Positions 1 through 64,000 of a DNA stretch of 64,000 nt are shown here, piece by piece; the stretch's first letter is position 1, and every line of letters starts with the position of its first letter. The stretch is from contig OX639992.1 of the NCBI GenBank assembly GCA_951828515.1, positions 5,248,217 to 5,312,216 of the forward strand. Direction: 5' to 3'. The translations under genes were made by a program, and so were the position numbers. The notes beneath the pieces were generated by a model, which was not told the DNA's origin, did not search any database, and worked only from the letters and a program-made list of their open reading frames with translations. Origin of the DNA: an uncultured Poribacteria bacterium (lineage in GTDB: Bacteria; Poribacteria; WGA-4E; WGA-3G).

Positions 1-1
1 G

Positions 2-1990
2 ACTGAGGAGGATACTGGTGAAAATCAGGGCGTAGCGCCGGAAGAGCCAGAGACTGAGACAGAAGACGAAACGGCTTCCGATCAGTCTGATGGCGAAGCC
101 GTGTCCGAAGATCCCTCTACTGAAGAAGGTGCAGAAGATGAGGACGAATTGAAGATCTACCGGAAACACGGTTTTCGCGGTCGGTGGGAAGATCCGAGTG
201 CCGTCGCTTCAGATGCACAGAGGTTATACGCCGGTGAATTTAGCAGGCGTCCTATTCAAACCAAAAAGTCGTTTCGACTCATCAAAGTTGATAGAAAGAG
301 AACCTATCGAGGCGATATTTACTTCTACGGTGCAGACCGGTACTCTTACGAGCGGCAGAACGCTACACGCATCGGTAGGCGGTGGATTATGCGATGGGGG
401 CATACGCAATCCTTTTATACCCCGTGGGATAACCGTGAAGAAGGTAGACGCCCTATCAATTTTACGGGTAGGACTGAGCTGCAAGCCCGTAGTTTTAAGG
501 AAGAGCTGAAACTCCCCGGAGAATCCACGCTTAGATCTTTCGGAATACTCACCTACGGATCTGGTTTTTCCACCGTTTCTGATACCGATCGAGATGAGAA
601 TGATAACCTCACGTTTTCGCGGGAAACCATTGGAGATATTACGGGTAGGATCGAAGTTCGACACGTTCACGATTTCACGGGTGAAGGCACAACCTCACTA
701 CAGAAACTCCCGCAATTCACTGTGAATTTCTCACGGATGCGTGTGAGTGCCCTACCACTCTTTGGGAGTCTGAACAATCGTATGGAAAGCGTTGCTGAAA
801 AGTTCAAAACTGAGAAACCTTTTCTCTCATTATTTTCTATTCCAACCCTGGAAAGCACAAGTTTCGACTTGGATGTTGAACTCGGTAACTTCTTTAGAGA
901 GGTGTATAAGGGCAAAGCAGGCGAAGAAAGAGATGTATATCTACAGACGCTGGATCTCGGATTCGATGTCCGTAAGCAATCAACACTCCTGATTACACCC
1001 TTACGGGAACTCCAGATGAGTTTGGATCTCAATACAAATATGGTATGGCATGACCAAGACCAGGAGAAGAATAGGAACATCATAAAAAGGGTCTTCAGTT
1101 TTAATGGATCCGCTACAAACACACTCTTCCGAGTTTTCAACGTCGGCTATATCCCTGGGCTCCGAAAGTTGAGACACGAAATCCAATCCTCACTCCGATT
1201 TAATTATCAGCCTGCTGTTGATGAAGATGATAATCTCTATCCTTTCGGTCCCAGCACCTATTTCTATGAACGGAAGAGACTCACCTATAACTTCAATACG
1301 AATTTTGAAATTAAGACTCGACGGAGCCAATCGGCACACCGTATCTTCTATTTTGATACTCGGCTCACCGCTGATTTCACGGATTTCGATCCTTTGTATA
1401 GGCGGAAGTATGAACCCATTGAGAGCGATTTCACATTCGTCCCACTTCCGAGTCGAAACCTAAACGTGACCGTCCGCTTTACACACGACCCTAACCCACA
1501 TCCTGACGATGGAAAGCAATTTAAAATGGTTGGGTTCCGTAGCAACATCCGTTACACCCGACCGTCTTGGAATATCAGTCTCGGAAACTCATTCAGCAAG
1601 CGGCATACCTCAAGACGGACTTCTCGAGCGATTACTGCCACTGGACGCTACCGCTTTAGCCAAGACCTCGAATTCGACGTGAGTCTTATCTATTATCCGA
1701 TTGATGGGCAATTCTATTCACAACGCATCAGTATGACGCGTAATCTTCACGATTGGAACCTCCGTATCTCTTGGAACCGTGTCGGCATTAAGCGCGATGA
1801 TGTCCCCTCAGCCTACAACAGCGTCCGTCAGGACTTCACGTTCCAGGTGAACCTGATTCAGGAACCTGCGGTTTCAATGGGTGTCGGTTATGACGCAACG
1901 ACTGAAACTTGGGGACTCCGTACCTTACCTGCAGGCGCGCCTTACAATGCATTCGGTACCGGAAACTCACTCGGCAGATCCTATTTTTAA
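2..1990 (+). CDS. LptD/OstA-like outer-membrane beta-barrel protein, 5' partial
   Basis: The frame is already open at the first bases of the window, so the N-terminus lies upstream; a GTG at 101 is only an internal candidate. The visible start is a highly acidic stretch rich in Glu, Asp and Thr, followed by about 600 residues of alternating polar and hydrophobic short strands rich in Tyr, Phe, Arg and Asn, typical of a large barrel. A stretch near the middle ([15 protein letters not shown], then paired NFNTNFEIK and DTRLTADF strands) resembles the C-terminal barrel of LPS-assembly protein LptD. The last residue is Phe, as in the usual outer-membrane beta-signal. Family knowledge: LptD inserts lipopolysaccharide into the outer leaflet. 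Another large barrel protein cannot be excluded. Confidence 0.62.
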
Positions 1991-2021
1991 TGGCTTTCGG
2001 CAGTCAGCAGTCAGCAGTCGG

Positions 2022-2274
2022 CACAGCGCAGATTTTCTCGCCACAAAATTCCCTGATGCAGAATACGTTGACGTTTCGGGGCTTTGCAAGGTCGCTACTA
2101 TTGCCGAAATTGAGGCACAAGGATGGAGTCGCCGAACAAGTCCCTGATGATTTCGACTTCGTAGAGCGATTAGGTGAGCTCAACGAAGAATTAGAAATCT
2201 TAAATTCCGAGGCACATCAATTAGAGGAACGCATTGCCGAAAACGTTGTAAAGATTTTGGAAGATAAGGTATAA
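2022..2274 (+). pseudogene. Type I DNA methylase (HsdM) C-terminal remnant
   Basis: Only the last ~80 residues of an HsdM-like protein remain. They match the tail of the HsdM at 7689-9107 closely ([18 protein letters not shown], then [19 protein letters not shown] and [14 protein letters not shown]). The copy is frameshifted: in the longer gene two GGAGTC hexamers (8935-8940 and 8961-8966) bracket 20 bases, while here a single GGAGTC remains. That is a 26-base loss between direct repeats, which puts the second half in another frame. The remnant starts right after a run of CAGTCAG-type repeats (2001-2020) and lies between the barrel gene and a toxin-antitoxin pair. It is non-functional and probably a product of recombination with an hsdM locus. 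Confidence 0.82.
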
Positions 2275-2292
2275 TACCAAAGGGGTAGGGTC

Positions 2293-2649
2293 TTGGACCA
2301 AGCGACGAAACGTGTGATATGGGTTGGTGATTCGCGAGACCAGTTAAGGAGTTTCCCTAAAGCCGCAAGAAGAACAGTAGGGGCAGCGTTAAATGCCGCT
2401 CAATCCGGACTTAAACATATAGATGCCAAACCGTTGCGGGGAGTGGGTTCGGGTGTATTTGAAATCTCCACCCGTTATGATACGAACACCTATCGTGCTA
2501 TTTATACTGTCAAACTCGGCGAAAACATCTATGTGCTACATGTGTTTCAGAAGAAATCCGCGCGTGGTATTCGCACACCCAAAAGGGAAATTGACTTGAT
2601 CAAACAACGCCTGAGAGTAGCACGAGAAATGGAGGAAAAAAATGAGTGA
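2293..2649 (+). CDS. RelE/HigB-like toxin (phage-derived Gp49-like family)
   Basis: This 118-residue basic protein begins at TTG after a G-rich AAGGGGTAGG site. It shows the Gp49-like toxin pattern: a central DAKPLRGVGSGVFEIS segment, then YRAIYTVKL and IYVLHVFQKKSARGIRTPKREIDLIKQRL near the end. Related proteins are ribosome-dependent mRNA interferases of the RelE/ParE fold. The gene overlaps the next one by 8 bases, and that gene encodes an XRE-type helix-turn-helix protein, the usual toxin-first (HigBA-like) order. It sits just after a broken hsdM tail, in line with an accessory, exchangeable region. The family call is strong; toxicity is inferred. Confidence 0.82.
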   Translation: MDQATKRVIWVGDSRDQLRSFPKAARRTVGAALNAAQSGLKHIDAKPLRGVGSGVFEISTRYDTNTYRAIYTVKLGENIYVLHVFQKKSARGIRTPKREIDLIKQRLRVAREMEEKNE

Positions 2650-2968
2650 AGAAGTCAAAATTGAGGAGAGCTCTGGTAATGTGTTTCTGGACATCGGTTT
2701 CTCTAAAGCAGAGGCTGAACGCGAACAACTAAGAGTGGATCTTGTGATCAAAATCTATCGTCTTCTTGAAGAACTAAAACTGACTCCTGCAAAAGCAGAA
2801 AAACGCTTTGGGCTTGATCCGTCCGATGTGTCCCGAATACTGAAAGGCGACTTCGATTTTAATGTGGACCAACTGTTCACAATTCTGAACCAGTTGAACT
2901 GCAATGTTGAAATTCGCATTACACCTTCGGATGAAAAAGTTGGGCACCTGCAAGTCGTTGCAACTTAA
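2642..2968 (+). CDS. HigA-like XRE-family antitoxin
   Basis: A 108-residue protein with a helix-turn-helix at about residues 38-75 (LTPAKAEKRFGLDPSDVSRILKG), followed by a segment reading QLFTILNQLNCNVEIRI that is typical of the HTH_37 class of antitoxins. GGAGGAAAAA directly before the ATG is a strong Shine-Dalgarno site lying inside the end of the toxin gene, so the two are co-translated. The protein should bind and neutralise the upstream RelE-like toxin and repress their shared promoter. The next gene, an SDR enzyme, follows after 11 bases, so some read-through into it is possible. Confidence 0.83.
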   Translation: MSEEVKIEESSGNVFLDIGFSKAEAEREQLRVDLVIKIYRLLEELKLTPAKAEKRFGLDPSDVSRILKGDFDFNVDQLFTILNQLNCNVEIRITPSDEKVGHLQVVAT

Positions 2969-2979
2969 GGTAGAGTTTT

Positions 2980-3753
2980 ATGGTACTCAAGGATCGCATC
3001 TGCATTGTAACCGGTGGGAGTTCAGGCATCGGGCGCGGCATCGCACTCGAATGTGCACGTGAGGGGGCGCGGGTCACTGTCGTCGATAAACAGGAAACAC
3101 CCCTCCGTGGCAAGTATCACGAAACCGATACCACAACCCCGACCGTCGTAGAAATCGAAAAACTCGGAGCAGAGGGACTATTCCTCCAAGCCGATATCGC
3201 TGACGAATCAGAGGTGGCACGCGTAATTCAGCGAACCGTCGAACACTTTGGAGGACTCGATATTCTCGTCAATAACGCCGGTATTCATATCCCCGGTGGC
3301 GCGCAGGACCTCTCAATCGCTGATTGGGACAGCGTTGTTGGGGTCAACCTCCGAGGCGTCTTCGTCGCTACAAAACTCGCACTCCCTCACCTGAAACAAT
3401 CGAAATTTGGAAGGATTATCCAGATCGCCTCCGTCCATGCGTATGGCGGCGGCGCAGGACCCGCGTATGCTCCGGCAAAAGCCGCTATTGTCAACATGGT
3501 CCGAGATATAGCATTAGAAATCGGGCAATTCGGCATAACCGTCAACGCTATCTGTCCGGGTTATATCGAGACGGCAATTCAGGACTACCTCACCCCGGAG
3601 CAGATTGACGAGGCATTAGAGAAAACCGCTATGCCGCGTTTCGGTCTACCAAGAGACATCGGGCGTGCTGTGGTCTTTCTCGCTTCCGACGATGCTGAGT
3701 GGGTTACAGGTGCTTCTCTGCTCGTTGATGGAGGATTCGCCGCAGGCGTTTAA
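2980..3753 (+). CDS. Short-chain dehydrogenase/reductase (SDR)
   Basis: Classical SDR of 257 residues. The nucleotide-binding TGGSSGIGRG is at residues 11-20 and NNAG at 98-101. The catalytic set is Ser151, Tyr163 and Lys167 (YxxxK), and the C-terminal GASLLVDGG is standard. Such enzymes oxidise or reduce secondary alcohols of sugars, polyols or 3-oxoacyl units with NAD(P)(H); the substrate cannot be read from sequence. It lies upstream of two more SDR genes but is clearly more distant from them than they are from each other. AAGGTAGAG precedes the ATG. The 51-base gap to the next gene contains a GGCACACTCCGTGTGCC palindrome. Confidence 0.9.
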   Translation: MVLKDRICIVTGGSSGIGRGIALECAREGARVTVVDKQETPLRGKYHETDTTTPTVVEIEKLGAEGLFLQADIADESEVARVIQRTVEHFGGLDILVNNAGIHIPGGAQDLSIADWDSVVGVNLRGVFVATKLALPHLKQSKFGRIIQIASVHAYGGGAGPAYAPAKAAIVNMVRDIALEIGQFGITVNAICPGYIETAIQDYLTPEQIDEALEKTAMPRFGLPRDIGRAVVFLASDDAEWVTGASLLVDGGFAAGV

Positions 3754-3804
3754 AAGTAGTAGGCACACTCCGTGTGCCGTTATACCTAAAAGGACGAACG
3801 ACAC

Positions 3805-4605
3805 ATGCAAATCAACCAATGGGGAACAATCCGTTTCACAGATAAAGTCGCGTTGATAACTGGCGGTGCCTCCGGCATCGGTAGGGCAACGGCGAACCGT
3901 CTCTCCGCTGAAGGCGCGCATGTCATCATCGCCGATAACAACGCCGAAATGGCGCAGCAGGCAGTCGCAGAAATCCAAGAAACGGGCGGGAAGGCACTTT
4001 TTATAGAAACCGATCTCGCTGATGATGAAAGCGTCATCGCCACTGCAGGTGCTGTCGCCGAGAAGTTTTCCGCACTTCACATCCTCGTCAATAACGCTGC
4101 TATCGCGAGAGGTGGCAAAATTGAAGACGGTGGCTGGATTCCAAATTGGGAACCCGAAACCGGAATCGGTCTCCGCGGTTGGGCTGTCATCACGCAGCAC
4201 TTGTTACCCCTTTTAAAACAGGAAGGTGCTGCCATCGTTAACCTCTCCTCAGAAGGCGGATTTCTCGGTAGACCCGGAGGTTGGGTCTACGATGCCATTA
4301 AATCCGCGTTAGTCTCACTCACAAAAACAATGGCGTATGAATTCGTCGAATACGGTATTCGCGTTAACGCTGTCGCACCTGGCTGGGTTGTCACGGAGAT
4401 GCACTTCGGGAGAGCACCTGATCCCGCCGCACGTAAGAAGGAATTGGAAGAGACTCCGATCAATTCCTGTATTATGAAACGCCGCTGTGGACCGGAAGAG
4501 ATCGCATCATCAATCGCTTTTCTCCTTAGCGATGATGCCTCCTACATCACAGGTCAAACGATACACGTAGATGGTGGACGTTGGGGAATGTCCGTCGGTC
4601 GATGA
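3805..4605 (+). CDS. SDR oxidoreductase, tandem copy 1
   Basis: A 266-residue SDR with TGGASGIGRA at residues 19-28, NNAA at 96-99 in place of NNAG, Ser148/149, Tyr162 and Lys166, and the C-terminal GQTIHVDGG. AAAGGACG precedes the ATG. It is followed after 40 bases by a close paralogue with the same start pattern and the same last residues (RWGMSV). The pair is a tandem duplication; a 77-base stretch (3922-3998) is identical to 4763-4839. The enzyme is probably a sugar or polyol dehydrogenase, but the substrate is unknown. It most likely shares a transcript with the SDR genes on either side. Confidence 0.9.
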   Translation: MQINQWGTIRFTDKVALITGGASGIGRATANRLSAEGAHVIIADNNAEMAQQAVAEIQETGGKALFIETDLADDESVIATAGAVAEKFSALHILVNNAAIARGGKIEDGGWIPNWEPETGIGLRGWAVITQHLLPLLKQEGAAIVNLSSEGGFLGRPGGWVYDAIKSALVSLTKTMAYEFVEYGIRVNAVAPGWVVTEMHFGRAPDPAARKKELEETPINSCIMKRRCGPEEIASSIAFLLSDDASYITGQTIHVDGGRWGMSVGR

Positions 4606-4645
4606 ACTTCAACGCGAATCCATACATCAAAAGGCTTAGCAACAG

Positions 4646-5446
4646 ATGCAAACCAATCCGTTAGGAACAATCCGTTTTACAGATAAGACTGCTCTCATCA
4701 CAGGTGGTGCCTCCGGTATCGGTAGAGCAACAGCGAATCGCCTCGCATCCGAAGGTGCACACGTCATCATCGCCGATAACAACGCCGAAATGGCGCAGCA
4801 GGCAGTCGCAGAAATCCAAGAAACGGGCGGGAAGGCACTCTACATAGGCATTGATCTTGCCGATGACGAAAGTGTCCGCGCCGCTGTGCACGCCGTCACC
4901 GAAAAGTTTTCTACACTTCACATCCTTGTCAATAATGCTGCTATCTTGAGGACGGGTAAAATTGAAAATGGGGCGTGGTTACCGAATTGGGACCTCGAAA
5001 CCGCAACCGGTCTTCGAGGATGGGTATTGACTACGCAGTTGTTACTGCCGTTGTTGAAGAACGAGGGGGGTGCTATCGTCAACCTATCATCAGAGGGCGG
5101 ATTTCTTGGCAGACCCGGACAGTGGGTCTACGATGCCATTAAAGCGGCACTGGTCTCTGTCACGAAAACAATGGCGTATGAATTTATCGAATACGGTATT
5201 CGCGTTAACGCCGTCGCCCCGGGCTGGATCGTGACGGAGATGCACTTTGGTGGAACTGCGGATCCGGTTGCTCGAAAAAAGGAGTTAGAGGAATTATCAA
5301 TCTCCTCATGTATAATGAAACGTCTTGCCGCGCCAGAAGAGATCGCAGCCGCTATCACCTTCCTTCTGAGCGATGATGCCTCTTATATCACAGGGCAAAC
5401 GATACATGTAGATGGCGGACGCTGGGGTATGTCCGTTGGTCACTAA
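4646..5446 (+). CDS. SDR oxidoreductase, tandem copy 2
   Basis: This is the second member of the tandem SDR pair, also 266 residues, with TGGASGIGRA, NNAA, a Ser-Ser-Glu catalytic serine segment, YDAIK and a GQTIHVDGG ending. It differs from copy 1 mostly in the substrate-side loop around residues 100-125 (TGKIENGAWLPNWDLETATG against GGKIEDGGWIPNWEPETGIG) and in the helix near residue 210. This fits two enzymes of related but possibly different substrate range. There is no strong Shine-Dalgarno (AAAAGGCTTAGC). Immediately after the stop comes a copy of the dispersed CCGCAAGG element in reverse orientation. Confidence 0.9.
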   Translation: MQTNPLGTIRFTDKTALITGGASGIGRATANRLASEGAHVIIADNNAEMAQQAVAEIQETGGKALYIGIDLADDESVRAAVHAVTEKFSTLHILVNNAAILRTGKIENGAWLPNWDLETATGLRGWVLTTQLLLPLLKNEGGAIVNLSSEGGFLGRPGQWVYDAIKAALVSVTKTMAYEFIEYGIRVNAVAPGWIVTEMHFGGTADPVARKKELEELSISSCIMKRLAAPEEIAAAITFLLSDDASYITGQTIHVDGGRWGMSVGH

Positions 5447-5449
5447 TTT

Positions 5450-5553
5450 TTAATTGTTCCTTGCGGTTCGGTCAGGCGAGTTAGAATATTCATGTTCCGT
5501 TCCGTAGAGTTGAAGAAACACCCCAGCAAAAACCCTGCGCCGTTGTGGCAGGC
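5450..5553 (-). repeat. Dispersed CCGCAAGG...AATTAAAA element, copy a
   Basis: Read on the minus strand, it begins with a small hairpin (AGCCTGC ... GCAGGGT around a CACAACGGC loop), continues through the GTTTTTGCTGGGG box and ends with CCGCAAGGAACAATTAA. The same layout occurs at 15928-16017, 30963-31048 and 55731-55816. This copy lies just past the stop of an SDR gene and points back toward it, so here it does not serve as a ribosome-binding site. Confidence 0.7.
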
Positions 5554-5626
5554 TTGCGTCTTGATTTTAAGGAAGAGGCTCAGAATGTCCAAAAACCACA
5601 GCGTAGTGTAATGGAGTGGTGCTCAG

Positions 5627-6190
5627 GTGAACACAAGTAAAAATATGCATAACAAGACTCACACCACAGCCGTTGTCCTCATCCCACCTGAATCTGTGCA
5701 ACCACCCATCCAAGACCTACGCAGAATTCATGACCGAAACTTCGTGCGATGGATGCCACACATAACGCTGCTCTATCCGTTCGCGGAACAGCACGATTTC
5801 GGATCAATTATCCCCGCGCTCACACAAGCCGCACAACAGATAGCACCTTTCTCCGTTGAGCTTGTTCGCTTTGATGCTTTCCGACACCGAAAGTCGTGTA
5901 CGATGTTCTTAGTTCCAGAACCCGAAGACGAAATTGTGCGATTACATAGCAAACTCATGCACTACTTTCCTGACTATAACGACACAGCGCGATTTGCTGG
6001 CGGTTTCCATCCCCATCTCTCCGTAGGGCAATTCCAACACCGCTCCCTTCAGACTGAACAACAGCGGCTCCAGAGCGAATGGCAGCCAATACACTGTGAA
6101 ATGGGAGCGATCAGTCTCATCTATCGCTCATCTGAAACGGATGACCGATTTGTGGTCGCTGAACGGTTTCCCTTCACGTCAAGTTCTTGA
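5627..6190 (+). CDS. 2'-5' RNA ligase / cyclic phosphodiesterase superfamily protein
   Basis: A 187-residue 2H-phosphoesterase-like protein. The two signature motifs are HITLLYPF (about residue 46) and HPHLSVGQF (about residue 125), matching the paired HxT/S motifs that form the active site. Members hydrolyse 2',3'-cyclic phosphates or ligate tRNA halves; the real substrate here is unknown. The start is chosen as GTG at 5627 with GGAG about 11 bases upstream; the ATG at 5645 is an alternative that would remove six residues. The gene stands alone between a repeat element and a broken alanine racemase gene transcribed toward it. Confidence 0.8.
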   Translation: MNTSKNMHNKTHTTAVVLIPPESVQPPIQDLRRIHDRNFVRWMPHITLLYPFAEQHDFGSIIPALTQAAQQIAPFSVELVRFDAFRHRKSCTMFLVPEPEDEIVRLHSKLMHYFPDYNDTARFAGGFHPHLSVGQFQHRSLQTEQQRLQSEWQPIHCEMGAISLIYRSSETDDRFVVAERFPFTSSS

Positions 6191-6237
6191 AATCCATTGC
6201 AGTCCCAAAGGCGAACAAGATATAATATAGATTAGAT

Positions 6238-6687
6238 TTATTCTAATACTATAAATCCAACAAAAACCGACATCCCGTTAAAAGTGTTGTGATGAACACG
6301 ATTCGCAACGGGCACGTCGAACTCTATAAAGTTATTGACCCGTAGCGGTCGACTATTACTGGTAGGAGCGGTTTCATGACCGTCCCATATTGATGGTGTA
6401 AGATTGAATTCAACGATTTGTTTGACCTGTGCAGGCAAACAACTAAAGAGGATAAGGATCGGTTTGCGTATACCCGCTTCACGCAGTTCAATTCCTTCTT
6501 CAACCGTTGCGACCGCAAACATATCAGCGACTGGGTACAGCGTTGTTACTACAGGGATTACTCCGTGCCCGTAAGCATCTGCTTTTACAACGGCGATCAA
6601 CTGTTTGCCCGTGTGTCTCTTTATCGTTTCAGCATTTTGTCGGATTGCTAACAGATTGATCTCTGTGTGTGTTCGGAAATCAGACAT
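6238..6687 (-). pseudogene. alr: Alanine racemase, N-terminal fragment
   Basis: The first ~102 residues are a clear alanine racemase N-terminus. HTEINLLAIRQNAETIK leads into AVVKADAYGHG, which contains the PLP-binding lysine (Lys35), followed by FAVATVEEGIELREAG and ILILFS. Full-length enzymes have about 370 residues. From about position 6381 the sequence stops resembling Alr and runs through a TAGGAGCGGTTTCATGACCG palindrome-type repeat before a stop. The C-terminal half with the catalytic tyrosine is missing, so the product cannot be an active racemase. It starts right next to the truncated TnpB element. A second, intact alr must exist elsewhere if the cell makes D-alanine this way. Confidence 0.85.
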
Positions 6688-6707
6688 GTTGTTTTTAACC
6701 TTGTTGA

Positions 6708-7687
6708 GTCCACACGGAAAATGCTGATGCGAAACCTCCCAAGCGAACCCCAAAGCATTTCAAAGTGCGTTGGAAGTCAACAGCACTTCGCCACAAAGAC
6801 GGAAAACTCATACTCTCTAATGGACGTGGGCGTGCCCCGATTGTATTAGAAGTAGAAGAAATAGAAACAAAACCTCGCTATGTAGAGATGTATTTCCACC
6901 GAGGACACTACTATTTCGCCCTCGTCTATAAAATAAACGTGCCTCCAAAACAGGAAACAGGTATCGCGGTTTCGGTCGATATGGGCGAAATACATCCGAT
7001 TGTCTGTCATGATGGCGAAAACACGATTATCTATAATGGGCGTTTCGTTCGGTCTATTACCCAATACCGAAACAAAGTCAATGCCCGTTTTCAAGCGAAC
7101 ATGGATAGATGCGAGAAGCGGTCAAAACGCTGGTATCAACTTCTGAAGGCAAAACGCAAAACACTTGATAAAATCAATGCACAACTCAAGGATGCCGAAC
7201 ATAAAATCACATCACGCTTTATATCCGACTGCGAAAAGGCGAAGGCGGATACGATTGTGATTGGAGACCTCAACGGCATTCGGGATCGCGCAAAGTTTGG
7301 CAAGAAGTCTAATCAGAAGATTCACCAATGGGCATTCTCTCGGATCGCACAGAAAATCTGCTACAAGGCAGAGTTGGCAGGTATTCGTGTTATCTTTGTA
7401 TCCGAAGCATATACCTCACAGACCTGCCCAAAGTGTGCAAATCGAAAGAAACCTACGAACCGAAACTATCACTGCAAACATTGCGGTTTCAAGTATCACC
7501 GCGATGGTGTAGGTGCTATCAATCTTTGGTCAAAAGTATCAGGATATTTATTGTATCCTGTAGTCGGGGAACTGGCAGCCCCCTTAGGTGTCAAATTTCA
7601 TTGGCATCTGAGTCGCTCTGGGTAACCAGAGAATTGTCCATAAGGAACAAAGGAATCCCCCTTGCTTTAGCTGGGGGAGGATGTCAA
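6708..7687 (+). mobile_element. IS200/IS605-type TnpB element, left end missing
   Basis: The element contains a TnpB-like gene and a typical right end: a GAATCCCCC ... GGGGGAGGATGTCAA hairpin with CTTTAG in the loop, closing at TCAA (7684-7687). No TnpA transposase and no left-end hairpin are visible. The TnpB frame is open back to 6708 but lacks the usual first ~80 residues. The left junction lies against the alr fragment, while the right end joins an hsdM gene whose own N-terminus is gone. The two flanks therefore do not belong to one interrupted gene, so recombination between element copies or a deletion has happened here. Confidence 0.75.
6765..7625 (+). CDS. tnpB: TnpB-family RNA-guided nuclease-like protein, N-terminally truncated
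   Basis: 286 residues from a GTG (the frame is open from 6708). The RuvC-like core is present: Asp72 in SVDMGEIHPI, the RuvC-II segment TIVIGDLNGIRD, a zinc finger CPKC (221-224) / CKHC (237-240), and Asp247 in YHRDGVGAINL. Full-length TnpB is usually 370-420 residues; most of the N-terminal wedge/REC part is missing. The residue usually Glu in RuvC-II is Gly167; Glu214 in VSEAYTSQTC could act instead, as proposed for some TnpB groups, but this is inference. Known role of the family: omega-RNA-guided DNA cleavage that helps keep the transposon. Truncation makes activity doubtful. Confidence 0.8.
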   Translation: MRWKSTALRHKDGKLILSNGRGRAPIVLEVEEIETKPRYVEMYFHRGHYYFALVYKINVPPKQETGIAVSVDMGEIHPIVCHDGENTIIYNGRFVRSITQYRNKVNARFQANMDRCEKRSKRWYQLLKAKRKTLDKINAQLKDAEHKITSRFISDCEKAKADTIVIGDLNGIRDRAKFGKKSNQKIHQWAFSRIAQKICYKAELAGIRVIFVSEAYTSQTCPKCANRKKPTNRNYHCKHCGFKYHRDGVGAINLWSKVSGYLLYPVVGELAAPLGVKFHWHLSRSG

Positions 7688-7707
7688 ACAGGCTGAGCAG
7701 GAAATCG
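7540..7707 (+). ncRNA. Probable TnpB omega-RNA (right-end RNA) with guide
   Basis: TnpB elements encode their guide RNA across the 3' end of tnpB and the element's right end. Here the segment holds several potential stems: GGGGAACTGGCAGCCCCC, CAGAG...CTCTG around 7616-7635, and the terminal CCCCC...GGGGG hairpin at about 7654-7678. It ends at TCAA (7687). The next ~20 bases (7688-7707) would be the guide; they belong to the hsdM sequence. The 5' boundary is approximate. The call rests on position and on the shape of the terminal hairpin. Confidence 0.55.
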
Positions 7708-9107
7708 GCAGCGAAGCCTCTACGGGTAGACGCAGACGGACCGATCCAAGAACACAATACCAAGCGCGCGGCGCGTTTTACCTACCAGAGAACGCTCGTT
7801 TCGAGTACCTCCTCAATTTGCCAGAGAGCGAAAACATCGGACAAGCCATCACTGATGCCATGAAGGCAATAGAAGCGGAAAACTCTCACATTGCTGGAGT
7901 CCTGCCGAAGACGTACAATCGCCTTGAAAAGAATACGCTTCTTGAACTCCTCCGTATCATGGAACAGATTCCTATGGATATCGAAGGGGATGCCTTTGGA
8001 AAGGTCTACGAGTACTTTCTCGGTAATTTTGCCATGAGTGAGGGACAGCGTGGCGGAGAATTTTTCACCCCTACCTCCCTCGTGAAACTCATTGTCGAAG
8101 TCCTCCAACCCTTTCAGGGGCGTATTTTTGATCCTGCCTGTGGCTCCGGCGGCATGTTCGTCCAAAGTGCCGAGTTTATCCGTAACCATAAGAAAAATGG
8201 AGATCAGCAAAATATTAGTCTTTACGGGATCGAACGCGTCGCTGAGACTCTCAGATTGTGCAAGATGAACCTTGCGGTGCATAACCTCGAAGGCGATGTC
8301 AAACAAGCCAATAGTTACTATGAAGACCCCCATAACTGTCTTGGCACATTTGATTTTGTCATGGCAAATCCGCCCTTCAATGTGGATCGCGTAGACATGG
8401 AACGCGTCAAAGATGACCCCCGATTTCCCTTTGGCATGCCTCGCGTCGGCAACGCCAATTACATCTGGATTCAACTTTTCTACAGCGCGCTTTCCGACTC
8501 TGGCCGCGCAGGTTTTGTCATGGCGAACTCCGCCGCCGATGCCCGCGCCTCCGAGCTTGAAATACGGACCCAAATTATCAAATCCGGAGCCGTCGATGTT
8601 ATCGTCAGTATCGCCTCAAATTTCTTCTATACGGTTACCTTGCCGTGTACCCTCTGGTTCTTTGACAAATCCAAACGAAACAGCGAGAGGCACGATAAAG
8701 TTTTGTTTATTGACGCGCGGCATCTCTATCAACAGGTGAGCCGCGCACACCGAGAATTCACTCCGTTGCAACTCGAATTCCTTGCCAATATTGTAAGACT
8801 CTATCGTGGAGAAGATCCTGAAAACCAACATAGCAGTGCTGATTTCCTCGCTACAAAATTCCCGGGTATAGCATACATTGACGTGCCAGGGCTTTGCAAA
8901 GTGGCTACTGTTGCCGAAATTGAAGTACAAGGGTGGAGTCTCAACCCGGGTCGGTATGTCGGAGTCGCCGAACAAGCACCCGATGATTTCGACTTTGCAG
9001 AGCGATTTGGTGAACTCAACGAAGAATTAGAAATCCTAAATGCGGAGGCACACCAATTAGAGGAACGCATCGCTGAAAATGTTGTAAAAATTTTGGAAGA
9101 TCGGTAA
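7689..9107 (+). pseudogene. hsdM: Type I restriction-modification DNA methylase HsdM, N-terminus lost
   Basis: The frame is open directly from the TnpB element's right end (7689) and reads as HsdM throughout, but the usual first ~120 residues are missing. Present are the AdoMet motif [10 protein letters not shown], the catalytic NPPF motif (about 8367), [17 protein letters not shown] between them and the N-terminal remnant, and a C-terminal coiled segment ([20 protein letters not shown]). TTG at 7818 is the first plausible internal start, giving 429 residues. The protein would methylate adenine in a complex with HsdS. It lies upstream of a DUF433/DUF5615 module and an hsdS with a nonsense codon, so the whole locus looks dead. 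Confidence 0.85.
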
Positions 9108-9211
9108 TGTGAAGGGTCCATTGTCTGAACCGGGATTTACAGGTTTCTTCGATCTTTTCAGGATCATGTATGCATGTTACCTGAAATATCGGGTAATAGG
9201 ATTACCGATAT

Positions 9212-9240
9212 TTGACAAACACGTTACTTCATGATAAAAT
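9212..9240 (+). promoter_or_regulatory. Sigma70-type promoter of the DUF433/DUF5615 module
   Basis: TTGACA at 9212-9217, a 17-base spacer and TAAAAT at 9235-9240, 46 bases before the ATG of the next gene. Its location inside the hsd locus gives the module its own transcription independent of hsdM. Confidence 0.7.
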
Positions 9241-9285
9241 AGACATTAACAAAGCCGAAAAACTTATTTCGGGAGGAGACTCCTC

Positions 9286-9657
9286 ATGGAACTTGTAAGT
9301 ATCTTTGAGTTTGTCAACCCAAACACGATTCGGATCAAAGGGACACGGGTCGGTATTGAAATCGTAATTGAAAAATTCCTTGAGGGTGCAAGCCCGAAGG
9401 AAATTCAGCGACACTACCCACATCTGACCCTAAAACAGATATATGCAACAATTACTTATTATCTATTCAACAAAGAGGCAATAGATGCCTATATTGAAAC
9501 GGGGTACAAACGGACTGAAGTTGCCTACGAGATCCAACGAAAAAACCCACCGTCGGGTGTTAAGCGTCTTATAAAAATAAAGGCACAGCAGGAAACCCAA
9601 AGGATGGCATCCGTGAAAAGTGATAATGAACAGAAATCAAATCCGTTTCCTTCTTGA
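9286..9657 (+). CDS. DUF433-family putative antitoxin
   Basis: 123 residues starting after a strong GGGAGGAG site. The region about residues 5-70 has the DUF433 pattern (NPNTIRIKGTRVGIEIVIEKFLEGASPKEIQRHYPHLTLKQIYA), a small helical fold thought to bind DNA. DUF433 proteins are commonly paired with DUF5615 PIN-like proteins, as here, where the two genes overlap by 32 bases. The C-terminal tail (residues 75-123) is basic and probably contacts the partner. The pair is inserted between hsdM and hsdS, which is common for toxin-antitoxin modules in restriction loci. Confidence 0.75.
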   Translation: MELVSIFEFVNPNTIRIKGTRVGIEIVIEKFLEGASPKEIQRHYPHLTLKQIYATITYYLFNKEAIDAYIETGYKRTEVAYEIQRKNPPSGVKRLIKIKAQQETQRMASVKSDNEQKSNPFPS

Positions 9658-9994
9658 TGAAGACACTTCGCATGCTATCCGAAATGGCCTCAGACACAGG
9701 CATCCAGAGGTTGAAATTCGCGTTATTGGTGGTGACGGTGTCCCACCAATCGGTACAAAAGACGAGGACATCCTTGAATTTCTTGAACGTGAGGCGTATA
9801 TCCTTGTTTCGTCAAACCGGAGCACGATGCCTATGCATTTGGAAGGGCACCTTCAAAAGGGAGGACACATTTCTGGTGTTTTGCTTTTGCGTCCCGGATT
9901 CTCTTATAGAGAGATTATTGATACGCTCGAACTTATCTTGTTTGCGAGTGTCCCAGAAGATTTCCGGGATCAAGTGGTCTACATTCCGTTTTGA
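9626..9994 (+). CDS. DUF5615 PIN-like putative toxin
   Basis: About 122 residues. It opens with IRFLLDEDTSHAIRNGLRHRHPEVEIRVI, the DUF5615/Mut7-C-like start whose first acidic pair (DED) belongs to a PIN-like metal site. It continues with DEDILEFLEREAYILVSSN, which carries the second acidic cluster, and a GVLLLRPG strand. PIN-like proteins are metal-dependent ribonucleases. The ATG at 9626 is preferred; GTG at 9620 is possible. The overlap with the DUF433 gene and the shared upstream promoter indicate one toxin-antitoxin unit. Activity is inferred. Confidence 0.75.
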   Translation: MNRNQIRFLLDEDTSHAIRNGLRHRHPEVEIRVIGGDGVPPIGTKDEDILEFLEREAYILVSSNRSTMPMHLEGHLQKGGHISGVLLLRPGFSYREIIDTLELILFASVPEDFRDQVVYIPF

Positions 9995-10041
9995 GTTCTA
10001 TGGTTGAAGCTTAGATTAAAGATTTTGGGGAAGATAATGTA

Positions 10042-11265
10042 ATGATAGAAAAAAAATGGAATAGCGTCATACTTCGAGAAATTTGCGACTCGATAAATTA
10101 TGGTTACACCGCTAGCGCAAAGTCAGAGCCGATTGGTCCCAAATTTCTCAGAATCACCGATATTGTACCAAATCGGATTGATTGGTCATCTGTGCCGTAT
10201 TGCGGAATAAGCGAAAAGAGTTTGAGCAAATACTTATTGGAGAAGGACGATATTGTAATTGCGCGGACGGGAGCAACAACAGGTTACGCTAAGCAAATTA
10301 AGACAGATCATCAGGCCGTTTTTGCCTCTTACTTGGTGCGGATTCGCATAAATCCGAAGTATGATAGCCGATATGTCGGGTTTGTCGTTGAATCTAATGA
10401 ATATAAAAGATTCATTCAACTAAATCTCGGAGGTGCAGCCCAGCCTCAAGCCAATGCTCAAGTTCTGACTTCGTTCCTAATACCACTACCTCCTCTCCCA
10501 ACCCAACGCAAGATCGCCGCTGTCCTCTCTGCCTACGACGACCTCATCGAAAACAACACCCGCCACATCAAAATCCTTGAAGACATGGCACAAACCCTCT
10601 ACCAAGAATGGTTCGTCCACTTTTGATTCCCCGGACATGAGAAGGTCCCGATGATAGAATCCTCATTGGGACCGATACCGCAAGAGTGGAAAGTTAAACA
10701 ACTTGGTAAAATATGTGATGTATTAATGGGACAGTCCCCAAAATCTGAGTTCTACAATGAGACGGGTGAAGGTTTACCTTTTCATCAAGGAGTTACAGAC
10801 TTTGGGCAAAGATTTCCAACGGATCGGGTCTACTGCACTATCCAAAAACGCATCGCGGAGGTCGGGGACATACTGCTTAGTGTTCGAGCGCCTGTTGGGC
10901 GAATCAACGTTGCGAACAAAAGGATAGTGATTGGGCGCGGGCTTTCCGCAATCCGTAGCAAAAATGAAAATCAAGCGTTTATACTTCAGCAATTGAAGGA
11001 TAAATTTCAGGAAGAAGACACAATGGGCAGTGGAACGATTTTCAATGCTATCACAAAATCAGATTTATTGAGTGTTCAACTCTTAGAACCTCCCAAATCA
11101 ATAGTTGTCAATTTTGAGGAAATTGCTGAACTGATTTCTTTACAATTGGCAAACCTGACAATTAAAAACACTAATCTCCAAAAAACCCGAGACCTCCTCC
11201 TCCCGAAACTCATCTCCAGCGAGATTGACGTGTCCGACCTTGACATCGACATTGACACCGTATAA
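10042..11265 (+). pseudogene. hsdS: Type I specificity subunit HsdS with one in-frame stop
   Basis: A two-half HsdS. The first half (10042-10623) has one target-recognition domain and the conserved helix PTQRKIAAVLSAYDDLIENN...LEDMAQTLYQEWFVHF. The second half (10651-11265) has the second recognition domain and the ending TRDLLLPKLISSEIDV. Both are in the same frame and the junction reads HF-stop-FPGHEKVP. The stop TGA at 10624-10626 is most simply a CGA arginine codon mutated to TGA. Two shorter proteins could be made, since split HsdS pieces can sometimes assemble. With the damaged hsdM and hsdR beside it, loss of function is likelier. Confidence 0.85.
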
Positions 11266-11342
11266 TCAAGTGCTGTCGTTCGCTAACCACGCATTTCCTT
11301 TCGCATAAAAGCTAATGTTATGCTAAAATATTGTTAGCAATA

Positions 11343-11516
11343 GTGAACAGAGTTTCGCGTTTCCAAACTGAAGTTGAAAGTGAGCGCAAACGACTTCGGA
11401 AAGAATGGGATAGGGCAATAGCACACTTCCACAATGCCTTTGCCGATATTCCAGAGGAGGAAGTGATACGTCATTTTGAGGAAGCACTCGCAGAGGTGAG
11501 GCGTGAACGAACCTGA
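11343..11516 (+). CDS. Putative antitoxin of a PIN module (small helical protein)
   Basis: About 57 residues, predicted to be almost wholly helical and charged: VSRFQTEVESERKRLRKEWDRAIAHFHNAF followed by IPEEEVIRHFEEALAEVRRER. This pattern resembles the short proteins that precede PIN-domain toxins. The start is uncertain: GTG at 11343 or TTG at 11331. It overlaps by 14 bases the start of a PIN-like frame that is truncated after ~36 residues. The toxin partner is therefore gone and this is probably a relic. Confidence 0.5.
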   Translation: MNRVSRFQTEVESERKRLRKEWDRAIAHFHNAFADIPEEEVIRHFEEALAEVRRERT

Positions 11517-11618
11517 GAATCGCTGGCGCGTTTACCGAGCAACATTTGACACCAACATCTTTGTCCGTTCATTGATTCAGAAGGAGAATCTTGCGAATCA
11601 TCTGATTTCGCTGCTGCC
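11503..11618 (+). pseudogene. PIN-domain toxin, N-terminal fragment
   Basis: Reading from GTG 11503, the first ~36 residues give RVYRATFDTNIFVRSLI...ANHLISLL, the usual start of a PIN-family toxin with the first metal-binding Asp in FDTNIF. After about 11617 the sequence switches to hsdR coding sequence in another frame. The rest of the PIN domain is absent. The junction shows that a deletion fused a toxin-antitoxin module to the middle of hsdR. Confidence 0.7.
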
Positions 11619-12888
11619 TATAACGACAACCTCCGAGATTACAAAGACACCATTTCACACCTCTTTTGGTACAACGCCTTTATTCTTCTCTCTAACGGCA
11701 CAGAGAGCAAGGTCGGGAGCCTCACTGCCAGTTGGGAGCACTTCGCCGAATGGAAACGTGTTCACAGTGAAGATGAACCGCCTAAAATATCTTTAGAGAC
11801 AATCCTGCAGGCACTGTGTGAACCCCACAGATTACTTGATGTTGTCGAGAATTTCATCCTATTTATGGAAGCACAAGGCGGATTAATTAAGATTCTCGCC
11901 AAGAACCATTAATACCTCGGTGTCAACAACGCCATCACATCTCTGAAGCAGATTGAAAATAACCGAGGCAAACTTGGTGTCTTTTGGCATACACAAGGCA
12001 GTGGGAAAAGCATTTCGATGCTTTTGTTTGCCCAGAAGGTCCTTAGAAAAGTGCCGGGAAACTGGACATTTGTTGTCGTAACCGATCGCAAAGAATTGGA
12101 CGACCAAATCTACAAGATCTTCGCGAGTTCGAGTGGTGTCCTGACGCAGCAAGAGGTTCATGCGGAAAGAGTTGTCCATCTACGCCAACTCCTCAGTGAA
12201 GACCATCGCTATATCTTTACCCTCATTCACAAGTTCCAGACGCAAGGTGGTGAGCGGCATCCGGTTCTTTCTGAACGCTCAGACATCGTTGTCATTACGG
12301 ATGAGGCGCATCGGAGTCAATACGACACACTCGCCTTGAACATGCGCACGGCACTCCCTAACGCGGCATTCATCGCGTTTACGGGTACGCCGCTTATGGC
12401 GGGTGAAGAAAAAACAAAATCGGTATTCGGGGACTATGTGAGTGTCTACGATTTCAACCAATCTATCCTCGATCGCGCAACCGTGCCACTCTACTATGAA
12501 AACCGTGTGCCGACCTTACAACTGACGAACGAAAACCTCAACGAAGACCTCGAACAGATCTTGAAAGATGCCGAACTTGATGAAGCACAAGAGGCGAAAC
12601 TGGAACACGAATTTGCCAGAGAGTATCATCTCATCACGCGAGAGGGAGGAAGTAAAAACGGCTGTGAGAAGATTGCTTGAGACACTCAAGCGAGAGAACT
12701 TGGGTTTGGATTGGCGGAAACGGACACAGTCGAAAGCTAAAGTCAAAGAAACCGTTGACAACATACTTGATAATGGACTGCCCCACCCTTATACACCCGA
12801 ACTGTTCAGTCAGAAAACTGAAGCGGTTTATCAGCACATCTACGATTCTTACTACGGCGAAGGGAAAAGCATTTACACGCAAAATTAA
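11613..12888 (+). pseudogene. hsdR: Type I restriction endonuclease subunit HsdR, multiply broken
   Basis: From 11616 the frame reads as HsdR (NDNLRDYKDTI, LFWYNAFILLSNG, WEHFAEWKRV, LLDVVENFILF, KILAKNH). A TAA at 11910-11912 follows where Gln is expected (NH-stop-YLGV). It continues with the helicase Walker A HTQGSGKS, motif Ia FVVVTDRKELDDQ, DEAH (VVITDEAHRSQYDTLA) and FTGTPL. After about 12640 the second motor domain is missing and a different frame carries the C-terminus (LDWRKRTQSKAKVK, YTPELFSQKTEAVYQHIYDSY). The N-terminal nuclease part is also gone. Three separate lesions show long-standing decay. Confidence 0.85.
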
Positions 12889-12911
12889 AGGCGCGGTTTC
12901 AAACCGCGCCT
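12889..12911. repeat. REP-like palindrome (GGCGCGGTTT family)
   Basis: AGGCGCGGTTT / AAACCGCGCCT form an 11-base perfect stem around one base, right at the end of the hsdR remnant. It belongs to the dispersed hairpin family also seen at 14280, 19622, 42425, 46659, 48851 and 53030. Confidence 0.75.
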
Positions 12912-12936
12912 ACGTTTTATTTATGTTTCCCAGTTA

Positions 12937-14157
12937 TTATCCAATCTCCCCAATCTCAATCAATCGAGCACCCAATGACAATCGATCACCTAATGACAAT
13001 TCTGGGCGTGGTAAGTCGCCGAACAACGGACGGAAATATCCTGCCCCCGCTGGAGATATCTGATACCGTTCCGCGTCGTAGAACCGTAGATCGAGACTCC
13101 TCCGAATAACATGCCCCGATGCATCCCGCTTCAGCACTTGATCTAACGGCAACAGGGTCGGTTCAATGCCGACCTCTGTCCGTGTAATCGTTGCAACACC
13201 GTTGAACATTCCATCTGAGAGTGCCTGCACCGCCATCGCACCTGCCTTCATAGCGATGTCTCTGTCCAATGGTATCGGGCTACCGCACCGCTGGAGATAG
13301 CCGAGTATCAAAGCACGGAAAGCGGAACTTGAAATTTCGGGAAGCAGTTTCTTCATCGTCTCAACGATAATTTCTGAACACCCTCCCGGTTTCGTATGTC
13401 CAAAAGCATCGAGTTCCGCCTGTGAAGTAATCATCAGTTCCCCAGCATCGTTCCGAATACCTTCCGACACGACAACGATGACGTTCCCTTGTGCTGCGTG
13501 TTTTTCACGAATCGCTTCCGCCAATCTCTCCGGTTGATACGGCACTTCTGGAACAACGATAAGATCCGCGAGTCCATAAGCGGCGGATAAGGTCAACCAC
13601 CCCGCATCTCTCCCCATCGCTTCAACAACAATCACACGATCGTGGGAGTAGGTCGTTGTCCGCAGATCTTGGACGTAATTGATGACTCTGTTCGCAGATG
13701 AAGGGAAGCCGGGACAGAAATAGTTCACCATCTTCGAGTAATCGACGGCATCTCCTTCAGGTGGATTGATACCCACATCGTTATCAATTGTTTTGGTAAC
13801 GAACGTGGTTGTGAATTGATCGGACAGCGCGGTTCCGACGGTCAACGTATCGTCGCCACCGATCGGAATGAGACCACTGATGTCCAATTTTTTCAGATTA
13901 CTGACGGCTTCATCTAATTTGCCATCTTTAATCAAATTTGTACGTGAACTCTTTAACAGCGTCCCACCCCGATTTTCATCAATTAGATCAGGCGTTAGCG
14001 TAAAGTAGTGTCCACCCTTCAAAACACCGCGCCACCCTTCCATGAATCCGATGAGTTCAAAACCGAGTTCTTCGGCTTTCAACGCGATGCCTTTAAGGGT
14101 GGCGTTAAGAGCACTTGTGTCGCCTCCACCTGTTAGAACGCCTATCTTTTTTGCCAT
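12937..14157 (-). CDS. 6-phosphofructokinase, probably PPi-dependent
   Basis: 406 residues from the ATG at 14157 (AAGGAG six bases upstream). Phosphofructokinase A fold: LTGGGDTSALNA at residues 8-19, GGDDT at 100-104, TKTIDND at 121-127, and MGRDAGWL. In family terms, Asp after GGD and Lys before TIDND are the residues that mark pyrophosphate-using enzymes, while ATP enzymes usually have Gly at both. So it should phosphorylate fructose 6-phosphate with PPi, reversibly, at the core of glycolysis. Arg and Glu of the sugar-phosphate site are visible around SEGI and the later SSAFRALILGYLQRCGSP. It is monocistronic between repeats. Confidence 0.88.
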   Translation of the reverse strand: MAKKIGVLTGGGDTSALNATLKGIALKAEELGFELIGFMEGWRGVLKGGHYFTLTPDLIDENRGGTLLKSSRTNLIKDGKLDEAVSNLKKLDISGLIPIGGDDTLTVGTALSDQFTTTFVTKTIDNDVGINPPEGDAVDYSKMVNYFCPGFPSSANRVINYVQDLRTTTYSHDRVIVVEAMGRDAGWLTLSAAYGLADLIVVPEVPYQPERLAEAIREKHAAQGNVIVVVSEGIRNDAGELMITSQAELDAFGHTKPGGCSEIIVETMKKLLPEISSSAFRALILGYLQRCGSPIPLDRDIAMKAGAMAVQALSDGMFNGVATITRTEVGIEPTLLPLDQVLKRDASGHVIRRSLDLRFYDAERYQISPAGAGYFRPLFGDLPRPELSLGDRLSLGARLIEIGEIG

Positions 14158-14279
14158 AGCGAACTCCTTCACTGTTTATATATTTTTTATTTTAGGGTCC
14201 GATGTTGTTTGCGCGTAGTGGTATTTCGGTCACGTCTCCCTCATCTATAGCGAATTATAAAAATAAGTAGACACTGCTC

Positions 14280-14308
14280 GGTAGGTGTGATATCAAACCA
14301 CACCTACC
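14280..14308. repeat. REP-like palindrome (GGTAGGTGTG family)
   Basis: GGTAGGTGTG / CACACCTACC form a 10-base perfect stem around a 9-base loop between two minus-strand genes. It is about 30 bases downstream of the TPP-enzyme stop and could also act as its transcription terminator, although no T-tract is evident on that strand. Confidence 0.7.
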
Positions 14309-14339
14309 GCGGTGCCCAAATAATAATGGACTGGCAAGA

Positions 14340-15899
14340 CTATTTGACGACTTCGAGGAGAACCGGTTTATCCAAAGCGAGTGCCTTTTCAAACGTCGGT
14401 TTGAAATCAATTGGATCTTCAACGCGTAACCCAATCGCACCGAACGATTCTGCGAACTGCACGAAGTCGGGGTTGGCGAGTTCAACACCGATCCGTTTGC
14501 CGAAGCGTCGGAGTTGCCCGCGTTCAATTGAAGTGTACTGGTTGTCGTTCATGACAAGCGTCACAACGGGTAGGTTATACATCACCGCGGTTGCCAGATC
14601 TGGACACGTCATTAAAAACCCACCGTCCCCACTCAGTGCGACGACTTTCCTATCTGGATAGGCAACCTGTGCCCCGATAGCACCCGTCAATCCGATCCCC
14701 ATCGCAACAGAGACACCGGAGAAGATGTAACTTCCCGGATGATAACACGGGAAATGTGCCAGTGCGCCATAGCCCGTAATGTTAACGTCAACTGACAAGA
14801 TTGCATCACGAGGCATCACATCACGCATCTCTTGGAGGATTCGAGGGCGTTCAACCGCCATAAATCGTCGGCGTAGTTCGCGCAAGCCTTCCCCCCAACC
14901 GCCTTTCCGCTTCTCGTCACGCAGCGCGGCGTTCAACTGGCGCAAGACCAATTTTGGACTCGCCCCGATGCCAACAGTCGCAGGATATTCTTTGTGAATT
15001 TCCTCTGCGTCTGCTTCGATATGTAACAAGGGTTGCGGAATCTGGAGGCTCCAGTTGCCAGTATCACGATAGTTAAACCGAGTCCCGACGGCAACGATAA
15101 GGTCGGATGCCTCCATCGCTGCTTGGGACACACCATCTCGAAAGACACCGATCGAATGCGGCGAGTCTTCCGGTACTGAGCCTTTCCCAAAACCTGTCAT
15201 TACGATTGGGGAGTCCAGCAGTTCCGCGAACTCCAGTATTTCCGCAGTTGCGCGCGTATGGTTAATACCGCCGCCTGCAATAATAAGTGGACGTTCTGAG
15301 GTGCTCAACAATGCCAGCGCTGCATCCACGTCTTGTGGACTTGCAGTCGTCTGAATACCGTTGTGCCGTGGCGGGATTGGAAAATCGGCTTCAGCATCCA
15401 ACGCATCTTTTGCCAACTCAATCAGCACGGGTCCAGGTCTACCAGAGCGTAAGGCACTGAAACTCCGATTGATGGCACCCGGAATCTGGTCTACCCGATG
15501 CACAATTTCCAGATGTTTCGTCATTGTGCTGAAGGCGGCTCGCTGATCCAGTCCGTGAAAACTCTTCTTCGGATCCCGTGACGCCAAGTGGGATGGGTTC
15601 TGTCCAGTAATCCAAAGCACCGAAGAAGACGCTGTGTTTGCCTCACCAATACCGATAGAGGCGTTGTTTGAACCCGGACCCGGGACGGTCATACAGACAC
15701 CAACATCGCCTGTGGCGCGAGCATAGCCATCCGCCATAAATGCCGCACCGCCTTCGTGCCGTGTGACATAGTGTTGGATGCTGTCTTGATTGTTGTATAA
15801 TGACTCATAGACAGTGTCTAAATGGTTGCCCGGTAAACCGAAAATGACACTCACACCTTGTGCTTTCAAACCTTCGACAAAAAGGTCTCCACCCGTCAT
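14340..15899 (-). CDS. Thiamine-diphosphate enzyme, acetolactate synthase-like
   Basis: 519 residues, three-domain TPP enzyme. The N-terminal PYR domain has FGLPGN and the catalytic Glu49 in RHEGGAAFMADGYAR; the central domain carries IAGGG; the C-terminal domain has the ThDP motif GDGGF (424-428) through NDN (451-453). Acetolactate synthase-like large-subunit enzymes of this length include decarboxylases, carboligases and sulfoacetaldehyde-type enzymes. No small regulatory ilvN subunit is next to it, so an amino-acid biosynthetic role is not supported. A Gly-rich TTGATTATGACGGGT-type start lies after AAAGGAGCT. The exact substrate is open. Confidence 0.85.
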   Translation of the reverse strand: MTGGDLFVEGLKAQGVSVIFGLPGNHLDTVYESLYNNQDSIQHYVTRHEGGAAFMADGYARATGDVGVCMTVPGPGSNNASIGIGEANTASSSVLWITGQNPSHLASRDPKKSFHGLDQRAAFSTMTKHLEIVHRVDQIPGAINRSFSALRSGRPGPVLIELAKDALDAEADFPIPPRHNGIQTTASPQDVDAALALLSTSERPLIIAGGGINHTRATAEILEFAELLDSPIVMTGFGKGSVPEDSPHSIGVFRDGVSQAAMEASDLIVAVGTRFNYRDTGNWSLQIPQPLLHIEADAEEIHKEYPATVGIGASPKLVLRQLNAALRDEKRKGGWGEGLRELRRRFMAVERPRILQEMRDVMPRDAILSVDVNITGYGALAHFPCYHPGSYIFSGVSVAMGIGLTGAIGAQVAYPDRKVVALSGDGGFLMTCPDLATAVMYNLPVVTLVMNDNQYTSIERGQLRRFGKRIGVELANPDFVQFAESFGAIGLRVEDPIDFKPTFEKALALDKPVLLEVVK

Positions 15900-15927
15900 A
15901 ATAGCTCCTTTGGTTCATAAAGTTAAA

Positions 15928-16017
15928 TAGTAGCCTGCAACACCAGCGCAGGCGGATATGTGGAACGCACGCCAAAAAAATAAATCCACGTCATTTCTCC
16001 ACAAGGTATAATTAAAA
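15928..16017 (+). repeat. Dispersed CCACAAGG...AATTAAAA element, copy d
   Basis: It begins AGTAGCCTGCAACACCAGC with the GCCTGC/GCAGGC hairpin and ends CTCCACAAGGTATAATTAAA. Its last bases contain the stop codon of the minus-strand gene 16012-17871, so insertion of the element may have set that gene's end. The TATAAT inside the end box is a perfect -10 hexamer, though no gene follows on the plus strand here. Confidence 0.7.
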
Positions 16018-17871
16018 TACTTCAAAAAGCCGTCCCTGTTCAACTGTAAATGTACTATTGAGGTATGTCCTTCCATTTGCGTGCCAAAAATCAACAGTCT
16101 CTTCCGTTCTACTCAATAAATCCCATTCCGTAACGCGGGATGCCTCGCGGGGCATTTCAATCAAAGCATCAATCGGTTCAGTCCCTCTGTTAAAGAGATA
16201 AAATATCTCAAATTCGCCTGCTATCCGGTGGTGTACTTGAACGACATTCGTCTCCTCGTTGTCGGGTTTTACATATACCGATACGCGAGGATTCACCCAT
16301 TTTTGGAGACATTTTTCGAGTCTCGCTATCTTCTCGTTTTGTGGACCTCGTAGAATCGTTGTGCGTCGTCCGTAGATAAGTTGTTCCAATGGATACGGTT
16401 CAAGTCCAATCCTCCCATTGAGCAGATACGGAATCGGTTCGTCTGCTATCAATCTCCCCTTCACTTTCGTGAACGCGCGCAGACGTTTGACAGTTTCTTC
16501 TTGAAGCGAGATACAACTCGGAAGCAAAATAACGTTATAAATCTCTTGGATGTCTGCTCGGACGTTCGGTAAACTGAGTCCAGCACTCCTATTGCCCCGC
16601 TTTCCTGTGCCACCAGCATCATCCCGCTGCCCTATTTCTGCTGAGCGTAGTTCCTGCTCCGAAACAATTCTGAAGTCGTAGCCCAATTCCCATACGCTCT
16701 GACACAACCATCCCCATGCTTTCGTCAACCCATTCCACTGCTTCTCATCAGGTTTCGTCCAGAGACTTTGTGTCGGTGCGACCATCAGGAGTGATCTCTT
16801 TGGATAACCGCGTGATAACTCTTGCGTTATCGTAGCGGATTCCGGGACTGTCGTCTGACCTTCATTTATCCACACATTGAAACCGAGACTCGCATCTTCA
16901 AGCACTGTCTGTCTGCCCGTTTTCTTGGCTGCCTTTCGTGAAATACCGGCATACTGTGTATTGCTACAGACCCATTTCGCAATGACGAATCGCTTCGGTG
17001 TATCTATTTTGGTGGCGTTTAGAATAGGACAGTCCACTTGTGCCAGCATCGCCCCTAATTCAAACTCAAGTGCCCTTGCGCTCGCGGGGAGACTTAAAGC
17101 AAACTGTAGCCTTTCTTGATGACAGAAATCGCGTATGCCTTTCAGGAAACAGGTTGCGAATCGCAGTGTCAATTCGCTCCAAAATGTGTTCCTGATTGCT
17201 GCCGAGTTGTAAGTTTCGTAAAAAACTAAAGGCAGATGTGTCGTCAGCGTCTCCTCGGTCGTATCTAAAAGTGTAGGACTCCACGGTACTGAGGTTATGC
17301 CAGCTCCGAGAACGCTTGCTAAAGACAAAAACTTCGGTAGTTCACAAGTAAAACCGATAAGATGCTTTTTGCTATAGGTCTTTAAATAGTCTACCAGCAC
17401 GCGTTTTACGAATCTTGAGACACCAGAGCTGTCCAAAAGATCTTCCGTTGCCGTTTCCGTCTGGTAAAGGTGAATCACCGTCCGCCCGCGAAGCCGTTCT
17501 GCGACCTCGATATCGCCTGCTATGCATCGTTGGACATACTCACTGATATTATAGCAGGGTGCATTTGCCTGTGGATACGCGATTAAATGGTGCTGGTTAT
17601 ATTCCGCTCCATTTCGTGGATGCGATTGCCGAAGTTTCGCCTGAATCCCTGCCGTTGCTTCAGCGTCGCCAAAAGACTGTTCCCTGGCGTTCAATTGATA
17701 CCGCGTTTCCAGCAACTCAGTTGGGAGTGAAACCCAGGCGCGTTCCCCGCGTCGCAACAAATGCGTTAATTCTGCTTTATGCACTGTTGCGTTTTGCGTC
17801 CCACGCCACAACAGTGTGCTTCCCGCGTCAAAAGGTTTTTTAATGATTCGCGAAGCGTGAAATGAAGTCAT
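16012..17871 (-). CDS. Uncharacterised protein, possibly glycoside-hydrolase-like
   Basis: About 619 residues from the ATG at 17871; an upstream ATG at 17952 would translate repeat sequence and is rejected. There is no signal peptide. Features include HLIGFTCELPKFL, a Trp- and Tyr-rich middle part, a stretch EIYNVILLPSCISLQEETVKRLRAF followed by KGRLIADEPIPYLLNG, and a beta-rich C-terminus (FEIFYLFNRGTEPIDALIEM, TEWDLLSRTEETV). The 'line of sight' from a cleft domain to a Rossmann-like domain and a final beta domain is reminiscent of large glycoside hydrolases such as GH106-type proteins, but no signature was certain. No function is claimed. Confidence 0.55.
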   Translation of the reverse strand: MTSFHASRIIKKPFDAGSTLLWRGTQNATVHKAELTHLLRRGERAWVSLPTELLETRYQLNAREQSFGDAEATAGIQAKLRQSHPRNGAEYNQHHLIAYPQANAPCYNISEYVQRCIAGDIEVAERLRGRTVIHLYQTETATEDLLDSSGVSRFVKRVLVDYLKTYSKKHLIGFTCELPKFLSLASVLGAGITSVPWSPTLLDTTEETLTTHLPLVFYETYNSAAIRNTFWSELTLRFATCFLKGIRDFCHQERLQFALSLPASARALEFELGAMLAQVDCPILNATKIDTPKRFVIAKWVCSNTQYAGISRKAAKKTGRQTVLEDASLGFNVWINEGQTTVPESATITQELSRGYPKRSLLMVAPTQSLWTKPDEKQWNGLTKAWGWLCQSVWELGYDFRIVSEQELRSAEIGQRDDAGGTGKRGNRSAGLSLPNVRADIQEIYNVILLPSCISLQEETVKRLRAFTKVKGRLIADEPIPYLLNGRIGLEPYPLEQLIYGRRTTILRGPQNEKIARLEKCLQKWVNPRVSVYVKPDNEETNVVQVHHRIAGEFEIFYLFNRGTEPIDALIEMPREASRVTEWDLLSRTEETVDFWHANGRTYLNSTFTVEQGRLFEVF

Positions 17872-17927
17872 TTTTTTTTCACAGGTTTTCTCTGATATCT
17901 GAAGAAAGGGAAACGCCCTATCAAGGG

Positions 17928-18101
17928 AAACGCCCAAGCAAAAACACCCCAAGCAAAAACCCTGCGCTGATGTTGCAGGCTGCTGTCTCGGATTAACCGA
18001 AGCATCAAAACCCGGTAGATCGTAATAGAATGGAGAGCGGAGTTAAGGGACGCATCTGGTAGTTCTAACGCCTGTGATTTCTCCGCAAGGTATAATTAAA
18101 A
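17928..18101. repeat. Composite of dispersed elements before the permease genes
   Basis: Two CCAAGCAAAAAC boxes (17934 and about 17950) lead into a CCTGCGCTGATGTTGCAGG hairpin in reverse orientation. The segment then runs to a forward CTCCGCAAGGTATAATTAAA box at 18080. So two halves of the same element family are joined in opposite orientations. The remaining part of the 17872-18265 gap holds a promoter and no gene. Confidence 0.65.
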
Positions 18102-18131
18102 TTGCAACCTCTAAACGTTTTGTGATATACT
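18102..18131 (+). promoter_or_regulatory. Probable promoter of the first permease gene
   Basis: TTGCAA at 18102-18107, an 18-base spacer and TATACT at 18126-18131, starting immediately after a repeat end box. The start codon lies 134 bases downstream, leaving a long leader. Confidence 0.5.
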
Positions 18132-18265
18132 TAACACCGAGACACAGTATTGGTTCACGCATTCTCTATATAAAAAATTTAGCATATCTTGAGAATTGAT
18201 GCAATCAAAAGTTTTGCCTATCCATACCTAAGTCCTGAACAAACACCAAGCAAAGAAGAATAGAA

Positions 18266-19516
18266 ATGAATGTCCTGGAAAATCTTATCTCAGCGTTTTC
18301 TGTACTTCGCGGTAGCAAACTCCGCACGATTCTCACACTCTTGGGGATAACGATCGGTATTGCGGGTGTGATAGCGATGATGTCTTTCGGCGCGGGTGCC
18401 GAGAAACTACTCATGGCGGAGGTTAACCAGATCGGTGGACCGAGTATGTTTGGTGTTTACCGACCCGGGAAAGTCCACAAGAACGGCCGTTGGCAACGCA
18501 ATAACAGCCCACACCATTTAGAGATGGACGACCTTCGAGACGTTTTAGCAGAATGTCCCTCTGTTGAGGTTGCCACTGTCGAGGGGAGTTACTACATCAG
18601 TCTCGGTGTCGATGGGAGATTTCAACAAACGTATCTCCGCGCGACGACAAACGAATACCAAGCCGTTCGCGAATGGAAGACGCAATACGGTAGATTCCTC
18701 GCTGATACTGATATGGACACCTGGACAAAGGTCTGCGTCATTGGCTCAAAAATTTGGAAAGAACAGTTTAAGGGACAGGATCCCATCGGTAAGGAAGTCA
18801 TCATCAACAATCATGGAAATAACAAACGTTTCACTGTTATCGGAATTATGGAGAGCCGAGGAGATGGACTGGAGCGAGGCAGAAGCGATGACAATATGCT
18901 CTTCATCCCGATTACAACCGCACAGAAACGGTTTTGGGGACACGATCACGTCGGGCATATCATGGTGCGAGCCAAGAGTCCGCTGCTCGTAGATCAGGCA
19001 CTCAAAGAAGTAAAAACCATCATTATGCGCAATCACGGCGGCGATGATACCTTCTTCCGAACATGGTCGGCAAAAAAAGGGATTGAAAATGCGAAAAGAA
19101 TGATCTTTATCATAGAGTCGGTTCTCGTCGTTATTGCGTCTGTGGCGTTGATTGTAGCGGGTATCGGTATTCTCAATATTATGCTCGTTTCGGTGACGGA
19201 GCGGATCCCAGAAATCGGGTTGCGGAAAGCCGTCGGCGCGAAGAGTTTTGACATCCGCCTGCAGTTCCTCACAGAATCTGTACTGTTGTGTATAATAGGG
19301 AGCCTGCTCGGTATCGGGTTCGGTGCTATCGCGGGAAAAGGCTTCGCATGGATTGTGGGTAAGTTCTTAGATGAACTTGCTTGGCCCTCTGTTATTACCC
19401 CCGAAGCCGTGCTCATCTCTGTTGCGGCAGGTACAGCGATAGGCATTTTCTTCGGATACTATCCCGCCAGTCAAGCCGCTAAAATGACTCCCATTGATGC
19501 CATCCGTCATACATAG
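18266..19516 (+). CDS. MacB/FtsX-type ABC transporter permease, copy 1
   Basis: 416 residues. One membrane segment near the N-terminus (TILTLLGITIGIAGVIAMMSFGAGA) is followed by a ~220-residue extracytoplasmic MacB-like domain and three C-terminal segments (about residues 290, 345 and 390), the FtsX permease layout. The cytoplasmic EIGLRKAVGAK motif between the last segments is the coupling site for the ATPase. Family members act in mechanotransmission: efflux, lipoprotein release or cell-wall control. No ATPase or membrane-fusion partner is encoded nearby; only a very similar permease follows after 210 bases. AAAGAAGAA precedes the ATG. Confidence 0.88.
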   Translation: MNVLENLISAFSVLRGSKLRTILTLLGITIGIAGVIAMMSFGAGAEKLLMAEVNQIGGPSMFGVYRPGKVHKNGRWQRNNSPHHLEMDDLRDVLAECPSVEVATVEGSYYISLGVDGRFQQTYLRATTNEYQAVREWKTQYGRFLADTDMDTWTKVCVIGSKIWKEQFKGQDPIGKEVIINNHGNNKRFTVIGIMESRGDGLERGRSDDNMLFIPITTAQKRFWGHDHVGHIMVRAKSPLLVDQALKEVKTIIMRNHGGDDTFFRTWSAKKGIENAKRMIFIIESVLVVIASVALIVAGIGILNIMLVSVTERIPEIGLRKAVGAKSFDIRLQFLTESVLLCIIGSLLGIGFGAIAGKGFAWIVGKFLDELAWPSVITPEAVLISVAAGTAIGIFFGYYPASQAAKMTPIDAIRHT

Positions 19517-19621
19517 GGATAGGGATGAACTCCGTTTTAGGAGGGATCTCCGAATCCCGACCACAGGTCAGTCACGAAACCAAAAACTATGATGAAGTAT
19601 ACAATTACTTGAACAGTATAA

Positions 19622-19643
19622 GGCGAGGTTAGGAAACCTCGCC
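19622..19643. repeat. REP-like palindrome (GGCGAGGTT family)
   Basis: GGCGAGGTT / AACCTCGCC with an AGGA loop between the two permease genes. A nearly identical copy is at 42425-42446. It may separate the two transcripts. Confidence 0.75.
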
Positions 19644-19726
19644 AGCGAGTGTTGGGTTTTCGCGCCTCTTGACATGTAAACTTTTTCTATAATTCTCCAA
19701 TGAATACCCTAACATAGAGGGCAAAG

Positions 19727-20965
19727 ATGCAAATATTAGAGAATCTCATCTCAGCATTTTCTGTGCTTCGTGGCAGTAAGCTCCGCACGATTCTCACACT
19801 CTTGGGGATTACAATCGGTATTGCGGGTGTGATAGCGATGATGTCTTTCGGCGCGGGCGCAGAAAAACTCATGATGACGCAAATTGAAAGTATCGGTGGA
19901 CCGAGTATGTTCGGCGTTTACCGACCCGGGTATATTGAAAAGAATAACCGTTGGCAACGCAACACCAGCCCACATTATCTGGAGATGCGGGATCTGCACG
20001 ACATTCTGGCGAGCTGTCCCTCTGTTGAGGTTGCCACCGTTGAAAGAAGTCATCCGATAGACTTTGAAGTTGAGGGAAAGCACCGACGAACCTATCTCCG
20101 CGCGACAACGAATGAGTACCAAGCCGTCCGACGATGGCAGACTGAATACGGTCGGTTTATTGCTGATACCGACATGGATTTCTGGAATAAGGTTTGTGTC
20201 ATCGGGGCAAGGGTCTGGAAGGAGCAATTTAAAGGACAGGACCCCCTTGGTCAGGAAGTCGGTATTGATAATAAACGCTTTACCGTTATTGGTATTATGG
20301 AGAGCCGTGGCGATGGGTTAGAGATGGGCAAGAGCGACGATAATATGATCTTCATTCCCATTACGACCGCACAGACCCGTTTTGGGGGGCGTAATCGGGT
20401 TGGGGCTATCATGGCGCGTGCCAAGAGCATTGAGTTAGTTGAGCAAGCACTGAAAGAGGTAAAAACCGTTATCATGCGTAACCACGGGGATGACGACACC
20501 TTTTTCCGAACGTGGAATGCAAAAAAAGGAATTGAAGGCGGCAGAAGGATCATTTTCATTATAGAGATGGTGCTCGTCGTGATTGCGTCTGTTGCGTTGA
20601 TTGTAGCGGGTATCGGTATTCTCAATATTATGCTCGTTTCGGTAACGGAGCGGATCCCAGAGATTGGACTGCGAAAAGCCGTCGGCGCAAAGAGTTTTGA
20701 TATCCGGTTGCAGTTCCTCACAGAATCGGTGCTGTTGTGTCTGATTGGGAGTCTGCTCGGTATCGCTTTTGGTGCTGTGGTCGGGAAAGGCTTCGCCTGG
20801 GCGGTGAGTCAATTCTTTAATGAACTTTCCTGGCCCTCTGTTATTACCCTCGAAGCCGTGCTCATCTCCGTTGCGGCAGGTACAGCGATAGGTGTCTTTT
20901 TCGGTTATTATCCCGCCAGCCAAGCTGCGAAGATGACTCCCATTGATGCAATTCGGCATACGTAA
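19727..20965 (+). CDS. MacB/FtsX-type ABC transporter permease, copy 2
   Basis: 412 residues and the same architecture as the gene before it. The first ~50 residues and the last ~130 are nearly identical to copy 1, while the extracytoplasmic domain (about residues 60-260) has many substitutions and lacks a short loop (NNHGNN in copy 1). This is the pattern expected when the membrane and ATPase-coupling parts are conserved and the outer domain diverges. The pair could form a heterodimer with a shared ATPase encoded elsewhere. GAGGGCAAAG precedes the ATG. A TTGACA/TATAAT pair upstream (19669/19688) has only a 13-base spacer and is doubtful. Confidence 0.88.
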   Translation: MQILENLISAFSVLRGSKLRTILTLLGITIGIAGVIAMMSFGAGAEKLMMTQIESIGGPSMFGVYRPGYIEKNNRWQRNTSPHYLEMRDLHDILASCPSVEVATVERSHPIDFEVEGKHRRTYLRATTNEYQAVRRWQTEYGRFIADTDMDFWNKVCVIGARVWKEQFKGQDPLGQEVGIDNKRFTVIGIMESRGDGLEMGKSDDNMIFIPITTAQTRFGGRNRVGAIMARAKSIELVEQALKEVKTVIMRNHGDDDTFFRTWNAKKGIEGGRRIIFIIEMVLVVIASVALIVAGIGILNIMLVSVTERIPEIGLRKAVGAKSFDIRLQFLTESVLLCLIGSLLGIAFGAVVGKGFAWAVSQFFNELSWPSVITLEAVLISVAAGTAIGVFFGYYPASQAAKMTPIDAIRHT

Positions 20966-21023
20966 GCAATTGGTCAGACACCTATAAGGGCAATGTCTCA
21001 TACTAAATTGGAGATAAACATTG

Positions 21024-21593
21024 ATGACTCATCCGCAAATCGAGCCTGAATCTATCCAAGAGATACCGGTACACAGAACGCCAATGACGTTGGAGGAATT
21101 TCTGGAAAACGATGTAGAGGGTTACGAATATGTGAAAGGCGAATTAGTGCCGATGTCACCTACATCGATGGAACACGGTGAAATCAGCAGCAATGTTATC
21201 CTCTGTTTGAGTCCGCATGTCTTTGAGAATCAGTTAGGACGTTTGTATACGGCAGGGACGACGTTTCGCTTAAGGGACAGGGTAGTGAAACCGGATGTCG
21301 CGTTTGTGTTGACGGAACGGCTCCCGGAAAATAGAGAAAAGGGTTCACCGGTGCCACCGGATTTAGCCGTTGAAGTCGTCTCCCCGACAGATAAACACTA
21401 CGATGTCACGGAAAAGGCATTGGCTTATCTGAGGGCAGGAACACGTCTGGTCTGGGTTGTTGAACCTGTCGCGAAAACGGTGATGGTCTATCGGTCTGAA
21501 ACAGATTTCACGGTGCTTACGCGTGAAGACACATTGACAGGTGAGGATGTCGTCGAAGGATTTACATGTCCAGTCGCGCAACTTTTTGAATAG
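21024..21593 (+). CDS. Uma2-family (DUF820) PD-(D/E)XK protein
   Basis: About 189 residues from the ATG at 21024 (GGAGATAAA upstream). It matches the Uma2/DUF820 pattern: TLEEFLEND, EYVKGELVPMSP, HGEISSNV, then KPDVAFVLTERLP and DLAVEVVSPTDKHYDVTEKALAYLRAGTRLVWVVEP. The Asp of KPDVAF, the Glu of AVEVVSP and the following Lys form a PD-(D/E)XK-type nuclease core. The family is very common in cyanobacteria and other multicellular-like bacteria; its role is not settled. It is followed after 16 bases by another nuclease-fold protein, so the two are probably cotranscribed. Confidence 0.85.
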   Translation: MTHPQIEPESIQEIPVHRTPMTLEEFLENDVEGYEYVKGELVPMSPTSMEHGEISSNVILCLSPHVFENQLGRLYTAGTTFRLRDRVVKPDVAFVLTERLPENREKGSPVPPDLAVEVVSPTDKHYDVTEKALAYLRAGTRLVWVVEPVAKTVMVYRSETDFTVLTREDTLTGEDVVEGFTCPVAQLFE

Positions 21594-21609
21594 ATTTTAA
21601 GGAGAAACA

Positions 21610-22572
21610 ATGCCTCTGTTTAGATTAGAAAAATCAGATGAGGACGACATGTCCAGAGCAGAGCTTGTCATTGCGCAAGAAACAAACCTTGAACTTGAAA
21701 AACATCTGGAGCATTGGCTTGAAAACAGTCCGCGGCAGACGCTTGCGCAAGAGGATTTTCTCTGGATCGGGCGACAAACAAATGTCACAGATGAAGGTGG
21801 GACTATCTTTTCTGACCTACTTGGGGTCGATTCTGCAGGGAACCTCGTCATCGCTGAATTGAAGAAAGGACGGACTCCACGCGATGTCGTTGCACAACTG
21901 CTCGACTACGCGGCATGGGCAAATGGACTTTCAGAATCCCAGATTCGTGACATAGCCGTAACTTACTTTGAAACTCGGGGTGTGTTTGAAGGAAAAACTT
22001 TCGACGATGCCTTCAGGGAGGTGTTTGAAATTCCTGACACCGACGAACTCCCGCTCCTCAAGCAGAAGTTGCGTTTATTTGTAGTTGCAGAAGAAATACA
22101 GCCGCGGGTGGCGAGTGTGTGTCGTTTCCTCCGAACTTCACACGGTATGGATATCAGCTGCATAGCCGTTTCTATATTCCAAACAGAGTCAGGTGAAGTC
22201 GTCGTTAGTACAGAAACAATCGTTGGAGATGAGGACTTTGCTGCATCGAAAGCCCAACAACATACTTCACCCCCTTCACGATGGTCAGGTGATAAACAAG
22301 AACAAGAACAGGTCGTGTGGGAAGCAGTACAAAAATTTATAAGTGGAGATCCAAACGATACATTTGCCCCCGCAGACATTGACAAAGCTGTTGAAAATAG
22401 GTATTCTGATTTTCCGGTGTACACAGTAAGAAGGTGGATAAGAGGAGGTTGTGTTAACTTCCCAAAACGGAGTGATTATCCTGAGAGTGAAAATAGATAC
22501 TGGCGGGTAGAAAGGGGAGTATACCGTCTGTACGATCCTAAAAATGACAAAGTAGAGAAGGCTGATGGATAG
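21610..22572 (+). CDS. PD-(D/E)XK endonuclease-like protein (NucS/DUF91-like N-terminus)
   Basis: 320 residues with AAGGAGAAACA before the ATG. Residues ~25-110 contain HLEHWLENSPRQTLAQEDFLWIGR and DLLGVDSAGNLVIAELKKGRTPRDVVAQLLDYAAW, where Asp and Glu-x-Lys form a PD-(D/E)XK site of the NucS/DUF91 kind. Residues 110-215 form a second alpha/beta part. The C-terminal ~100 residues (after an acidic-Ser linker) contain IDKAVENRYSDFPVYTVRRWIRGGCVNF, a winged-helix-like domain that could bind DNA. The role could be DNA repair or defence. Gene neighbours are another nuclease-fold protein, a DUF2283 protein and an adenine methylase. Confidence 0.78.
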   Translation: MPLFRLEKSDEDDMSRAELVIAQETNLELEKHLEHWLENSPRQTLAQEDFLWIGRQTNVTDEGGTIFSDLLGVDSAGNLVIAELKKGRTPRDVVAQLLDYAAWANGLSESQIRDIAVTYFETRGVFEGKTFDDAFREVFEIPDTDELPLLKQKLRLFVVAEEIQPRVASVCRFLRTSHGMDISCIAVSIFQTESGEVVVSTETIVGDEDFAASKAQQHTSPPSRWSGDKQEQEQVVWEAVQKFISGDPNDTFAPADIDKAVENRYSDFPVYTVRRWIRGGCVNFPKRSDYPESENRYWRVERGVYRLYDPKNDKVEKADG

Positions 22573-22580
22573 GTTAACTG

Positions 22581-22775
22581 ATGAATAAGCCAAAGATGAC
22601 TTATTTTGAAAAAGAAGATATATTGCATCTCGTGATTTCTGATGAACCCGAAAGCGGCAGTTTAGAGTTGAGTCCCAATATCACGGCTGAATTGAATGAG
22701 AATGGCAAGTATATTGGTATTGAGATTCTCAATGCAAGGGCTTTCATTGAGGATATAGCGTGTAGGTTGGGTTGA
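22581..22775 (+). CDS. DUF2283-family small protein
   Basis: 64 residues: MTYFEKEDILHLVISDEPESGSLELSPNITAELNENGKYIGIEILNARAFI is a good match to the DUF2283 pattern (a small beta-sheet protein often near toxin-antitoxin genes). The last four residues CRLG and the stop TGA come from a 15-base repeat arm, TGTAGGTTGGGTTGA (22761-22775), which also ends a putative MITE at 57622. So the natural C-terminus may have been replaced by the repeat. It starts 9 bases after the preceding gene and is probably co-transcribed. Confidence 0.7.
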   Translation: MNKPKMTYFEKEDILHLVISDEPESGSLELSPNITAELNENGKYIGIEILNARAFIEDIACRLG

Positions 22776-22792
22776 AACGCGGTTGAAACCCA
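22761..22792. repeat. GTTGGGTT...AACCCAAC palindrome overlapping a stop codon
   Basis: GGTTGGGTTGAAACGCG is followed by GTTGAAACCCAAC, forming a hairpin that includes the last codons and stop of the DUF2283 gene. The left arm is identical over 15 bases to the left arm at 57622-57636. Confidence 0.7.
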
Positions 22793-22821
22793 ACTCTATA
22801 CTAACGCAAGTTGCCATTCAT

Positions 22822-22897
22822 TATAGACATAGCACCCCGCTGGGGTGCGGTTGCTGAAATACGCCATTTTCTATAGACATAGCACCCCGCTGGGGTG
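22822..22897. repeat. Two copies of a CACCCCGCTGGGGTG hairpin unit
   Basis: The 26-base sequence at 22822-22847 (starting TATAGACATAGC) recurs exactly at 22872-22897, 50 bases later, and the preceding GCCATT is shared. Each copy has a CACCCC/GGGGTG stem with a GCT loop. A shorter relative (GCCCCGCTGGGGC) is at 41221. The rest of the 22776-23030 gap shows no gene. Confidence 0.8.
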
Positions 22898-23030
22898 GTG
22901 AGCGTGCGAGAAAAACCTTCAAAATTTGTGAACGACAACTTGGGTTATATAGAAAACTCCAAAATCCGCGGAATCTGTCAAATCCGCGTCAATCCGCGAT
23001 TCAGACGATACACACCATCAGCATAAATCT

Positions 23031-24164
23031 ATGCAACAAACGCTTCCACCCATGCACACCCCTCCCACAGAAAGCATCAAGTACATCGGTTCCAAGCTGA
23101 AACTGATCCCGCAGGTCTTGGAACTCGTCAAAAAGGTCAACGCCAAGACAATCCTGGATGGGTTCTCAGGCACGACCCGCGTCTCACAGGCACTCGCCAA
23201 ACTCGGCTACACCGTTATCAGCAACGATACTGCCCCGTGGTCAAAAGTCTTCGGCACCTGCTACCTCCTCAACACAAAACCGAAAGAAGCATATCAACCG
23301 CTTATCGACCATCTCAATGCTGTTACACCGATTGACGGCTGGTTCACCGAACACTACGGCGGACACGCCAACGATGGATGTGCAATTCAGGAGGATGGAC
23401 TCAAAAAACCGTGGCAACGCCACAACACCCGTAAGTTAGATGCGATCCGACAGGAAATCGAAAACCTAAAACTTGATCCGATCGAAAAGGCAGTCGCACT
23501 CACAAGCCTGATACTCGCACTCGACCGTGTTGATAGCACGCTCGGTCATTTTTCCGCGTATCTCAAAGCGTGGGCACCCCGCGCCTATAAAGAGTTAGTG
23601 CTTGAGACACCCGAAATTTTCACGTCAGAAGGAGAGCACCAGGTGCATCAAACCGACATCTTTGAACTCGTGCCGCGTGTCTCCGTTGACCTCGCGTATT
23701 TCGATCCGCCTTACGGTTCAAACAACGAGAAGATGCCACCGTCTCGTGTCAGATATGCCGCATATTACCACCTCTGGAAAAGCGTTGTGCTCTTCGATAA
23801 ACCCACCCTTTTCGGCAAAGCAAAACGGCGAAAGGATACATCAGATCCCCTCGCCGTGTCTGTATTTGAGGAATTCCGGCGTAACGATGACGGACAATTC
23901 ATCGCTGTCCAAGCGATTGCGAAGTTAATCCGAGAAACGCAAGCCCGCTGGATTCTGCTGTCCTACAGCTCCGGTGGTCGCGCGACTGCACAACAACTCA
24001 ACGAAGTCATGCAAAGCAACGGAAAACTTCTCACTGTTCTCGAACTTGACTACAAAAAGAACGTTATGGCAGGTATGAGATGGACGCATGAATGGGTAGA
24101 CATTGCTGAAGAGCCGAACCGCGAATTCCTTTTCCTTCTTGAGAAAAACGGGTTTCTTATTTGA
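23031..24164 (+). CDS. D12-class DNA adenine-N6 methyltransferase
   Basis: 377 residues. The AdoMet site is ILDGFSGTTRVSQALAKLGY (about residue 42) preceded by KYIGSKLKLIP, the usual D12/Dam-class start. The catalytic motif is DPPY at 225-228 within VDLAYFDPPYGS. After it come YYHLWKSVV and the late strand segment WILLSYSSGG. The enzyme transfers a methyl group to adenine in a short site that cannot be read from sequence. No cognate restriction nuclease of the standard kind is adjacent; the nuclease-fold genes upstream are 250 bases away. No good Shine-Dalgarno precedes ATG 23031; ATG 23043 is the alternative start. Confidence 0.85.
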   Translation: MQQTLPPMHTPPTESIKYIGSKLKLIPQVLELVKKVNAKTILDGFSGTTRVSQALAKLGYTVISNDTAPWSKVFGTCYLLNTKPKEAYQPLIDHLNAVTPIDGWFTEHYGGHANDGCAIQEDGLKKPWQRHNTRKLDAIRQEIENLKLDPIEKAVALTSLILALDRVDSTLGHFSAYLKAWAPRAYKELVLETPEIFTSEGEHQVHQTDIFELVPRVSVDLAYFDPPYGSNNEKMPPSRVRYAAYYHLWKSVVLFDKPTLFGKAKRRKDTSDPLAVSVFEEFRRNDDGQFIAVQAIAKLIRETQARWILLSYSSGGRATAQQLNEVMQSNGKLLTVLELDYKKNVMAGMRWTHEWVDIAEEPNREFLFLLEKNGFLI

Positions 24165-24246
24165 ACCCTCTCTTTCCATACTGCGTTCCGCAGGAGAGCA
24201 AGTCGTAACGATTACGCGACTCGCTTGCGAGTTTTGTTTGGCGTGC

Positions 24247-25077
24247 CTAACGTTCATCGCTTTTAACTTTCGCAACGAGATGCCAATGTATACTGCACTC
24301 CAGCGGCCAATCGGTACAAATACCGTCTACTCTGCTGGTGCGGGCTTTGTCCCAGGTGTCCGGTCGGTTTTCACCGATGTGCAAGGCGAGCCAAACTTGC
24401 TTACCGAGTTTACGCGCCTGATCCATCAATTTCACGTTTGGAATGAATCGCACCCACAGGCAATCTGCCAGCGGATCACGCAGGGTGGCAGTGAAATGAT
24501 CGGCTTCACTATCATTTAGATACACCGTGGTGCGTAGCTTCGGGTTGGCTTGTTTGAAGCGACGACTTGAATCGCTGGACTGACCGAAGGCGAAGAGTTG
24601 ATCGAACAATTCATACTTTTCGACGAGACTCACGATGTTCTTCTCAATTCCGGGCGAAATGACTTTCATATTCAATGCGATAGTCAATGGGGTTCGTTGA
24701 CGCTCGCGAATGAGTTTGAACACTTCTTCCAATGTCGGCACCTTCTCGCCAGTAAAACGCGGATCGAACCAACTTCCGGCATCCAGTTTGCGGATGTCGT
24801 CCAGCGTCATTTTGATGACTTCGCCGGTGCCGTTGGTCGTGCGGTCTACAGTCCCATCGTGAATGACAACCAAGTGTTCGTCACGGGTCTGATAGACGTC
24901 CAACTCGACCGCCAAACCCAACTCGATGGCGGCGGCGAAACTGGGCAGAGTATTCTCGGGCGCGTGCCGTGCCAAACCGCGGTGAGCGAGCAAGATCGGA
25001 TTCGCGGGCGACGCATGTATTTCTGGCTCCGACGGCGCGGCGATCACATACGTAAGCATCAGCATGTTGAATGGCAT
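24247..25077 (-). CDS. Glycerophosphodiester phosphodiesterase
   Basis: 276 residues of GDPD fold. Metal and catalytic residues are visible: HRG (32-34), ENTLPSF (41-47), Glu58 and Asp60 in VELDVYQT, and HD (73-74) in VIHDGTVDRTTNG. The later KMTLDDIRKLDAGSWF and KVPTLEEVF are typical. The enzyme hydrolyses glycerophosphodiesters to glycerol 3-phosphate and an alcohol. The N-terminal MPFNMLMLTYVIAAPS is short and may be a leftover of a signal peptide, so location is uncertain. It is followed on the same strand by nothing in operon; the gene upstream (2-hydroxyacid dehydrogenase) ends 97 bases before it. Confidence 0.88.
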   Translation of the reverse strand: MPFNMLMLTYVIAAPSEPEIHASPANPILLAHRGLARHAPENTLPSFAAAIELGLAVELDVYQTRDEHLVVIHDGTVDRTTNGTGEVIKMTLDDIRKLDAGSWFDPRFTGEKVPTLEEVFKLIRERQRTPLTIALNMKVISPGIEKNIVSLVEKYELFDQLFAFGQSSDSSRRFKQANPKLRTTVYLNDSEADHFTATLRDPLADCLWVRFIPNVKLMDQARKLGKQVWLALHIGENRPDTWDKARTSRVDGICTDWPLECSIHWHLVAKVKSDER

Positions 25078-25173
25078 AATTTACCCCCTGATTGCAAACC
25101 AACCTTATCTGGCGTTGCGAGATGGCAATTTTCCGATGTATCGACTCCCAACCGATAGTCCTTCTTAACAGTG

Positions 25174-26166
25174 TTATAGAGGATTCTCACAAAACGCCTT
25201 AACTCTCGGATGTTCCAAGACTTCCGGGTTAAGAACATGCGCCGGTGCGCGTCCTTGAATTGCATCCGTAACCTGCTTAATTGTGCAAAGGTCCAGCCGA
25301 ATGCCCGATTCAACGGTCATGCCGGCGTTGTGATTCGTACAGATAATGCGCGGATGGTCCTTGTGAATCGCCCGTGGTCCGTTAACTGGATCGTCCACGA
25401 CATAATACCAGAGTCGATTTTCGCTGACGGCTCGATTGGCGGCTTCATCGTCAACGAGATTCCCGCGCGATGGATTGATGAGAGACGCATGCGGTTTCAT
25501 CGCGCTGAGTTCCGCATAGCCGACGACAGTATCCGCACCCGATAGGTGCAGAGATACAGTATCGCTCTCTTGGAAGAGGGTCAGTGGTGTATCAACAGCC
25601 TCAGCACCAAATTCCGCGGCGAGTTCAGCGATATCTGGACGAATATCATACACCAACAGCCTTCCCTGCTCACCGAGAAGTGGACGCGCCCGACGCGCAA
25701 CCTCTTGTCCAATCCGACCGAAGCCGTACAAACCGAGTGTAGAACCCATCACCTCATGGGTCTTGATAAGCCCGAAATTCCCGTTATGGGAGGCGTTGTT
25801 TAGCGTATAGACCCGCTTCATGGTCGCGAACCACTGTGCAATCGCATATTCAGCGACGGTTACCATGTGTTCAGGAGCAATCGTGACAATAACACCGGAT
25901 TCGGTCGCCAAATCGACATTAACCGTTTCATATCCGACACCCCAACGTGCAATGATTCGGAGTGATTCTGCGGCTTGGTAGAAGCTTTCATGAAAAGGGA
26001 CTCCCCCTGCGACCACACCAATAACGCCATCGGCGTGTTCTGCGGTCAGTTCCGGGGGATGGATACTCAACTCACCGAATTGCTGCAAATCTGCCAACGC
26101 CGCTCGGCGTTCCGCAGAATCAAACTCAGAATTTTCAAAAATAGGAGAGAGATAAATTTTTGACAT
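25174..26166 (-). CDS. D-2-hydroxyacid dehydrogenase family protein
   Basis: 330 residues. A Rossmann motif GLYGFGRIGQEVARRARP (Gly148, 150, 153) is followed by an Asp-ending strand (VYDIRPD). The substrate arginine is Arg234 in INPSRGNLVDD, and His279 in TNHNAG is at the place of the catalytic histidine. The glutamate that usually pairs with it (in DVFxxEP) is not obvious: the segment reads YVVDDPVNGP. Family enzymes reduce 2-oxoacids such as glyoxylate, hydroxypyruvate or 3-phosphohydroxypyruvate with NAD(P)H. The gene lies 11 bases downstream of a KDG-kinase-like gene on the same strand, which suggests one sugar-acid catabolic operon. Confidence 0.87.
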   Translation of the reverse strand: MSKIYLSPIFENSEFDSAERRAALADLQQFGELSIHPPELTAEHADGVIGVVAGGVPFHESFYQAAESLRIIARWGVGYETVNVDLATESGVIVTIAPEHMVTVAEYAIAQWFATMKRVYTLNNASHNGNFGLIKTHEVMGSTLGLYGFGRIGQEVARRARPLLGEQGRLLVYDIRPDIAELAAEFGAEAVDTPLTLFQESDTVSLHLSGADTVVGYAELSAMKPHASLINPSRGNLVDDEAANRAVSENRLWYYVVDDPVNGPRAIHKDHPRIICTNHNAGMTVESGIRLDLCTIKQVTDAIQGRAPAHVLNPEVLEHPRVKAFCENPL

Positions 26167-26177
26167 AGTTTTTCTGT

Positions 26178-27221
26178 TTAGCGACTGATGCGGACACTCC
26201 CTGCCTCCATCGCTTTTTCTGCCTCTTCAGCTGTTGCCCAGTTGAAGTCGCCGGGGAAGGTATGCGCCAACGCAGAATACCCGCCTGCGAAATCGACTGC
26301 TTCTTGTGGTGATTTTCCGTTCAGTAGACTATAAATGAGTCCCGATGAGAAACTATCACCGCCGCCAACCCGATCCACCAATTCCAAGTTCTCATAGATA
26401 CGTGACAAATAGAACGCTTCGCCATCATACAGAAGTGTCCGCCAATCGTTCAACCACCCCGTTTTGGCATCACGCAACGTCGTACCGATCATTTCAATGT
26501 TGGGGAAAGCGTCCTTGACGCGTTGTGCGACTGCTTTGTAGTTATCAGGTTCAAGTTTACTATAGGATTCGGTTGCGCCTTCCGCGGCGAAACCGAGGGA
26601 TTTCTCGAAATCTTCCTCATTCCCGATAAGAACGGAGACATGCTCCATCATCGGTTGATTCGCGACTTGTGCTTCCTCTGCACTCCAGAGTTTAGAACGG
26701 AAGTTCAGATCGTAACTCGTTTTGACCCCTGCAGCGCGTGCCGCCTTGAGTGCCTCTGCCGAGACAGCCGCTGCGGATTCCGACAACGCAGGCGTAATTC
26801 CGCTGAGATGAAACCAGCGCGCACCGCTAAAAATAGATACCCAATCAATCTCTCCAAGCTGCACGTTAGAAATCGCGGAATAACCGCGATCATAGGTGAC
26901 GCTGCTCGCTCGCGGACCCGCGCCTAACTCAAGATGATAGAATCCATTGCGCTCCAAGCCGACCCCATCGAAATCGACCCAAACGATGTTTGACATATCC
27001 ACGCCGAGTTCGCGTCCCTTGTTGCAAATATAACGACCCGACCAATTGTCTACGAGTCGTGATACCCAAGCGGTCCGCAATCCGAGTTGTGCGGCGTTCA
27101 CAGCGACGTTCATCTCCGCACCACCTGCTGTGATTGAGAGCGATGACACCTGCTCAAGTCTCATATACTCCGGCGCGGTGAGTCGGATCATCGCTTCCCC
27201 AAACGTAACTAAATCGTACAT
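26178..27221 (-). CDS. PfkB-family sugar kinase, 2-keto-3-deoxygluconate kinase-like
   Basis: 347 residues. The N-terminal MYDLVTFGEAMIRLTAPE with GGAEMNVAVNAAQLGLRTAWVS is the first PfkB signature, and DRVGGGDSFSSGLIY (Asp289 as the catalytic base in GGGDSF) is the second. The long form and the YDLNFRSKLW strand are typical of KDG kinases, which make 2-keto-3-deoxy-6-phosphogluconate. The gene starts 3 bases after a small membrane-protein gene and its AGGAGAATG site lies inside the end of that gene. The downstream 2-hydroxyacid dehydrogenase and the nearby enolase-superfamily enzyme fit sugar-acid degradation. Confidence 0.87.
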   Translation of the reverse strand: MYDLVTFGEAMIRLTAPEYMRLEQVSSLSITAGGAEMNVAVNAAQLGLRTAWVSRLVDNWSGRYICNKGRELGVDMSNIVWVDFDGVGLERNGFYHLELGAGPRASSVTYDRGYSAISNVQLGEIDWVSIFSGARWFHLSGITPALSESAAAVSAEALKAARAAGVKTSYDLNFRSKLWSAEEAQVANQPMMEHVSVLIGNEEDFEKSLGFAAEGATESYSKLEPDNYKAVAQRVKDAFPNIEMIGTTLRDAKTGWLNDWRTLLYDGEAFYLSRIYENLELVDRVGGGDSFSSGLIYSLLNGKSPQEAVDFAGGYSALAHTFPGDFNWATAEEAEKAMEAGSVRISR

Positions 27222-27224
27222 ACT

Positions 27225-27491
27225 TCATTCTCCTATATTGGTGTCTTTTTTGTTCCGGTATTCGTTATAGAGATTTTCAATGCATTGTCCACAGAAACAG
27301 TAGACTCTACCGTATCCGCCGACCTCTTTTTCAAGCAATTCAGTCATTGTAAATTCGTTTTGACAGATGGCACAGACTTCGATCAGTGATCCGGGTTCAA
27401 CCTCTTCTGTGCTGGCTTTCCGCCGAGACATAAAGTGCAGAGTCAACCAAATGGTGATAGGTGTGAGAATTACAAAAATAATGAATAGCAT
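27225..27491 (-). CDS. Small membrane protein with a double CxxC zinc-ribbon-like part
   Basis: 88 residues. One N-terminal membrane segment (LFIIFVILTPITIWLTLHFM) is followed by a positively charged stop-transfer (SRRK). The soluble part carries CAICQNEF and CFCGQCIENLY, two Cys pairs that could hold zinc or another metal. It is not a family I recognise. Its end overlaps the ribosome-binding site of the KDG-kinase gene, so they are translated together, but no functional link can be stated. Confidence 0.7.
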   Translation of the reverse strand: MLFIIFVILTPITIWLTLHFMSRRKASTEEVEPGSLIEVCAICQNEFTMTELLEKEVGGYGRVYCFCGQCIENLYNEYRNKKDTNIGE

Positions 27492-27575
27492 GTAGTGTCC
27501 TTACAACGGCATAGAGCAATCGGTATTCCCATAACTATAGCGGATAGCTGAGAACATGTCAACGAAATTCTATGT

Positions 27576-27605
27576 TTGATAAATTGCTTAGATATGTGCT
27601 AAAAT
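27576..27605 (+). promoter_or_regulatory. Probable promoter of the enolase-superfamily gene
   Basis: TTGATA at 27576-27581, an 18-base spacer and TAAAAT at 27600-27605, 40 bases upstream of the ATG at 27645. A GGAGTAACTT Shine-Dalgarno site lies between them. Confidence 0.6.
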
Positions 27606-27644
27606 ACAGAGACACTTTCCAAGAATGGAGTAACTTATTCACAC

Positions 27645-28775
27645 ATGTCCAAAATAGCCCACGTAGACGTTTATCCGACTGCTGTCGGGATGAAAGACAT
27701 CTTTAATATCGGTACCGGTTTCGTCGGTGCTCCGGGATCCGCAGGCGATCATGTTTTCGTCAAGATCACAACAGACGATGGCTATGTCGGTTGGGGTGAA
27801 CAACGCGCGCTCCCTTCATGGAGCTACGAAACCACCGAATCCATCACGACCACCGTTCGGTATCACATTGCTCCATTACTGCTCGGACGTAATCCCTTAA
27901 ATCTCAACCAAATCCATGAGGCGATTTATCAGGCGTTGAAACCCGCCGTTAGCAATGGACATCCCTTCGCAAAAGCCGCCGTTGATATTGCTTTACATGA
28001 CCTCCGTGGCAAAATCCTTGGTATCCCACTGCATACGCTCTTCGGTGGAAAACGCCACGATACGCTACCGCTCTGCTATGCGCTGAGTATTGATACGCCG
28101 GAGATCATGGGATTGAAGGCAAAAGCCTTGGCTCCGTGTTCCTGTTTCAAAGTGAAGGTTGCTGGAACACCAGCGGCAGATGAAGAACGCCTGCGAGCAG
28201 TGCATGAAGCCGCACCTGATGCAAAACTCTGGATTGATGCGAATCAATCTTACACACCATCGAATGCGCTTGAATTGCTGAAGCGGGTTGCGGATGTCCG
28301 CGAAATTTACTGCATGGAACAACCCGTCGCAAGTCAGGATTGGTTCGGTATGAAGCGAGTCCGAGAGGATGCTTCAATTCCGATCGCCATTGACGAGGGG
28401 TGCTTCACCTACTTCGATTTAGCAAAGATCGCGCGCTTGGAATGTGCCGATACCGTCGTTTTGAAAGTGTGTAAATCTGGTGGGTTAAACGAATGTCTTA
28501 AGAGTGTACCTATTGCCGAAGCGAATTCACTTGAGCTTCTCGGCAGTGGATTGACAGAAGCGGGAATCGGGTTCATCGCAAGCGTCCATCTCTTTTCAAC
28601 TTTGGATCTTGTTCTCCCTGCGGAACTCAATGCCCCTGCTTTTCTGGAAACGATGGCAGTGAACGGTGTCGAAATCCATGACCACATTGTCACGGTCCCG
28701 GACGGTCCAGGTCTCGGTGTTAATCCTGATGAAGACTACATCAATGCGAATTTGATTGATGTCGAGAATCCTTAA
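27645..28775 (+). CDS. Mandelate racemase / muconate-lactonizing enzyme family protein
   Basis: 376 residues of the enolase superfamily. The lid domain ends near residue 110 and the barrel follows. The KxK pair is Lys169/Lys171 in FKVKVAG; metal ligands are Asp198 (WIDANQS), Glu225 (YCMEQP) and Asp250 or Glu251 (AIDEG). The second-side lysine is Lys274 or Lys277 in VVLKVCKSGG. This arrangement is that of the muconate-cycloisomerase / dipeptide-epimerase subgroup, which uses two lysines, rather than the mandelate-racemase type with a His-Asp dyad. The substrate is unknown. The 3' end overlaps the convergent MFS gene by 35 bases. Confidence 0.85.
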   Translation: MSKIAHVDVYPTAVGMKDIFNIGTGFVGAPGSAGDHVFVKITTDDGYVGWGEQRALPSWSYETTESITTTVRYHIAPLLLGRNPLNLNQIHEAIYQALKPAVSNGHPFAKAAVDIALHDLRGKILGIPLHTLFGGKRHDTLPLCYALSIDTPEIMGLKAKALAPCSCFKVKVAGTPAADEERLRAVHEAAPDAKLWIDANQSYTPSNALELLKRVADVREIYCMEQPVASQDWFGMKRVREDASIPIAIDEGCFTYFDLAKIARLECADTVVLKVCKSGGLNECLKSVPIAEANSLELLGSGLTEAGIGFIASVHLFSTLDLVLPAELNAPAFLETMAVNGVEIHDHIVTVPDGPGLGVNPDEDYINANLIDVENP

Positions 28776-29946
28776 GCAGTATAAATATTTCTATGACAAT
28801 CGCGATAGCAATTGCCACCGCACAGAGTAGATAAGGGCTTTGAACGCCTAATGATGAGTCCGCCGAGATACCCCCAAGGAACGGACCTAATAGGATCCCA
28901 ACCCCTAATATGGCTTCGTGCCATCCGCTCTTATTCCCTTTATCTGCATGCCGGTCGAGCCCGTAGTAGAGGCTACTAAAGTAAGTAAACGCTACAGATA
29001 CACCGATAACCGCAAAAGCAAAAGCCCAGAGAATTGTATGCTGTAACAATCCTATGCCGAGGAAACTCAGAATTGCCAGTAGTTGAACAATAAGTAGCGG
29101 GCTAAAACGATAATGCCATCGCGTCGAGTAGCCGGTCCCGAGGACAATGAACGCCAGCGTTTGAACACCCCCAAGTCCGAGCATCAGATTACCATATATT
29201 GCCGGGCGTATTCCCATCTCCAACGTGAGTTTTGGCGCGAGTTGGCGGAGCACCCCGAGCGAGAACCACGAGACAAAGTTCGCACACCGAGCCAGATGGA
29301 GATAAGTCATCCGAACGGGTAGCGGTGGGTACAGTATCTCAGGTGATTCCGCGTCGGATTCATCGGTGTGGACGGATAGATCTGATGAATCGGATTTGGC
29401 GATACGAGAAGTCCAAATTGTCACTAAGGTGAGTCCGGCGAAAATACTGGCGAGATAGAATGGCCTGAACGGGTTCGCACCACTGTATAGATAACTGGAG
29501 AACGCGGGTCCCAAGGTCATGCCGATACTCCAGAATAGGTTGAAGAGCATAATCCGGTGAATTAATTCGCCTTCGCCTTCTCGCTCAGCGAGCCATGCCT
29601 CGTAAGCCGGAAAGAAGAGTGCCATACTGACACCGAGTCCGGGAAAGACCCTCATCAGATGTCCGCTGTTTCGACAAAAGGCAAGTCCTATGCTGACTGC
29701 TCCAAGTATGAGGCACGCGGCGTAAAGGATATACCGACGCTCTATTCGGTCCGAGAATCTTCCGCACGGGATCGCGAGCAGCGCGAAAATCCCGTTGGTT
29801 ACTGCCATCAACACACCCAGGAAGGTTGAGGAGAGTTCTAAATGGCTGGTATAAAAAGAGGTATTGGTTAGAATACTGCTAAAGGCGAGGTCAATCAGTA
29901 GGACTGGCAGATAAACGGTGAGCAGTTGGATAGGTTTTAGGCGCAT
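28741..29946 (-). CDS. Major facilitator superfamily (MFS) transporter
   Basis: About 401 residues from the ATG at 29946 (TGGAG upstream); a TTG seven codons earlier is less likely. Twelve hydrophobic segments can be traced. Between the second and third there is the MFS loop motif as GRFSDRIERRYIL, and a central cytoplasmic loop at about residue 190-205 is acidic (SDESDAES-like). Such proteins are proton-driven carriers of small solutes. The gene starts 23 bases after a Mo-oxidoreductase gene on the same strand and ends within the 3' end of the enolase-superfamily gene, so it may import the substrate of one of them. Confidence 0.87.
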   Translation of the reverse strand: MRLKPIQLLTVYLPVLLIDLAFSSILTNTSFYTSHLELSSTFLGVLMAVTNGIFALLAIPCGRFSDRIERRYILYAACLILGAVSIGLAFCRNSGHLMRVFPGLGVSMALFFPAYEAWLAEREGEGELIHRIMLFNLFWSIGMTLGPAFSSYLYSGANPFRPFYLASIFAGLTLVTIWTSRIAKSDSSDLSVHTDESDAESPEILYPPLPVRMTYLHLARCANFVSWFSLGVLRQLAPKLTLEMGIRPAIYGNLMLGLGGVQTLAFIVLGTGYSTRWHYRFSPLLIVQLLAILSFLGIGLLQHTILWAFAFAVIGVSVAFTYFSSLYYGLDRHADKGNKSGWHEAILGVGILLGPFLGGISADSSLGVQSPYLLCAVAIAIAIVIEIFILLKDSRHQSNSH

Positions 29947-29969
29947 TTTTCTCCATTTCGCACCCAACG

Positions 29970-30962
29970 TTATGGCATCACAATCGCAGCATCGATCATG
30001 TGATAACCTGTCGCGCCAACCGGTTCTACTTCGATTCCGATTTCGTCTTGCGTAACACCATTGTTGCCGGTGGCTCTTGCGTAAATCTCAACAGGTTCCG
30101 ACTTCTCAGGAACCTGCCAGTTCCATTTCCAGAGCACCCACGCCAGTGGGGTATCTTTCGCCCAAATGTCTGCCTCTTCCCATGTCTGTCCGTAGTCGAT
30201 ACTAACTTCCACCTTCTTGATGCCGCCGTGGTTGCCTGCATCGAACGCCGCACCGCTTACTGTGTAGACCTTACCGCCGGGAATTTCCTCGCCTTCAGTC
30301 GGTGTTCCAATCATTGTGGCAAGCTTCACATTCGCAATCGGATCCCAACCCCGTTTCTCCCAGTAACTTTCATGCTCCTTCGCCAGCTGGATGTTCATTA
30401 TCCATTTCGGATTTTTCGTGCCGTAATGCCCCGGGTTAAGCAATCGGATTGGGAAGCCGTGCTCAGTCGGTAGTGGTTCATCGTTCATCTCATAGGCGAG
30501 AAGTGTCTCTTCACGCATCGCGTCTTCCAAAGGGATCGCTGTGTGGTAGCCATCCGCACACCGGAAAACAACCACTTCGACTTCTGGTGTTGGTCCGACG
30601 CTCTCAAGTAGATCGCGCAATCGAATGCCTTTCCACACCGCATTGCTCATCTGTTCCGTACCGATCGGATCGCCGATGCACTTCAGGGTTCGCATCGCCG
30701 TGACAGACTCCATCGCCGTAATGTCTTCAAGTCGCAGCGGTGGTATCCGTTTTTCGGTGAGACCGGTGATTACCAATCGCCACGCCGCTGCGTCAAGTTC
30801 AGCAGGATCGCCGATCTGTAGGATGTAGAAATCGGCATTCGGTGTTATCAGTGTGCTCGGCTTCAATTGTGATGCCTCTGCGGCGTGTCCTTCCAATTGA
30901 ACGGGCAGGACCATTCCTGCGGCACTCATCGCGCTCAGTTTTATGAACGTTCGTCTTTTCAT
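29970..30962 (-). CDS. Sulfite-oxidase-like molybdenum cofactor oxidoreductase, Tat-exported
   Basis: 330 residues. The N-terminus MKRRTFIKLSAMSAAGMVLP is a twin-arginine signal (RRTFIK). The molybdopterin domain of the sulfite-oxidase fold has Cys95 in MRTLKCIGDPIG, the expected molybdenum ligand, and WKGIRLRDLLE and GYHTAIPLEDA follow. The C-terminal ~90 residues (KVYTVSGAAFDAGNHGGIKKVEVSIDYGQTW) are a Mo-co dimerisation beta domain, so it is closer to sulfite oxidase/SoxC than to MsrP. It probably oxidises sulfite or a related small anion in the periplasm. No heme subunit is adjacent. The Shine-Dalgarno AAGGA comes from a dispersed repeat end (30963-30985). Confidence 0.87.
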   Translation of the reverse strand: MKRRTFIKLSAMSAAGMVLPVQLEGHAAEASQLKPSTLITPNADFYILQIGDPAELDAAAWRLVITGLTEKRIPPLRLEDITAMESVTAMRTLKCIGDPIGTEQMSNAVWKGIRLRDLLESVGPTPEVEVVVFRCADGYHTAIPLEDAMREETLLAYEMNDEPLPTEHGFPIRLLNPGHYGTKNPKWIMNIQLAKEHESYWEKRGWDPIANVKLATMIGTPTEGEEIPGGKVYTVSGAAFDAGNHGGIKKVEVSIDYGQTWEEADIWAKDTPLAWVLWKWNWQVPEKSEPVEIYARATGNNGVTQDEIGIEVEPVGATGYHMIDAAIVMP

Positions 30963-31048
30963 TTTTTAATTTTTCCTTGCGGAGAAACAACGTGCGTTTG
31001 GATTTTGACGTGCGTCCCTTAAATCCGCCTGCGCCGTTGTTGCAGGCT
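30963..31048 (-). repeat. Dispersed CCGCAAGG...AATTAAAA element, copy b, supplying an RBS
   Basis: Read on the minus strand: GCCTGCAACAACGGCGCAGGC hairpin-type start, an AAGGGACGCACGTC middle, and the end CTCCGCAAGGAAAAATTAAA, directly followed by the ATG at 30962. The AAGGA of the element is the only Shine-Dalgarno site. It is nearly the same as copy c before 55818. Confidence 0.75.
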
Positions 31049-31093
31049 ACGTTTCTTGATGATACTTTACAGTTTCCGATGGCTGATGGCTAA

Positions 31094-31288
31094 TTATTCC
31101 TTGCGTCTTTTTCTGCTTCGCATTCGCATTGTAATTTTTACGACCCCTCTCACCATAATAGCTGTGCCGCTGCACAGAAATAGGGGTAATCCCCATTTCC
31201 AGTGAAAGAAAAAGTAAGCGATAAAACTGACACACATCAAAACGATGAACGTGTTCAGAAGTTTTTTGTTTTCATACCATTTCTGCAT
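31094..31288 (-). CDS. Small hypothetical membrane protein
   Basis: 64 residues with two hydrophobic segments (LLNTFIVLMCVSFIAYFFF and LPLFLCSGTAIMVRGVV) and a strongly basic C-terminus (MRMRSRKRRKE), so positive-inside topology with both ends in the cytoplasm. No family is recognised. It lies 42 bases after a minus-strand gene and lacks a clear Shine-Dalgarno, so it may be a downstream member of that transcript or a chance frame. Confidence 0.4.
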   Translation of the reverse strand: MQKWYENKKLLNTFIVLMCVSFIAYFFFHWKWGLPLFLCSGTAIMVRGVVKITMRMRSRKRRKE

Positions 31289-31330
31289 TTTACACCGAGG
31301 GACGGATTTCCATGTATGTCCGCCTTCTCT

Positions 31331-31936
31331 TCACGCTTTTTGGGAGACCATGCTTGAAAGGATCCCCAGAATTTTGTCGCACTGCACAATTTGATAATCT
31401 GCCATATCAATTTGGAGTTTCTGTCCTTCCAATTTGAGGAAGTACCACTCAGTGCCTGTAGTGGAAGCTCCATAAATGTATGGAATGTCATTTCCTCTCT
31501 CTGCATTGAAGCGTTGTGCGGCAATCATCTCGGCAACACACTGACCTAATCCAAGTTTCGGCTCAGCGTTTTTTGCCTCAACCAGCACGATAATAGGTGC
31601 CTCTAAAGAAAATTGGACCGGTGACAAACTCACTAAAAAGTCACACACCCCAACTAAGCCTTTTTCGGCATCAACACTGAAATCAATTCCCGAAAAAAGA
31701 CTGATACGTCGATCATAATGTTCGCGGAGTTCAACAAGGATTTCAGCAACAATCATTTCCGAACGTGCTTTCTCTGTTCCTATAGCGACCGCTAACGACA
31801 CGTTTCTCGCCAACGCGCTGGTAAGGTGGCTGCTCGGTACCACAGGTTCTGTTTCTGAAAAGATGTTGTCGACTTCAATCCTTTCTAATTGAAACGTTGT
31901 CACTACTGACTCTAAGGTAAAGTTGCTATAAGCCAT
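31331..31936 (-). CDS. Conserved protein of unknown function with PD-(D/E)XK-like core
   Basis: 201 residues from ATG 31936 (MAYSNFTLESV), preceded by GAGGATTA; the ATG at 32053 adds an unlikely extension. The pattern SLAVAIGTEKARSEMIVAEILVELRE ... SLFSGIDFSVDAEKGLVGVCDFLVSLSP ... APIIVLVEAKNAEPKLGLGQCVAEMIAA ... YGASTTGTEWYFLKLEG is known from many cyanobacterial and other genomes as a conserved hypothetical family. The Glu-x-Lys in VLVEAKN after a conserved Asp (GVCDFLV) and a Gln in GLGQCVAEM suggest a PD-(D/E)XK nuclease fold. Function is unknown. It stands alone. Confidence 0.72.
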   Translation of the reverse strand: MAYSNFTLESVVTTFQLERIEVDNIFSETEPVVPSSHLTSALARNVSLAVAIGTEKARSEMIVAEILVELREHYDRRISLFSGIDFSVDAEKGLVGVCDFLVSLSPVQFSLEAPIIVLVEAKNAEPKLGLGQCVAEMIAAQRFNAERGNDIPYIYGASTTGTEWYFLKLEGQKLQIDMADYQIVQCDKILGILSSMVSQKA

Positions 31937-32136
31937 CTGATTAATCCTCAAGAATGTTTTCCTACCCTGCGTTGTCCTTTTAGACCCCTTATGTAAAATA
32001 ATATCATTTCTATGTTTCAATGTCAAGTTGAAAGGTAAGTTGATAGGTTGCATTTTCTTTGGAAAAATGCTATGCTTTCCCTATGATTTCTCCTACGAAC
32101 CCAAGCCTTTTTTAAGTTAAAGGATCGGAACCCTTC

Positions 32137-33624
32137 ATGCCAAAACAACCGAATATCATCTTTCTGATGACAGACCAGCAACGTTTTGATACGGTCGGTG
32201 CGCTTGGAAATCCAATCATCCAGACCCCTGGATTGAATCGTATTGTTCGGGAGGGAACAAGTTTTACATCGGCGTACTGTCCATCCCCTGTATGTGTAGC
32301 GTCTCGTTGTAGTTTCTTGCTCGGTCAATGGGCACACGAAACCGGGTGTACGAGCAATTCGCCAATGCCGCAAGAGCGTGTCTCAGTGATGGAGATGCTC
32401 AACGAAGCAGGTTACCAGACGCACGGCATCGGTAAAATGCACTTTTCGCCACAAGGCCGCAAGATGTGGGGATTTGAAACGCGAGACTACTCTGAGGAAG
32501 GTCCTGGTCCCGATGATTACACAGAGTTCTTAGAAGGAAACGGTTATGACCATATTGTCGCACCGCACGGCGAGCGGAGTGAGTACTACTACATCCCACA
32601 ACCTTCTCAATTGCCTGCCCGTTTACACCATACGCAGTGGGTAGGCGATAAAACGCTGGCGTTCCTCTCCGGGCGCGATAAAGATCGTCCTTTTCTCTGT
32701 TGGAGCAGTTTTATCAAACCGCATCCCCCCTTTGAATCTCCTGTTCCATGGAGTCGGCTCTATCGTTCAGTTGAAATGCCGCTGCCGTTCCTGCCTGCGG
32801 ATTATGAGCATTTGCATACCTACTGGAACCGGCATCAAAACCGGTATAAGTACCGCGACCAAGGACGGGATATGAATCTTCTTCGGACAATGCGAGCGGC
32901 TTACTACGCCGCTATCTCTTTCATCGACTATCAAGTCGGACGAATCCTTGACTACCTTGAATCGGAGGATGAATTGGACAACACGCTCATCTTATACACG
33001 TCCGATCATGGTGAATTGCTCGGCGACTACAACTGCTACGGGAAACGTTCATTCTTGGATGCGGCAGCTCGGATTCCGCTACTTGTCCGCTACCCCGAGC
33101 GTTTCGAGGCAAACGTCGAGTGCGATGCCCCGACGAGTCTGGTTGATGTCCTTCCAACCTGTCTCGGCGCAGCAGACCTACCCCTACAGGCAGATAGGAG
33201 TGGCACTGACCTTGCCGATATTGCCACTGGGAATGCGCAGCGAGAGGCTATCGTAGGACAATTAGGACAGGAAAACACGGGACTCTATATGCTCTTGACG
33301 GAGGAATACAAATACATCTATTCTGCCGCTGATCGAAAGGAGTGGCTTTTCAGGCGGCTACAGGGAAGGCTCGATGACCGAAGCCTTGCTGGTAATCCCG
33401 CATACGGTAGGATTCTCAACACCTATCGACAGCGTTTGATTGAATGGTTTCGCGAGGATGGCTATGAACTTCCGCTTGATGGCAATAAGTGGCGCGATTT
33501 CCCACCACCCGCAGAGCCTGAAAATCCAGATGCTGGACAACTTTTTCAAGATGGTCGCTCCGTGAGCGATCAATTTCCGTCAGGATATTCACCACATATT
33601 GATCCGTTGAAACCATCGTCTTAA
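32137..33624 (+). CDS. Sulfatase (type I, formylglycine-dependent)
   Basis: 495 residues. The N-terminal PNIIFLMTDQQRFD provides the metal-binding Asp. The sulfatase signature is CVASR at 53-57 in SPVCVASRCSFLLGQ, where Cys53 would be converted to formylglycine by an anaerobic or aerobic maturase not seen in this window. GIGKMHFSP and YTSDHGELLGDY are the later metal/substrate motifs. There is no signal peptide, so it acts in the cytoplasm unless the true start is missed. Family members cut sulfate esters from polysaccharides or small molecules; here, as a long soluble form, choline-sulfatase-like or carbohydrate sulfatase activity is possible. Confidence 0.88.
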   Translation: MPKQPNIIFLMTDQQRFDTVGALGNPIIQTPGLNRIVREGTSFTSAYCPSPVCVASRCSFLLGQWAHETGCTSNSPMPQERVSVMEMLNEAGYQTHGIGKMHFSPQGRKMWGFETRDYSEEGPGPDDYTEFLEGNGYDHIVAPHGERSEYYYIPQPSQLPARLHHTQWVGDKTLAFLSGRDKDRPFLCWSSFIKPHPPFESPVPWSRLYRSVEMPLPFLPADYEHLHTYWNRHQNRYKYRDQGRDMNLLRTMRAAYYAAISFIDYQVGRILDYLESEDELDNTLILYTSDHGELLGDYNCYGKRSFLDAAARIPLLVRYPERFEANVECDAPTSLVDVLPTCLGAADLPLQADRSGTDLADIATGNAQREAIVGQLGQENTGLYMLLTEEYKYIYSAADRKEWLFRRLQGRLDDRSLAGNPAYGRILNTYRQRLIEWFREDGYELPLDGNKWRDFPPPAEPENPDAGQLFQDGRSVSDQFPSGYSPHIDPLKPSS

Positions 33625-33702
33625 TTTAAGGGGCTGCGTCTGATTATAGATTTACAGAGCCACCCAATTTTCACCTAATCTTCGGGCATTCCTCCTTTTT
33701 TC

Positions 33703-33731
33703 TTGACACAAAGCCTCTGTTATGCTACACT
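33703..33731 (+). promoter_or_regulatory. Sigma70-type promoter upstream of the solo right-end RNA region
   Basis: TTGACA at 33703-33708, a 17-base spacer and TACACT at 33726-33731 in the otherwise gene-free 33625-34072 interval. It would transcribe the segment 33740-34072 and then the CapK-like gene. Confidence 0.6.
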
Positions 33732-33834
33732 CTTCCTTGTAGTGTAAGGTTGCGAGTTATGCTGCTGTTCGCTATCCCCGTGTGCGACTTGTGTAAAGCT
33801 ACAGCACAATACGGAAAAGAAACAGACAACGCTG

Positions 33835-34033
33835 GTGGAGGACAATCAGAGTGTATCGGGAAACAGAAAGTGCGTAACTGCACATTCCCAAAATAGCACT
33901 CGTATCTTTTTAGGGTGGCTTGCACCCTTCGTGGAGAGCGTCGGGTTACCGACCTCTATGAAACGAGAAACATTAACGAAGCACGAGACACGGGCTTTTA
34001 CAAGCACAAGTCTTTAGGCTTGGGTACATTGAC
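33835..34033 (+). ncRNA. Solo IS605-type right end with omega-RNA-like sequence, no tnpB
   Basis: The segment ends with AAGCACAAGTCTTTAGGCTT and then GGGTACATTGAC: a CCAAG/CTTGG-type hairpin with CTTTAG in the loop that closes at TTGAC (34029-34033), the usual shape of an IS200/IS605 right end. Upstream the words TATGAAACGAGAAA, CATTAACGAAGCACGAGA and GCGTCGGGTTACCGACC are like omega-RNAs of TnpB elements as I remember them. No TnpB or TnpA frame is present. It may be a relic, a PATE-like non-autonomous element, or a stand-alone guide RNA. The following ~20 bases (34034 on) would be its guide. Confidence 0.45.
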
Positions 34034-34072
34034 GAAGCATTTTCGTAGGAACCACCATAATACCCTGAAATC

Positions 34073-35398
34073 ATGTTAATCAGTTCCACTACCAAAAGGT
34101 TGATGTCTAAAGCGGCATGGCTCGCTTACAATACGTACCGTAAAGGTATCAGTTATCGTTCGCAACTTTCAAAAACAGCGGCGTTACTCAACGCGCCGCG
34201 CGCAGACATCTTAGCATTTCAGAACGAACAATTAGAAAAACTCCTCCGGCACGCATACCACACAACACCTTACTACCGTGAATTGTTCAAGACAGAATCT
34301 CCAGATATTTCACAAATTCCGACACTTGAGAAAAGTAACATTCGTGAACAATTGGAGCGTCTCTGTTCTGAGGCGTTTCCGCAGGAGGAGCGTATAAAGA
34401 ACGCCACGGGTGGCTCAACAGGAGCACCGCTTACCTTCTATCAGGATAGAAATTATTGGAATCAACGCAACTTGAGCGTCTACTGTTTTGATCGGTGGGC
34501 AGGCTGGGATTTTGGGGAACCTCAACTAATTATTTGGGGTGCGCTTGCGGACTTGGAAGGCGATGAACATTGGAAGTATCAGTTGAATAACTTCTGGCGG
34601 AATCACTATTGGCTCAATGGTTTTCATCTTACGGACGCGACAATGCGGACAGCATTTCGACAGATGGATAAATCCCACCCGCAAACAATTCTCGCTTACC
34701 CTTCATCGCTCTACCAATTCGCTGCATATCTTTTTGAAAACAGTTTGGTCCCCAAATGGGATTTAAAAGGGATTATTACTTCTGCGGAGATGCTACATTC
34801 GCACTACCGCTCCTTCGCAGAAAGCGTTTTCGGGACGAAAATTTATAACCGCTATGGGGGGCGAGAGGTCGGATTGATCGCTATGGAATGTATAGCGGGA
34901 CACATGCATATCAACTGCCGCGACCTCTACCTTGAAATAGACAGTCCTGACCCATACACCCAGCCGGGGGACATCCTCATCACACAACTCAATAATTACG
35001 CGATGCCGTTTATTCGGTATCGAATTGGAGACATCGGTCGTCTCTCCGATGAGACGTGTCCATGTGGAAACCAGCTCCCGATTTTGGCGGAACTGCTCGG
35101 ACGTAGTACTGCTACCTTCCGGACGAAAACTGACACATTGATACACGCGGGTTACTTCACACAACAGTTCTACAACGTCATTGGTGTGGACCAGTTCCAA
35201 CTCATCCAAGAAAGCCTTAAACACTGTGTTTTGAAAGTCGTTATTAACACACAGTGGACAGAAACTGCGCGCCGATACATGGTTCAGAAGATTCAAGGTG
35301 CACTCGGTGCTGATGTCATTGTCACGGTAAAACTTGTAGAGGAGATTCCACTTCCTGCTTCAGGCAAACGGGAATTCACAATTTCAAAAGTCTTTTAA
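34073..35398 (+). CDS. CapK/PaaK-like adenylate-forming enzyme
   Basis: 441 residues resembling phenylacetate-CoA ligase/CapK proteins of the AMP-forming superfamily. The P-loop is NATGGSTGAPLTFY (about residue 107) and the acidic-aromatic motif is YNRYGGREVGLIAMEC, with IRYRIGDIGRLSDETCPCGNQLPIL containing the CxCG segment and Asp of the hinge. The last ~90 residues form a small C-terminal domain ending SGKREFTISKVF, which includes the catalytic-loop lysine. Members activate aryl or acyl acids to adenylates and often take part in surface polysaccharide or coenzyme A thioester formation. Substrate is unknown. The gene ends just before a convergent gene. Confidence 0.83.
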   Translation: MLISSTTKRLMSKAAWLAYNTYRKGISYRSQLSKTAALLNAPRADILAFQNEQLEKLLRHAYHTTPYYRELFKTESPDISQIPTLEKSNIREQLERLCSEAFPQEERIKNATGGSTGAPLTFYQDRNYWNQRNLSVYCFDRWAGWDFGEPQLIIWGALADLEGDEHWKYQLNNFWRNHYWLNGFHLTDATMRTAFRQMDKSHPQTILAYPSSLYQFAAYLFENSLVPKWDLKGIITSAEMLHSHYRSFAESVFGTKIYNRYGGREVGLIAMECIAGHMHINCRDLYLEIDSPDPYTQPGDILITQLNNYAMPFIRYRIGDIGRLSDETCPCGNQLPILAELLGRSTATFRTKTDTLIHAGYFTQQFYNVIGVDQFQLIQESLKHCVLKVVINTQWTETARRYMVQKIQGALGADVIVTVKLVEEIPLPASGKREFTISKVF

Positions 35399-35399
35399 T

Positions 35400-37820
35400 T
35401 TATGATAAAAAATTGCAAAGTTCTCGAAGCGGTGCAACCCGTTTTGTCCCACCTGGGACGTAAGATAGAATAAGCCCGTCAATCAATAAATCCGGATTCG
35501 CGATAATGCCTGTACTCTGCTCCGCCGTTACACCTTTGGAAAGTAGTAAGTAGAATGTGTCTTTTGCCCAACCGGGTGTTGTAAAAAAGTTCCCTTGCCC
35601 TTTTGAAATTACGAGGTCTGCTTCCAACAGCGCGTTGAAGAATTCAGGAGTTCCCTGATAGAGATTCGTTCCGATCGTCTGTGCTCCGGACGACATGAGT
35701 CTCACAACACCGTCCTGCACCGCTGTCTGAAGTTCCCGGAATTGCGGTAGGTTTATTATCTCCTGTAAATCTGCTAACGTCGCGTCATTACTGGCGTTGT
35801 CCACCTTCCCAACTATCGTGATACGGTGTCCGCATTCAATGAGGTCTTGAATGAAGGCGACATCGAAAATCACTTCCCCATCGTTGTCAGCAAGCCAAAG
35901 GATTTGCTGAGACTCACCATCAATTACCTTTTCACAGAACACACTATAACAGTCAATAGAAAAATCTGTGTCAACCGCGGCCCGGAGCGATTCAGAGAAA
36001 TAGTCAGGGTTAGCGTTCAGTTTTTTCACAACCCGTTCACTGCTGTAATCGATAATATTGCCCGCGACAACCAATTTCAAACGGGTCAACCAATTGTCTT
36101 TCCAAAACTCAGGGAGGAGTGCGAGTGCAGTTTGCCGTGCTTTCAGTTTATCGTCGTGGTAGGGGTTCGGATTGCCGGTGTGGAGCGTTACCGTCTCAAA
36201 AATACTCCCCCATAATTCTTCAGGTGTGAGGGATTCGATGAGGTAATCGCCAGTGCCGCGTCGAAGATCCAAAAGCGTTTCTACAGCGTTGCACGCGGCT
36301 TGTTGCAATTGCGGGTTACGGGTCGCACGTGGGATCAATTCTGTTGCACTATGGGACTGGACATGTCGGCGGAGGTTCTCCCAATCTGGCAACGCTTTTT
36401 TCTCGCCGAGGGTAAAAACCCCGGGGATGTATTCGTCTGTTACGATCTGCTCGAATAGCGACTTCGGTACCGCTGGTGGGGCTTGCGCTTGCGGAACCCC
36501 GAGTGTCCGATGTGACAAAACGGTGTCAGACGGGATCACCGTTCCGTGTGCCACAACATCTGACAGTTGAACACTTTTCCCGACACTCACCGCATCAAAT
36601 TTGCTGTTTTCAATGGTACTCTGTGTAGCAAGTCCACGAACGGATGCCGCCAACCTTTCAGGTAGCGGACTCGATTCAAAGGTTGTGTCATTTGCGGTAA
36701 CATCCTGCAGCCCGACTGCATCTCCTACCGTTGTCGTGCCCAACAATGTGACGTTTTCAAGCCTGCAATAGTCTCCGACCTGAACCTTTTCTCCGAGATG
36801 CACCCTGCCGAGGAGGTAGCACGCCGTGCCGATTTCAATGTCCTCACTGTCCAACGTTATCTGTGCCGCTGGGTCAACACGAATCCCTTTCCGTGTGAGA
36901 GATTCCCGAGTTTCTGCAAACAGTGCCGCTTCACCCGATAGAACGTTCGACCATCGGTTAACACCTGACAGGACTTCGCCACAGTAGATAAAAGCGTTCG
37001 TCTTCAATCCGTCTTCATAACAGTGCCGGATCAGGTCAACGTGGTGGAGTTCGCCGTTTCGGTTTGTGTGCGGTTGCAACCGATGTATCCGCTCTATCAA
37101 TGCGTTTTTCCGAATCAGGGTGATCCCCGTATTGGTATACGCTTCCCCGCGATGCCACCTATCCCACATCTCCTGTTTTTCCGCTTCCGTCATGTCATAC
37201 CACTCTTTAGTACCCGTGAGTCTGCCGTCTGCATCGAAGAAAAGCCCACCTTTATCTACAACCGTTTCAGGGATCTTGCCACAGAGGGTAACATCCGCTC
37301 CCGAAATGAAGTGGGAGAGCAACGTCTGTGCGAAAATCTCGCGATCCAAAAATGGCTCATCACCGAACGCTACCCCGATCCATTCGGCATCGGACGCTTG
37401 GAGTGCTGGCAACGCCGCTTGCAGCGCGCCACCAGTGCCGTTCATCTCTTCTTGGATACACGGAATAGCATTGGGACCCAGCAGTTGCGAGGGAGGTCCG
37501 TTTTTCTCAAGCATTGATGCCATCTGTGGGTTAATGACGACAATATCGGGACGAGTGCCGGGTAGGTAGCGTCGCGAGCGTTGGAGCGTGTTCTGCGCAC
37601 CGAAGGTGATGTCCAGCGTTTTGCTCAAGCGTCCTGTGGGGTCAATACGGGTGCCTTTACCCGCCGCAAGCACCACCCATTGCGGTATGAGCTCGTTTTC
37701 AAGGCTATCTGTGGGAAGTGTATTAAGAAAAGTTTCGAGGGCAATCGTGTCTGATGAGATCGCCGCGAGTGTATCTTCCAATTCGCAACCGAGGAGGTTT
37801 TCAAGAAAACGTGTTTTCAT
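35400..37820 (-). CDS. Nucleotidyltransferase / beta-helix protein fused to a DUF89 phosphatase
   Basis: 806 residues with three parts. Residues ~45-300: a sugar-nucleotidyltransferase domain (LAAGKGTRIDPTGRLSKTL at 51-69, FGDEP at 152-156 with the metal Asp154, NTGITLI at 230). Residues ~310-430: a left-handed beta-helix-like stretch of hexapeptide repeats, as in GlmU. Residues ~450-806: a DUF89 (ARMT1-like) domain with AGNIIDYS (586-593), LADNDGEVIFD (643-653), DNASNDAT (674-681), SGAQTIGTNL (711-720) and VISKGQGNF (737-745), the signature of metal-dependent damage-control phosphatases. The single chain would make an NDP-sugar or sugar phosphate and hydrolyse a phosphorylated by-product. 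The roles of the parts are inferred. Confidence 0.85.
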   Translation of the reverse strand: MKTRFLENLLGCELEDTLAAISSDTIALETFLNTLPTDSLENELIPQWVVLAAGKGTRIDPTGRLSKTLDITFGAQNTLQRSRRYLPGTRPDIVVINPQMASMLEKNGPPSQLLGPNAIPCIQEEMNGTGGALQAALPALQASDAEWIGVAFGDEPFLDREIFAQTLLSHFISGADVTLCGKIPETVVDKGGLFFDADGRLTGTKEWYDMTEAEKQEMWDRWHRGEAYTNTGITLIRKNALIERIHRLQPHTNRNGELHHVDLIRHCYEDGLKTNAFIYCGEVLSGVNRWSNVLSGEAALFAETRESLTRKGIRVDPAAQITLDSEDIEIGTACYLLGRVHLGEKVQVGDYCRLENVTLLGTTTVGDAVGLQDVTANDTTFESSPLPERLAASVRGLATQSTIENSKFDAVSVGKSVQLSDVVAHGTVIPSDTVLSHRTLGVPQAQAPPAVPKSLFEQIVTDEYIPGVFTLGEKKALPDWENLRRHVQSHSATELIPRATRNPQLQQAACNAVETLLDLRRGTGDYLIESLTPEELWGSIFETVTLHTGNPNPYHDDKLKARQTALALLPEFWKDNWLTRLKLVVAGNIIDYSSERVVKKLNANPDYFSESLRAAVDTDFSIDCYSVFCEKVIDGESQQILWLADNDGEVIFDVAFIQDLIECGHRITIVGKVDNASNDATLADLQEIINLPQFRELQTAVQDGVVRLMSSGAQTIGTNLYQGTPEFFNALLEADLVISKGQGNFFTTPGWAKDTFYLLLSKGVTAEQSTGIIANPDLLIDGLILSYVPGGTKRVAPLRELCNFLS

Positions 37821-38490
37821 TTACTCGTTATCGTCTAATTCGGCTTGGATAGATTGAAACTGCGCTAATGCAGCCTCTAAATTCTCAGTGATTTCCGCGA
37901 CTAATACATCTGGAGCAGGAAGGTCCTCAGCATCCTCAAGTGAATCCTCTTTCAGCCAGAAGATGTCGAGATTGACATGCTCTCGTTCGATCAGTTCATC
38001 GTAACTGAAGGCGCGGAATTGATCGGCTTCAACGCGTGCCTCGCGATTGTCTGGGTTGTAGGCGGTTATAAAATCTTGCAGGTCGGTGTCTTGCATCGGT
38101 GGCTATTGTAATACTGCTCCTGTTCCCGAACGGGGGATTCGTAAGCACTATGTCGTAGCGATCCTTCGTAGGACTTCTGAGACTATCATCGGCTGTAATT
38201 GGGCTCTCTGTCCCACCGATACCGCGCAGGTATAGATTCATCACACAGAGACGGACGACGTTATCAACGATGTCTGTGCCAGCGAAGGTCTTAGATTGGA
38301 GAAACGCCTTCTGTTCTCGATCCATCGTCCTACTGTAATTTTCAGAGATGTAGTCATACACCGCGAGAAAGAAACCACCCGTCCCACAGGCTGGGTCACA
38401 GATGGTTTTCATCGGTTCAGGACGCATTACAGCAACCATAGCCTTAATAAGAGGTCGTGGTGTGAAGTACTGTATTCCGAGGCGGCATAA
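37821..38490 (-). pseudogene. hsdM: Second type I DNA methylase (HsdM), internally deleted
   Basis: Read from 38490 downward, the sequence gives IQYFTPRPLIKAM, the AdoMet motif DPACGTGGFF, and the catalytic NPPF (VLTNPPFGNRSS). Around 38090-38110 the middle of the protein is missing and a new frame continues with the C-terminal part (DLQDFITAYNPDNREARVEADQFRAFSYDELIEREHVNLDIFWLKEDS, 37821-38096). The N-terminus is replaced by the truncated gene at 38490-38577. It belongs to a different HsdM group from the one at 7689-9107. It abuts the DUF89 fusion gene with no gap at all (its stop is next to that gene's start). Confidence 0.82.
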
Positions 38491-38577
38491 ATGCTTTAAA
38501 TTTTACTGTCCTGTTTTGTGTCGAGAAGTCACCACGAGAAAAGATAAAACGGGCGACTTTCTCATCGGGTGAAACAT
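38490..38577 (-). pseudogene. Truncated gene Y: N-terminus of a conserved hypothetical protein
   Basis: From ATG 38577, with AAAGGATGTGAT upstream, about 29 residues read MNVSPDEKVARFIFSRGDFS and then TQNRTVKFKAF. This resembles the start of short proteins (with R-F-x-x-S-R-x-x-F and a KAFMPP motif) that follow X-type genes in many genomes. Here it runs into the hsdM remnant after the MPP motif. It lies 5 bases after the X2 gene, so the X-Y pair was once an operon. Confidence 0.55.
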
Positions 38578-38582
38578 TCATA

Positions 38583-39005
38583 TCACATCCTTTGTCGGAA
38601 AAGCAGGGGTAATGTTGCGAGAAAACTCGGTAGTATCCGCGAATCAGATAGTGGGCATGTTCCCGCTATCTCATGCTGATTCCCCAAAATTGCAACGAAG
38701 GTGACGTGATTGTCGCCATATAGGCTCATCGTAACAATTCCATCCCCCGGCCTCCATTCTAACCCAATCCCACCATCTTCTAACCACATCATGTCCGGCA
38801 TTGGAATATCATGAGATATCCGCTTTAGCAAAGTAGAGGTCTCATCATAAGCTTGTTGGGGAACAGGGCTTACATCGCTAGCTACTTTACAGGTTTCTTC
38901 GACTTCCTCTCGGATTTCGTCTAATTCACGTTGGATATGTTTCCTCAATAGTGCTTTATCCGCTGGCGATAGTGGTAGATCCTGTTCCCTGTGTAAGGTT
39001 TCCAT
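38583..39005 (-). CDS. Conserved hypothetical protein X2
   Basis: 140 residues. An N-terminal helical part (LRKHIQRELDEIREEVEETCKVA) is followed by a conserved beta-rich segment: HDIPMPDMMWLEDGGIGLEWRPGDGIVTMSLYGDNHVTFVAILG and GTCPLSDSRILPSFLATLPLLFRQ. A paralogue, X1, lies at 40799-41164 and shares this block almost position for position. The family is not one I can name; the W-x-E-D-G-x-x-x-L-E-W-R pattern is typical of small proteins encoded before Y-type genes. It is in line with the PIN gene upstream (18 bases). Confidence 0.68.
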   Translation of the reverse strand: METLHREQDLPLSPADKALLRKHIQRELDEIREEVEETCKVASDVSPVPQQAYDETSTLLKRISHDIPMPDMMWLEDGGIGLEWRPGDGIVTMSLYGDNHVTFVAILGNQHEIAGTCPLSDSRILPSFLATLPLLFRQRM

Positions 39006-39022
39006 AATGTGTTACTACCTAT

Positions 39023-39454
39023 CTAAGAATAACCACATTGTTTCAGAAGGCATACAAAACCTGCCTGCTCGAAGTGGTGATCTGCTGTCAATGCTTCCAT
39101 CAGGGAGCGTTCTTGCATCACAACAAAACTCACAGAATCAACGAGGCTCCATTCTTTATCCAACCTATTTGCAAGCAACTGCCATGCTTTTTCGTCTAAT
39201 GACTCATCTATATGGACAATTTCGATCCAATCGGCCGAGCGGATAGTCTCAATATAGTTTAGAACAGCTAAACGCTGCTGACCACGGGAACCGCTAAGTA
39301 GGACAATCAGTTCACTTAGAACATAGTTTGTCGTAATAACGGGTCTGTTTTGTTGTTTCCACTGTGCTATCAATGAAAAGGCTTTCGCATGATGACGATC
39401 ATCCTCGAGAAAAAAACTTGCCCATCCAGATGTATCTACGAAGACCTCATTCAT
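39023..39454 (-). CDS. PIN-domain toxin (VapC-like)
   Basis: 143 residues from ATG 39454. The PIN acidic residues are visible: Asp in VFVDTSGW, Glu in NYVLSELIVLLSG, Asp in WSLVDSVSFVVM and Asp/His in LTADHHFEQAGF. Such proteins are Mg-dependent ribonucleases that often cut tRNA or rRNA. GAGGAGGTGAGG in front of the ATG lies in the end of the antitoxin gene, which it overlaps by 8 bases. An N-terminal extension to 39631 is possible in the frame but is not expected. The partner is the upstream antitoxin-like protein. Confidence 0.88.
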   Translation of the reverse strand: MNEVFVDTSGWASFFLEDDRHHAKAFSLIAQWKQQNRPVITTNYVLSELIVLLSGSRGQQRLAVLNYIETIRSADWIEIVHIDESLDEKAWQLLANRLDKEWSLVDSVSFVVMQERSLMEALTADHHFEQAGFVCLLKQCGYS

Positions 39455-39899
39455 CCTCACCTCCTCGTAACTCTGCAAGCAAAGCGGTTGCAATGTAGTC
39501 ATCGTGGCGTTCACCGATGTCAGTAACATCACTTTGCAGCGTTCCTGCCAAGGCGAGAAGCGGATCCGGATTGTCTTCGTGTGCTCCTTTAACCACTCGT
39601 ATTTCCGGCGGCAATGCGGCGTTGGGGGCACTTATATCATCCCATTTAAGCGTTCCTGCAAGTGCAAGAAGCGGATCTGTCTCCTGCGTTTCTTCCATTG
39701 TATCTACCTCATCTTGTGTTTTATCTAAGGTGAGTTCTGCAGAAGATAGATTTGTACTATCTCCAAGTGCTTTGATCTGTTCTGCAATTGGAACGTAGTC
39801 ACCAAAGGAAAGGTTTGCGACAGAAGGAATCACATAGAAACAGTTCGCTATTGGTATTTGCACAAAACGGAATTCTTTAACAGTTGCTGTTTGTTTCAT
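39447..39899 (-). CDS. Antitoxin-like protein with a duplicated C-terminal motif
   Basis: 150 residues from ATG 39899 (GGAGGG 7-8 bases upstream in the end of the previous gene). Residues 1-60 form an unrelated N-terminal part (VKEFRFVQIPIANCFYVIPSV). The rest contains DPLLALAGTLKWDD (about 77-90) and again DPLLALAGTLQSDVTDIGERHDDYI (about 115-139), so the segment that PIN antitoxins normally carry once occurs twice. The last part, LAELRGGEDE, overlaps the PIN start. The second copy is the expected toxin-binding tail; the first might bind a second toxin molecule or another partner. The N-terminal part lacks a clear DNA-binding fold. Confidence 0.72.
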   Translation of the reverse strand: MKQTATVKEFRFVQIPIANCFYVIPSVANLSFGDYVPIAEQIKALGDSTNLSSAELTLDKTQDEVDTMEETQETDPLLALAGTLKWDDISAPNAALPPEIRVVKGAHEDNPDPLLALAGTLQSDVTDIGERHDDYIATALLAELRGGEDE

Positions 39900-39900
39900 C

Positions 39901-40701
39901 TTATTTTCCCTCCAAAACTTTACCAAGCGGTTTCTGGCGTATCCATCTGAAACCATCAAAAGGCGTAACAAGTGCAATATCAATATCACCACCAACGCTG
40001 GGTATTGTCTGCGAAAACCGTTGATGGTCGATCGTTGTACGGATCAAAAACTCAGCGTAATCAATTGCGTCTTGTAAAGAAAATACTGGATAGGGAGGCT
40101 GACTTTGGGGATGCTTTTCATTTAATTCCCATATCGCCTGGACTATTTCTCCACTTCCAGAGTACGTACACCCTAATTCACTTTGAACTCGATTGTGTAC
40201 CTTTTTTCCCACAAAAACTTCAACCGTTTTAGGTTCTGTATCATCATAACCAACGACTTGAAATCCTAGGATAGCCTGATCTTCTTGCAAGGCATCTACG
40301 GAAGTGTTTTCTCGTTTTAATTGCTCTTGCAAAAGATTATGAAAAGCATTGCCTATTATCTTTGCAGTTGCAGTGACTCCTTCAAAAGGTTTTTTTTCTT
40401 CCTGTAATTTTTGTTCCAATAAACGCATTGTGAAGTAAATAGATCTGTTAGCAAGTAGACCGGTTCCAAATGTCCCTATACCGAACTTATCACAAAATGA
40501 AAAAACTTTTTGCGCGTATGAAAAAGTCGTCCCGTGTACAGGGAAAATTGGAGACTTGGGTTGGATCTGATGCTGCTGATTGCAAGCAGGACAAGTCACA
40601 TCAATTGTTGTCTCAAACTGCCCCTGCCCCATTAGTGTCGATAAACTATCGCCCGCAATCACGATGCCATCTGGAATCCTAAGTGAAACGATAAGCGTCA
40701 T
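39901..40701 (-). CDS. Proteasome-type Ntn-hydrolase-like protein
   Basis: 266 residues. After removal of Met the chain begins T-L-I-V-S-L-R-I-P-D-G-I-V-I-A-G-D-S: Thr1 is the expected nucleophile, and Asp17 sits at the exact distance found in proteasome beta and HslV subunits. Lys64 in YAQKVFSFCDKFGIGTFGTG corresponds to their Lys33, moved by a ~30-residue insert that contains CPAC and H43. GVQVVGYDD, YSGSGEI and VGGDIDIALV are later strands. It would be a Thr protease/amidase if assembled. It ends one base before the antitoxin gene start and is thus tied to a toxin-antitoxin unit. It does not look like Anbu or HslV themselves. Confidence 0.72.
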   Translation of the reverse strand: MTLIVSLRIPDGIVIAGDSLSTLMGQGQFETTIDVTCPACNQQHQIQPKSPIFPVHGTTFSYAQKVFSFCDKFGIGTFGTGLLANRSIYFTMRLLEQKLQEEKKPFEGVTATAKIIGNAFHNLLQEQLKRENTSVDALQEDQAILGFQVVGYDDTEPKTVEVFVGKKVHNRVQSELGCTYSGSGEIVQAIWELNEKHPQSQPPYPVFSLQDAIDYAEFLIRTTIDHQRFSQTIPSVGGDIDIALVTPFDGFRWIRQKPLGKVLEGK

Positions 40702-40798
40702 ACCTAATATTTCCTAATTTAAAACATTTAACAAGCAAGTGGCACAGTTACGCCACCCTTGACTTTAACATAAGTTTCCATTAAATACAAGACCAATT

Positions 40799-41164
40799 TC
40801 AATCTTGTCGAAAAAGTTTACTGAGCATCGTCAGAAAATTCGGCAATAGAATCGGGTCTGACAATGGGCAAATTCCATTGAGTTCTCGTTTATCATTGAA
40901 AAAAGCACCATAGATAACGAGTTTGTCACCATATATCCCCATGGTCACTATACCATTTTCTGGTCGCCATTCCAGACTCAGGCTACCATCTTCTGCCCAA
41001 CCTGGGTCAGGTGCCGGAATGTCTTCAGGAAGTAATGCTAACAAAGACCACAGATCGTCGTACGCTGAATCTGGGACAGGATCAATCTCTCTGTCCAACG
41101 AATAGGCTTTCGAGGCTTCTCGGCGGACCTCTTCTAAGTCGCGAGGTAAATCTATTGGATTCAT
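40799..41164 (-). CDS. Conserved hypothetical protein X1
   Basis: 121 residues from ATG 41164; an upstream extension is not supported. Conserved block: EDIPAPDPGWAEDGSLSLEWRPENGIVTMGIYGDKLVIYGAFF then GICPLSDPILLPNFLTMLSKLFRQD. It is a paralogue of X2 (38583-39005). Only an AGGG-like site precedes the ATG. It is the first gene of the minus-strand cassette and is followed, after 97 bases, by the Ntn-hydrolase-like gene. The role is unknown. Confidence 0.68.
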   Translation of the reverse strand: MNPIDLPRDLEEVRREASKAYSLDREIDPVPDSAYDDLWSLLALLPEDIPAPDPGWAEDGSLSLEWRPENGIVTMGIYGDKLVIYGAFFNDKRELNGICPLSDPILLPNFLTMLSKLFRQD

Positions 41165-41766
41165 TATAACCCTATCATTTAATTTTACTAAGTTTTGGGC
41201 AATCTTAAGGATACAAATGTCGCCCCGCTGGGGCTGCCTTCTGGTATCTCCGAGTTTATTGTTCACTGCGTTGGATATCTGTGAGAAACTTTCAAAAAAA
41301 TCAGAGATACGGAGGCACAGGAGACTAATAGTCACCTATGCTACAAGTGTCCAAACTTTAGTCTTTATAGTAAAGCCGATAATTATTTGGACATTGACAG
41401 GGGCGAGAGAAACACCCAAGCAAAAACACCTTGCCAGCGGCGGTGCGAGGGGTCGCTGAATGAGGGGCAACTTATTTTTTAATTTTACTTTAAAATGTTA
41501 CGTTTTTATAACATTTTTAAATTGGCATTTCTGTGGGAATTTCGGTTGAGAAACCACTGATGGCGCGGGTTTTCTGGGTGTTTCTCCTGTTGCAATTCTC
41601 TGTTGAAAAAAATAATTTGGTGAAAAGTGTAACATTTTTCATTTTTTCATTCGGATTTTTAATAATTATCAAACTCATATTTCATTAAGAAGTTTAGCAC
41701 AAATCTGACTTGAATGCAAGTCGTTTTTCTATCGCGAGCGGAACTCGCTCCTACAAGGAAAGGAAA
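41165..41766. other. Gene-free AT-rich stretch upstream of the cassette
   Basis: No gene is seen. It contains a GCCCCGCTGGGGC hairpin (41222-41234), a CACCCAAGCAAAAACACC box (41410), an ATGTTA/TAACAT inverted pair (41498-41517) within very A+T-rich sequence, and a CGCGAGCGGAACTCGC palindrome near 41733. The region should hold the promoter of the X1-led minus-strand genes, but no good -35/-10 pair could be chosen. Confidence 0.5.
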
Positions 41767-42235
41767 TTAAGAAACCAATTTTTCTGTGAGATCCTTTAGT
41801 ATATCGCCTAAATCATCGCCGAAGAGTTGATAGACTTTCGCTCCGTCTCCAAGTTCTGCAAAGGGAGTGAACTCAAAATCATCCATCCGAATGTCAAGTG
41901 AAGTCGTAATATGTTCTTGTATCAATTTAAGCCAATAGAGTTGTTCTGAAGTAAAGTTTTTACCCTCTAACCATTCTTCAAAGTTACGAGTGACAGTTAC
42001 ACGGAAAGGCTCAAGGAAAATACTTTCGCCAATGGCAAAGCGGATAAGGGATATAAGGTCTGTGCGTCGTTCAAAACAGGAGGTAATCTGCTCTCTGATC
42101 AAATCTTAGAGGATATTCACGTATAGCCACACCAAATGCAGTATCTGTGTTATGACCGGCGTGATTTTGGACATGCCAACCCGCTGCTTCAAGCATACTA
42201 TCTATATTGCGTCTGGCTTGCTGTTCAGGGGTCAT
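41767..42235 (-). pseudogene. hsdR: Type I restriction subunit HsdR, N- and C-terminal remnants
   Basis: From ATG 42235 the first ~50 residues are an HsdR start (MTPEQQARRNIDSMLEAAGW then ...FGVAIREYPL...ADYLLF). A stop follows, and from about 42090 a different frame carries the C-terminus of an EcoEI-type HsdR (ISLIRFAIGESIFLEPF, EEWLEGKNFTSEQLYWLKLIQ, DDFEFTPFAELGDGAKVYQLFG). The whole nuclease-helicase middle, roughly 700 residues, is absent. With the hsdM remnant at 37821-38490 on the same strand it brackets the X-Ntn-PIN cassette. Confidence 0.8.
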
Positions 42236-42424
42236 TTTTTGGCGGCACTTTGTTGGCGAGATTTGATGAAGTTTTAGAAACATTACAGTAAATCTATGAA
42301 GGAGAGGTGTTGGTCAAAAAGAGAAGCATAATCCTGCAAATCCTCTAATCCTGTGAATCCTGATTCTGACAAATGGGGCTACACGTTTATGGTAAATCTA
42401 TAACCAATGTGGTCTTGGTCACTT

Positions 42425-42446
42425 GGCGAGGTTAGGAAACCTCGCC
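42425..42446. repeat. REP-like palindrome (GGCGAGGTT family)
   Basis: GGCGAGGTT / AACCTCGCC with an AGGA loop, essentially the same as 19622-19643. It lies in the 42236-42506 gap, in which no gene was seen; a CAAATCC...AATCC repeat-like stretch is at 42336-42365. Confidence 0.75.
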
Positions 42447-42506
42447 AGCGATGAGGATCGTTTACCTCCCTCAATTCACGTATTGGACACTCACCAATGA
42501 CAGCAC

Positions 42507-43322
42507 CTAACGAGTGCCCTTATGCTTCAAATATCCCCAAACGGTTGCTAATTTTCCACTCGCTTCAACCGCAAGCTCACCCGCCGCAAGGTCTGCAATC
42601 TCCGCATCATCTAAGACTCTGTCGTAAATACGGACATCGTCAATGAGTCCATTCCATGAACGCCCTTGGTCCTTTTCACCTTTCCCAATGACCAATTTGG
42701 TGGCATCCGTCAACTTTCCTTTCGTCACTGGACTGTTAAAGGTGGGTGTATCGAGTTCACCATCAATGTAGAGTGCCAGTTCGTTGCCACTGCTCCATGT
42801 CAAGGCGAAGTGTTGCCATGACTTAGTTTGTACGTCACTCGAGGTCTCAAGCCGTTGAATCCCGCCTGTTGTGGTAATCCCAGCCTTAACAAGATCTTTA
42901 CCACCGGCTTCAAAACCCGCGGCATCATATCGCAACGACAGGACAGTATCGTCGCCACCCGGATCACGTCCATCGATGAACCCTCGGTCGGATGGGGTTT
43001 CAGCGGACTTTACCCAAACTGCGACAGTGATAGCAGTGAGTCCATTGATATAGTCTGCGCCGTTTTCATCTTCTACGGCATCGCCCCCGCCATCAAATTC
43101 CACTGCGCCCCCGAGTCGTCCGTCATTAGGTTTCCATTTGACACCATTCCCTTTAAGCGTTGCATCGTTCCCGTTCCCGCTCGAATCCGCGGCAGTTTTC
43201 CCGTCTGCTTCATCGAGGTTCCAATATCCGAGTAACCCATCTGTAAGATTCGCAACAGCGATAGAACTCAACGCAAGGGAAACGATGAAGGTGAAAAGTA
43301 ACCTCTTAATTCCGTTCCGCAT
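42507..43322 (-). CDS. Secreted LamG-domain (concanavalin-A-like) protein
   Basis: 271 residues. A signal peptide (MRNGIKRLLFTFIVSLALSS then IAVA-N cleavage) is followed by a LamG-like jelly roll: GLLGYWNLDEADGKTAADSSGNGNDATLKG, GGAVEFDGGGD, TAITVAVWVKSA, WQHFALTWSSGNELALYIDGE, and GLIDDVRIYDRVLDDAEIADL at the end of the fold. These domains bind carbohydrates on extracellular proteins. The C-terminal tail VEASGKLATVWGYLKHKG is shared in pattern with three secreted paralogues at 49-53 kb, suggesting a common short tail. It stands alone with a good signal peptide. Confidence 0.87.
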   Translation of the reverse strand: MRNGIKRLLFTFIVSLALSSIAVANLTDGLLGYWNLDEADGKTAADSSGNGNDATLKGNGVKWKPNDGRLGGAVEFDGGGDAVEDENGADYINGLTAITVAVWVKSAETPSDRGFIDGRDPGGDDTVLSLRYDAAGFEAGGKDLVKAGITTTGGIQRLETSSDVQTKSWQHFALTWSSGNELALYIDGELDTPTFNSPVTKGKLTDATKLVIGKGEKDQGRSWNGLIDDVRIYDRVLDDAEIADLAAGELAVEASGKLATVWGYLKHKGTR

Positions 43323-43589
43323 TTTGAATTCCTCCTTTAACCGATATCGGTTTGAGGTGGTTGTTCCATTTTCAATTGCTGTAGTTTCACATCCGATTTC
43401 GTTCAGAATTTCTTGAGTGAATGAATGTAGCCGAATCGTTCATGGTAAATTGAGAAATATGTAGACGCTTCAGTGGACAGTAAACTACCAAACGCCTCTT
43501 CTCTGCCATTATAGCATTGAATCCACGTTTTGTTAATAAAAAAATGGGGTAGGCACAAGACCTACCCCTACAATTTACATGGGAAGTAG

Positions 43590-44345
43590 TTAGACGTTAC
43601 AGACATCGTAAGCGTGTTGCATCGCATCGAAGGCATCGCCTTTGGGACCGAATTCATGTCCTACATAGAGGTCGTATCCGGTGTTGACGATGGCACGCAT
43701 CACGGCAGGATAGTAAATCTCTTGCTCGTCATCAAGGTCATGCCGTCCGGGGTTCCCCGCGGTATGGTAGTGCCCGATATAGTCACTGTAATCCGTAATG
43801 TTACGGATTAGGTCGCCTTCCATGATCTGCATGTGGTAGATGTCATAGAGCAGCTGTGCTCGGGGTGAACCTACGCCTTTGCATACCTCAACACCCCACT
43901 CCGTCTTATCACATTGATAATCTGGATGGTTGACTTTACTATTGAGCAACTCGACGCAGAGATTGATTCCCTTCTCCTCGGCGGTTTTGGTAACGCGCGA
44001 CAACCCTGCTATTGTGTTATCGCGTCCCTCTTCTTCTGATCTGCCTTCTCGGTTTCCAGAGAAACAGATGAGTCCGGGGATGTCGTTTTCCGCCGCGATG
44101 TCAATGTTCTGAAGGATTTCATCTTCGATCCGGTCGTGGTTGCTTGGATCGTTTAATCCGGACGGAAGTGAAGCGTGTCCGACGATAATCGCGACGCGCA
44201 TCCCGTGGTCCTGAACGACCGACCAGTATTCTGCGGGTAGCATTTCAACGGATTTATAACCGATGTCAGCGGCTTTCTTGATGACTTCTATTGGATCTCT
44301 GCCACGGCTGAAACCGCCGAAACAGATGGATTGATTAATTGGCAT
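43590..44345 (-). CDS. Sugar-phosphate isomerase/epimerase-like TIM barrel (hydroxypyruvate isomerase-like)
   Basis: 251 residues of the AP-endonuclease-2/xylose-isomerase-like barrel. Visible parts are KSVEMLPAEYWSVVQDHGMRVAII (strand 2-3), CVELLNSKVNHPDYQCD with the metal Glu, QLLYDIYHMQIMEGD with Asp and His, GHYHTAGNPGRHDLDD with His, and GYDLYVGHEFGPKGD with Glu near the end. The NSK...DYQC pattern and the final EFGPKG resemble hydroxypyruvate isomerase. It probably isomerises a ketose or 2-hydroxy-aldose derivative. The AAGGA in the leader belongs to the dispersed element (44361-44383). Confidence 0.82.
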   Translation of the reverse strand: MPINQSICFGGFSRGRDPIEVIKKAADIGYKSVEMLPAEYWSVVQDHGMRVAIIVGHASLPSGLNDPSNHDRIEDEILQNIDIAAENDIPGLICFSGNREGRSEEEGRDNTIAGLSRVTKTAEEKGINLCVELLNSKVNHPDYQCDKTEWGVEVCKGVGSPRAQLLYDIYHMQIMEGDLIRNITDYSDYIGHYHTAGNPGRHDLDDEQEIYYPAVMRAIVNTGYDLYVGHEFGPKGDAFDAMQHAYDVCNV

Positions 44346-44360
44346 AATTCTCTCTTTCTT

Positions 44361-44383
44361 TTTTTAATTTTCCTTGCGGGATA
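44361..44383 (-). repeat. CCGCAAGGAAAATTAAA end box of the dispersed element, copy h
   Basis: On the minus strand CCCGCAAGGAAAATTAAAAA lies 16-38 bases before the ATG at 44345. The spacing from AAGGA to ATG is longer than in the other copies, and a second AGAGAGAA site lies between, so which site is used is unclear. The rest of the 44346-44627 interval has no supported gene. Confidence 0.6.
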
Positions 44384-44627
44384 ACACGCGCGGTTCCATG
44401 CTTAGCGTGCCTTTCTCTGGAGCCGCTCTTCACTTCGTTACGGGCTTCGTTTTTTGGTGAAGACCCCAAAAGCGGATAGGCAAACCAAGCCGTAGATGAA
44501 GTGAGAACCTGCGCGTAACATTGTCCCGTCCCCTTACTCCCTGTATTCGCATGCGAGCAGAAGATAGCAGGGAGACATAAAGGATATGCAAGGAGCACAA
44601 GACGAAAACTTAAAAAACCTTAATTTT

Positions 44628-45593
44628 CTATAGGTCTACTGCCTTACCTGTGCGGAAGGAGGTACTCGCCGCGAGCATAATGCGGAGTGTCTCCAATGCG
44701 TCGCTGTAAGGTGATAGAATCTGCGAGCTATCCCCGCTCTTTACGGCATCAATAAAGACGCGATCGCGATCCGCTCCACCGTCGTTTGAGAGCGGTTCCG
44801 TTTCCCCACCTCGATTCACTTCGTTCGCACCACCGACGGTAACAACAAGACCACGCGTGAAGACTTCAAGATGTACGCGACCGAAACCTTCCATCGCACA
44901 AGCCGAGACGATGTTCGCAACAGCACCGTTCTTGAATTCGATGTTCACCATGCTGATGTCATCTATGTCATAGTTCTCAATATGCGCCATACTACCGCTC
45001 GCGGCAACGCCGTGGACGGTCTTCCCATCGCTACCGACGAGGAACCGTGCCAAATCGAAGATGTGTGTTGTCTGTTCGACGTGCTGCCCGCCGGATTCTG
45101 CGCGGACGCGCCACCACGGTGTACCGGGCATCCCACCCATCCAATATCCGAGTGCGCCGAGAATTTGCGGTTGCGCTTCAAGCATCGTTTTCGCGCTCTG
45201 TGCATTGCCACCGTAGCGCCAATGATAACCCACACTCGTGATTACGCCGGTCTGCTCAATATAGTCATTAATGATAATTGCCGGTTCCAGCTCAGAATGA
45301 ATCGGCTTCTCAATAAACATCGCGATGCCCTTTTCGCAAGCAATGCGTTCCTGTTCACCGTGAGCAAAGGGGGGTGTGCAGATGTAAACCGCATCTAAAT
45401 CCTCTTTGTCATACATGACGCGGTAGTCGCTGTAAGCGTTGCCACCGAATTCTTCGGCACGCTGTTTTGCCCGGTCTTCCGAGATGTCGCACATCGCACA
45501 AAATTCAACGTCGTCAAAATCGTCTTTCAAGTTGCGCATGTGTGCGCCTGCCATACCGCCGGTTCCGATAAAACCGAGTTTCACTTTATCCAT
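44628..45593 (-). CDS. Gfo/Idh/MocA-family oxidoreductase
   Basis: 321 residues. The N-terminal Rossmann motif GFIGTGGMAGAHMRNL (about 9-24) is followed by AMCDISEDRAKQ and the EKPIHSE motif (the GFO EKP, about residue 95) used for catalysis. The central GYHWRYGG and a barrel-like C-terminal half with MGGMPGTPWW, HIFDLARFLVG and MVNIEFKNGAVANIVSAC complete the fold. These NAD(P)-dependent dehydrogenases act on sugars, inositols or their derivatives. A small ATG at 45593 is preceded by AAGGAGAAAATATGG. Together with two TIM-barrel isomerases it fits sugar or cyclitol catabolism. Confidence 0.87.
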   Translation of the reverse strand: MDKVKLGFIGTGGMAGAHMRNLKDDFDDVEFCAMCDISEDRAKQRAEEFGGNAYSDYRVMYDKEDLDAVYICTPPFAHGEQERIACEKGIAMFIEKPIHSELEPAIIINDYIEQTGVITSVGYHWRYGGNAQSAKTMLEAQPQILGALGYWMGGMPGTPWWRVRAESGGQHVEQTTHIFDLARFLVGSDGKTVHGVAASGSMAHIENYDIDDISMVNIEFKNGAVANIVSACAMEGFGRVHLEVFTRGLVVTVGGANEVNRGGETEPLSNDGGADRDRVFIDAVKSGDSSQILSPYSDALETLRIMLAASTSFRTGKAVDL

Positions 45594-45717
45594 ATTTTCT
45601 CCTTAAAATGGGTAATTACAGAAAATCCCTGAATTTTTTACGGATATAGTTTAGCAAATGCCAACGTTATATAGCAATAGATTTTTTTTGATATTGTGGT
45701 ATAATATTTTTAAATGG

Positions 45718-45745
45718 CTATCAGCAGTCAGCGGTCAGCCGTCAG
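45718..45745. repeat. GTCAGC-type repeat cluster
   Basis: CTATCAGCAGTCAGCGGTCA continues as GCCGTCAG. The same words occur at 2001, 51949, 53072, 53173, 57860 and 62076, in both orientations. The 45594-45847 gap holds this and a GTGGTATAATATT box and no gene. Confidence 0.75.
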
Positions 45746-45847
45746 TAAAGAGGGTTTCTAAGAACTGCCAGTGCCCCCGCTGAAAGCCGACAACAGATAA
45801 CCAATAACCATTTTTTTCACAGCCGATAGCAAACAAGGAGGAACAGC

Positions 45848-46639
45848 ATGGGTTTCAAATTTGGATATAGTACATTACGTTGGCAGACACCAGATTTTGA
45901 GGAATTGTTGACACAGCTCAAGGACGCAGGGTGGGACGGTTGGGAGATGCGGCAATCCTTGGACTGGGTAGGCACGCCGCAACACATTCGACAAGTATGC
46001 AACAATACGGATTTACCTGTCGCCGCCGTAACAGCACGCGGGCTGCCGATCGACAAAGATACGGAGCAGATGGAACTCAACAAACGGCGTATTGACTTCG
46101 CCGCGGAAGTTGAAGCCGATTGTTTCATGTTCATGGGTGCCGGAAAACCGCAAGACCGTCCAGTGAATCATTCCGATCTCGCTGCACTCGCGGATGTCTC
46201 AGAAGAGTGGGCAGAATACGCCGCACAATACGGCTTGGAGGTCTGTTATCATATCCATACGAATACGACAGTGGACTCGATCGATGACTGGGCGAAATAT
46301 ATGAGTCTCCTCCGAAGGTGTAAATTGTGTATCGATGTCTCACATTCCGCACTCTGGGGATACGATCCGATTGAATCCATTCGACGTTATAGCGATGTGC
46401 TCGTCTATGTTCACCTTCAGGATTATGCAGGCTACACGGGTGGAGATGACAGTTCGTACGATGTAGACTGGGTTGATGTCGGTGCTGGCACTGTCATGGA
46501 TTTCCCCGGTATCATGTCGACGCTGAAGGAACTCAACTATGACCGCTGGGTTACGGCATGCCCTGGACAGCTTGAGGAACGTTCGGACCTCGAACGTATG
46601 ACGGTGAACCGCGAGTATCTGCGGCAATTAGGCTATTAA
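45848..46639 (+). CDS. Sugar-phosphate isomerase/epimerase (TIM barrel)
   Basis: 263 residues starting after AAGGAGGAACAGC, a strong site. The barrel has KFGYSTLRWQTPDFEELLTQLKDAGWDGWEMRQS, RGLPIDKDTEQMELNKRRIDFAAEVEADCFMFMGAG, VCYHIHTNT (metal Glu/His), LCIDVSHSALWGYDPI and VHLQDYAGYTGGD with Asp/His, and DVGAGTVMDFPGIMSTLKELNYDRWVTA ending in the last strand. It belongs to the IolE/xylose-isomerase-like group and probably acts on a sugar or inositol-derived ketone. It is transcribed away from the Gfo/Idh/MocA gene, and the two may belong to the same pathway. Confidence 0.85.
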   Translation: MGFKFGYSTLRWQTPDFEELLTQLKDAGWDGWEMRQSLDWVGTPQHIRQVCNNTDLPVAAVTARGLPIDKDTEQMELNKRRIDFAAEVEADCFMFMGAGKPQDRPVNHSDLAALADVSEEWAEYAAQYGLEVCYHIHTNTTVDSIDDWAKYMSLLRRCKLCIDVSHSALWGYDPIESIRRYSDVLVYVHLQDYAGYTGGDDSSYDVDWVDVGAGTVMDFPGIMSTLKELNYDRWVTACPGQLEERSDLERMTVNREYLRQLGY

Positions 46640-46658
46640 GTCGTCCTTTATACCGGTA

Positions 46659-46679
46659 GGTGCGGTTTCTAACCGCACC
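46659..46679. repeat. REP-like palindrome (GGTGCGGTT family)
   Basis: GGTGCGGTT / AACCGCACC with a TCT loop; flanked by CGGTA and GGACT. A second TAGGAGCGACTTTCAGTCG palindrome follows at 46700. Between the isomerase stop and the GlmL-like start. Confidence 0.75.
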
Positions 46680-46778
46680 GGACTTAGACGCAAACCTTTG
46701 TAGGAGCGACTTTCAGTCGTGATATACCAAATCGCTCTAATCTGGGTTCGTAAAATCTAAAGATAGGAAATCACATAT

Positions 46779-48593
46779 ATGAACAAGCCAGCGGAGGACA
46801 TCCGCTCTATTCTTGCCACAGATTGTGGTAGCACAACAACGAAAGCAATTCTAATCGAGAAAAGAGGTGAGGAATACCAGCTCATCGTGCGGGGTGAGGC
46901 ACCTACGACAGTCGAAGCACCTGTCGAAGATGTAACGGCAGGTGTTATCAATGCCATCACCGAAGTTGAGGAACTCGCAGGACGCAAACTTCTCAATGAC
47001 GGCGTGATCCTCAAACCGCAACGCGGAGATGATGGCGTTGACATCTACATATCAACGAGCAGTGCCGGTGGCGGACTTCAGATGATGGTAGCGGGTGTTG
47101 TCCGCAATCTGACCGGAGAAAGCGCGGAGCGTGCTGCGCTCGGGGCAGGCGCGATCGTTATGGATGTCATTGCTTCCAACGATAAACGCCTCCCCCACGA
47201 AAAAATTGAACGTATTCGGCATCTACGTCCGGATATGCTGCTCCTATCGGGTGGTATTGACGGCGGGACGACCTCACATGTCGTTGAATTGGCTGAAATT
47301 ATCGCCGCTGCGCGCCCGAAACCTCGGTTGGGTATCGCTTACGAACTTCCGCTCATCTATGCGGGGAACACAGACGCACGCGAATCGATAGAAGAATGTC
47401 TGCAAGGCTTAATGGCGTTGGAGATAGTAGATAACCTGCGTCCGGTTTTAGAGCGTGAAAACCTTATGCCGACACGCCACAAGATTCAAGATCAATTCCT
47501 TGAACACGTCATGGCACATGCTCCCGGTTACAGGAAACTCATCGCTTGGACAGATGCCCCTATTATGCCGACACCGGGTGCAGTCGGTGAGATAATTCAA
47601 ACAGTCTCAGCACAACAAGACATCGAAGTCGTCGGTGTTGATATCGGTGGCGCGACAACTGATGTATTTTCCGTCTTTAAAAACAGAGAAGTGGAACCCA
47701 TCTTTAACCGCACTGTGAGTGCCAATCTCGGTATGAGTTACAGTGTCTCCAATGTCCTTGCTGAAGCCGGCTTAGAAAACGTCCTCCGTTGGGTTCCGTT
47801 TGACATTGAGGTCGGCGATCTCCGCAACCGCATCAAAAACAAGATGATTCGTCCGACAACCATCCCCCAAACGTTGCAAGAACTGATTCTCGAACAAGCG
47901 ATTGCGCGTGAGGCACTCCGACTGGCTTTTGAACAGCACAAACAACTCGCCGTGGAATTGCGCGGTGTCCAGCAACAACGGACGATCTCTGAAGCCTTCG
48001 ATCAAGCCGAGAGCGGTCAAACCCTTGTAAACATGCTCTCCTTGGATATGCTTGTCGGAAGTGGGGGTGTTCTATCGCACGCTCCGCGCCGTCAGCAAGC
48101 CATGCTCATGATGATAGATGCATTTCAACCTGAAGGTATAACGCATCTCGCGGTTGATAGTATCTTCATGATGCCACAGCTCGGGGTTTTGGCGCAAGTC
48201 AACCCGGAAGCCGCGACGCATGTCTTTGAACGGGATTGCCTTATCCATTTAGGCACGACTATCGCTCCGGTCGGTGTCGCAAAGGTAGGTGAAACGTGTC
48301 TTTCAATTGAGGTAAGTACCTCGCATAATTCACCTATCACCGAGGAGGTCCCTTACGGCGAACTCCGACTCTATCCACTCCCGTTGGGCGAAAAGGCAAC
48401 CCTGAAACTCCAGCCTTCTCGGCGGTTTGATGTCGGTGCGGGGAATGGACAAGTTGTTGAATCGGAGGTAATGGGGGGTGTCGTCGGATTGGTTATCGAT
48501 ACTCGCGGTAGACCCCTTGAAATACCAACAGATGCGCAGCAGCGCGTCGCACAACTCACCAGATGGCAATCTGCTTTGGACGCCTATCCATAA
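46779..48593 (+). CDS. MutL/GlmL-like ATPase (methylaspartate mutase accessory protein family)
   Basis: 604 residues. ATDCGSTTTKAILIE (about residues 13-27) is the ASKHA ATP-binding start, and STSSAGGGLQMMVAGVVRNLTGESAERAALGAGAIVMDV, LLSGGIDGGTTSHVVELAEI, GVDIGGATTDVFSVF and GSGGVLSHAPRR follow in order, matching the GlmL/MutL group that reactivates or loads adenosylcobalamin glutamate mutase. No glutamate mutase (GlmE/GlmS) or other B12 enzyme is seen nearby, so the partner is unknown. No good Shine-Dalgarno (AGGAAATCAC). It ends with a repeat remnant downstream. Confidence 0.82.
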   Translation: MNKPAEDIRSILATDCGSTTTKAILIEKRGEEYQLIVRGEAPTTVEAPVEDVTAGVINAITEVEELAGRKLLNDGVILKPQRGDDGVDIYISTSSAGGGLQMMVAGVVRNLTGESAERAALGAGAIVMDVIASNDKRLPHEKIERIRHLRPDMLLLSGGIDGGTTSHVVELAEIIAAARPKPRLGIAYELPLIYAGNTDARESIEECLQGLMALEIVDNLRPVLERENLMPTRHKIQDQFLEHVMAHAPGYRKLIAWTDAPIMPTPGAVGEIIQTVSAQQDIEVVGVDIGGATTDVFSVFKNREVEPIFNRTVSANLGMSYSVSNVLAEAGLENVLRWVPFDIEVGDLRNRIKNKMIRPTTIPQTLQELILEQAIAREALRLAFEQHKQLAVELRGVQQQRTISEAFDQAESGQTLVNMLSLDMLVGSGGVLSHAPRRQQAMLMMIDAFQPEGITHLAVDSIFMMPQLGVLAQVNPEAATHVFERDCLIHLGTTIAPVGVAKVGETCLSIEVSTSHNSPITEEVPYGELRLYPLPLGEKATLKLQPSRRFDVGAGNGQVVESEVMGGVVGLVIDTRGRPLEIPTDAQQRVAQLTRWQSALDAYP

Positions 48594-48683
48594 TTTATAT
48601 TAGGCATTGTTTCCTAACCGCACCTACCAGTTGAAGCGCGTAAGTCCTCTCAAGATGAGATGGCGATTTTTTTTCGTACGGAC

Positions 48684-48712
48684 TTGACAAATTTTCGTTA
48701 AAAATCTATAAT
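48684..48712 (+). promoter_or_regulatory. Near-consensus sigma70 promoter before secreted paralogue A
   Basis: TTGACA at 48684-48689, a 17-base spacer starting AATTTTCGTT and TATAAT at 48707-48712, both hexamers perfect. The gene starts at 49088, so a ~370-base leader is transcribed and contains the palindromic structure at 48797-48933. Confidence 0.78.
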
Positions 48713-48796
48713 AGTTAATAACGTGTATATTTCGTGGTGAATCCAGATTACATTTATGGTAGAATCAATAAATAAATAAGATGAGACATATTTGTA

Positions 48797-48933
48797 GCAC
48801 AAACTTTATGAAGATTCAGAATTTAAATCGGTAATTCCCCAATAATGCCCGGTGCGGTTAGAAACCGCACCTACCGGACCTGGGGAAAATAAATATTACC
48901 GAAATATTTATTTAATCTTCATTTAGTTTGTGC
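48797..48933. repeat. Long nested inverted repeat in the leader of paralogue A
   Basis: GCACAAACT (48797-48805) and AGTTTGTGC (48925-48933) are perfect inverted termini. Inside them GAAGATT/AATCTTC, CGGTAAT/ATTACCG and CCCCA/TGGGG pair in the same order, and the centre is a REP-type hairpin GGTGCGGTT/AACCGCACC (48851-48871). The result is one long hairpin with a second hairpin at its tip, MITE-like in shape. It lies between promoter and start codon, so the transcript can fold it. No gene is in the 48594-49087 interval. Confidence 0.75.
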
Positions 48934-49087
48934 CAGTCCCACGGACACTCACGAACGTTAGGTCTTTCCGAATGTCCGATTAATTCTGAAATCTACCATA
49001 GATTCACCCCTACCTATGGCGGAGCATGCAGATTTCCGCAACCTGCTACCGCCTTACAAATTACTATCTATCAGAAGGAGATTTCCA

Positions 49088-49912
49088 ATGAGAAAGTTTT
49101 ATCAATTGATGCTCGCAATAGCGATTATGTTCGCACTGGTTGTGAGCCTCTCCCACCTGGCACTTGCACAGAAAGTCAATATTAAAGATGGTCCTCTAAA
49201 AGAAAAGGATTGGTTAACGGATCCAGCCGGGGAACTGAATGAAGACCATTCAGATAACAAAAACTGGATCACGAAGTGGTATGGTCCCGATGGAAACTAT
49301 GAAAACAATGGATCCTTCCAAGTTTCCGGGAAGAGAGACCTTATTGATGAAGGCACTAAGGGTAAACTGACCGAACCCAAACTCTCGACTGTCGAAGGCT
49401 TGGAATTGACACAGACCGTTAAAATGGCTTGGGATAAGAAGCATGGCGGTCCAAGAGGTTGGACAGTCTTTGAACTAGATCCAGCCGATGCACACCACAT
49501 GAACCGCGACGGTCCTATTGACAACATTGATACGTATACTATCTGTGTGATTGACGCACCCAAAGACATGACATCCGTGATGTCTCCAGCACATGATGAC
49601 CACGCGCAGATATGGATTAACGGCGAAAAATGGTACAACAATTCTCGTTGGACAGGTGCCGCACAGCAGGTGGACTTTAATATTGAAGTTCAGCTGGTAA
49701 AAGGCGCGAATATCGTCGTGTATCGGTGCGGTGAATCTGGCGGGCACGCGTATATGAACCTGCATTTCGACAATAAAACGCATGCTGCGGTCGATATCTA
49801 TCCAGACAAGTCGAAAGACCAGAAAAGCTTCTTCAGTGAAGTTGCTGGCGTTCTCGCTGTTGATCCGGTTGGAAAATTGGCAACAACGTGGGCGGACATT
49901 AAACGCAAATAG
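49088..49912 (+). CDS. Secreted protein of unknown family, paralogue A
   Basis: 274 residues from ATG 49088 (AAGGAGA upstream). A signal peptide (MRKFYQLMLAIAIMFALVVS to LALAQ) is followed by a beta-rich domain: YGPDGNYENNGSFQVSGKRDLIDEG, WTVFELDPADAHHMNRDGPIDNIDTY, VMSPAHDDHAQIWINGEKWYNN, KGANIVVYRCGESGGHAYMNLHFD. The motif set with AQIWING and the NxxxxYRCGESGG strand looks like a carbohydrate-binding jelly roll, but no named family is certain. The tail AVDPVGKLATTWADIKRK repeats in the other paralogues. It has its own promoter and a terminator-like hairpin. Confidence 0.75.
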   Translation: MRKFYQLMLAIAIMFALVVSLSHLALAQKVNIKDGPLKEKDWLTDPAGELNEDHSDNKNWITKWYGPDGNYENNGSFQVSGKRDLIDEGTKGKLTEPKLSTVEGLELTQTVKMAWDKKHGGPRGWTVFELDPADAHHMNRDGPIDNIDTYTICVIDAPKDMTSVMSPAHDDHAQIWINGEKWYNNSRWTGAAQQVDFNIEVQLVKGANIVVYRCGESGGHAYMNLHFDNKTHAAVDIYPDKSKDQKSFFSEVAGVLAVDPVGKLATTWADIKRK

Positions 49913-49951
49913 AACTCTTCACAGTTTCTATAGCGTGTTTTCTAACCCATC

Positions 49952-49997
49952 ATGGCGGATTGTAACACAAAGTCGTGTTACAATCCGCCATACTTTT
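49952..49997 (+). terminator. Strong hairpin terminator after paralogue A
   Basis: A perfect 17-base stem (ATGGCGGATTGTAACAC and its complement, 49952-49968 and 49975-49991) with a six-base AAAGTC loop, followed by ACTTTTTC. It lies 40 bases past the stop. The stem is unusually long for an intrinsic terminator and is again a palindromic repeat shape. Confidence 0.7.
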
Positions 49998-50074
49998 TCA
50001 GTTTGCCACTATAGGGTAGTGGGTCACCCAACTACACCTATAGGAAGAATCGCCAAAATTCAAAATATTTTTTC

Positions 50075-50103
50075 TTGACAAATTTTGTTACAAATGTTAT
50101 GCT
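50075..50103 (+). promoter_or_regulatory. Sigma70 promoter before secreted paralogue B
   Basis: TTGACA at 50075-50080, a 17-base spacer starting AATTTTGTTA and TATGCT at 50098-50103. The -35 and the first spacer bases match those at 48684 and 52019, so the three paralogues share promoter design. Start codon at 50217. Confidence 0.72.
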
Positions 50104-50216
50104 TCCCAATTGCAATGTTGTCCTGCTTCAACATTACATAACCTACAAACGAATCTGGGTTACACTGTGTTGAACCCGGTGTTCTTAACTATTTATCCAG
50201 TATGAAGGAGACAAAA

Positions 50217-51053
50217 ATGAAAAGAATGTATCAATTTGCGCTCGCGATAGCAATTATGTTTGCCCTAGTGGCGAGCAGTGCTCACCTTGCATTTGCACAG
50301 AAGCATAAAGTCAATATCAAAGGCGGTCCTATACCTGAGAAGGACTGGCGCGCCGAAGCCGATGCCGCACAATTGGGCGAGAACCACGCCGATGTTAAAG
50401 ATTGGATCAGTCTGTGGTACGGTCCCGAGGGAAACTATGAAAACAATGGATCCTTCCAAGTTTCCGGGACGAGAGACCTTATCGACGAAGGTACCAAGGG
50501 TAAACTGACGGAACCCAAACTGTCGACTGTCGAAGGCTTGAAACTGACACAGACCGTTAAAATGGCTTGGGATAAGAAGCACGGTGGTACCCGGGAGTGG
50601 ACAGTCTTTGAACTTGATGTCGCAAATCAAGATAATATGAATAGAGATGGTCCCGCCGATAACATTGATACTTATGTGATGTGTGTTATTCAAGCACCCA
50701 AGGACATGAAGTCCGTGATGTCACCCGCACACGACGATTGGGCACAGATTTGGATCAATGGCGATAAGTGGTACAACGATCGGACCTGGACAGGGGGCGC
50801 GCAGATAGTGCACTACAACATCGAAGTCGAATTGGTAAAAGGCGCGAATGTCGTCCTTTACCGGTGTGGTGAGTCCGGCGGTGCCGCATATCTCAACTTA
50901 CACTTTGACAAAGACACGCACAGGCTATGCAAAATCTATCCAGACAAGGCGAAAGACCAGAAAAGCTTCTTCAATGAAGTTCGTGGTGTTTTGCCAGTTG
51001 ATCCTACCGGAAAAGCGACAAGTACCTGGGCAGATATTAAGCAGAATCGTTAG
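50217..51053 (+). CDS. Secreted protein of unknown family, paralogue B
   Basis: 278 residues from ATG 50217 with AAGGAG six bases upstream; a longer start at 50202 would read MKETK first and is less likely. Signal peptide MKRMYQFALAIAIMFALVAS to LAFAQ. Same domain as paralogue A, including YGPEGNYENNGSFQVSGTRDLIDEG, NMNRDGPADNIDTYVMCV, VMSPAHDDWAQIWINGDKWYND and KGANVVLYRCGESGGAAYLNLHFD. The region after THxL is more diverged (CKIYPDKAKDQKSFFNEV). Tail PVDPTGKATSTWADIKQNR. It is closest to A over the first 130 residues. Function is unknown; an exported binding protein is likely. Confidence 0.75.
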   Translation: MKRMYQFALAIAIMFALVASSAHLAFAQKHKVNIKGGPIPEKDWRAEADAAQLGENHADVKDWISLWYGPEGNYENNGSFQVSGTRDLIDEGTKGKLTEPKLSTVEGLKLTQTVKMAWDKKHGGTREWTVFELDVANQDNMNRDGPADNIDTYVMCVIQAPKDMKSVMSPAHDDWAQIWINGDKWYNDRTWTGGAQIVHYNIEVELVKGANVVLYRCGESGGAAYLNLHFDKDTHRLCKIYPDKAKDQKSFFNEVRGVLPVDPTGKATSTWADIKQNR

Positions 51054-51060
51054 TTAACCC

Positions 51061-51099
51061 AAGCCCTTGTCTCCTCATCTTAAGACAAGGGCTTTTTCT
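51061..51099 (+). terminator. Rho-independent terminator after paralogue B
   Basis: AAGCCCTTGTCT / AGACAAGGGCTT (51061-51072, 51083-51094) with a 10-base loop and a T-rich run TTTTTCTTTA. It is a classic intrinsic terminator 8 bases past the stop. The remaining bases to 51404 show REP-type words (TAGGAGGGATCTCC, GAGCGGGAGCTCGCTC) and no gene. Confidence 0.85.
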
Positions 51100-51404
51100 T
51101 TATCTTTATTTTTCATAACCAACCACTGAAAATCCCTGTAGGAGGGATCTCCGAATCCCGACGCTTAGTTCCCCTGATAAAGGGTTCCTAACTGCTGACC
51201 GTCTGAGGATTACCTACAAGTCGTGCAAAGTAGTAGGCACACACCGTGGGTTCTTCGTAGTAGAGCCATTCAATTGTCGGTTTTTTTGAGCATTTTCGCA
51301 AAGGGATCGCGAGCGGGAGCTCGCTCCTACAGTGAAGGGTCCCTCAACCAGAAAATCGAAATTATGGGAGAATTGAATGCCTCTGTTCTTCGTAGCCCCA
51401 ACAA

Positions 51405-51433
51405 TTGACACAGCCTATCCAGTATGCTATACT
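51405..51433 (+). promoter_or_regulatory. Sigma70 promoter of the beta-repeat protein
   Basis: TTGACA at 51405-51410, a 17-base spacer and TATACT at 51428-51433, 38 bases before the ATG at 51471. AAGGAGC is the ribosome-binding site. Confidence 0.75.
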
Positions 51434-51470
51434 TCCCCCAATCCACAAATTTTTTGATAAGGAGCACCCA

Positions 51471-51944
51471 ATGAAATTGAGGTTGCGTGAAAAGTTGAAA
51501 TATATGTTTTTAGGGGGATTGCTGACCCTTGCGGGTTTTATGTTAGGGAACATGAACAATAATACAGAGGCACAATTTGGGTATGAAACGATTGATAAAT
51601 TGACCGTCAGTGAGCTCATCGTGCGTAAGGATATCAGGGTAATGCGTAATGATATGGATCCTCGAGTCCATATTTCTTGGGACAGAAATGGTGGACGCGT
51701 GGTAACTTATGGTCCAAAGGGGGTGGGTGCCGCTTCTCTTTTGGTTGCGGAGGGTAACGGCGTTTTGACAACTCAGGGGTCTAAGGAGAAAACGGGTGCT
51801 TCTCTCATGGTGAATGAGGGAGGCGGGGTCCTCTCCCTTTTCGCACCTGATGGCAACGCAAGGATCCTCTTAGGTATAGCTGAAGGGGACGGTATTGCTT
51901 ACATAGTCGATAAATCTGGTAATGCGCGTGTATTGAAACCTTAG
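51471..51944 (+). CDS. Membrane-anchored or exported beta-repeat protein
   Basis: 157 residues from ATG 51471. A hydrophobic segment (YMFLGGLLTLAGFMLGNM) after a basic start serves as signal or anchor. The rest has short repeated units with the pattern E-G-N-G-V-L / E-G-G-G-V-L / E-G-D-G-I-A (AEGNGVLTT, NEGGGVLSLFAPDGNARILLGIAEGDGIAYIVDKSGNARVL), which suggests a beta-helix or stacked beta hairpins. Similar exported proteins are known from poribacterial and planctomycete-like genomes as hypothetical proteins. Function is not known. Confidence 0.65.
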   Translation: MKLRLREKLKYMFLGGLLTLAGFMLGNMNNNTEAQFGYETIDKLTVSELIVRKDIRVMRNDMDPRVHISWDRNGGRVVTYGPKGVGAASLLVAEGNGVLTTQGSKEKTGASLMVNEGGGVLSLFAPDGNARILLGIAEGDGIAYIVDKSGNARVLKP

Positions 51945-51948
51945 TTAA

Positions 51949-51993
51949 TAGCAGTCAGCGGTCAGCAATCAGCGGTCAGCAATCAGCGGTCAG
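51949..51993. repeat. GTCAGC-type repeat cluster
   Basis: AGCAGTCAGCGGTCAGCAAT followed by CAGCGGTCAGCAATCAGCGG and TCAGTATC: several 13-base units in a row between the beta-repeat gene and the promoter of paralogue C. Confidence 0.75.
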
Positions 51994-52018
51994 TATCTGA
52001 ATGGCTTTGACAACCCAC

Positions 52019-52047
52019 TTGACAAATTTTTATCCATGTATTATAAT
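52019..52047 (+). promoter_or_regulatory. Consensus sigma70 promoter before secreted paralogue C
   Basis: TTGACA at 52019-52024, exactly 17 bases, and TATAAT at 52042-52047, a perfect match to consensus. It drives the gene starting at 52173, with a ~120-base leader. Confidence 0.85.
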
Positions 52048-52172
52048 ACTTTAAAATTGTAATCTTGAACGCGATTTCAGCGTTTATAGTCAGTTAAAGA
52101 GTTTTAGGAGGTTCCATAACGCCGCCTAATCACTTTAGTTTTTAATTTTACAGAAAAGGATGTAAGCACAGA

Positions 52173-53009
52173 ATGAAAAGATTTTATACTTTTACACTCG
52201 CACTCGCGATTGTATTCACACTTATTGTTAGTGGTTCGCAACTCGTATTTGCACAAGCGAACGCAATCTCTGGTGGTCCTCTGGGGGAAGACGAACTCTT
52301 AGAAGATCCAGAACCAAATGCTGACGGACAGAGACAAGATGATAGTGCTGTAGAGACATGGATCGCTAAATGGTACGGTCCTGAAGGAAACTATGAAAAC
52401 AATGGTACCTTCCAAGTCTCCGGTTCGATGGACCTCATTGAGGAAGGAAGCGGCGGTAAACTGAATCAAGTTTCCCTCTCAACGCTTGAAGGGTTGCTCA
52501 TGACACAGGACATCGATATGGAATGGGGCGACGACCACGGTGGCGATCGTGCGTGGACGGTCTTTGAACTTGATGTCGCCGACGACAACAATATGAACCG
52601 CGATGGTCCCGCTGATAACATCGATACTTATGTGATGTGCGTTATTGATTCACCGAGTGATATGACAGCTGTCATGTCCCCGGCACACGATGATTGGGCG
52701 CAGATCTGGATTAACGGTGAAAAATGGTACAACAATACCAGATGGACTGGTGCTGCACGCACGATCCTTCACACCGTTGAAGTTGACCTGCAAAAAGGTG
52801 CCAACGTCTTGCTCTACCGGTGTGGTGAGTCCGGCGGTGCGGCATATCTCAACTTGCACTTTGACGATGCAACGCATGCGGCTGTTGACATCTACCCCAA
52901 AGATGCAACCGATAAGCAGAGTTTCTTTGATGAAATCCAACCGCTGGTTGTCTCCGTCGAACCTGTTGGGAAGTTGACAACAACGTGGGCGGACATCAAA
53001 CGGCAATAG
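52173..53009 (+). CDS. Secreted protein of unknown family, paralogue C
   Basis: 278 residues; AAAGGATG lies about 14 bases before the ATG. Signal peptide MKRFYTFTLALAIVFTLIVS to LVFAQ. It carries the same domain (YGPEGNYENNGTFQVSGSMDLIEEG, NMNRDGPADNIDTYVMCV, VMSPAHDDWAQIWINGEKWYNN, KGANVLLYRCGESGGAAYLNLHFDDATHAAVDIYP). It is the most divergent of the three in the first 120 residues, with an acidic insert after the signal (ELLEDPEPNADGQRQDD). Tail SVEPVGKLTTTWADIKRQ. The conservation of the C-terminal block across all three indicates a shared role for the tail and core. Confidence 0.76.
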   Translation: MKRFYTFTLALAIVFTLIVSGSQLVFAQANAISGGPLGEDELLEDPEPNADGQRQDDSAVETWIAKWYGPEGNYENNGTFQVSGSMDLIEEGSGGKLNQVSLSTLEGLLMTQDIDMEWGDDHGGDRAWTVFELDVADDNNMNRDGPADNIDTYVMCVIDSPSDMTAVMSPAHDDWAQIWINGEKWYNNTRWTGAARTILHTVEVDLQKGANVLLYRCGESGGAAYLNLHFDDATHAAVDIYPKDATDKQSFFDEIQPLVVSVEPVGKLTTTWADIKRQ

Positions 53010-53029
53010 TAATCCTTTGCTTTTTTCGT

Positions 53030-53060
53030 AGGCGCGCTTTCTAAGCGCGCCTTTTTTATT
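53030..53060 (+). terminator. Hairpin terminator after paralogue C
   Basis: AGGCGCGCTT / AAGCGCGCCT around a TCT loop (53030-53039, 53043-53052) followed by TTTTTATTTT. The stem also fits the REP hairpin family, with a T-tract making it a good intrinsic terminator. Confidence 0.8.
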
Positions 53061-53071
53061 TTCTCACAACT

Positions 53072-53212
53072 GGCTATCAGCCGTCAGCAGTCGGCTTTCA
53101 GCAAAAAGGTTCTCAGTAACAGCCTATCCACTTTTGGAGCACTTCAAAGTCTTCCGTTTTACCCTTCAAATCCCAATGGCTGACTGCTAATCGCTGACTG
53201 CCGTCCGCTGAT
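53072..53212. repeat. GTCAGC-type repeat clusters in opposite orientation
   Basis: CTATCAGCCGTCAGCAGTCG at 53072 and the inverted GGCTGACTGCTAATCGCTGA at 53175, with CTGCCGTCCGCTGATCAC after. The two clusters enclose ~80 bases and together form an imperfect inverted repeat. No gene in the 53061-53264 interval. Confidence 0.7.
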
Positions 53213-53264
53213 CACTATTCACATTCTGTTTGCAAACCACAAAGCCATCTGCTATAATAAGACT

Positions 53265-53906
53265 ATGTTGAACAAAATGCTCTGTTGCTCGTTTACGACT
53301 GTTTCCGTTATTGTTCTCGTCGGATGGATAGGCGGTTGGAGCCGCGCCATGACAGCCGGGAACGAAGCTTATGTGCGTGGAAACTATGACGAAGCACAAG
53401 CCGCTTTTCAACAAGCGACACTTGGCAAACCTGATAATCCCGTTGCACACTATAATTTGGGAACTGCGCTCTATAGACAGGGTAACTTTCGAGAGGCGGC
53501 ACGGACATTTCAGGCATCGCTATTAAGGCACTCTGAAGAGGCTGCCAAACACATTGAAAATACCCTCAACCGATCAAGTATCTTGTATAACTTAGGAAAC
53601 GCTCAATTTAAAGTCGGCGACCTCGCGAGTGCCATTGACGCTTATCAGCAAACACTCCGCTTGGATCCTCAAGATACGGATGCTCACCATAATCTTGCAC
53701 TCGCACTTCAACTCTTAAAACAGCAGGAAGACCTTGCACAACAGCAGGCAAATAGAACCACTGCACCGAAAACCGAGCCGAACGACATCGGCAAAGCGGA
53801 AACACTTCGGCTCTTAGAACGTTTTAATGAGAATGAAAACAGGCTACGTCAAAAATTACTACAACAACAGCGCAAAAGTGGATATCGGCGTGAAAAGGAT
53901 TGGTAA
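53265..53906 (+). CDS. TPR-repeat protein (BatC/BatE-like)
   Basis: 213 residues. A hydrophobic start (VSVIVLVGWIGGW) works as signal anchor. Three tetratricopeptide units follow: EAYVRGNYDEAQAAFQQATLGKPDNPVAHYNLGTALYRQGNF, NLGNAQFKVGDLASAIDAYQQTLRLDPQDTDAHHNL, and part of a third around residue 60-100. The end is a charged coiled coil (LLERFNENENRLRQKLLQQQ). TPR proteins of this form accompany BatD in aerotolerance (Bat) operons; here it is 20 bases upstream of the BatD gene start and overlaps its possible longer frame. No BatA/BatB VWA genes are in the window. Confidence 0.8.
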   Translation: MLNKMLCCSFTTVSVIVLVGWIGGWSRAMTAGNEAYVRGNYDEAQAAFQQATLGKPDNPVAHYNLGTALYRQGNFREAARTFQASLLRHSEEAAKHIENTLNRSSILYNLGNAQFKVGDLASAIDAYQQTLRLDPQDTDAHHNLALALQLLKQQEDLAQQQANRTTAPKTEPNDIGKAETLRLLERFNENENRLRQKLLQQQRKSGYRREKDW

Positions 53907-53925
53907 ACTTCAGAAGGATGGAAAG

Positions 53926-55707
53926 ATGAAAGAAAAAACTGGAAGAATGGAAGGACGGAAGAATGGGGGGAACCAACCTTCCAACCTTCCAACCTTCCAG
54001 CTAAGTATCTTCCAATTTTTCAGTCTTCCAATCGTCTTTGTCAGCATCGTTTTCATCTTTCTCACGACAGCAACACAAAGTCAAGAGATCAATGTCGCCG
54101 CTGTGGTGAGTCCTCGTCACATCCGATTCGGAGAAAAAGCGAGGTTAGACCTCACAATTTCAGGTGAGACCTTTATCAAGCATATTGAAGCACCGCAGTT
54201 CAATTTCCTACCGGCGTTTCTCGCAGTGCCGCTGCATTCCGAAACAACACCACGATTAGAAGCAACCCAAATTGCGGTTTCGATGGCGTGGGCTTATGAA
54301 TTGATTCCGCAAGCGATCGGCGACTTCACACTCTCCGATATCCGTTTTGCATATCAAGGGACACCGTATTTCGCAAATCCGGGTTCGATTCGGGTGAGCG
54401 GTGCCGACACATACATAGATATTTCAACGAATGCTATTCACCAAGTTGAAGCAGCGGTCGATACATCCGAACCGTATCTCAATGCCCCTCTGACTTACAC
54501 TTTCCGCTATCTCTATACAGCTGTGCTTCCGACGCGAGAGTCCCCAACCCAACGACTCCCGGCATTCAGCGATTTCTTCGCCGAGGAACTCCGAAAACGC
54601 CCACCATACACACAGCAAATTCGTGGAAAGACGTTTTGGGTTGAAGAGCAGACACGTAAGTTATATCCCAAGAAAACCGGACAGGTTGTCCTCGCACCTG
54701 CGGAACTCCTACTCCCACTTCCGCGAGGGCAGAAAATTTTGAAAACCAAACCTGTGACGCTGGCGGTGCAACCGATTCCCGAAACAGGTAGGCCTCCTCG
54801 CTTCAGTGGTGCCATCGGTGAATACCAAATTTCTGCTGAAATTGAGCGGGGTTGGATTGAAGCCGGACACGAACTAACGTTCACTGTCCGTATCTCCGGA
54901 CACGGTAATATCCAGACAGTTACACCCCCCAAGTTGCCAGGTATTGCCGGGGTCATAGTGAATGGGCCGAATCCGCTTGAAGGGACAACACCCACAAGCC
55001 GGACTTACGTATACACACTAACCCCTGCCAGAAAGGGCATATTCCGTATCCCCGCAATCGAATACACCTGCTTCGATCCGACCCGCGCAGTTTACGCAAC
55101 GACGCAGACTACCCCTATCCCTGTCTCCGTGCGACCGCACCCAAACGACCCCGCTGAAGATGAAGCCGATGAGTCACCGTGGTTACTCTGGTTAATCCTC
55201 TTCGCAATTCTGATAGTGGTATTGGGTGTAGGCGGGTATCTCTGGTATCGGACCGGATTTGTTATGCCTACGAAAAGGATACCAAATACCGAGATCGGAA
55301 CGGATACGCTCGAAGGGAGCGAACTCAGAAATCGCAAAACACAGGATACCGAGACAGAACCCGTAACACCCGTTTCACAAGTACATGACGCACTTGAGGC
55401 ACTCGTAAATAGCGACACCACAGAAAATGCGACGGCATTCGCGAACGCCTTGGCACATACACTCTATCAATATCTTGAGGATGCATTCGATGTGTCGCAA
55501 CGGAATATTGACACAGCGCGCGAAGTCTGCGCGCACGTCGGAATCTCCGAACCTATTCTTGATGAACTTACTGACCTTCTCACGAAGTGTGATTACCACC
55601 GATTCGCACCTGTGCCGCTGTCCGCGGACGAACGAAATACATTCATCGCCCGCGCCGAGACGGTTATTAACGAAATTGAGAACCTTCAGAACACACTCGA
55701 CACATGA
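53926..55707 (+). CDS. BatD-like (oxygen-tolerance) membrane protein
   Basis: About 593 residues from ATG 53926 (AAGGATGGAAAG upstream); an earlier ATG at 53827 overlaps the TPR gene and is rejected. A signal/anchor segment (IVFVSIVFIFLTTATQSQ) opens it. The body has the BatD pattern: RHIRFGEKARLDLTISG, YELIPQAIGDFTLSDIRFAYQG, LTYTFRYLYTA, KTFWVEEQTRKLYPKKTGQVVLAPAELLLP, and later HELTFTVRISGHGNIQTVTPPKLP. One membrane segment (LWLILFAILIVVLGVGGYLW) lies near residue 430, and a ~150-residue cytoplasmic helical tail follows. The first ~25 residues after the start are low-complexity repeat DNA. Role in oxidative stress is by family. Confidence 0.83.
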   Translation: MKEKTGRMEGRKNGGNQPSNLPTFQLSIFQFFSLPIVFVSIVFIFLTTATQSQEINVAAVVSPRHIRFGEKARLDLTISGETFIKHIEAPQFNFLPAFLAVPLHSETTPRLEATQIAVSMAWAYELIPQAIGDFTLSDIRFAYQGTPYFANPGSIRVSGADTYIDISTNAIHQVEAAVDTSEPYLNAPLTYTFRYLYTAVLPTRESPTQRLPAFSDFFAEELRKRPPYTQQIRGKTFWVEEQTRKLYPKKTGQVVLAPAELLLPLPRGQKILKTKPVTLAVQPIPETGRPPRFSGAIGEYQISAEIERGWIEAGHELTFTVRISGHGNIQTVTPPKLPGIAGVIVNGPNPLEGTTPTSRTYVYTLTPARKGIFRIPAIEYTCFDPTRAVYATTQTTPIPVSVRPHPNDPAEDEADESPWLLWLILFAILIVVLGVGGYLWYRTGFVMPTKRIPNTEIGTDTLEGSELRNRKTQDTETEPVTPVSQVHDALEALVNSDTTENATAFANALAHTLYQYLEDAFDVSQRNIDTAREVCAHVGISEPILDELTDLLTKCDYHRFAPVPLSADERNTFIARAETVINEIENLQNTLDT

Positions 55708-55730
55708 GGTGTTCATTAAACCCAAAACAG

Positions 55731-55816
55731 TAGCCTGCAACAACGACGCAGGCGGATATGAACAACGCACTTGACAATCCAAACGCACTCAGCTTAACCG
55801 CAAGGAAAATTTAAAA
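55731..55816 (+). repeat. Dispersed CCGCAAGG...TTTAAAA element, copy c, supplying an RBS
   Basis: AGTAGCCTGCAACAACGACG continues with the GCAGGC arm and a CAAACGCAC middle, then CTTAACCGCAAGGAAAATTT and AAAAC before the ATG at 55818. It is very similar to copy b at 30963-31048 in the reverse orientation. AAGGA is the Shine-Dalgarno site of the CopD-like gene. Confidence 0.75.
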
Positions 55817-55817
55817 C

Positions 55818-56324
55818 ATGGAAATATTTTCGCTCTTCGTTCTTTGGCTACATGTTATCGCGGCTGTTGTATGGGTCGGCGGCAACTTGATTTTAGCGAT
55901 GGTGATCGTTCCTCATTTCAGACAGAATCTGCCACCTGTCCAGCGTATCCAGATCTTGACGCAAATCGGGAAACGTTTTGAACCTATCGTATGGGGCTGT
56001 ATCGGCATCCTATTTTTCACCGGTATCGTCAATATCTTCTTTGCGGTGGATATCACCTCTACCACCGCGATTTCTAACGCGTTTATGCGGACGCTCCTCA
56101 TCAAAATCGTGTTGTTCTTCGTGCTGGTCATCCTCACGGCATTACACAGTATGATTTTCGCACCCCGACTGGCAGCCGCAATCGAGACATTAGACCCCGC
56201 CCTTGAGGAACTCCCGCCGGAGGTAAAACCCCTCCGTTCCCAGATGTCAATAGTATCGAGTCTCATGGGAGTCGTATCGCTACTCATCCTACTCGCCGCT
56301 GTTGCCCTTCGGATGGGGCTCTAA
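55818..56324 (+). CDS. CopD/HemJ-like four-helix membrane protein
   Basis: 168 residues with four membrane segments: SLFVLWLHVIAAVVWVGGNLILAMVIVPHF, WGCIGILFFTGIVNIFFAV, LLIKIVLFFVLVILTALHSMIFAPRLA and IVSSLMGVVSLLILLAAVALRMGL. The opening LHVIAAVVWVGG with a conserved His and the later ALHS His are typical of CopD-domain or HemJ-like proteins, some of which bind heme or copper. The function is not clear. The start has the repeat-derived AAGGAAAATTTAAAAC site, so its expression depends on the inserted element. Confidence 0.72.
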   Translation: MEIFSLFVLWLHVIAAVVWVGGNLILAMVIVPHFRQNLPPVQRIQILTQIGKRFEPIVWGCIGILFFTGIVNIFFAVDITSTTAISNAFMRTLLIKIVLFFVLVILTALHSMIFAPRLAAAIETLDPALEELPPEVKPLRSQMSIVSSLMGVVSLLILLAAVALRMGL

Positions 56325-56342
56325 ACTATTTTTTTGTAGGAG

Positions 56343-56442
56343 GGGGAAACACCCAAGCAAAAACACTCCAATTCCCACCCCCTAAACCTGTCTTCTCCGC
56401 TGGCGAGGTGTTTTTGATAGGGGTTTTTGCTTGGGCGTTTCC
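56343..56442. repeat. Inverted pair of AAGCAAAAACAC / GTTTTTGCTTGG boxes
   Basis: ACACCCAAGCAAAAACACTC at 56349 and GGGGTTTTTGCTTGGGCGTT at 56418 are inverted copies about 70 bases apart. Similar boxes lie at 5517, 17934, 41410, 59393, 61955 and 63463. Confidence 0.75.
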
Positions 56443-56489
56443 TCAATTTCCCCCCAACCTCGCCCTAATCCCGACATGGAGATAATTCA

Positions 56490-56612
56490 ATGCGCATCAA
56501 AATCCTCGCTGATGTTCGCGACGGAATCACCCTCCCGATCAACTATAACTACCAACTCGCTGGTGTCATCTACCGGTTCCTCGCTGAATCCGACCCCGAA
56601 TACGCCTCCTTT
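56490..56612 (+). pseudogene. Cas6-like CRISPR RNA endonuclease, N-terminal fragment
   Basis: From ATG 56490 (GGAGATAATTCA upstream) the first ~41 residues read MRIKILADVRDGITLPINYN and then YQLAGVIYRFLAESDPEYASFL. This is the usual Cas6 N-terminus (MRxKxx...LPINYxYxLxxxIY...DxxYAxFLH). Right after it the sequence becomes A+T-rich and non-homologous. The RRM-like core and catalytic His region are gone. No CRISPR repeats or other cas genes are in the window, so this is a relic of a lost CRISPR locus. Confidence 0.65.
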
Positions 56613-57034
56613 CTATACTATACGTTAATTTTATTTTCACATTCGTTTTTTATAGAGAGACAACATATTGCATCATGGCGACACACGGCACACCTACGAC
56701 GATAAAAAATCTCTGTGAAACTTCCGTGAAAAGGGAAGGACTTTTCACTCAGACAGCACCACTTCGACACCGACCCCTGACGCTAAAATTTCAGAGTAAG
56801 CATTTCAGAAATCTTCTCTCAAAACCGTTCAAAACCCAATGGTCGTCTAAGGTTACAGCCGTTTTGAAACACACCGCTTTTCAGATTTTACTCTGAATAC
56901 TCTGAAACTTGACACATTCAAACAATCCAAGATTCTGACAAATAGCATCTGCATTCTACGGAAGTCGCGCCCAGGAGATCGCTCCTACAGGAAGATGGAC
57001 GATTGGACAGGAAATTGTGACAGAGAGGCTACAC
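56613..57034. other. No gene seen between the cas6 relic and the next gene
   Basis: The interval has a perfect inverted pair TTTCAGAGTA / TACTCTGAAA at 56789-56798 and 56898-56907, a second internal copy of ACTCTGAA, and a GGAGATCGCTCCTAC-type palindrome near 56974. No frame here resembles a known protein. It is a plausible landing area for mobile repeats. Confidence 0.5.
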
Positions 57035-57604
57035 CTACCGGAGAAAAAAGAGGAGATAAGAACCTAAGAACAGAACATTGATGATAACCAGTGCCCAACG
57101 TGCTATTCGGGTTTTCAGTCGTCGGAATAGGTAGATAGAGGCGGCAAGCATAACCAGTCGTTCTATCGGCGCGACGATACCGGCATAGTGATCCCTGTCC
57201 CAATACGAAATCGGACTTTCAAAAACAAAATCAGAGAGCGGGAAAAAGTGATGATGCCCATCATCGTGATGCGTCAGAAAGTCGAAACCGCAATGGAGGA
57301 GCATGCTCCACGCAAAAACAACAATCCTCTCGGAGTTTAGTAAGTAATATCCAATCCCTAAAACGATCAGAATCAGTGGGATGGCATTGAAGAGGTCGAA
57401 GAAAGTTTGCCACGCCTCCATGAAGTATCGGGAACCCCAGAGTTCACGTTGCGGTGTCCTAAGGATAAAAGTTTCGACTGCGAAGAAGATGAACATCGGT
57501 AGGTCAGGAAGGACCGCACCGATGAAGGCATAAAAGTGCAGGAAGGGTTTTTCTCGCTTGGAGAGGAGGGCTATGTTGAGAATGACATGCGATTGGGTAA
57601 CCAT
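57035..57604 (-). CDS. Membrane-bound metal-dependent hydrolase-like protein
   Basis: 189 residues. Four to five hydrophobic segments and histidine-aspartate clusters: MVTQSHVILNIALL, IGAVLPDLPMFIFF (Asp), SMLLHCGFDFLTHHDDGHHHFFPLSDF (His/Asp-rich), SPISYWDRDHYAGIVAPIE. The pattern LPDLP ... H...DFLTHHDDxHHH is that of the YdjM/DUF457-related family of membrane metal-dependent hydrolases. The catalytic reaction is not known. The start ATG 57604 lacks an evident Shine-Dalgarno. It is flanked upstream by a MITE-like element. Confidence 0.7.
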   Translation of the reverse strand: MVTQSHVILNIALLSKREKPFLHFYAFIGAVLPDLPMFIFFAVETFILRTPQRELWGSRYFMEAWQTFFDLFNAIPLILIVLGIGYYLLNSERIVVFAWSMLLHCGFDFLTHHDDGHHHFFPLSDFVFESPISYWDRDHYAGIVAPIERLVMLAASIYLFRRLKTRIARWALVIINVLFLGSYLLFFLR

Positions 57605-57621
57605 TGGGAATTAGACTTTAT

Positions 57622-57852
57622 TGTAGGTTGGGTTGAGCGGGCACCATAGAAACCCTATCAAGTGAAAGGAAATGGATTTTCTCAGATATACTATTTCAAA
57701 GAAATATGGAACGAAACCCAACACTCCACTCAGTGCCTCTGCCTATGAAGTTGGGTTTCACTCTGTCCTTGAGCATGTAGCAGCGTATTGGATTTTCAGG
57801 GGTCTCTGAAATGTTCAGTAGGACTTCTCATCTTCGTTCAACCCAACCTACA
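57622..57852. mobile_element. MITE-like element with 15-base inverted ends
   Basis: TGTAGGTTGGGTTGA (57622-57636) and its exact complement TCAACCCAACCTACA (57838-57852) enclose ~200 bases with no coding sequence. A second inverted pair (GAAACCCAAC at 57714 and GTTGGGTTTC at 57749) lies in the middle. The same 15-base end forms the stop of the DUF2283 gene at 22761-22775. No clear target-site duplication was seen. The rest of the interval to 57901 has GTCAGC-type words (57860-57902). Confidence 0.65.
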
Positions 57853-57901
57853 GCATTGATGGTCAGTTACTGACTGCTGAAGGCTGACTGCCGATTGCTA
57901 A

Positions 57902-59230
57902 TTAGAGATGCCACATCTCACCAGCGAACGTCGGAAACAGGCAATCGAGTAGCACCGCGGGAGCACTGCCGTTCGTCCAGCAATCGACGAAATTGGATGT
58001 CAACGCCTCTGTTCGGCAACGTCCGCACAGCAGTTGCAAAAAGGTCAAGTCTGGAAATGCCGCATCTCCTTCCTCAACGTCTCTCGGTGTCCAATCAGCG
58101 ATGTCCGTAATACGCCCTTGTTGAAATTTGAAATGTACGCCACTTCGGTAGAAATTGAGTTTGAGTTCACCCGTGTAACCCTCGGCGACGGTGCCGATGA
58201 GATGCTTTTCGAGTGCGGGTTGGACGTGCCGAAGAAACGCTGTTAAATCTGGTACCCGGATATACCACGCGTAGGGTGGTGCCTTGCGGGCAACACTTTT
58301 CGGTAATACTTGATAGACCGGATGCTCACGTCCCAACATGAACTGGACCCCTGTCGCTTTGGGGTTATCGTTTTCAGCAATCACCGGCGTTGCCTTCGCT
58401 TTTTCCCACAATGCGCGTAGGAGCGAAGGAATCAAGTTCAGATACCCGACTCCGGGTTTTAGCTCCATCCGCAAGATAAGGAAATTTTCATAACACCACT
58501 GAACATGTTGCACATATCCGAGCCGCGTCCCTTCGATATCCTCTATGAGTAAAAATTCGTGCCGTGCGTCGCTTCCTGCCGAGCGTCCATTGAATTCATA
58601 CGCCCACATTTCTGATGTACGAGGGCATGCAAAGACGTGGTGTTGAATAGCGGTTTCGTAGAGGTCTTCGATGAAAGCGTTATCCGCATCCGTCCGTGAT
58701 CGGAGCCGACACGTCTCGGTCTCCCCTTTTTTCACTGTAGGAATATGTATTCCGTCAATGACCTGTTCCCCTTCCATGTCGAGTGCCATCTCATACCCAA
58801 AAAGCCGATAATACCACGGGATGCCCGTGATACCCTGCAGCAATTCCTCGCGTGTTTCACTCAATGCATGAATGACCTCCATCTGCTTGCGGACGAGTCC
58901 TCTTCTGCGGTATTCAGGTTCAGTGGCGACGAATTCGGGTTGCCCGAGTTTGAACGGGATACCACTGTATGTCCAAGTTTGTGAAATCAGACAGAGAGAT
59001 GATACAATCTTCCCTGTTTGGGTATCTTCAACGATGGTAAAATCGCTTGCCTTGCAGGTAGGATGATCCCCAGACATCAGATCTCGGACATTTGGACCCA
59101 CGCTCACTTCTTCGTGAAAGCGGGTGTTGAATGCAGCGAGGGCATCCGTGTCGGCGGGTGTGGCAAATCGGAGTTTTAGGTTGGCACCGAGATCAATCGG
59201 CATCTGTGAGAGGATACTGTTTTTTGGCAT
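57902..59230 (-). CDS. Eis-like GNAT-family N-acetyltransferase
   Basis: 442 residues. The first GNAT domain has KLRFATPADTDALAAFN and the acetyl-CoA motif EFVATEPEYRRRGLVRKQMEVIH (Arg-Arg-x-Gly-x-x-x-Arg). LLQGITGIPWYYRLFGYEMAL is the usual Eis/GNAT GYE end. A second, degenerate GNAT domain and a C-terminal SCP2-like domain (GTVAEGYTGELKLNFYRSGVHFKFQQGRITDIADW, LTFLQLLCGRC) complete the Eis-type three-domain plan. The enzyme could acetylate amines of small molecules or proteins; the substrate is not readable. The stop is next to a repeat cluster. Confidence 0.82.
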   Translation of the reverse strand: MPKNSILSQMPIDLGANLKLRFATPADTDALAAFNTRFHEEVSVGPNVRDLMSGDHPTCKASDFTIVEDTQTGKIVSSLCLISQTWTYSGIPFKLGQPEFVATEPEYRRRGLVRKQMEVIHALSETREELLQGITGIPWYYRLFGYEMALDMEGEQVIDGIHIPTVKKGETETCRLRSRTDADNAFIEDLYETAIQHHVFACPRTSEMWAYEFNGRSAGSDARHEFLLIEDIEGTRLGYVQHVQWCYENFLILRMELKPGVGYLNLIPSLLRALWEKAKATPVIAENDNPKATGVQFMLGREHPVYQVLPKSVARKAPPYAWYIRVPDLTAFLRHVQPALEKHLIGTVAEGYTGELKLNFYRSGVHFKFQQGRITDIADWTPRDVEEGDAAFPDLTFLQLLCGRCRTEALTSNFVDCWTNGSAPAVLLDCLFPTFAGEMWHL

Positions 59231-59306
59231 TTACATTCCCTATGGCGTGGTATTAAAAGGGATTGTATCACGAAGCCAAGAACACGTCAAACGAAAATGG
59301 GATTTC

Positions 59307-59351
59307 CATTGTCTGAATCAGGATTTGCAGGATTCAAGGATTTTCAGGATG
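59307..59351. repeat. Dispersed CAGGATT-type repeat
   Basis: ATTGTCTGAATCAGGATTTG followed by CAGGATTCAAGGATTTTCAG and GATGAT: imperfect repeats of AGGATTT. Related stretches occur at 9118-9168 and, reversed, at 42336-42370. No gene in the 59231-59488 interval. Confidence 0.65.
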
Positions 59352-59488
59352 ATAGTACCTTCTTGAGTGAAGGCTGTCCTTTCAACCTGAGGAAACACCC
59401 AAGCAAAAACACCTACGTCGATCTGTGCTCATAGTTTTAATGCACTTAATTGCTCCACAAGGTATAATTAGAAAGGTAAAATAAAAAA

Positions 59489-61948
59489 ATGCAATTCAAA
59501 CCGCGTCCCGCGCTTTTCTTTCTCATTCCATATCTACTGGGCATCATCGCAGGCAAATGGGTATCCTTCCCGTTTCTATGGCTCTGGATATTTGTACTCT
59601 TCTGTTTTATCGGTAGCATCGTAACAAGAAATCGTCAGCGGTTCCTCTGTTACGCGCTGCTCCATTTGGCTATCTTCGCTGGCGGAATGTTACGATTAGG
59701 AACCGTCTCTGATTCGCCAATTCCACCGCACTTTTACAACGAACCGATCCGTTTCTCAGGCACCACTGTATATCAACCCGAACGCGGGGAGGCGTGGGAT
59801 GCCTGTTATGCCGTCGGTAAACTCCAGTTATCGTCAGATTCAGCAGAACGAGTCTCGGCGAAATTCCTCATCAGATTTCAGGAGCCGCTACCCCTCCGCT
59901 ACGGTAAACAGATAACGCTGACCGGTGTTCTACATAAACCACAAGCCAAACGCAATCCCGGTGGTTTCGATTACCAGGCACACCTTTCTCGGCAAGGGAT
60001 CCTCGGGATAATTGATACGAAAGGACTCGTACAAATCGGTGAACAGGGCGGATTCCCACCTTTACGATGGATAGAGACACTCCGTCTCCGAACCGAGCGT
60101 CTGATTGACATTATTTACACGCAAACTGAGGTAGAGACACCGCCCCTTGAACCCTCGTTGCACGCCCAACTCCTCAAAGGCATCTTACTCGGTAAACGTA
60201 GTGATGTTCCCACAGAAACATTGGATCTCTTCCGAAATAGTGGAACCTTCCATGTGCTTGCTGTTTCCGGTCTGCATGTCGGGCTCGTCGCGATGTTCTG
60301 CTATTTCGGTTTCTCACTCTTCAGGTTTCCACAGAAAATACTTTGTCTCTTGACGATTATAGCAGTATTGATTTACGCATGCCTTATCGGTTTCCGTCCC
60401 TCCGTGTTTCGTGCCTCGCTGATGGCAATCTTATTTCTCTTTGCGACCCTCATCGATCGGGATGCGGATCTCTTTAATTTGTTATCGTTTGCGGCGTTAG
60501 TGCTACTGCTCTTGAACCCGCAGCAACTGTGGGATGCCGGATTCCAACTCTCCTTTGTCGCAGTCGCTTCAATTGTCTATTTCGTCCCAAGAATGGAGAA
60601 ACCGTTACATCGGCTGTGGGAGCGCGCGGAGGATTCACCTTCAGAAAGCGAAGATTCAGTCCTGACAAAATTTCGGCAGGTCGCAATCAAATGGGTAATA
60701 CTTTCCTATCTCGTGACGTTCGCCGCACAAATCGGGACGGGACCCCTAATAGCCTACCATTTCTTCCGGACATATCCGCTCGGCATCATCGTCGGTCCGT
60801 TCGCTGTCGGACTCGTATCGCTGATCGTGGCGGTGGGTATGGCATCCGTATGTGTCGGTTTTATCTGGCTCCCGTTCGCGAAGTTGCTCGGACTCCTCAA
60901 TCACACGATTATCTCGTTATTTCTGACCTTGATCGGTATGTTCGGACAGGTATGGGGAATAGTCAAGTTAACACCACCAACGTTTGGTCTGTTCGTCCTC
61001 TACATGGCTTTCTGTTTAGGCATTACACATTGGCGGGCAGTCTATCGTCAATGGAAAGTCGCGAGTCTCATCGGACTGTCCGTCGTAACGGTCTGGGTCT
61101 GGGATGCGGCAATTCAGGAGAAAGGAAGACTTTTAGAAGTAATTACACTCGATGTTGGACAGGGAGACGCGGCAATCGTCAGATTTCCAGATAACCGAAC
61201 GATACTCATTGACGGCGGTATCCAACGGAGTTATTACAACAAACAGAAACGGAAGCGAGTCGAATATGATGTAGGTGAACGGATTATTGAACCCTACCTT
61301 GATTTTCACGGCATTCGGAAGCTTGACATGGTACTCCTGACGCACCCTGACCTCGACCACGGTGGCGGACTTGCATACATTTTACAGAACTTTAAAGTAG
61401 AACGGATGCTCGGTATATCAGATACGCCGCTCGACTCTCAAACCCATCGACGCTTACATGCCATTGTCAAAGCCCGAAACATTCCGTATTCGTTTCCCTA
61501 CGCCGGAGAGATTGAACTCACATCAACTGCGACACTTAATCTCTTGCATCCCATCGATGCCAGTTCCACAAACCTACTGGATACGGACAAGAACGACGAT
61601 TCACTCGTGATGAAGATTACTTATGGTGAGGTAGACATCCTATTCACGGGTGACATCGGCAAAAATGCTGAGTCTCGACTCATCGCCTCAGGACGAGATC
61701 TCCGTTCGGAAATTCTAAAAGTGCCACACCACGGGAGTCGTACATCGAGCAGTGCTCCGTTTTTGGATGCCGTTCAACCGCGTTATGCGATCTTTTCACT
61801 CGGTCAAGGAAATCGCTACCGATTTCCACATGCGGATGTGGTCGAGCGGTATCACGCACGTGGGTGTCCGATGTTACGAACCGATGTGGCAGGAGCAATT
61901 ACTCTTCGTACTGATGGAACAAGATGCTGGATCGATACTGAATTGTAG
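59489..61948 (+). CDS. comEC: ComEC/Rec2-family DNA-internalisation protein
   Basis: 819 residues with the full ComEC plan. Residues ~1-170 are two to three membrane segments and the DUF4131 OB-like domain. Residues ~230-530 form the Competence channel with HVLAVSGLHVGLVAMF and GFRPSVFRASLMA. Residues ~545-819 are a metallo-beta-lactamase domain: LDVGQGDAAIV, ILIDGG, LTHPDLDHGGGLAYIL (616 on) and FTGDIG, KVPHHGSRTS. Known role: moves single-stranded DNA across the inner membrane during transformation. The ATG follows a repeat end box (CTCCACAAGGTATAATTAGA) and GGTAAAATAAAAAA. No comEA gene was seen nearby. Confidence 0.9.
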   Translation: MQFKPRPALFFLIPYLLGIIAGKWVSFPFLWLWIFVLFCFIGSIVTRNRQRFLCYALLHLAIFAGGMLRLGTVSDSPIPPHFYNEPIRFSGTTVYQPERGEAWDACYAVGKLQLSSDSAERVSAKFLIRFQEPLPLRYGKQITLTGVLHKPQAKRNPGGFDYQAHLSRQGILGIIDTKGLVQIGEQGGFPPLRWIETLRLRTERLIDIIYTQTEVETPPLEPSLHAQLLKGILLGKRSDVPTETLDLFRNSGTFHVLAVSGLHVGLVAMFCYFGFSLFRFPQKILCLLTIIAVLIYACLIGFRPSVFRASLMAILFLFATLIDRDADLFNLLSFAALVLLLLNPQQLWDAGFQLSFVAVASIVYFVPRMEKPLHRLWERAEDSPSESEDSVLTKFRQVAIKWVILSYLVTFAAQIGTGPLIAYHFFRTYPLGIIVGPFAVGLVSLIVAVGMASVCVGFIWLPFAKLLGLLNHTIISLFLTLIGMFGQVWGIVKLTPPTFGLFVLYMAFCLGITHWRAVYRQWKVASLIGLSVVTVWVWDAAIQEKGRLLEVITLDVGQGDAAIVRFPDNRTILIDGGIQRSYYNKQKRKRVEYDVGERIIEPYLDFHGIRKLDMVLLTHPDLDHGGGLAYILQNFKVERMLGISDTPLDSQTHRRLHAIVKARNIPYSFPYAGEIELTSTATLNLLHPIDASSTNLLDTDKNDDSLVMKITYGEVDILFTGDIGKNAESRLIASGRDLRSEILKVPHHGSRTSSSAPFLDAVQPRYAIFSLGQGNRYRFPHADVVERYHARGCPMLRTDVAGAITLRTDGTRCWIDTEL

Positions 61949-61951
61949 GAG

Positions 61952-62110
61952 GGGGAAACACTCAAGCAAAAACATTTCGATTCCCAATGCGCATAAAGTC
62001 TCCTGATAAGAGGATTTTATGGGGTAGGGGAAGACGGTTTCTGATCCTCTGACAACTGAAAGGGTGCGCAGCACTCGTGCTGACCGCTGATTGCTGACTG
62101 CTGATAGCTA
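61952..62110. repeat. CAAGCAAAAAC box and GTCAGC-type cluster between convergent genes
   Basis: A CACTCAAGCAAAAACATTTC box (61956) occurs just after the comEC stop, and TGACCGCTGATTGCTGACTG with CTGATAGCT (62079-62107) just before the end of the minus-strand dehydrogenase. No gene lies between. Confidence 0.7.
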
Positions 62111-63193
62111 TGGTGCAATAGCAACGCGAAGTACCTCTTGGCGAAACGCGTGTTCAAATGCGGTGTTAATTTCCGCTAATTGATATGTTTCCCCGATAAG
62201 TTCCGCAAATGGGTATCGGCTCCGGTTTTCCTCCACAAAACGTATGGATGCGTCGAGCGCAGTATGATGATAGTTATGAATGCCTCGCAGCGTTACACAC
62301 TTCGTGACGAGTTGGTGCGCATCGACAGTGATATGGGCATTTGGGTAGACATAACCGAGTGTCACACATCTTCCGCCAATTGCTAACCACGTAATCAGAT
62401 GAGGGATTCCAACCGTCGCACCGCTGACTTCTACACCGAGATCCGCCCCGCGTCCGTTCGTCAGTTCCTTTAGTGCTGATTCAATTTCCACAACGGATGT
62501 CTCATCTGGATTGAACGTATGCGTTGCACCGAAGCGTCTGGCAATCTCCAAACGACTTTCGTTGGTATCCACAACGACGACTCCCTCATATCCTTGCTCA
62601 CGAAGATAGCATGTCGCATAGATGCCTAACATACCGGCACCGTGGACAACAGCTGTCTCACCGGACTGTGTGCCGATGTTCATCAAGCCGTTGACTACAG
62701 TTGAGAGCGCGCAGTTGATAGGGACCGCTTCTTGGTCTGTCATACCGTCGGGGATGTGGTAGATCGCTGTCCCTGGATGCAATAGGATATGCGTGGCGAA
62801 CCCACCTGAAAAAGCACCAGCATCTTCACTCCGTGCGTGACCATATTTGAACATCGTCTCGCATTTCTGGGGGAGGTTCCGATTTTCACAATAGTCACAT
62901 GTTCCACAAGAAGTCGTGAGACTCCACGTAATCCGATCGCCTTCGCTTAGCACTTCTCCTGTCGCTGAACGAATATGTGTTGGTGCCAGAACAGTTCCAA
63001 CGATTTCATGTCCGAGTATACATGGAATCTCTGCGCCGCGGCGACCCGATACCGTATGAAGGTCGGAGCCACAGATAGTTGAAAGTGAAACGCGGACGAG
63101 AACGTCGTCTGAGGTGGCAGCCATAGGCATCTCGCAAACTTCAAATGGGATACCGACACCGTGAAATTGTGAAATCTGTGCGGATATTTGCAT
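62108..63193 (-). CDS. Zinc-dependent alcohol dehydrogenase family protein
   Basis: 361 residues of the medium-chain dehydrogenase family. Catalytic-zinc ligands: Cys in TICGSDLHTVSG and His-Glu in ILGHEIVGTVL. Structural-zinc cysteines: CGTCDYCENRNLPQKC. NAD site: AVVHGAGMLGIYATCYL and VDTNESRLEIARRFGA. The end has GIHNYHHTALDASIRFVEEN and FAELIGETYQLAEINTAFEHAF, similar to dehydrogenases grouped with phosphonate catabolism (an HpnZ-like group), but no phosphonate genes are nearby. It probably oxidises a sugar alcohol or hydroxy compound. ATTCC...CAATGC upstream lacks a strong Shine-Dalgarno. Confidence 0.85.
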   Translation of the reverse strand: MQISAQISQFHGVGIPFEVCEMPMAATSDDVLVRVSLSTICGSDLHTVSGRRGAEIPCILGHEIVGTVLAPTHIRSATGEVLSEGDRITWSLTTSCGTCDYCENRNLPQKCETMFKYGHARSEDAGAFSGGFATHILLHPGTAIYHIPDGMTDQEAVPINCALSTVVNGLMNIGTQSGETAVVHGAGMLGIYATCYLREQGYEGVVVVDTNESRLEIARRFGATHTFNPDETSVVEIESALKELTNGRGADLGVEVSGATVGIPHLITWLAIGGRCVTLGYVYPNAHITVDAHQLVTKCVTLRGIHNYHHTALDASIRFVEENRSRYPFAELIGETYQLAEINTAFEHAFRQEVLRVAIAP

Positions 63194-63280
63194 TGTACGA
63201 CTATTCCTTTGCTTCTTGCTGTAGGAGCGAGTTGTACTCGCGATTTTACGGTTGCTGACCGCTATTTTGCTACATTTAAT

Positions 63281-63309
63281 TTGACAAACCCAGAAGGTTC
63301 ACGTATCAT
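63281..63309 (+). promoter_or_regulatory. Probable promoter upstream of argB
   Basis: TTGACA at 63281-63286, a 17-base spacer and TATCAT at 63304-63309. The gene starts at 63551, leaving a 240-base leader with a GGGTTTTTGCTTGGGCGTTT box (63463). No gene is in the 63194-63550 interval apart from these. Confidence 0.55.
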
Positions 63310-63527
63310 ATATTATACACCATTTTATTACAAATACTAAACTTTAGACAAACTGCTCTCTATTCCTTCTCTCTTCCGGCCAAATTCGTAGTCCGTAATG
63401 AAATTAGGTTCTCCCTAAATGGCATAATTTTGCTTCGCAGCGAGAATGCTTTACATTTGGAGGGGTTTTTGCTTGGGCGTTTCTGCAGATAGAAGGAACA
63501 CGTGTCACAGTTCAAATGCCCTCCATG

Positions 63528-63550
63528 ACTCCGCAAGGAATAATTAAAAT
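63528..63550 (+). repeat. CCGCAAGGAATAATTAAAAT end box of the dispersed element, copy g
   Basis: ACTCCGCAAGGAATAATTAA and AAT lie immediately before the ATG at 63551. AAGGA (63535-63539) is the only Shine-Dalgarno candidate for argB. Confidence 0.7.
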
Positions 63551-64000
63551 ATGAACAGAACTGCTGAAGTTCTTATTGAAGCCTTACCGTATATCCGCCG
63601 CTTTTACAACCGACGGATTGTTATCAAATATGGTGGTGCTGCAATGGAGGATGAGAAACTCATCCGCTCCGTTATGCAGGACATTGTACTGATGAAATAT
63701 GTCGGCATCCGACCCATAATAGTTCACGGCGGTGGACCGAGGATCACCACATGGATGGATAAGGTTGGGAAAGTGCCGGAATTTATACAAGGGTTGCGAG
63801 TCACCGATGCGGAAACGGTTGAAATCGCCGAGATGGTGCTTGGGTCAATTAACAAGGAGATTGTCGCTCGGATCAACCAACACGGCGGAAAAGCGATTGG
63901 ATTGTCCGGAAAGGACGCAAACCTGATACTCGCGGAGAAACAGGAGACTCAGATCACCGACGAAACCGGGCAACAAACAGATGTTGACCTGGGGTTTGTA
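63551..64000 (+). CDS. argB: Acetylglutamate kinase, 3' partial
   Basis: The first 150 residues before the window ends. [11 protein letters not shown] carries the Lys and the Gly pair that hold ATP and substrate. [28 protein letters not shown] and [30 protein letters not shown] are the typical NAG-kinase segments; [15 protein letters not shown] follows. It phosphorylates N-acetylglutamate in arginine synthesis. The usual PxIxxxLxxxG loop reads [11 protein letters not shown] here, a mild variation. The start codon is preceded by the repeat-derived CCGCAAGGAATAATTAAAAT site. Confidence 0.93.

Follow-up and report, generated by a model that had tools for sequence, protein, structure and literature searches.

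What is the function of a protein that joins a GlmU-type nucleotidyltransferase to a DUF89 phosphatase in one chain? The question is raised by a gene in a stretch of 64,000 nucleotides (the window) from a member of the Poribacteria, an uncultured, sponge-associated group; the window genome is a single contig of 5.85 Mb. The gene is a single open reading frame with an ATG start and zero internal stops. The first-pass annotation had described an 806-residue chain consisting of a GlmU-like nucleotidyltransferase, a hexapeptide part and a complete DUF89 domain, and this description, coordinates included, was borne out by Pfam, profile and Foldseek searches. The layout is as follows, with catalytic-residue counts taken from an alignment of 52 distinct homologous sequences.

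35400..37820 (-): fusion gene, 806 codons plus stop
37683..37820 (-): residues 1-46, variable helical N-terminal extension (helices in the model; poorly conserved, 17-80% identity)
36921..37682 (-): residues 47-300, GlmU-type nucleotidyltransferase domain (Pfam, NCBIfam and profile matches; best-conserved segment)
37647..37670 (-): residues 51-58, LAAGKGTR, nucleotide-binding loop (G54, G56, R58 and, beyond the loop, K67 invariant where covered)
37359..37364 (-): residues 153-154, GD; D154 (invariant, 52/52) aligns with the metal-binding Asp of GlmU, which we take to be D105 in E. coli
36501..36881 (-): residues 314-440, short degenerate left-handed beta-helix (hexapeptide) segment (weak Hexapep match)
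35412..36383 (-): residues 480-803, complete DUF89/ARMT1-like phosphatase domain (Pfam, profile, structure model, Foldseek)
35874..35888 (-): residues 645-649, DNDGE, first catalytic Asp with its neighbours (DNVGE in PH1575; D645 in 50/52)
35778..35789 (-): residues 678-681, NDAT, second catalytic Asp D679 (NDAT in PH1575; D679 in 51/52)
35589..35603 (-): residues 740-744, KGQGN, DUF89 motif (identical in PH1575; K740 in 50/52)

The same domain order was sought in other genomes and is found across the phylum. By E-value, the fusion is counted in 80 of 85 Poribacteria genomes (55 of the 56 good ones), a tally that includes two genomes outside the class that match solely through stand-alone DUF89 genes and lack the fusion. 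Full-length chains are present in nearly all Poribacteria families, in single copy, and almost every genome of the class has no other DUF89 domain. The one good genome with no fusion match (G073) may represent a gap in the data. Identity decreases to approximately 40% in the deepest families with the frame still open, and no stop separates the parts in relatives, the sole exceptions being fragments at contig ends. The same domain chain across Poribacteria thus marks a true fusion, and an assembly error or a chance joining of two genes, for which we found nothing in favor, is ruled out to the point of being vanishingly improbable by the full-length open chain in independent assemblies, single-contig genomes among them. 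The pattern places the putative fusion event at the base of the class or earlier. When contigs were scanned with short, near-exact peptide patterns of the fusion, the named relatives matched were Candidatus Poribacteria, and the plasmids searched carried separate halves only and no fusion. The first-pass annotation knew of no description of such a fusion, and our search of the accessible literature for DUF89 or COG1578 fused to a nucleotidyltransferase agrees in finding none. This is apparently an undescribed, class-wide fusion of two known families.

The C-terminal half is assigned to DUF89, a family of small-molecule phosphatases known for metabolite damage control, by several types of evidence. 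Pfam places an ARMT1-like/DUF89 domain (PF01937) at residues 539-745 [E = 1.5e-31, 110.2 bits against a gathering cut-off of 25], and a profile of this half matches the DUF89 structures 2g8l, 1xfi and 2ffj. Foldseek aligned PH1575 (2g8l) and AF1104 (2ffj) nearly full length, with TM-scores by target length of 0.72-0.75; GlmU was the next match after these two, and the BeF3-bound fission yeast DUF89 structure 7u1x was also among the fold matches. The AlphaFold2 model has good confidence in the DUF89 part and poor confidence in much of the remainder, with the nucleotidyltransferase and beta-helix part modelled poorly (pLDDT 28-60 for residues 274-340). The fusion shares with PH1575 and AF1104 the whole fold and the DN, second Asp and KGxGN-like motifs, the last present as KGQGN, and its D645 and D679 correspond in the alignment to the Asp pair of PH1575. 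PH1575 and AF1104, however, are single-domain proteins of about 290 residues, whereas in the fusion DUF89 sits behind a nucleotidyltransferase. The cut-off of the damage-control phosphatase equivalog NF040824 was missed (76.5 against 440 bits). Characterised DUF89 domains require two Asp (PMC9352595), and the single-domain DUF89 proteins of yeast and human prefer fructose-1-phosphate (PMC8669784); our literature search found no established substrates of prokaryotic DUF89 phosphatases.

In the N-terminal half, Pfam detects NTP_transf_3 at residues 49-178 (E = 4.8e-8) and, weakly, Hexapep at residues 328-355. Among solved structures, a profile that combines 19 divergent homologues from this half matched GlmU alone at E <= 1e-5 (17/17). 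The fusion and GlmU have in common the nucleotidyltransferase fold, the order of motifs and the beginning of the left-handed beta-helix. The uridyltransferase catalytic residues (loop GxGTR, Lys, Gln, Asp, Glu, Asn, Asn) are present, on an assignment of positions that we presume from GlmU: G54, G56, R58, K67, Q123, D154, G191, E206, N230 and N288 are invariant where covered, and T129, which differs in two deep sequences, is the exception among the positions aligned to the GlmU site. Comparison with close relatives gave dN/dS values of 0.04-0.07 in the nucleotidyltransferase, 0.09-0.15 in the beta-helix and 0.09-0.13 in DUF89, and the predicted catalytic residues of the nucleotidyltransferase are under strong purifying selection. 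Unlike GlmU, the fusion adds N-terminal helices and a C-terminal DUF89 phosphatase, and its beta-helix profile match stops at about GlmU residue 320-360, ahead of the acetyltransferase site, so that the C-terminal acetyltransferase half with its catalytic site is not recognisable by profile match. The fusion also misses the cut-off of the GlmU equivalog TIGR01173 (72.9 against 366.85 bits).

To place this half in metabolism we considered the supply of UDP-GlcNAc, a cell-wall sugar, in the phylum. No GlmU exceeds the curated cut-off in any of the 85 genomes, and MurA, which consumes UDP-GlcNAc, exceeds its cut-off in 78 of them. Archaeal GlmU is over cut-off in none of 14 genomes tested and a UDPGP-type enzyme is present in one of 16; both were rejected as the source in the window genome, where neither is over cut-off, although a 471-aa homologue scoring below it is retained there. 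Because GlmU is missing at this threshold and MurA is nearly universal, the nucleotidyltransferase half is most likely the GlcNAc-1-P uridyltransferase of the phylum. In two genomes (G036 and G038) GlmS is followed by a distinct protein similar to the GlmU acetyltransferase half, and the simplest reading would be that GlmU is split in the class, with acetylation in one protein and uridylylation in the fusion.

Several related genes were observed in passing. Stand-alone beta-helix proteins similar to the GlmU acetyltransferase half lie directly after GlmS at L100 4845-5576 (+) and directly beside GlmS, on the same strand, at L102 5556-6257 (-). An archaeal-GlmU-like nucleotidyltransferase is fused to a GlmM-like mutase in chains of about 850-870 aa (G053 C788:3116-5599; G051 C36:13090-15579). 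GlmS and NagB are distributed in a complementary pattern in the class: families f2 and f4 (and G059) have GlmS over cut-off, and the tested genomes of the other families have NagB over cut-off, for example at G000 C1:3527807-3528556; the suggestion is that NagB in the window's family may run in the biosynthetic direction.

The gene neighborhoods of the fusion point to the UDP-GlcNAc pathway specifically. In the deep families the gene lies in an amino-sugar operon. Family f5 has the order archaeal-type GlmM, YvcK, fusion and NagB (glucosamine-6-phosphate deaminase), and family f7 has GlmM, YvcK, fusion and NagA (N-acetylglucosamine-6-phosphate deacetylase). In each of the seven genomes of f5 and f7 the fusion is immediately preceded by YvcK (7/7), and GlmM precedes YvcK in most. 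Individual operons read GlmM-YvcK-fusion-NagB (L067), YvcK-fusion-NagB (L061), GlmM-YvcK-fusion-NagA (L064) and GlmM-YvcK-fusion (L096, L097), and the scanned examples of all four partners exceed curated cut-offs. Most of family f4 has YvcK followed by GlmS. Genomes across the class carry the fusion, YvcK and an archaeal-type GlmM over cut-off; the two genomes outside the class have none of these three. YvcK/GlmR is known to bind UDP-GlcNAc and to stimulate GlmS (PMC7525490). In the window's own family the fusion does not adjoin GlmM-YvcK; the two are still paired in the window genome, about 0.4 Mb from the fusion.

The neighbors in the window's family, namely a convergent CapK/PaaK-like gene, a sulfatase and a decayed DNA methylase, are conserved at the family level only. 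The CapK-like frame (34073..35398, +) ends 2 bases from the fusion stop, converging on it as the first-pass annotation had noted, but its relevance is not supported: the convergent position is kept only inside the window's family and the gene is absent beside the fusion in deeper families, and we rejected it as a functional partner. The HsdM-like upstream gene was likewise rejected: its occurrence there is confined to the genus, and the window copy is decayed. What is left of it (window 37821-38439, -) is a remnant in two frames of a type I restriction-modification DNA methylase, retaining only residues 207-336 and 444-546 of a relative with a 546-aa open frame (L016 6360-7997). Elsewhere, a low-completeness genome (L068 region, G058 C15:38328-40574) has the GlmM and YvcK that precede the fusion split into several frames, through either sequencing error or decay. 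A conserved gene for a membrane-protein-like product, for which Pfam, NCBIfam and PDB gave no match (L088 10962-11747, -, and relatives), lies directly upstream of the GlmM-YvcK pair and is preceded by a TPR protein in most loci.

From the computed features (the fusion, its conservation, the intact motifs, the operon partners and the lack of a canonical GlmU) we infer both activities and the substrate of the phosphatase. The explanation that we prefer, and which we give about an even chance, is a bifunctional amino-sugar enzyme in which a uridyltransferase is joined to a DUF89 phosphatase whose substrate would be a hexosamine phosphate of the pathway that the uridyltransferase serves. The N-terminal GlmU-type domain would make UDP-GlcNAc from GlcNAc-1-phosphate and UTP as the main uridyltransferase of the class, with acetylation carried out by a separate beta-helix protein. 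The C-terminal DUF89 domain would be a metal-dependent two-aspartate phosphatase hydrolysing a compound such as GlcNAc-1-P, GlcN-6-P or the GlcN(Ac)-1,6-bisphosphate shed by GlmM, and would limit flux or clear a stray intermediate beside the enzyme that uses that intermediate. The first-pass annotation had suggested a clean-up phosphatase for a side product; the domain may have that role, or may restrain a normal intermediate or dispose of pyrophosphate. We propose more tentatively a version in which GlmU was split and re-fused, DUF89 serves as a flux valve or clean-up activity on the same hexosamine phosphate, and YvcK/GlmR is a sensor of UDP-GlcNAc.

The DUF89 half most likely would remove or limit a hexosamine phosphate of the UDP-GlcNAc pathway, as suggested by analogy with PANK4. 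There, a DUF89 domain that sits behind a pantothenate-kinase domain restrains CoA synthesis by removing the phosphate of 4'-phosphopantetheine (PMC9352595); the PanK-DUF89 CoA fusion is also listed in PMC4921024. The similarity is that a DUF89 phosphatase stands behind a biosynthetic domain and, in PANK4, hydrolyses an intermediate of its own pathway. The pathway and the partner domain differ, the N-terminal half of our fusion being of GlmU type and not a pantothenate kinase, and the kinase half of PANK4 is inactive in amniotes, whereas in our fusion conservation is higher in the biosynthetic half. Nucleotidyltransferase-phosphatase fusions of other families, such as CMP-sialate or CMP-KDN synthetases with HAD-type domains, also combine sugar activation and a phosphatase in one chain, but those carry a HAD fold and concern a CMP-ulosonate, and the Poribacteria fusion carries DUF89 and a GlmU-type enzyme.

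The main rival for the function of DUF89 is that of a pyrophosphatase, which would remove the PPi of the uridyltransferase and drive UDP-sugar synthesis forward. PPi is released at each turn of the fused nucleotidyltransferase domain, and fission yeast Duf89, whose structure is among the fold matches above, is described as a phosphatase-pyrophosphatase (PMC11253589). We nevertheless regard this role as unlikely, because two families retain the uridyltransferase without the DUF89 catalytic residues. Both catalytic Asp of DUF89 are kept in all other full-chain families. In these two (represented by G051 and G052) the helical part of DUF89 and most catalytic residues are lost, and the nucleotidyltransferase is intact:

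L062 6960-9035 (-): fusion of G051 with decayed DUF89 (catalytic Asp and KGQGN lost)
L064 3227-5347 (+): fusion of G052 with decayed DUF89 (catalytic Asp and KGQGN lost)

Besides its decayed fusion, G051 carries an intact stand-alone DUF89 gene (L063 4440-5300), and G052 has no separate DUF89 gene. The neighbors of the stand-alone DUF89 genes in the outside-class genomes and G051 gave no sugar-pathway clue beyond one opposite-strand glycosyltransferase. This decay in two early families indicates that DUF89 cannot be essential to the uridyltransferase reaction and that the phosphatase is probably an accessory part; the nucleotidyltransferase, on the same comparison of sequences, is the indispensable half of the fusion. 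An accessory role fits the decay whether DUF89 acts on a hexosamine phosphate or on PPi.

The nucleotidyltransferase scores under all GlmU cut-offs, and the fusion could therefore make another NDP-sugar, such as an amino-deoxy sugar or a heptose, with DUF89 performing an obligatory prior step, for instance the dephosphorylation of a sugar 1,x-bisphosphate. A phosphatase paired with a nucleotidyltransferase mirrors the logic of the ADP-heptose pathway, in which GmhB acts before HldE. We assign this a low probability: the operon partners GlmM, YvcK, NagB and NagA indicate hexosamine and not heptose, and the decay of DUF89 in two families speaks against an obligatory step.

UDP-GlcNAc could also be made by another protein, leaving the fusion as a regulator, sensor or turnover enzyme of the pathway. 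Three Firmicutes have GlmR orthologues that act as GlcNAc-1-P uridyltransferases and yield UDP-GlcNAc (PMC10128056), and the window genome encodes a 471-aa archaeal-GlmU-like protein that is below cut-off and spans both GlmU-like domains. These two candidates, the missed GlmU cut-off, the location of the fusion apart from GlmM-YvcK in the window's family and the decay of DUF89 in two families all count against the bifunctional amino-sugar enzyme. Still, we find it improbable that YvcK/GlmR or the 471-aa protein takes this role, since the nucleotidyltransferase catalytic residues of the fusion are essentially invariant under strong purifying selection, the nucleotide loop of the 471-aa protein is altered to GLGRK, and no full-length match of its type was found in four genomes (G044, G036, G038, G050).

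The class-wide fusion and its hexosamine operon partners reduce the substrate candidates of a prokaryotic DUF89 phosphatase to a handful. If the bifunctional amino-sugar enzyme is correct, it would explain UDP-GlcNAc synthesis in a phylum that has MurA and is without canonical GlmU, and it would provide a bacterial counterpart to PANK4, in which DUF89 limits a biosynthetic pathway from inside a fusion protein.
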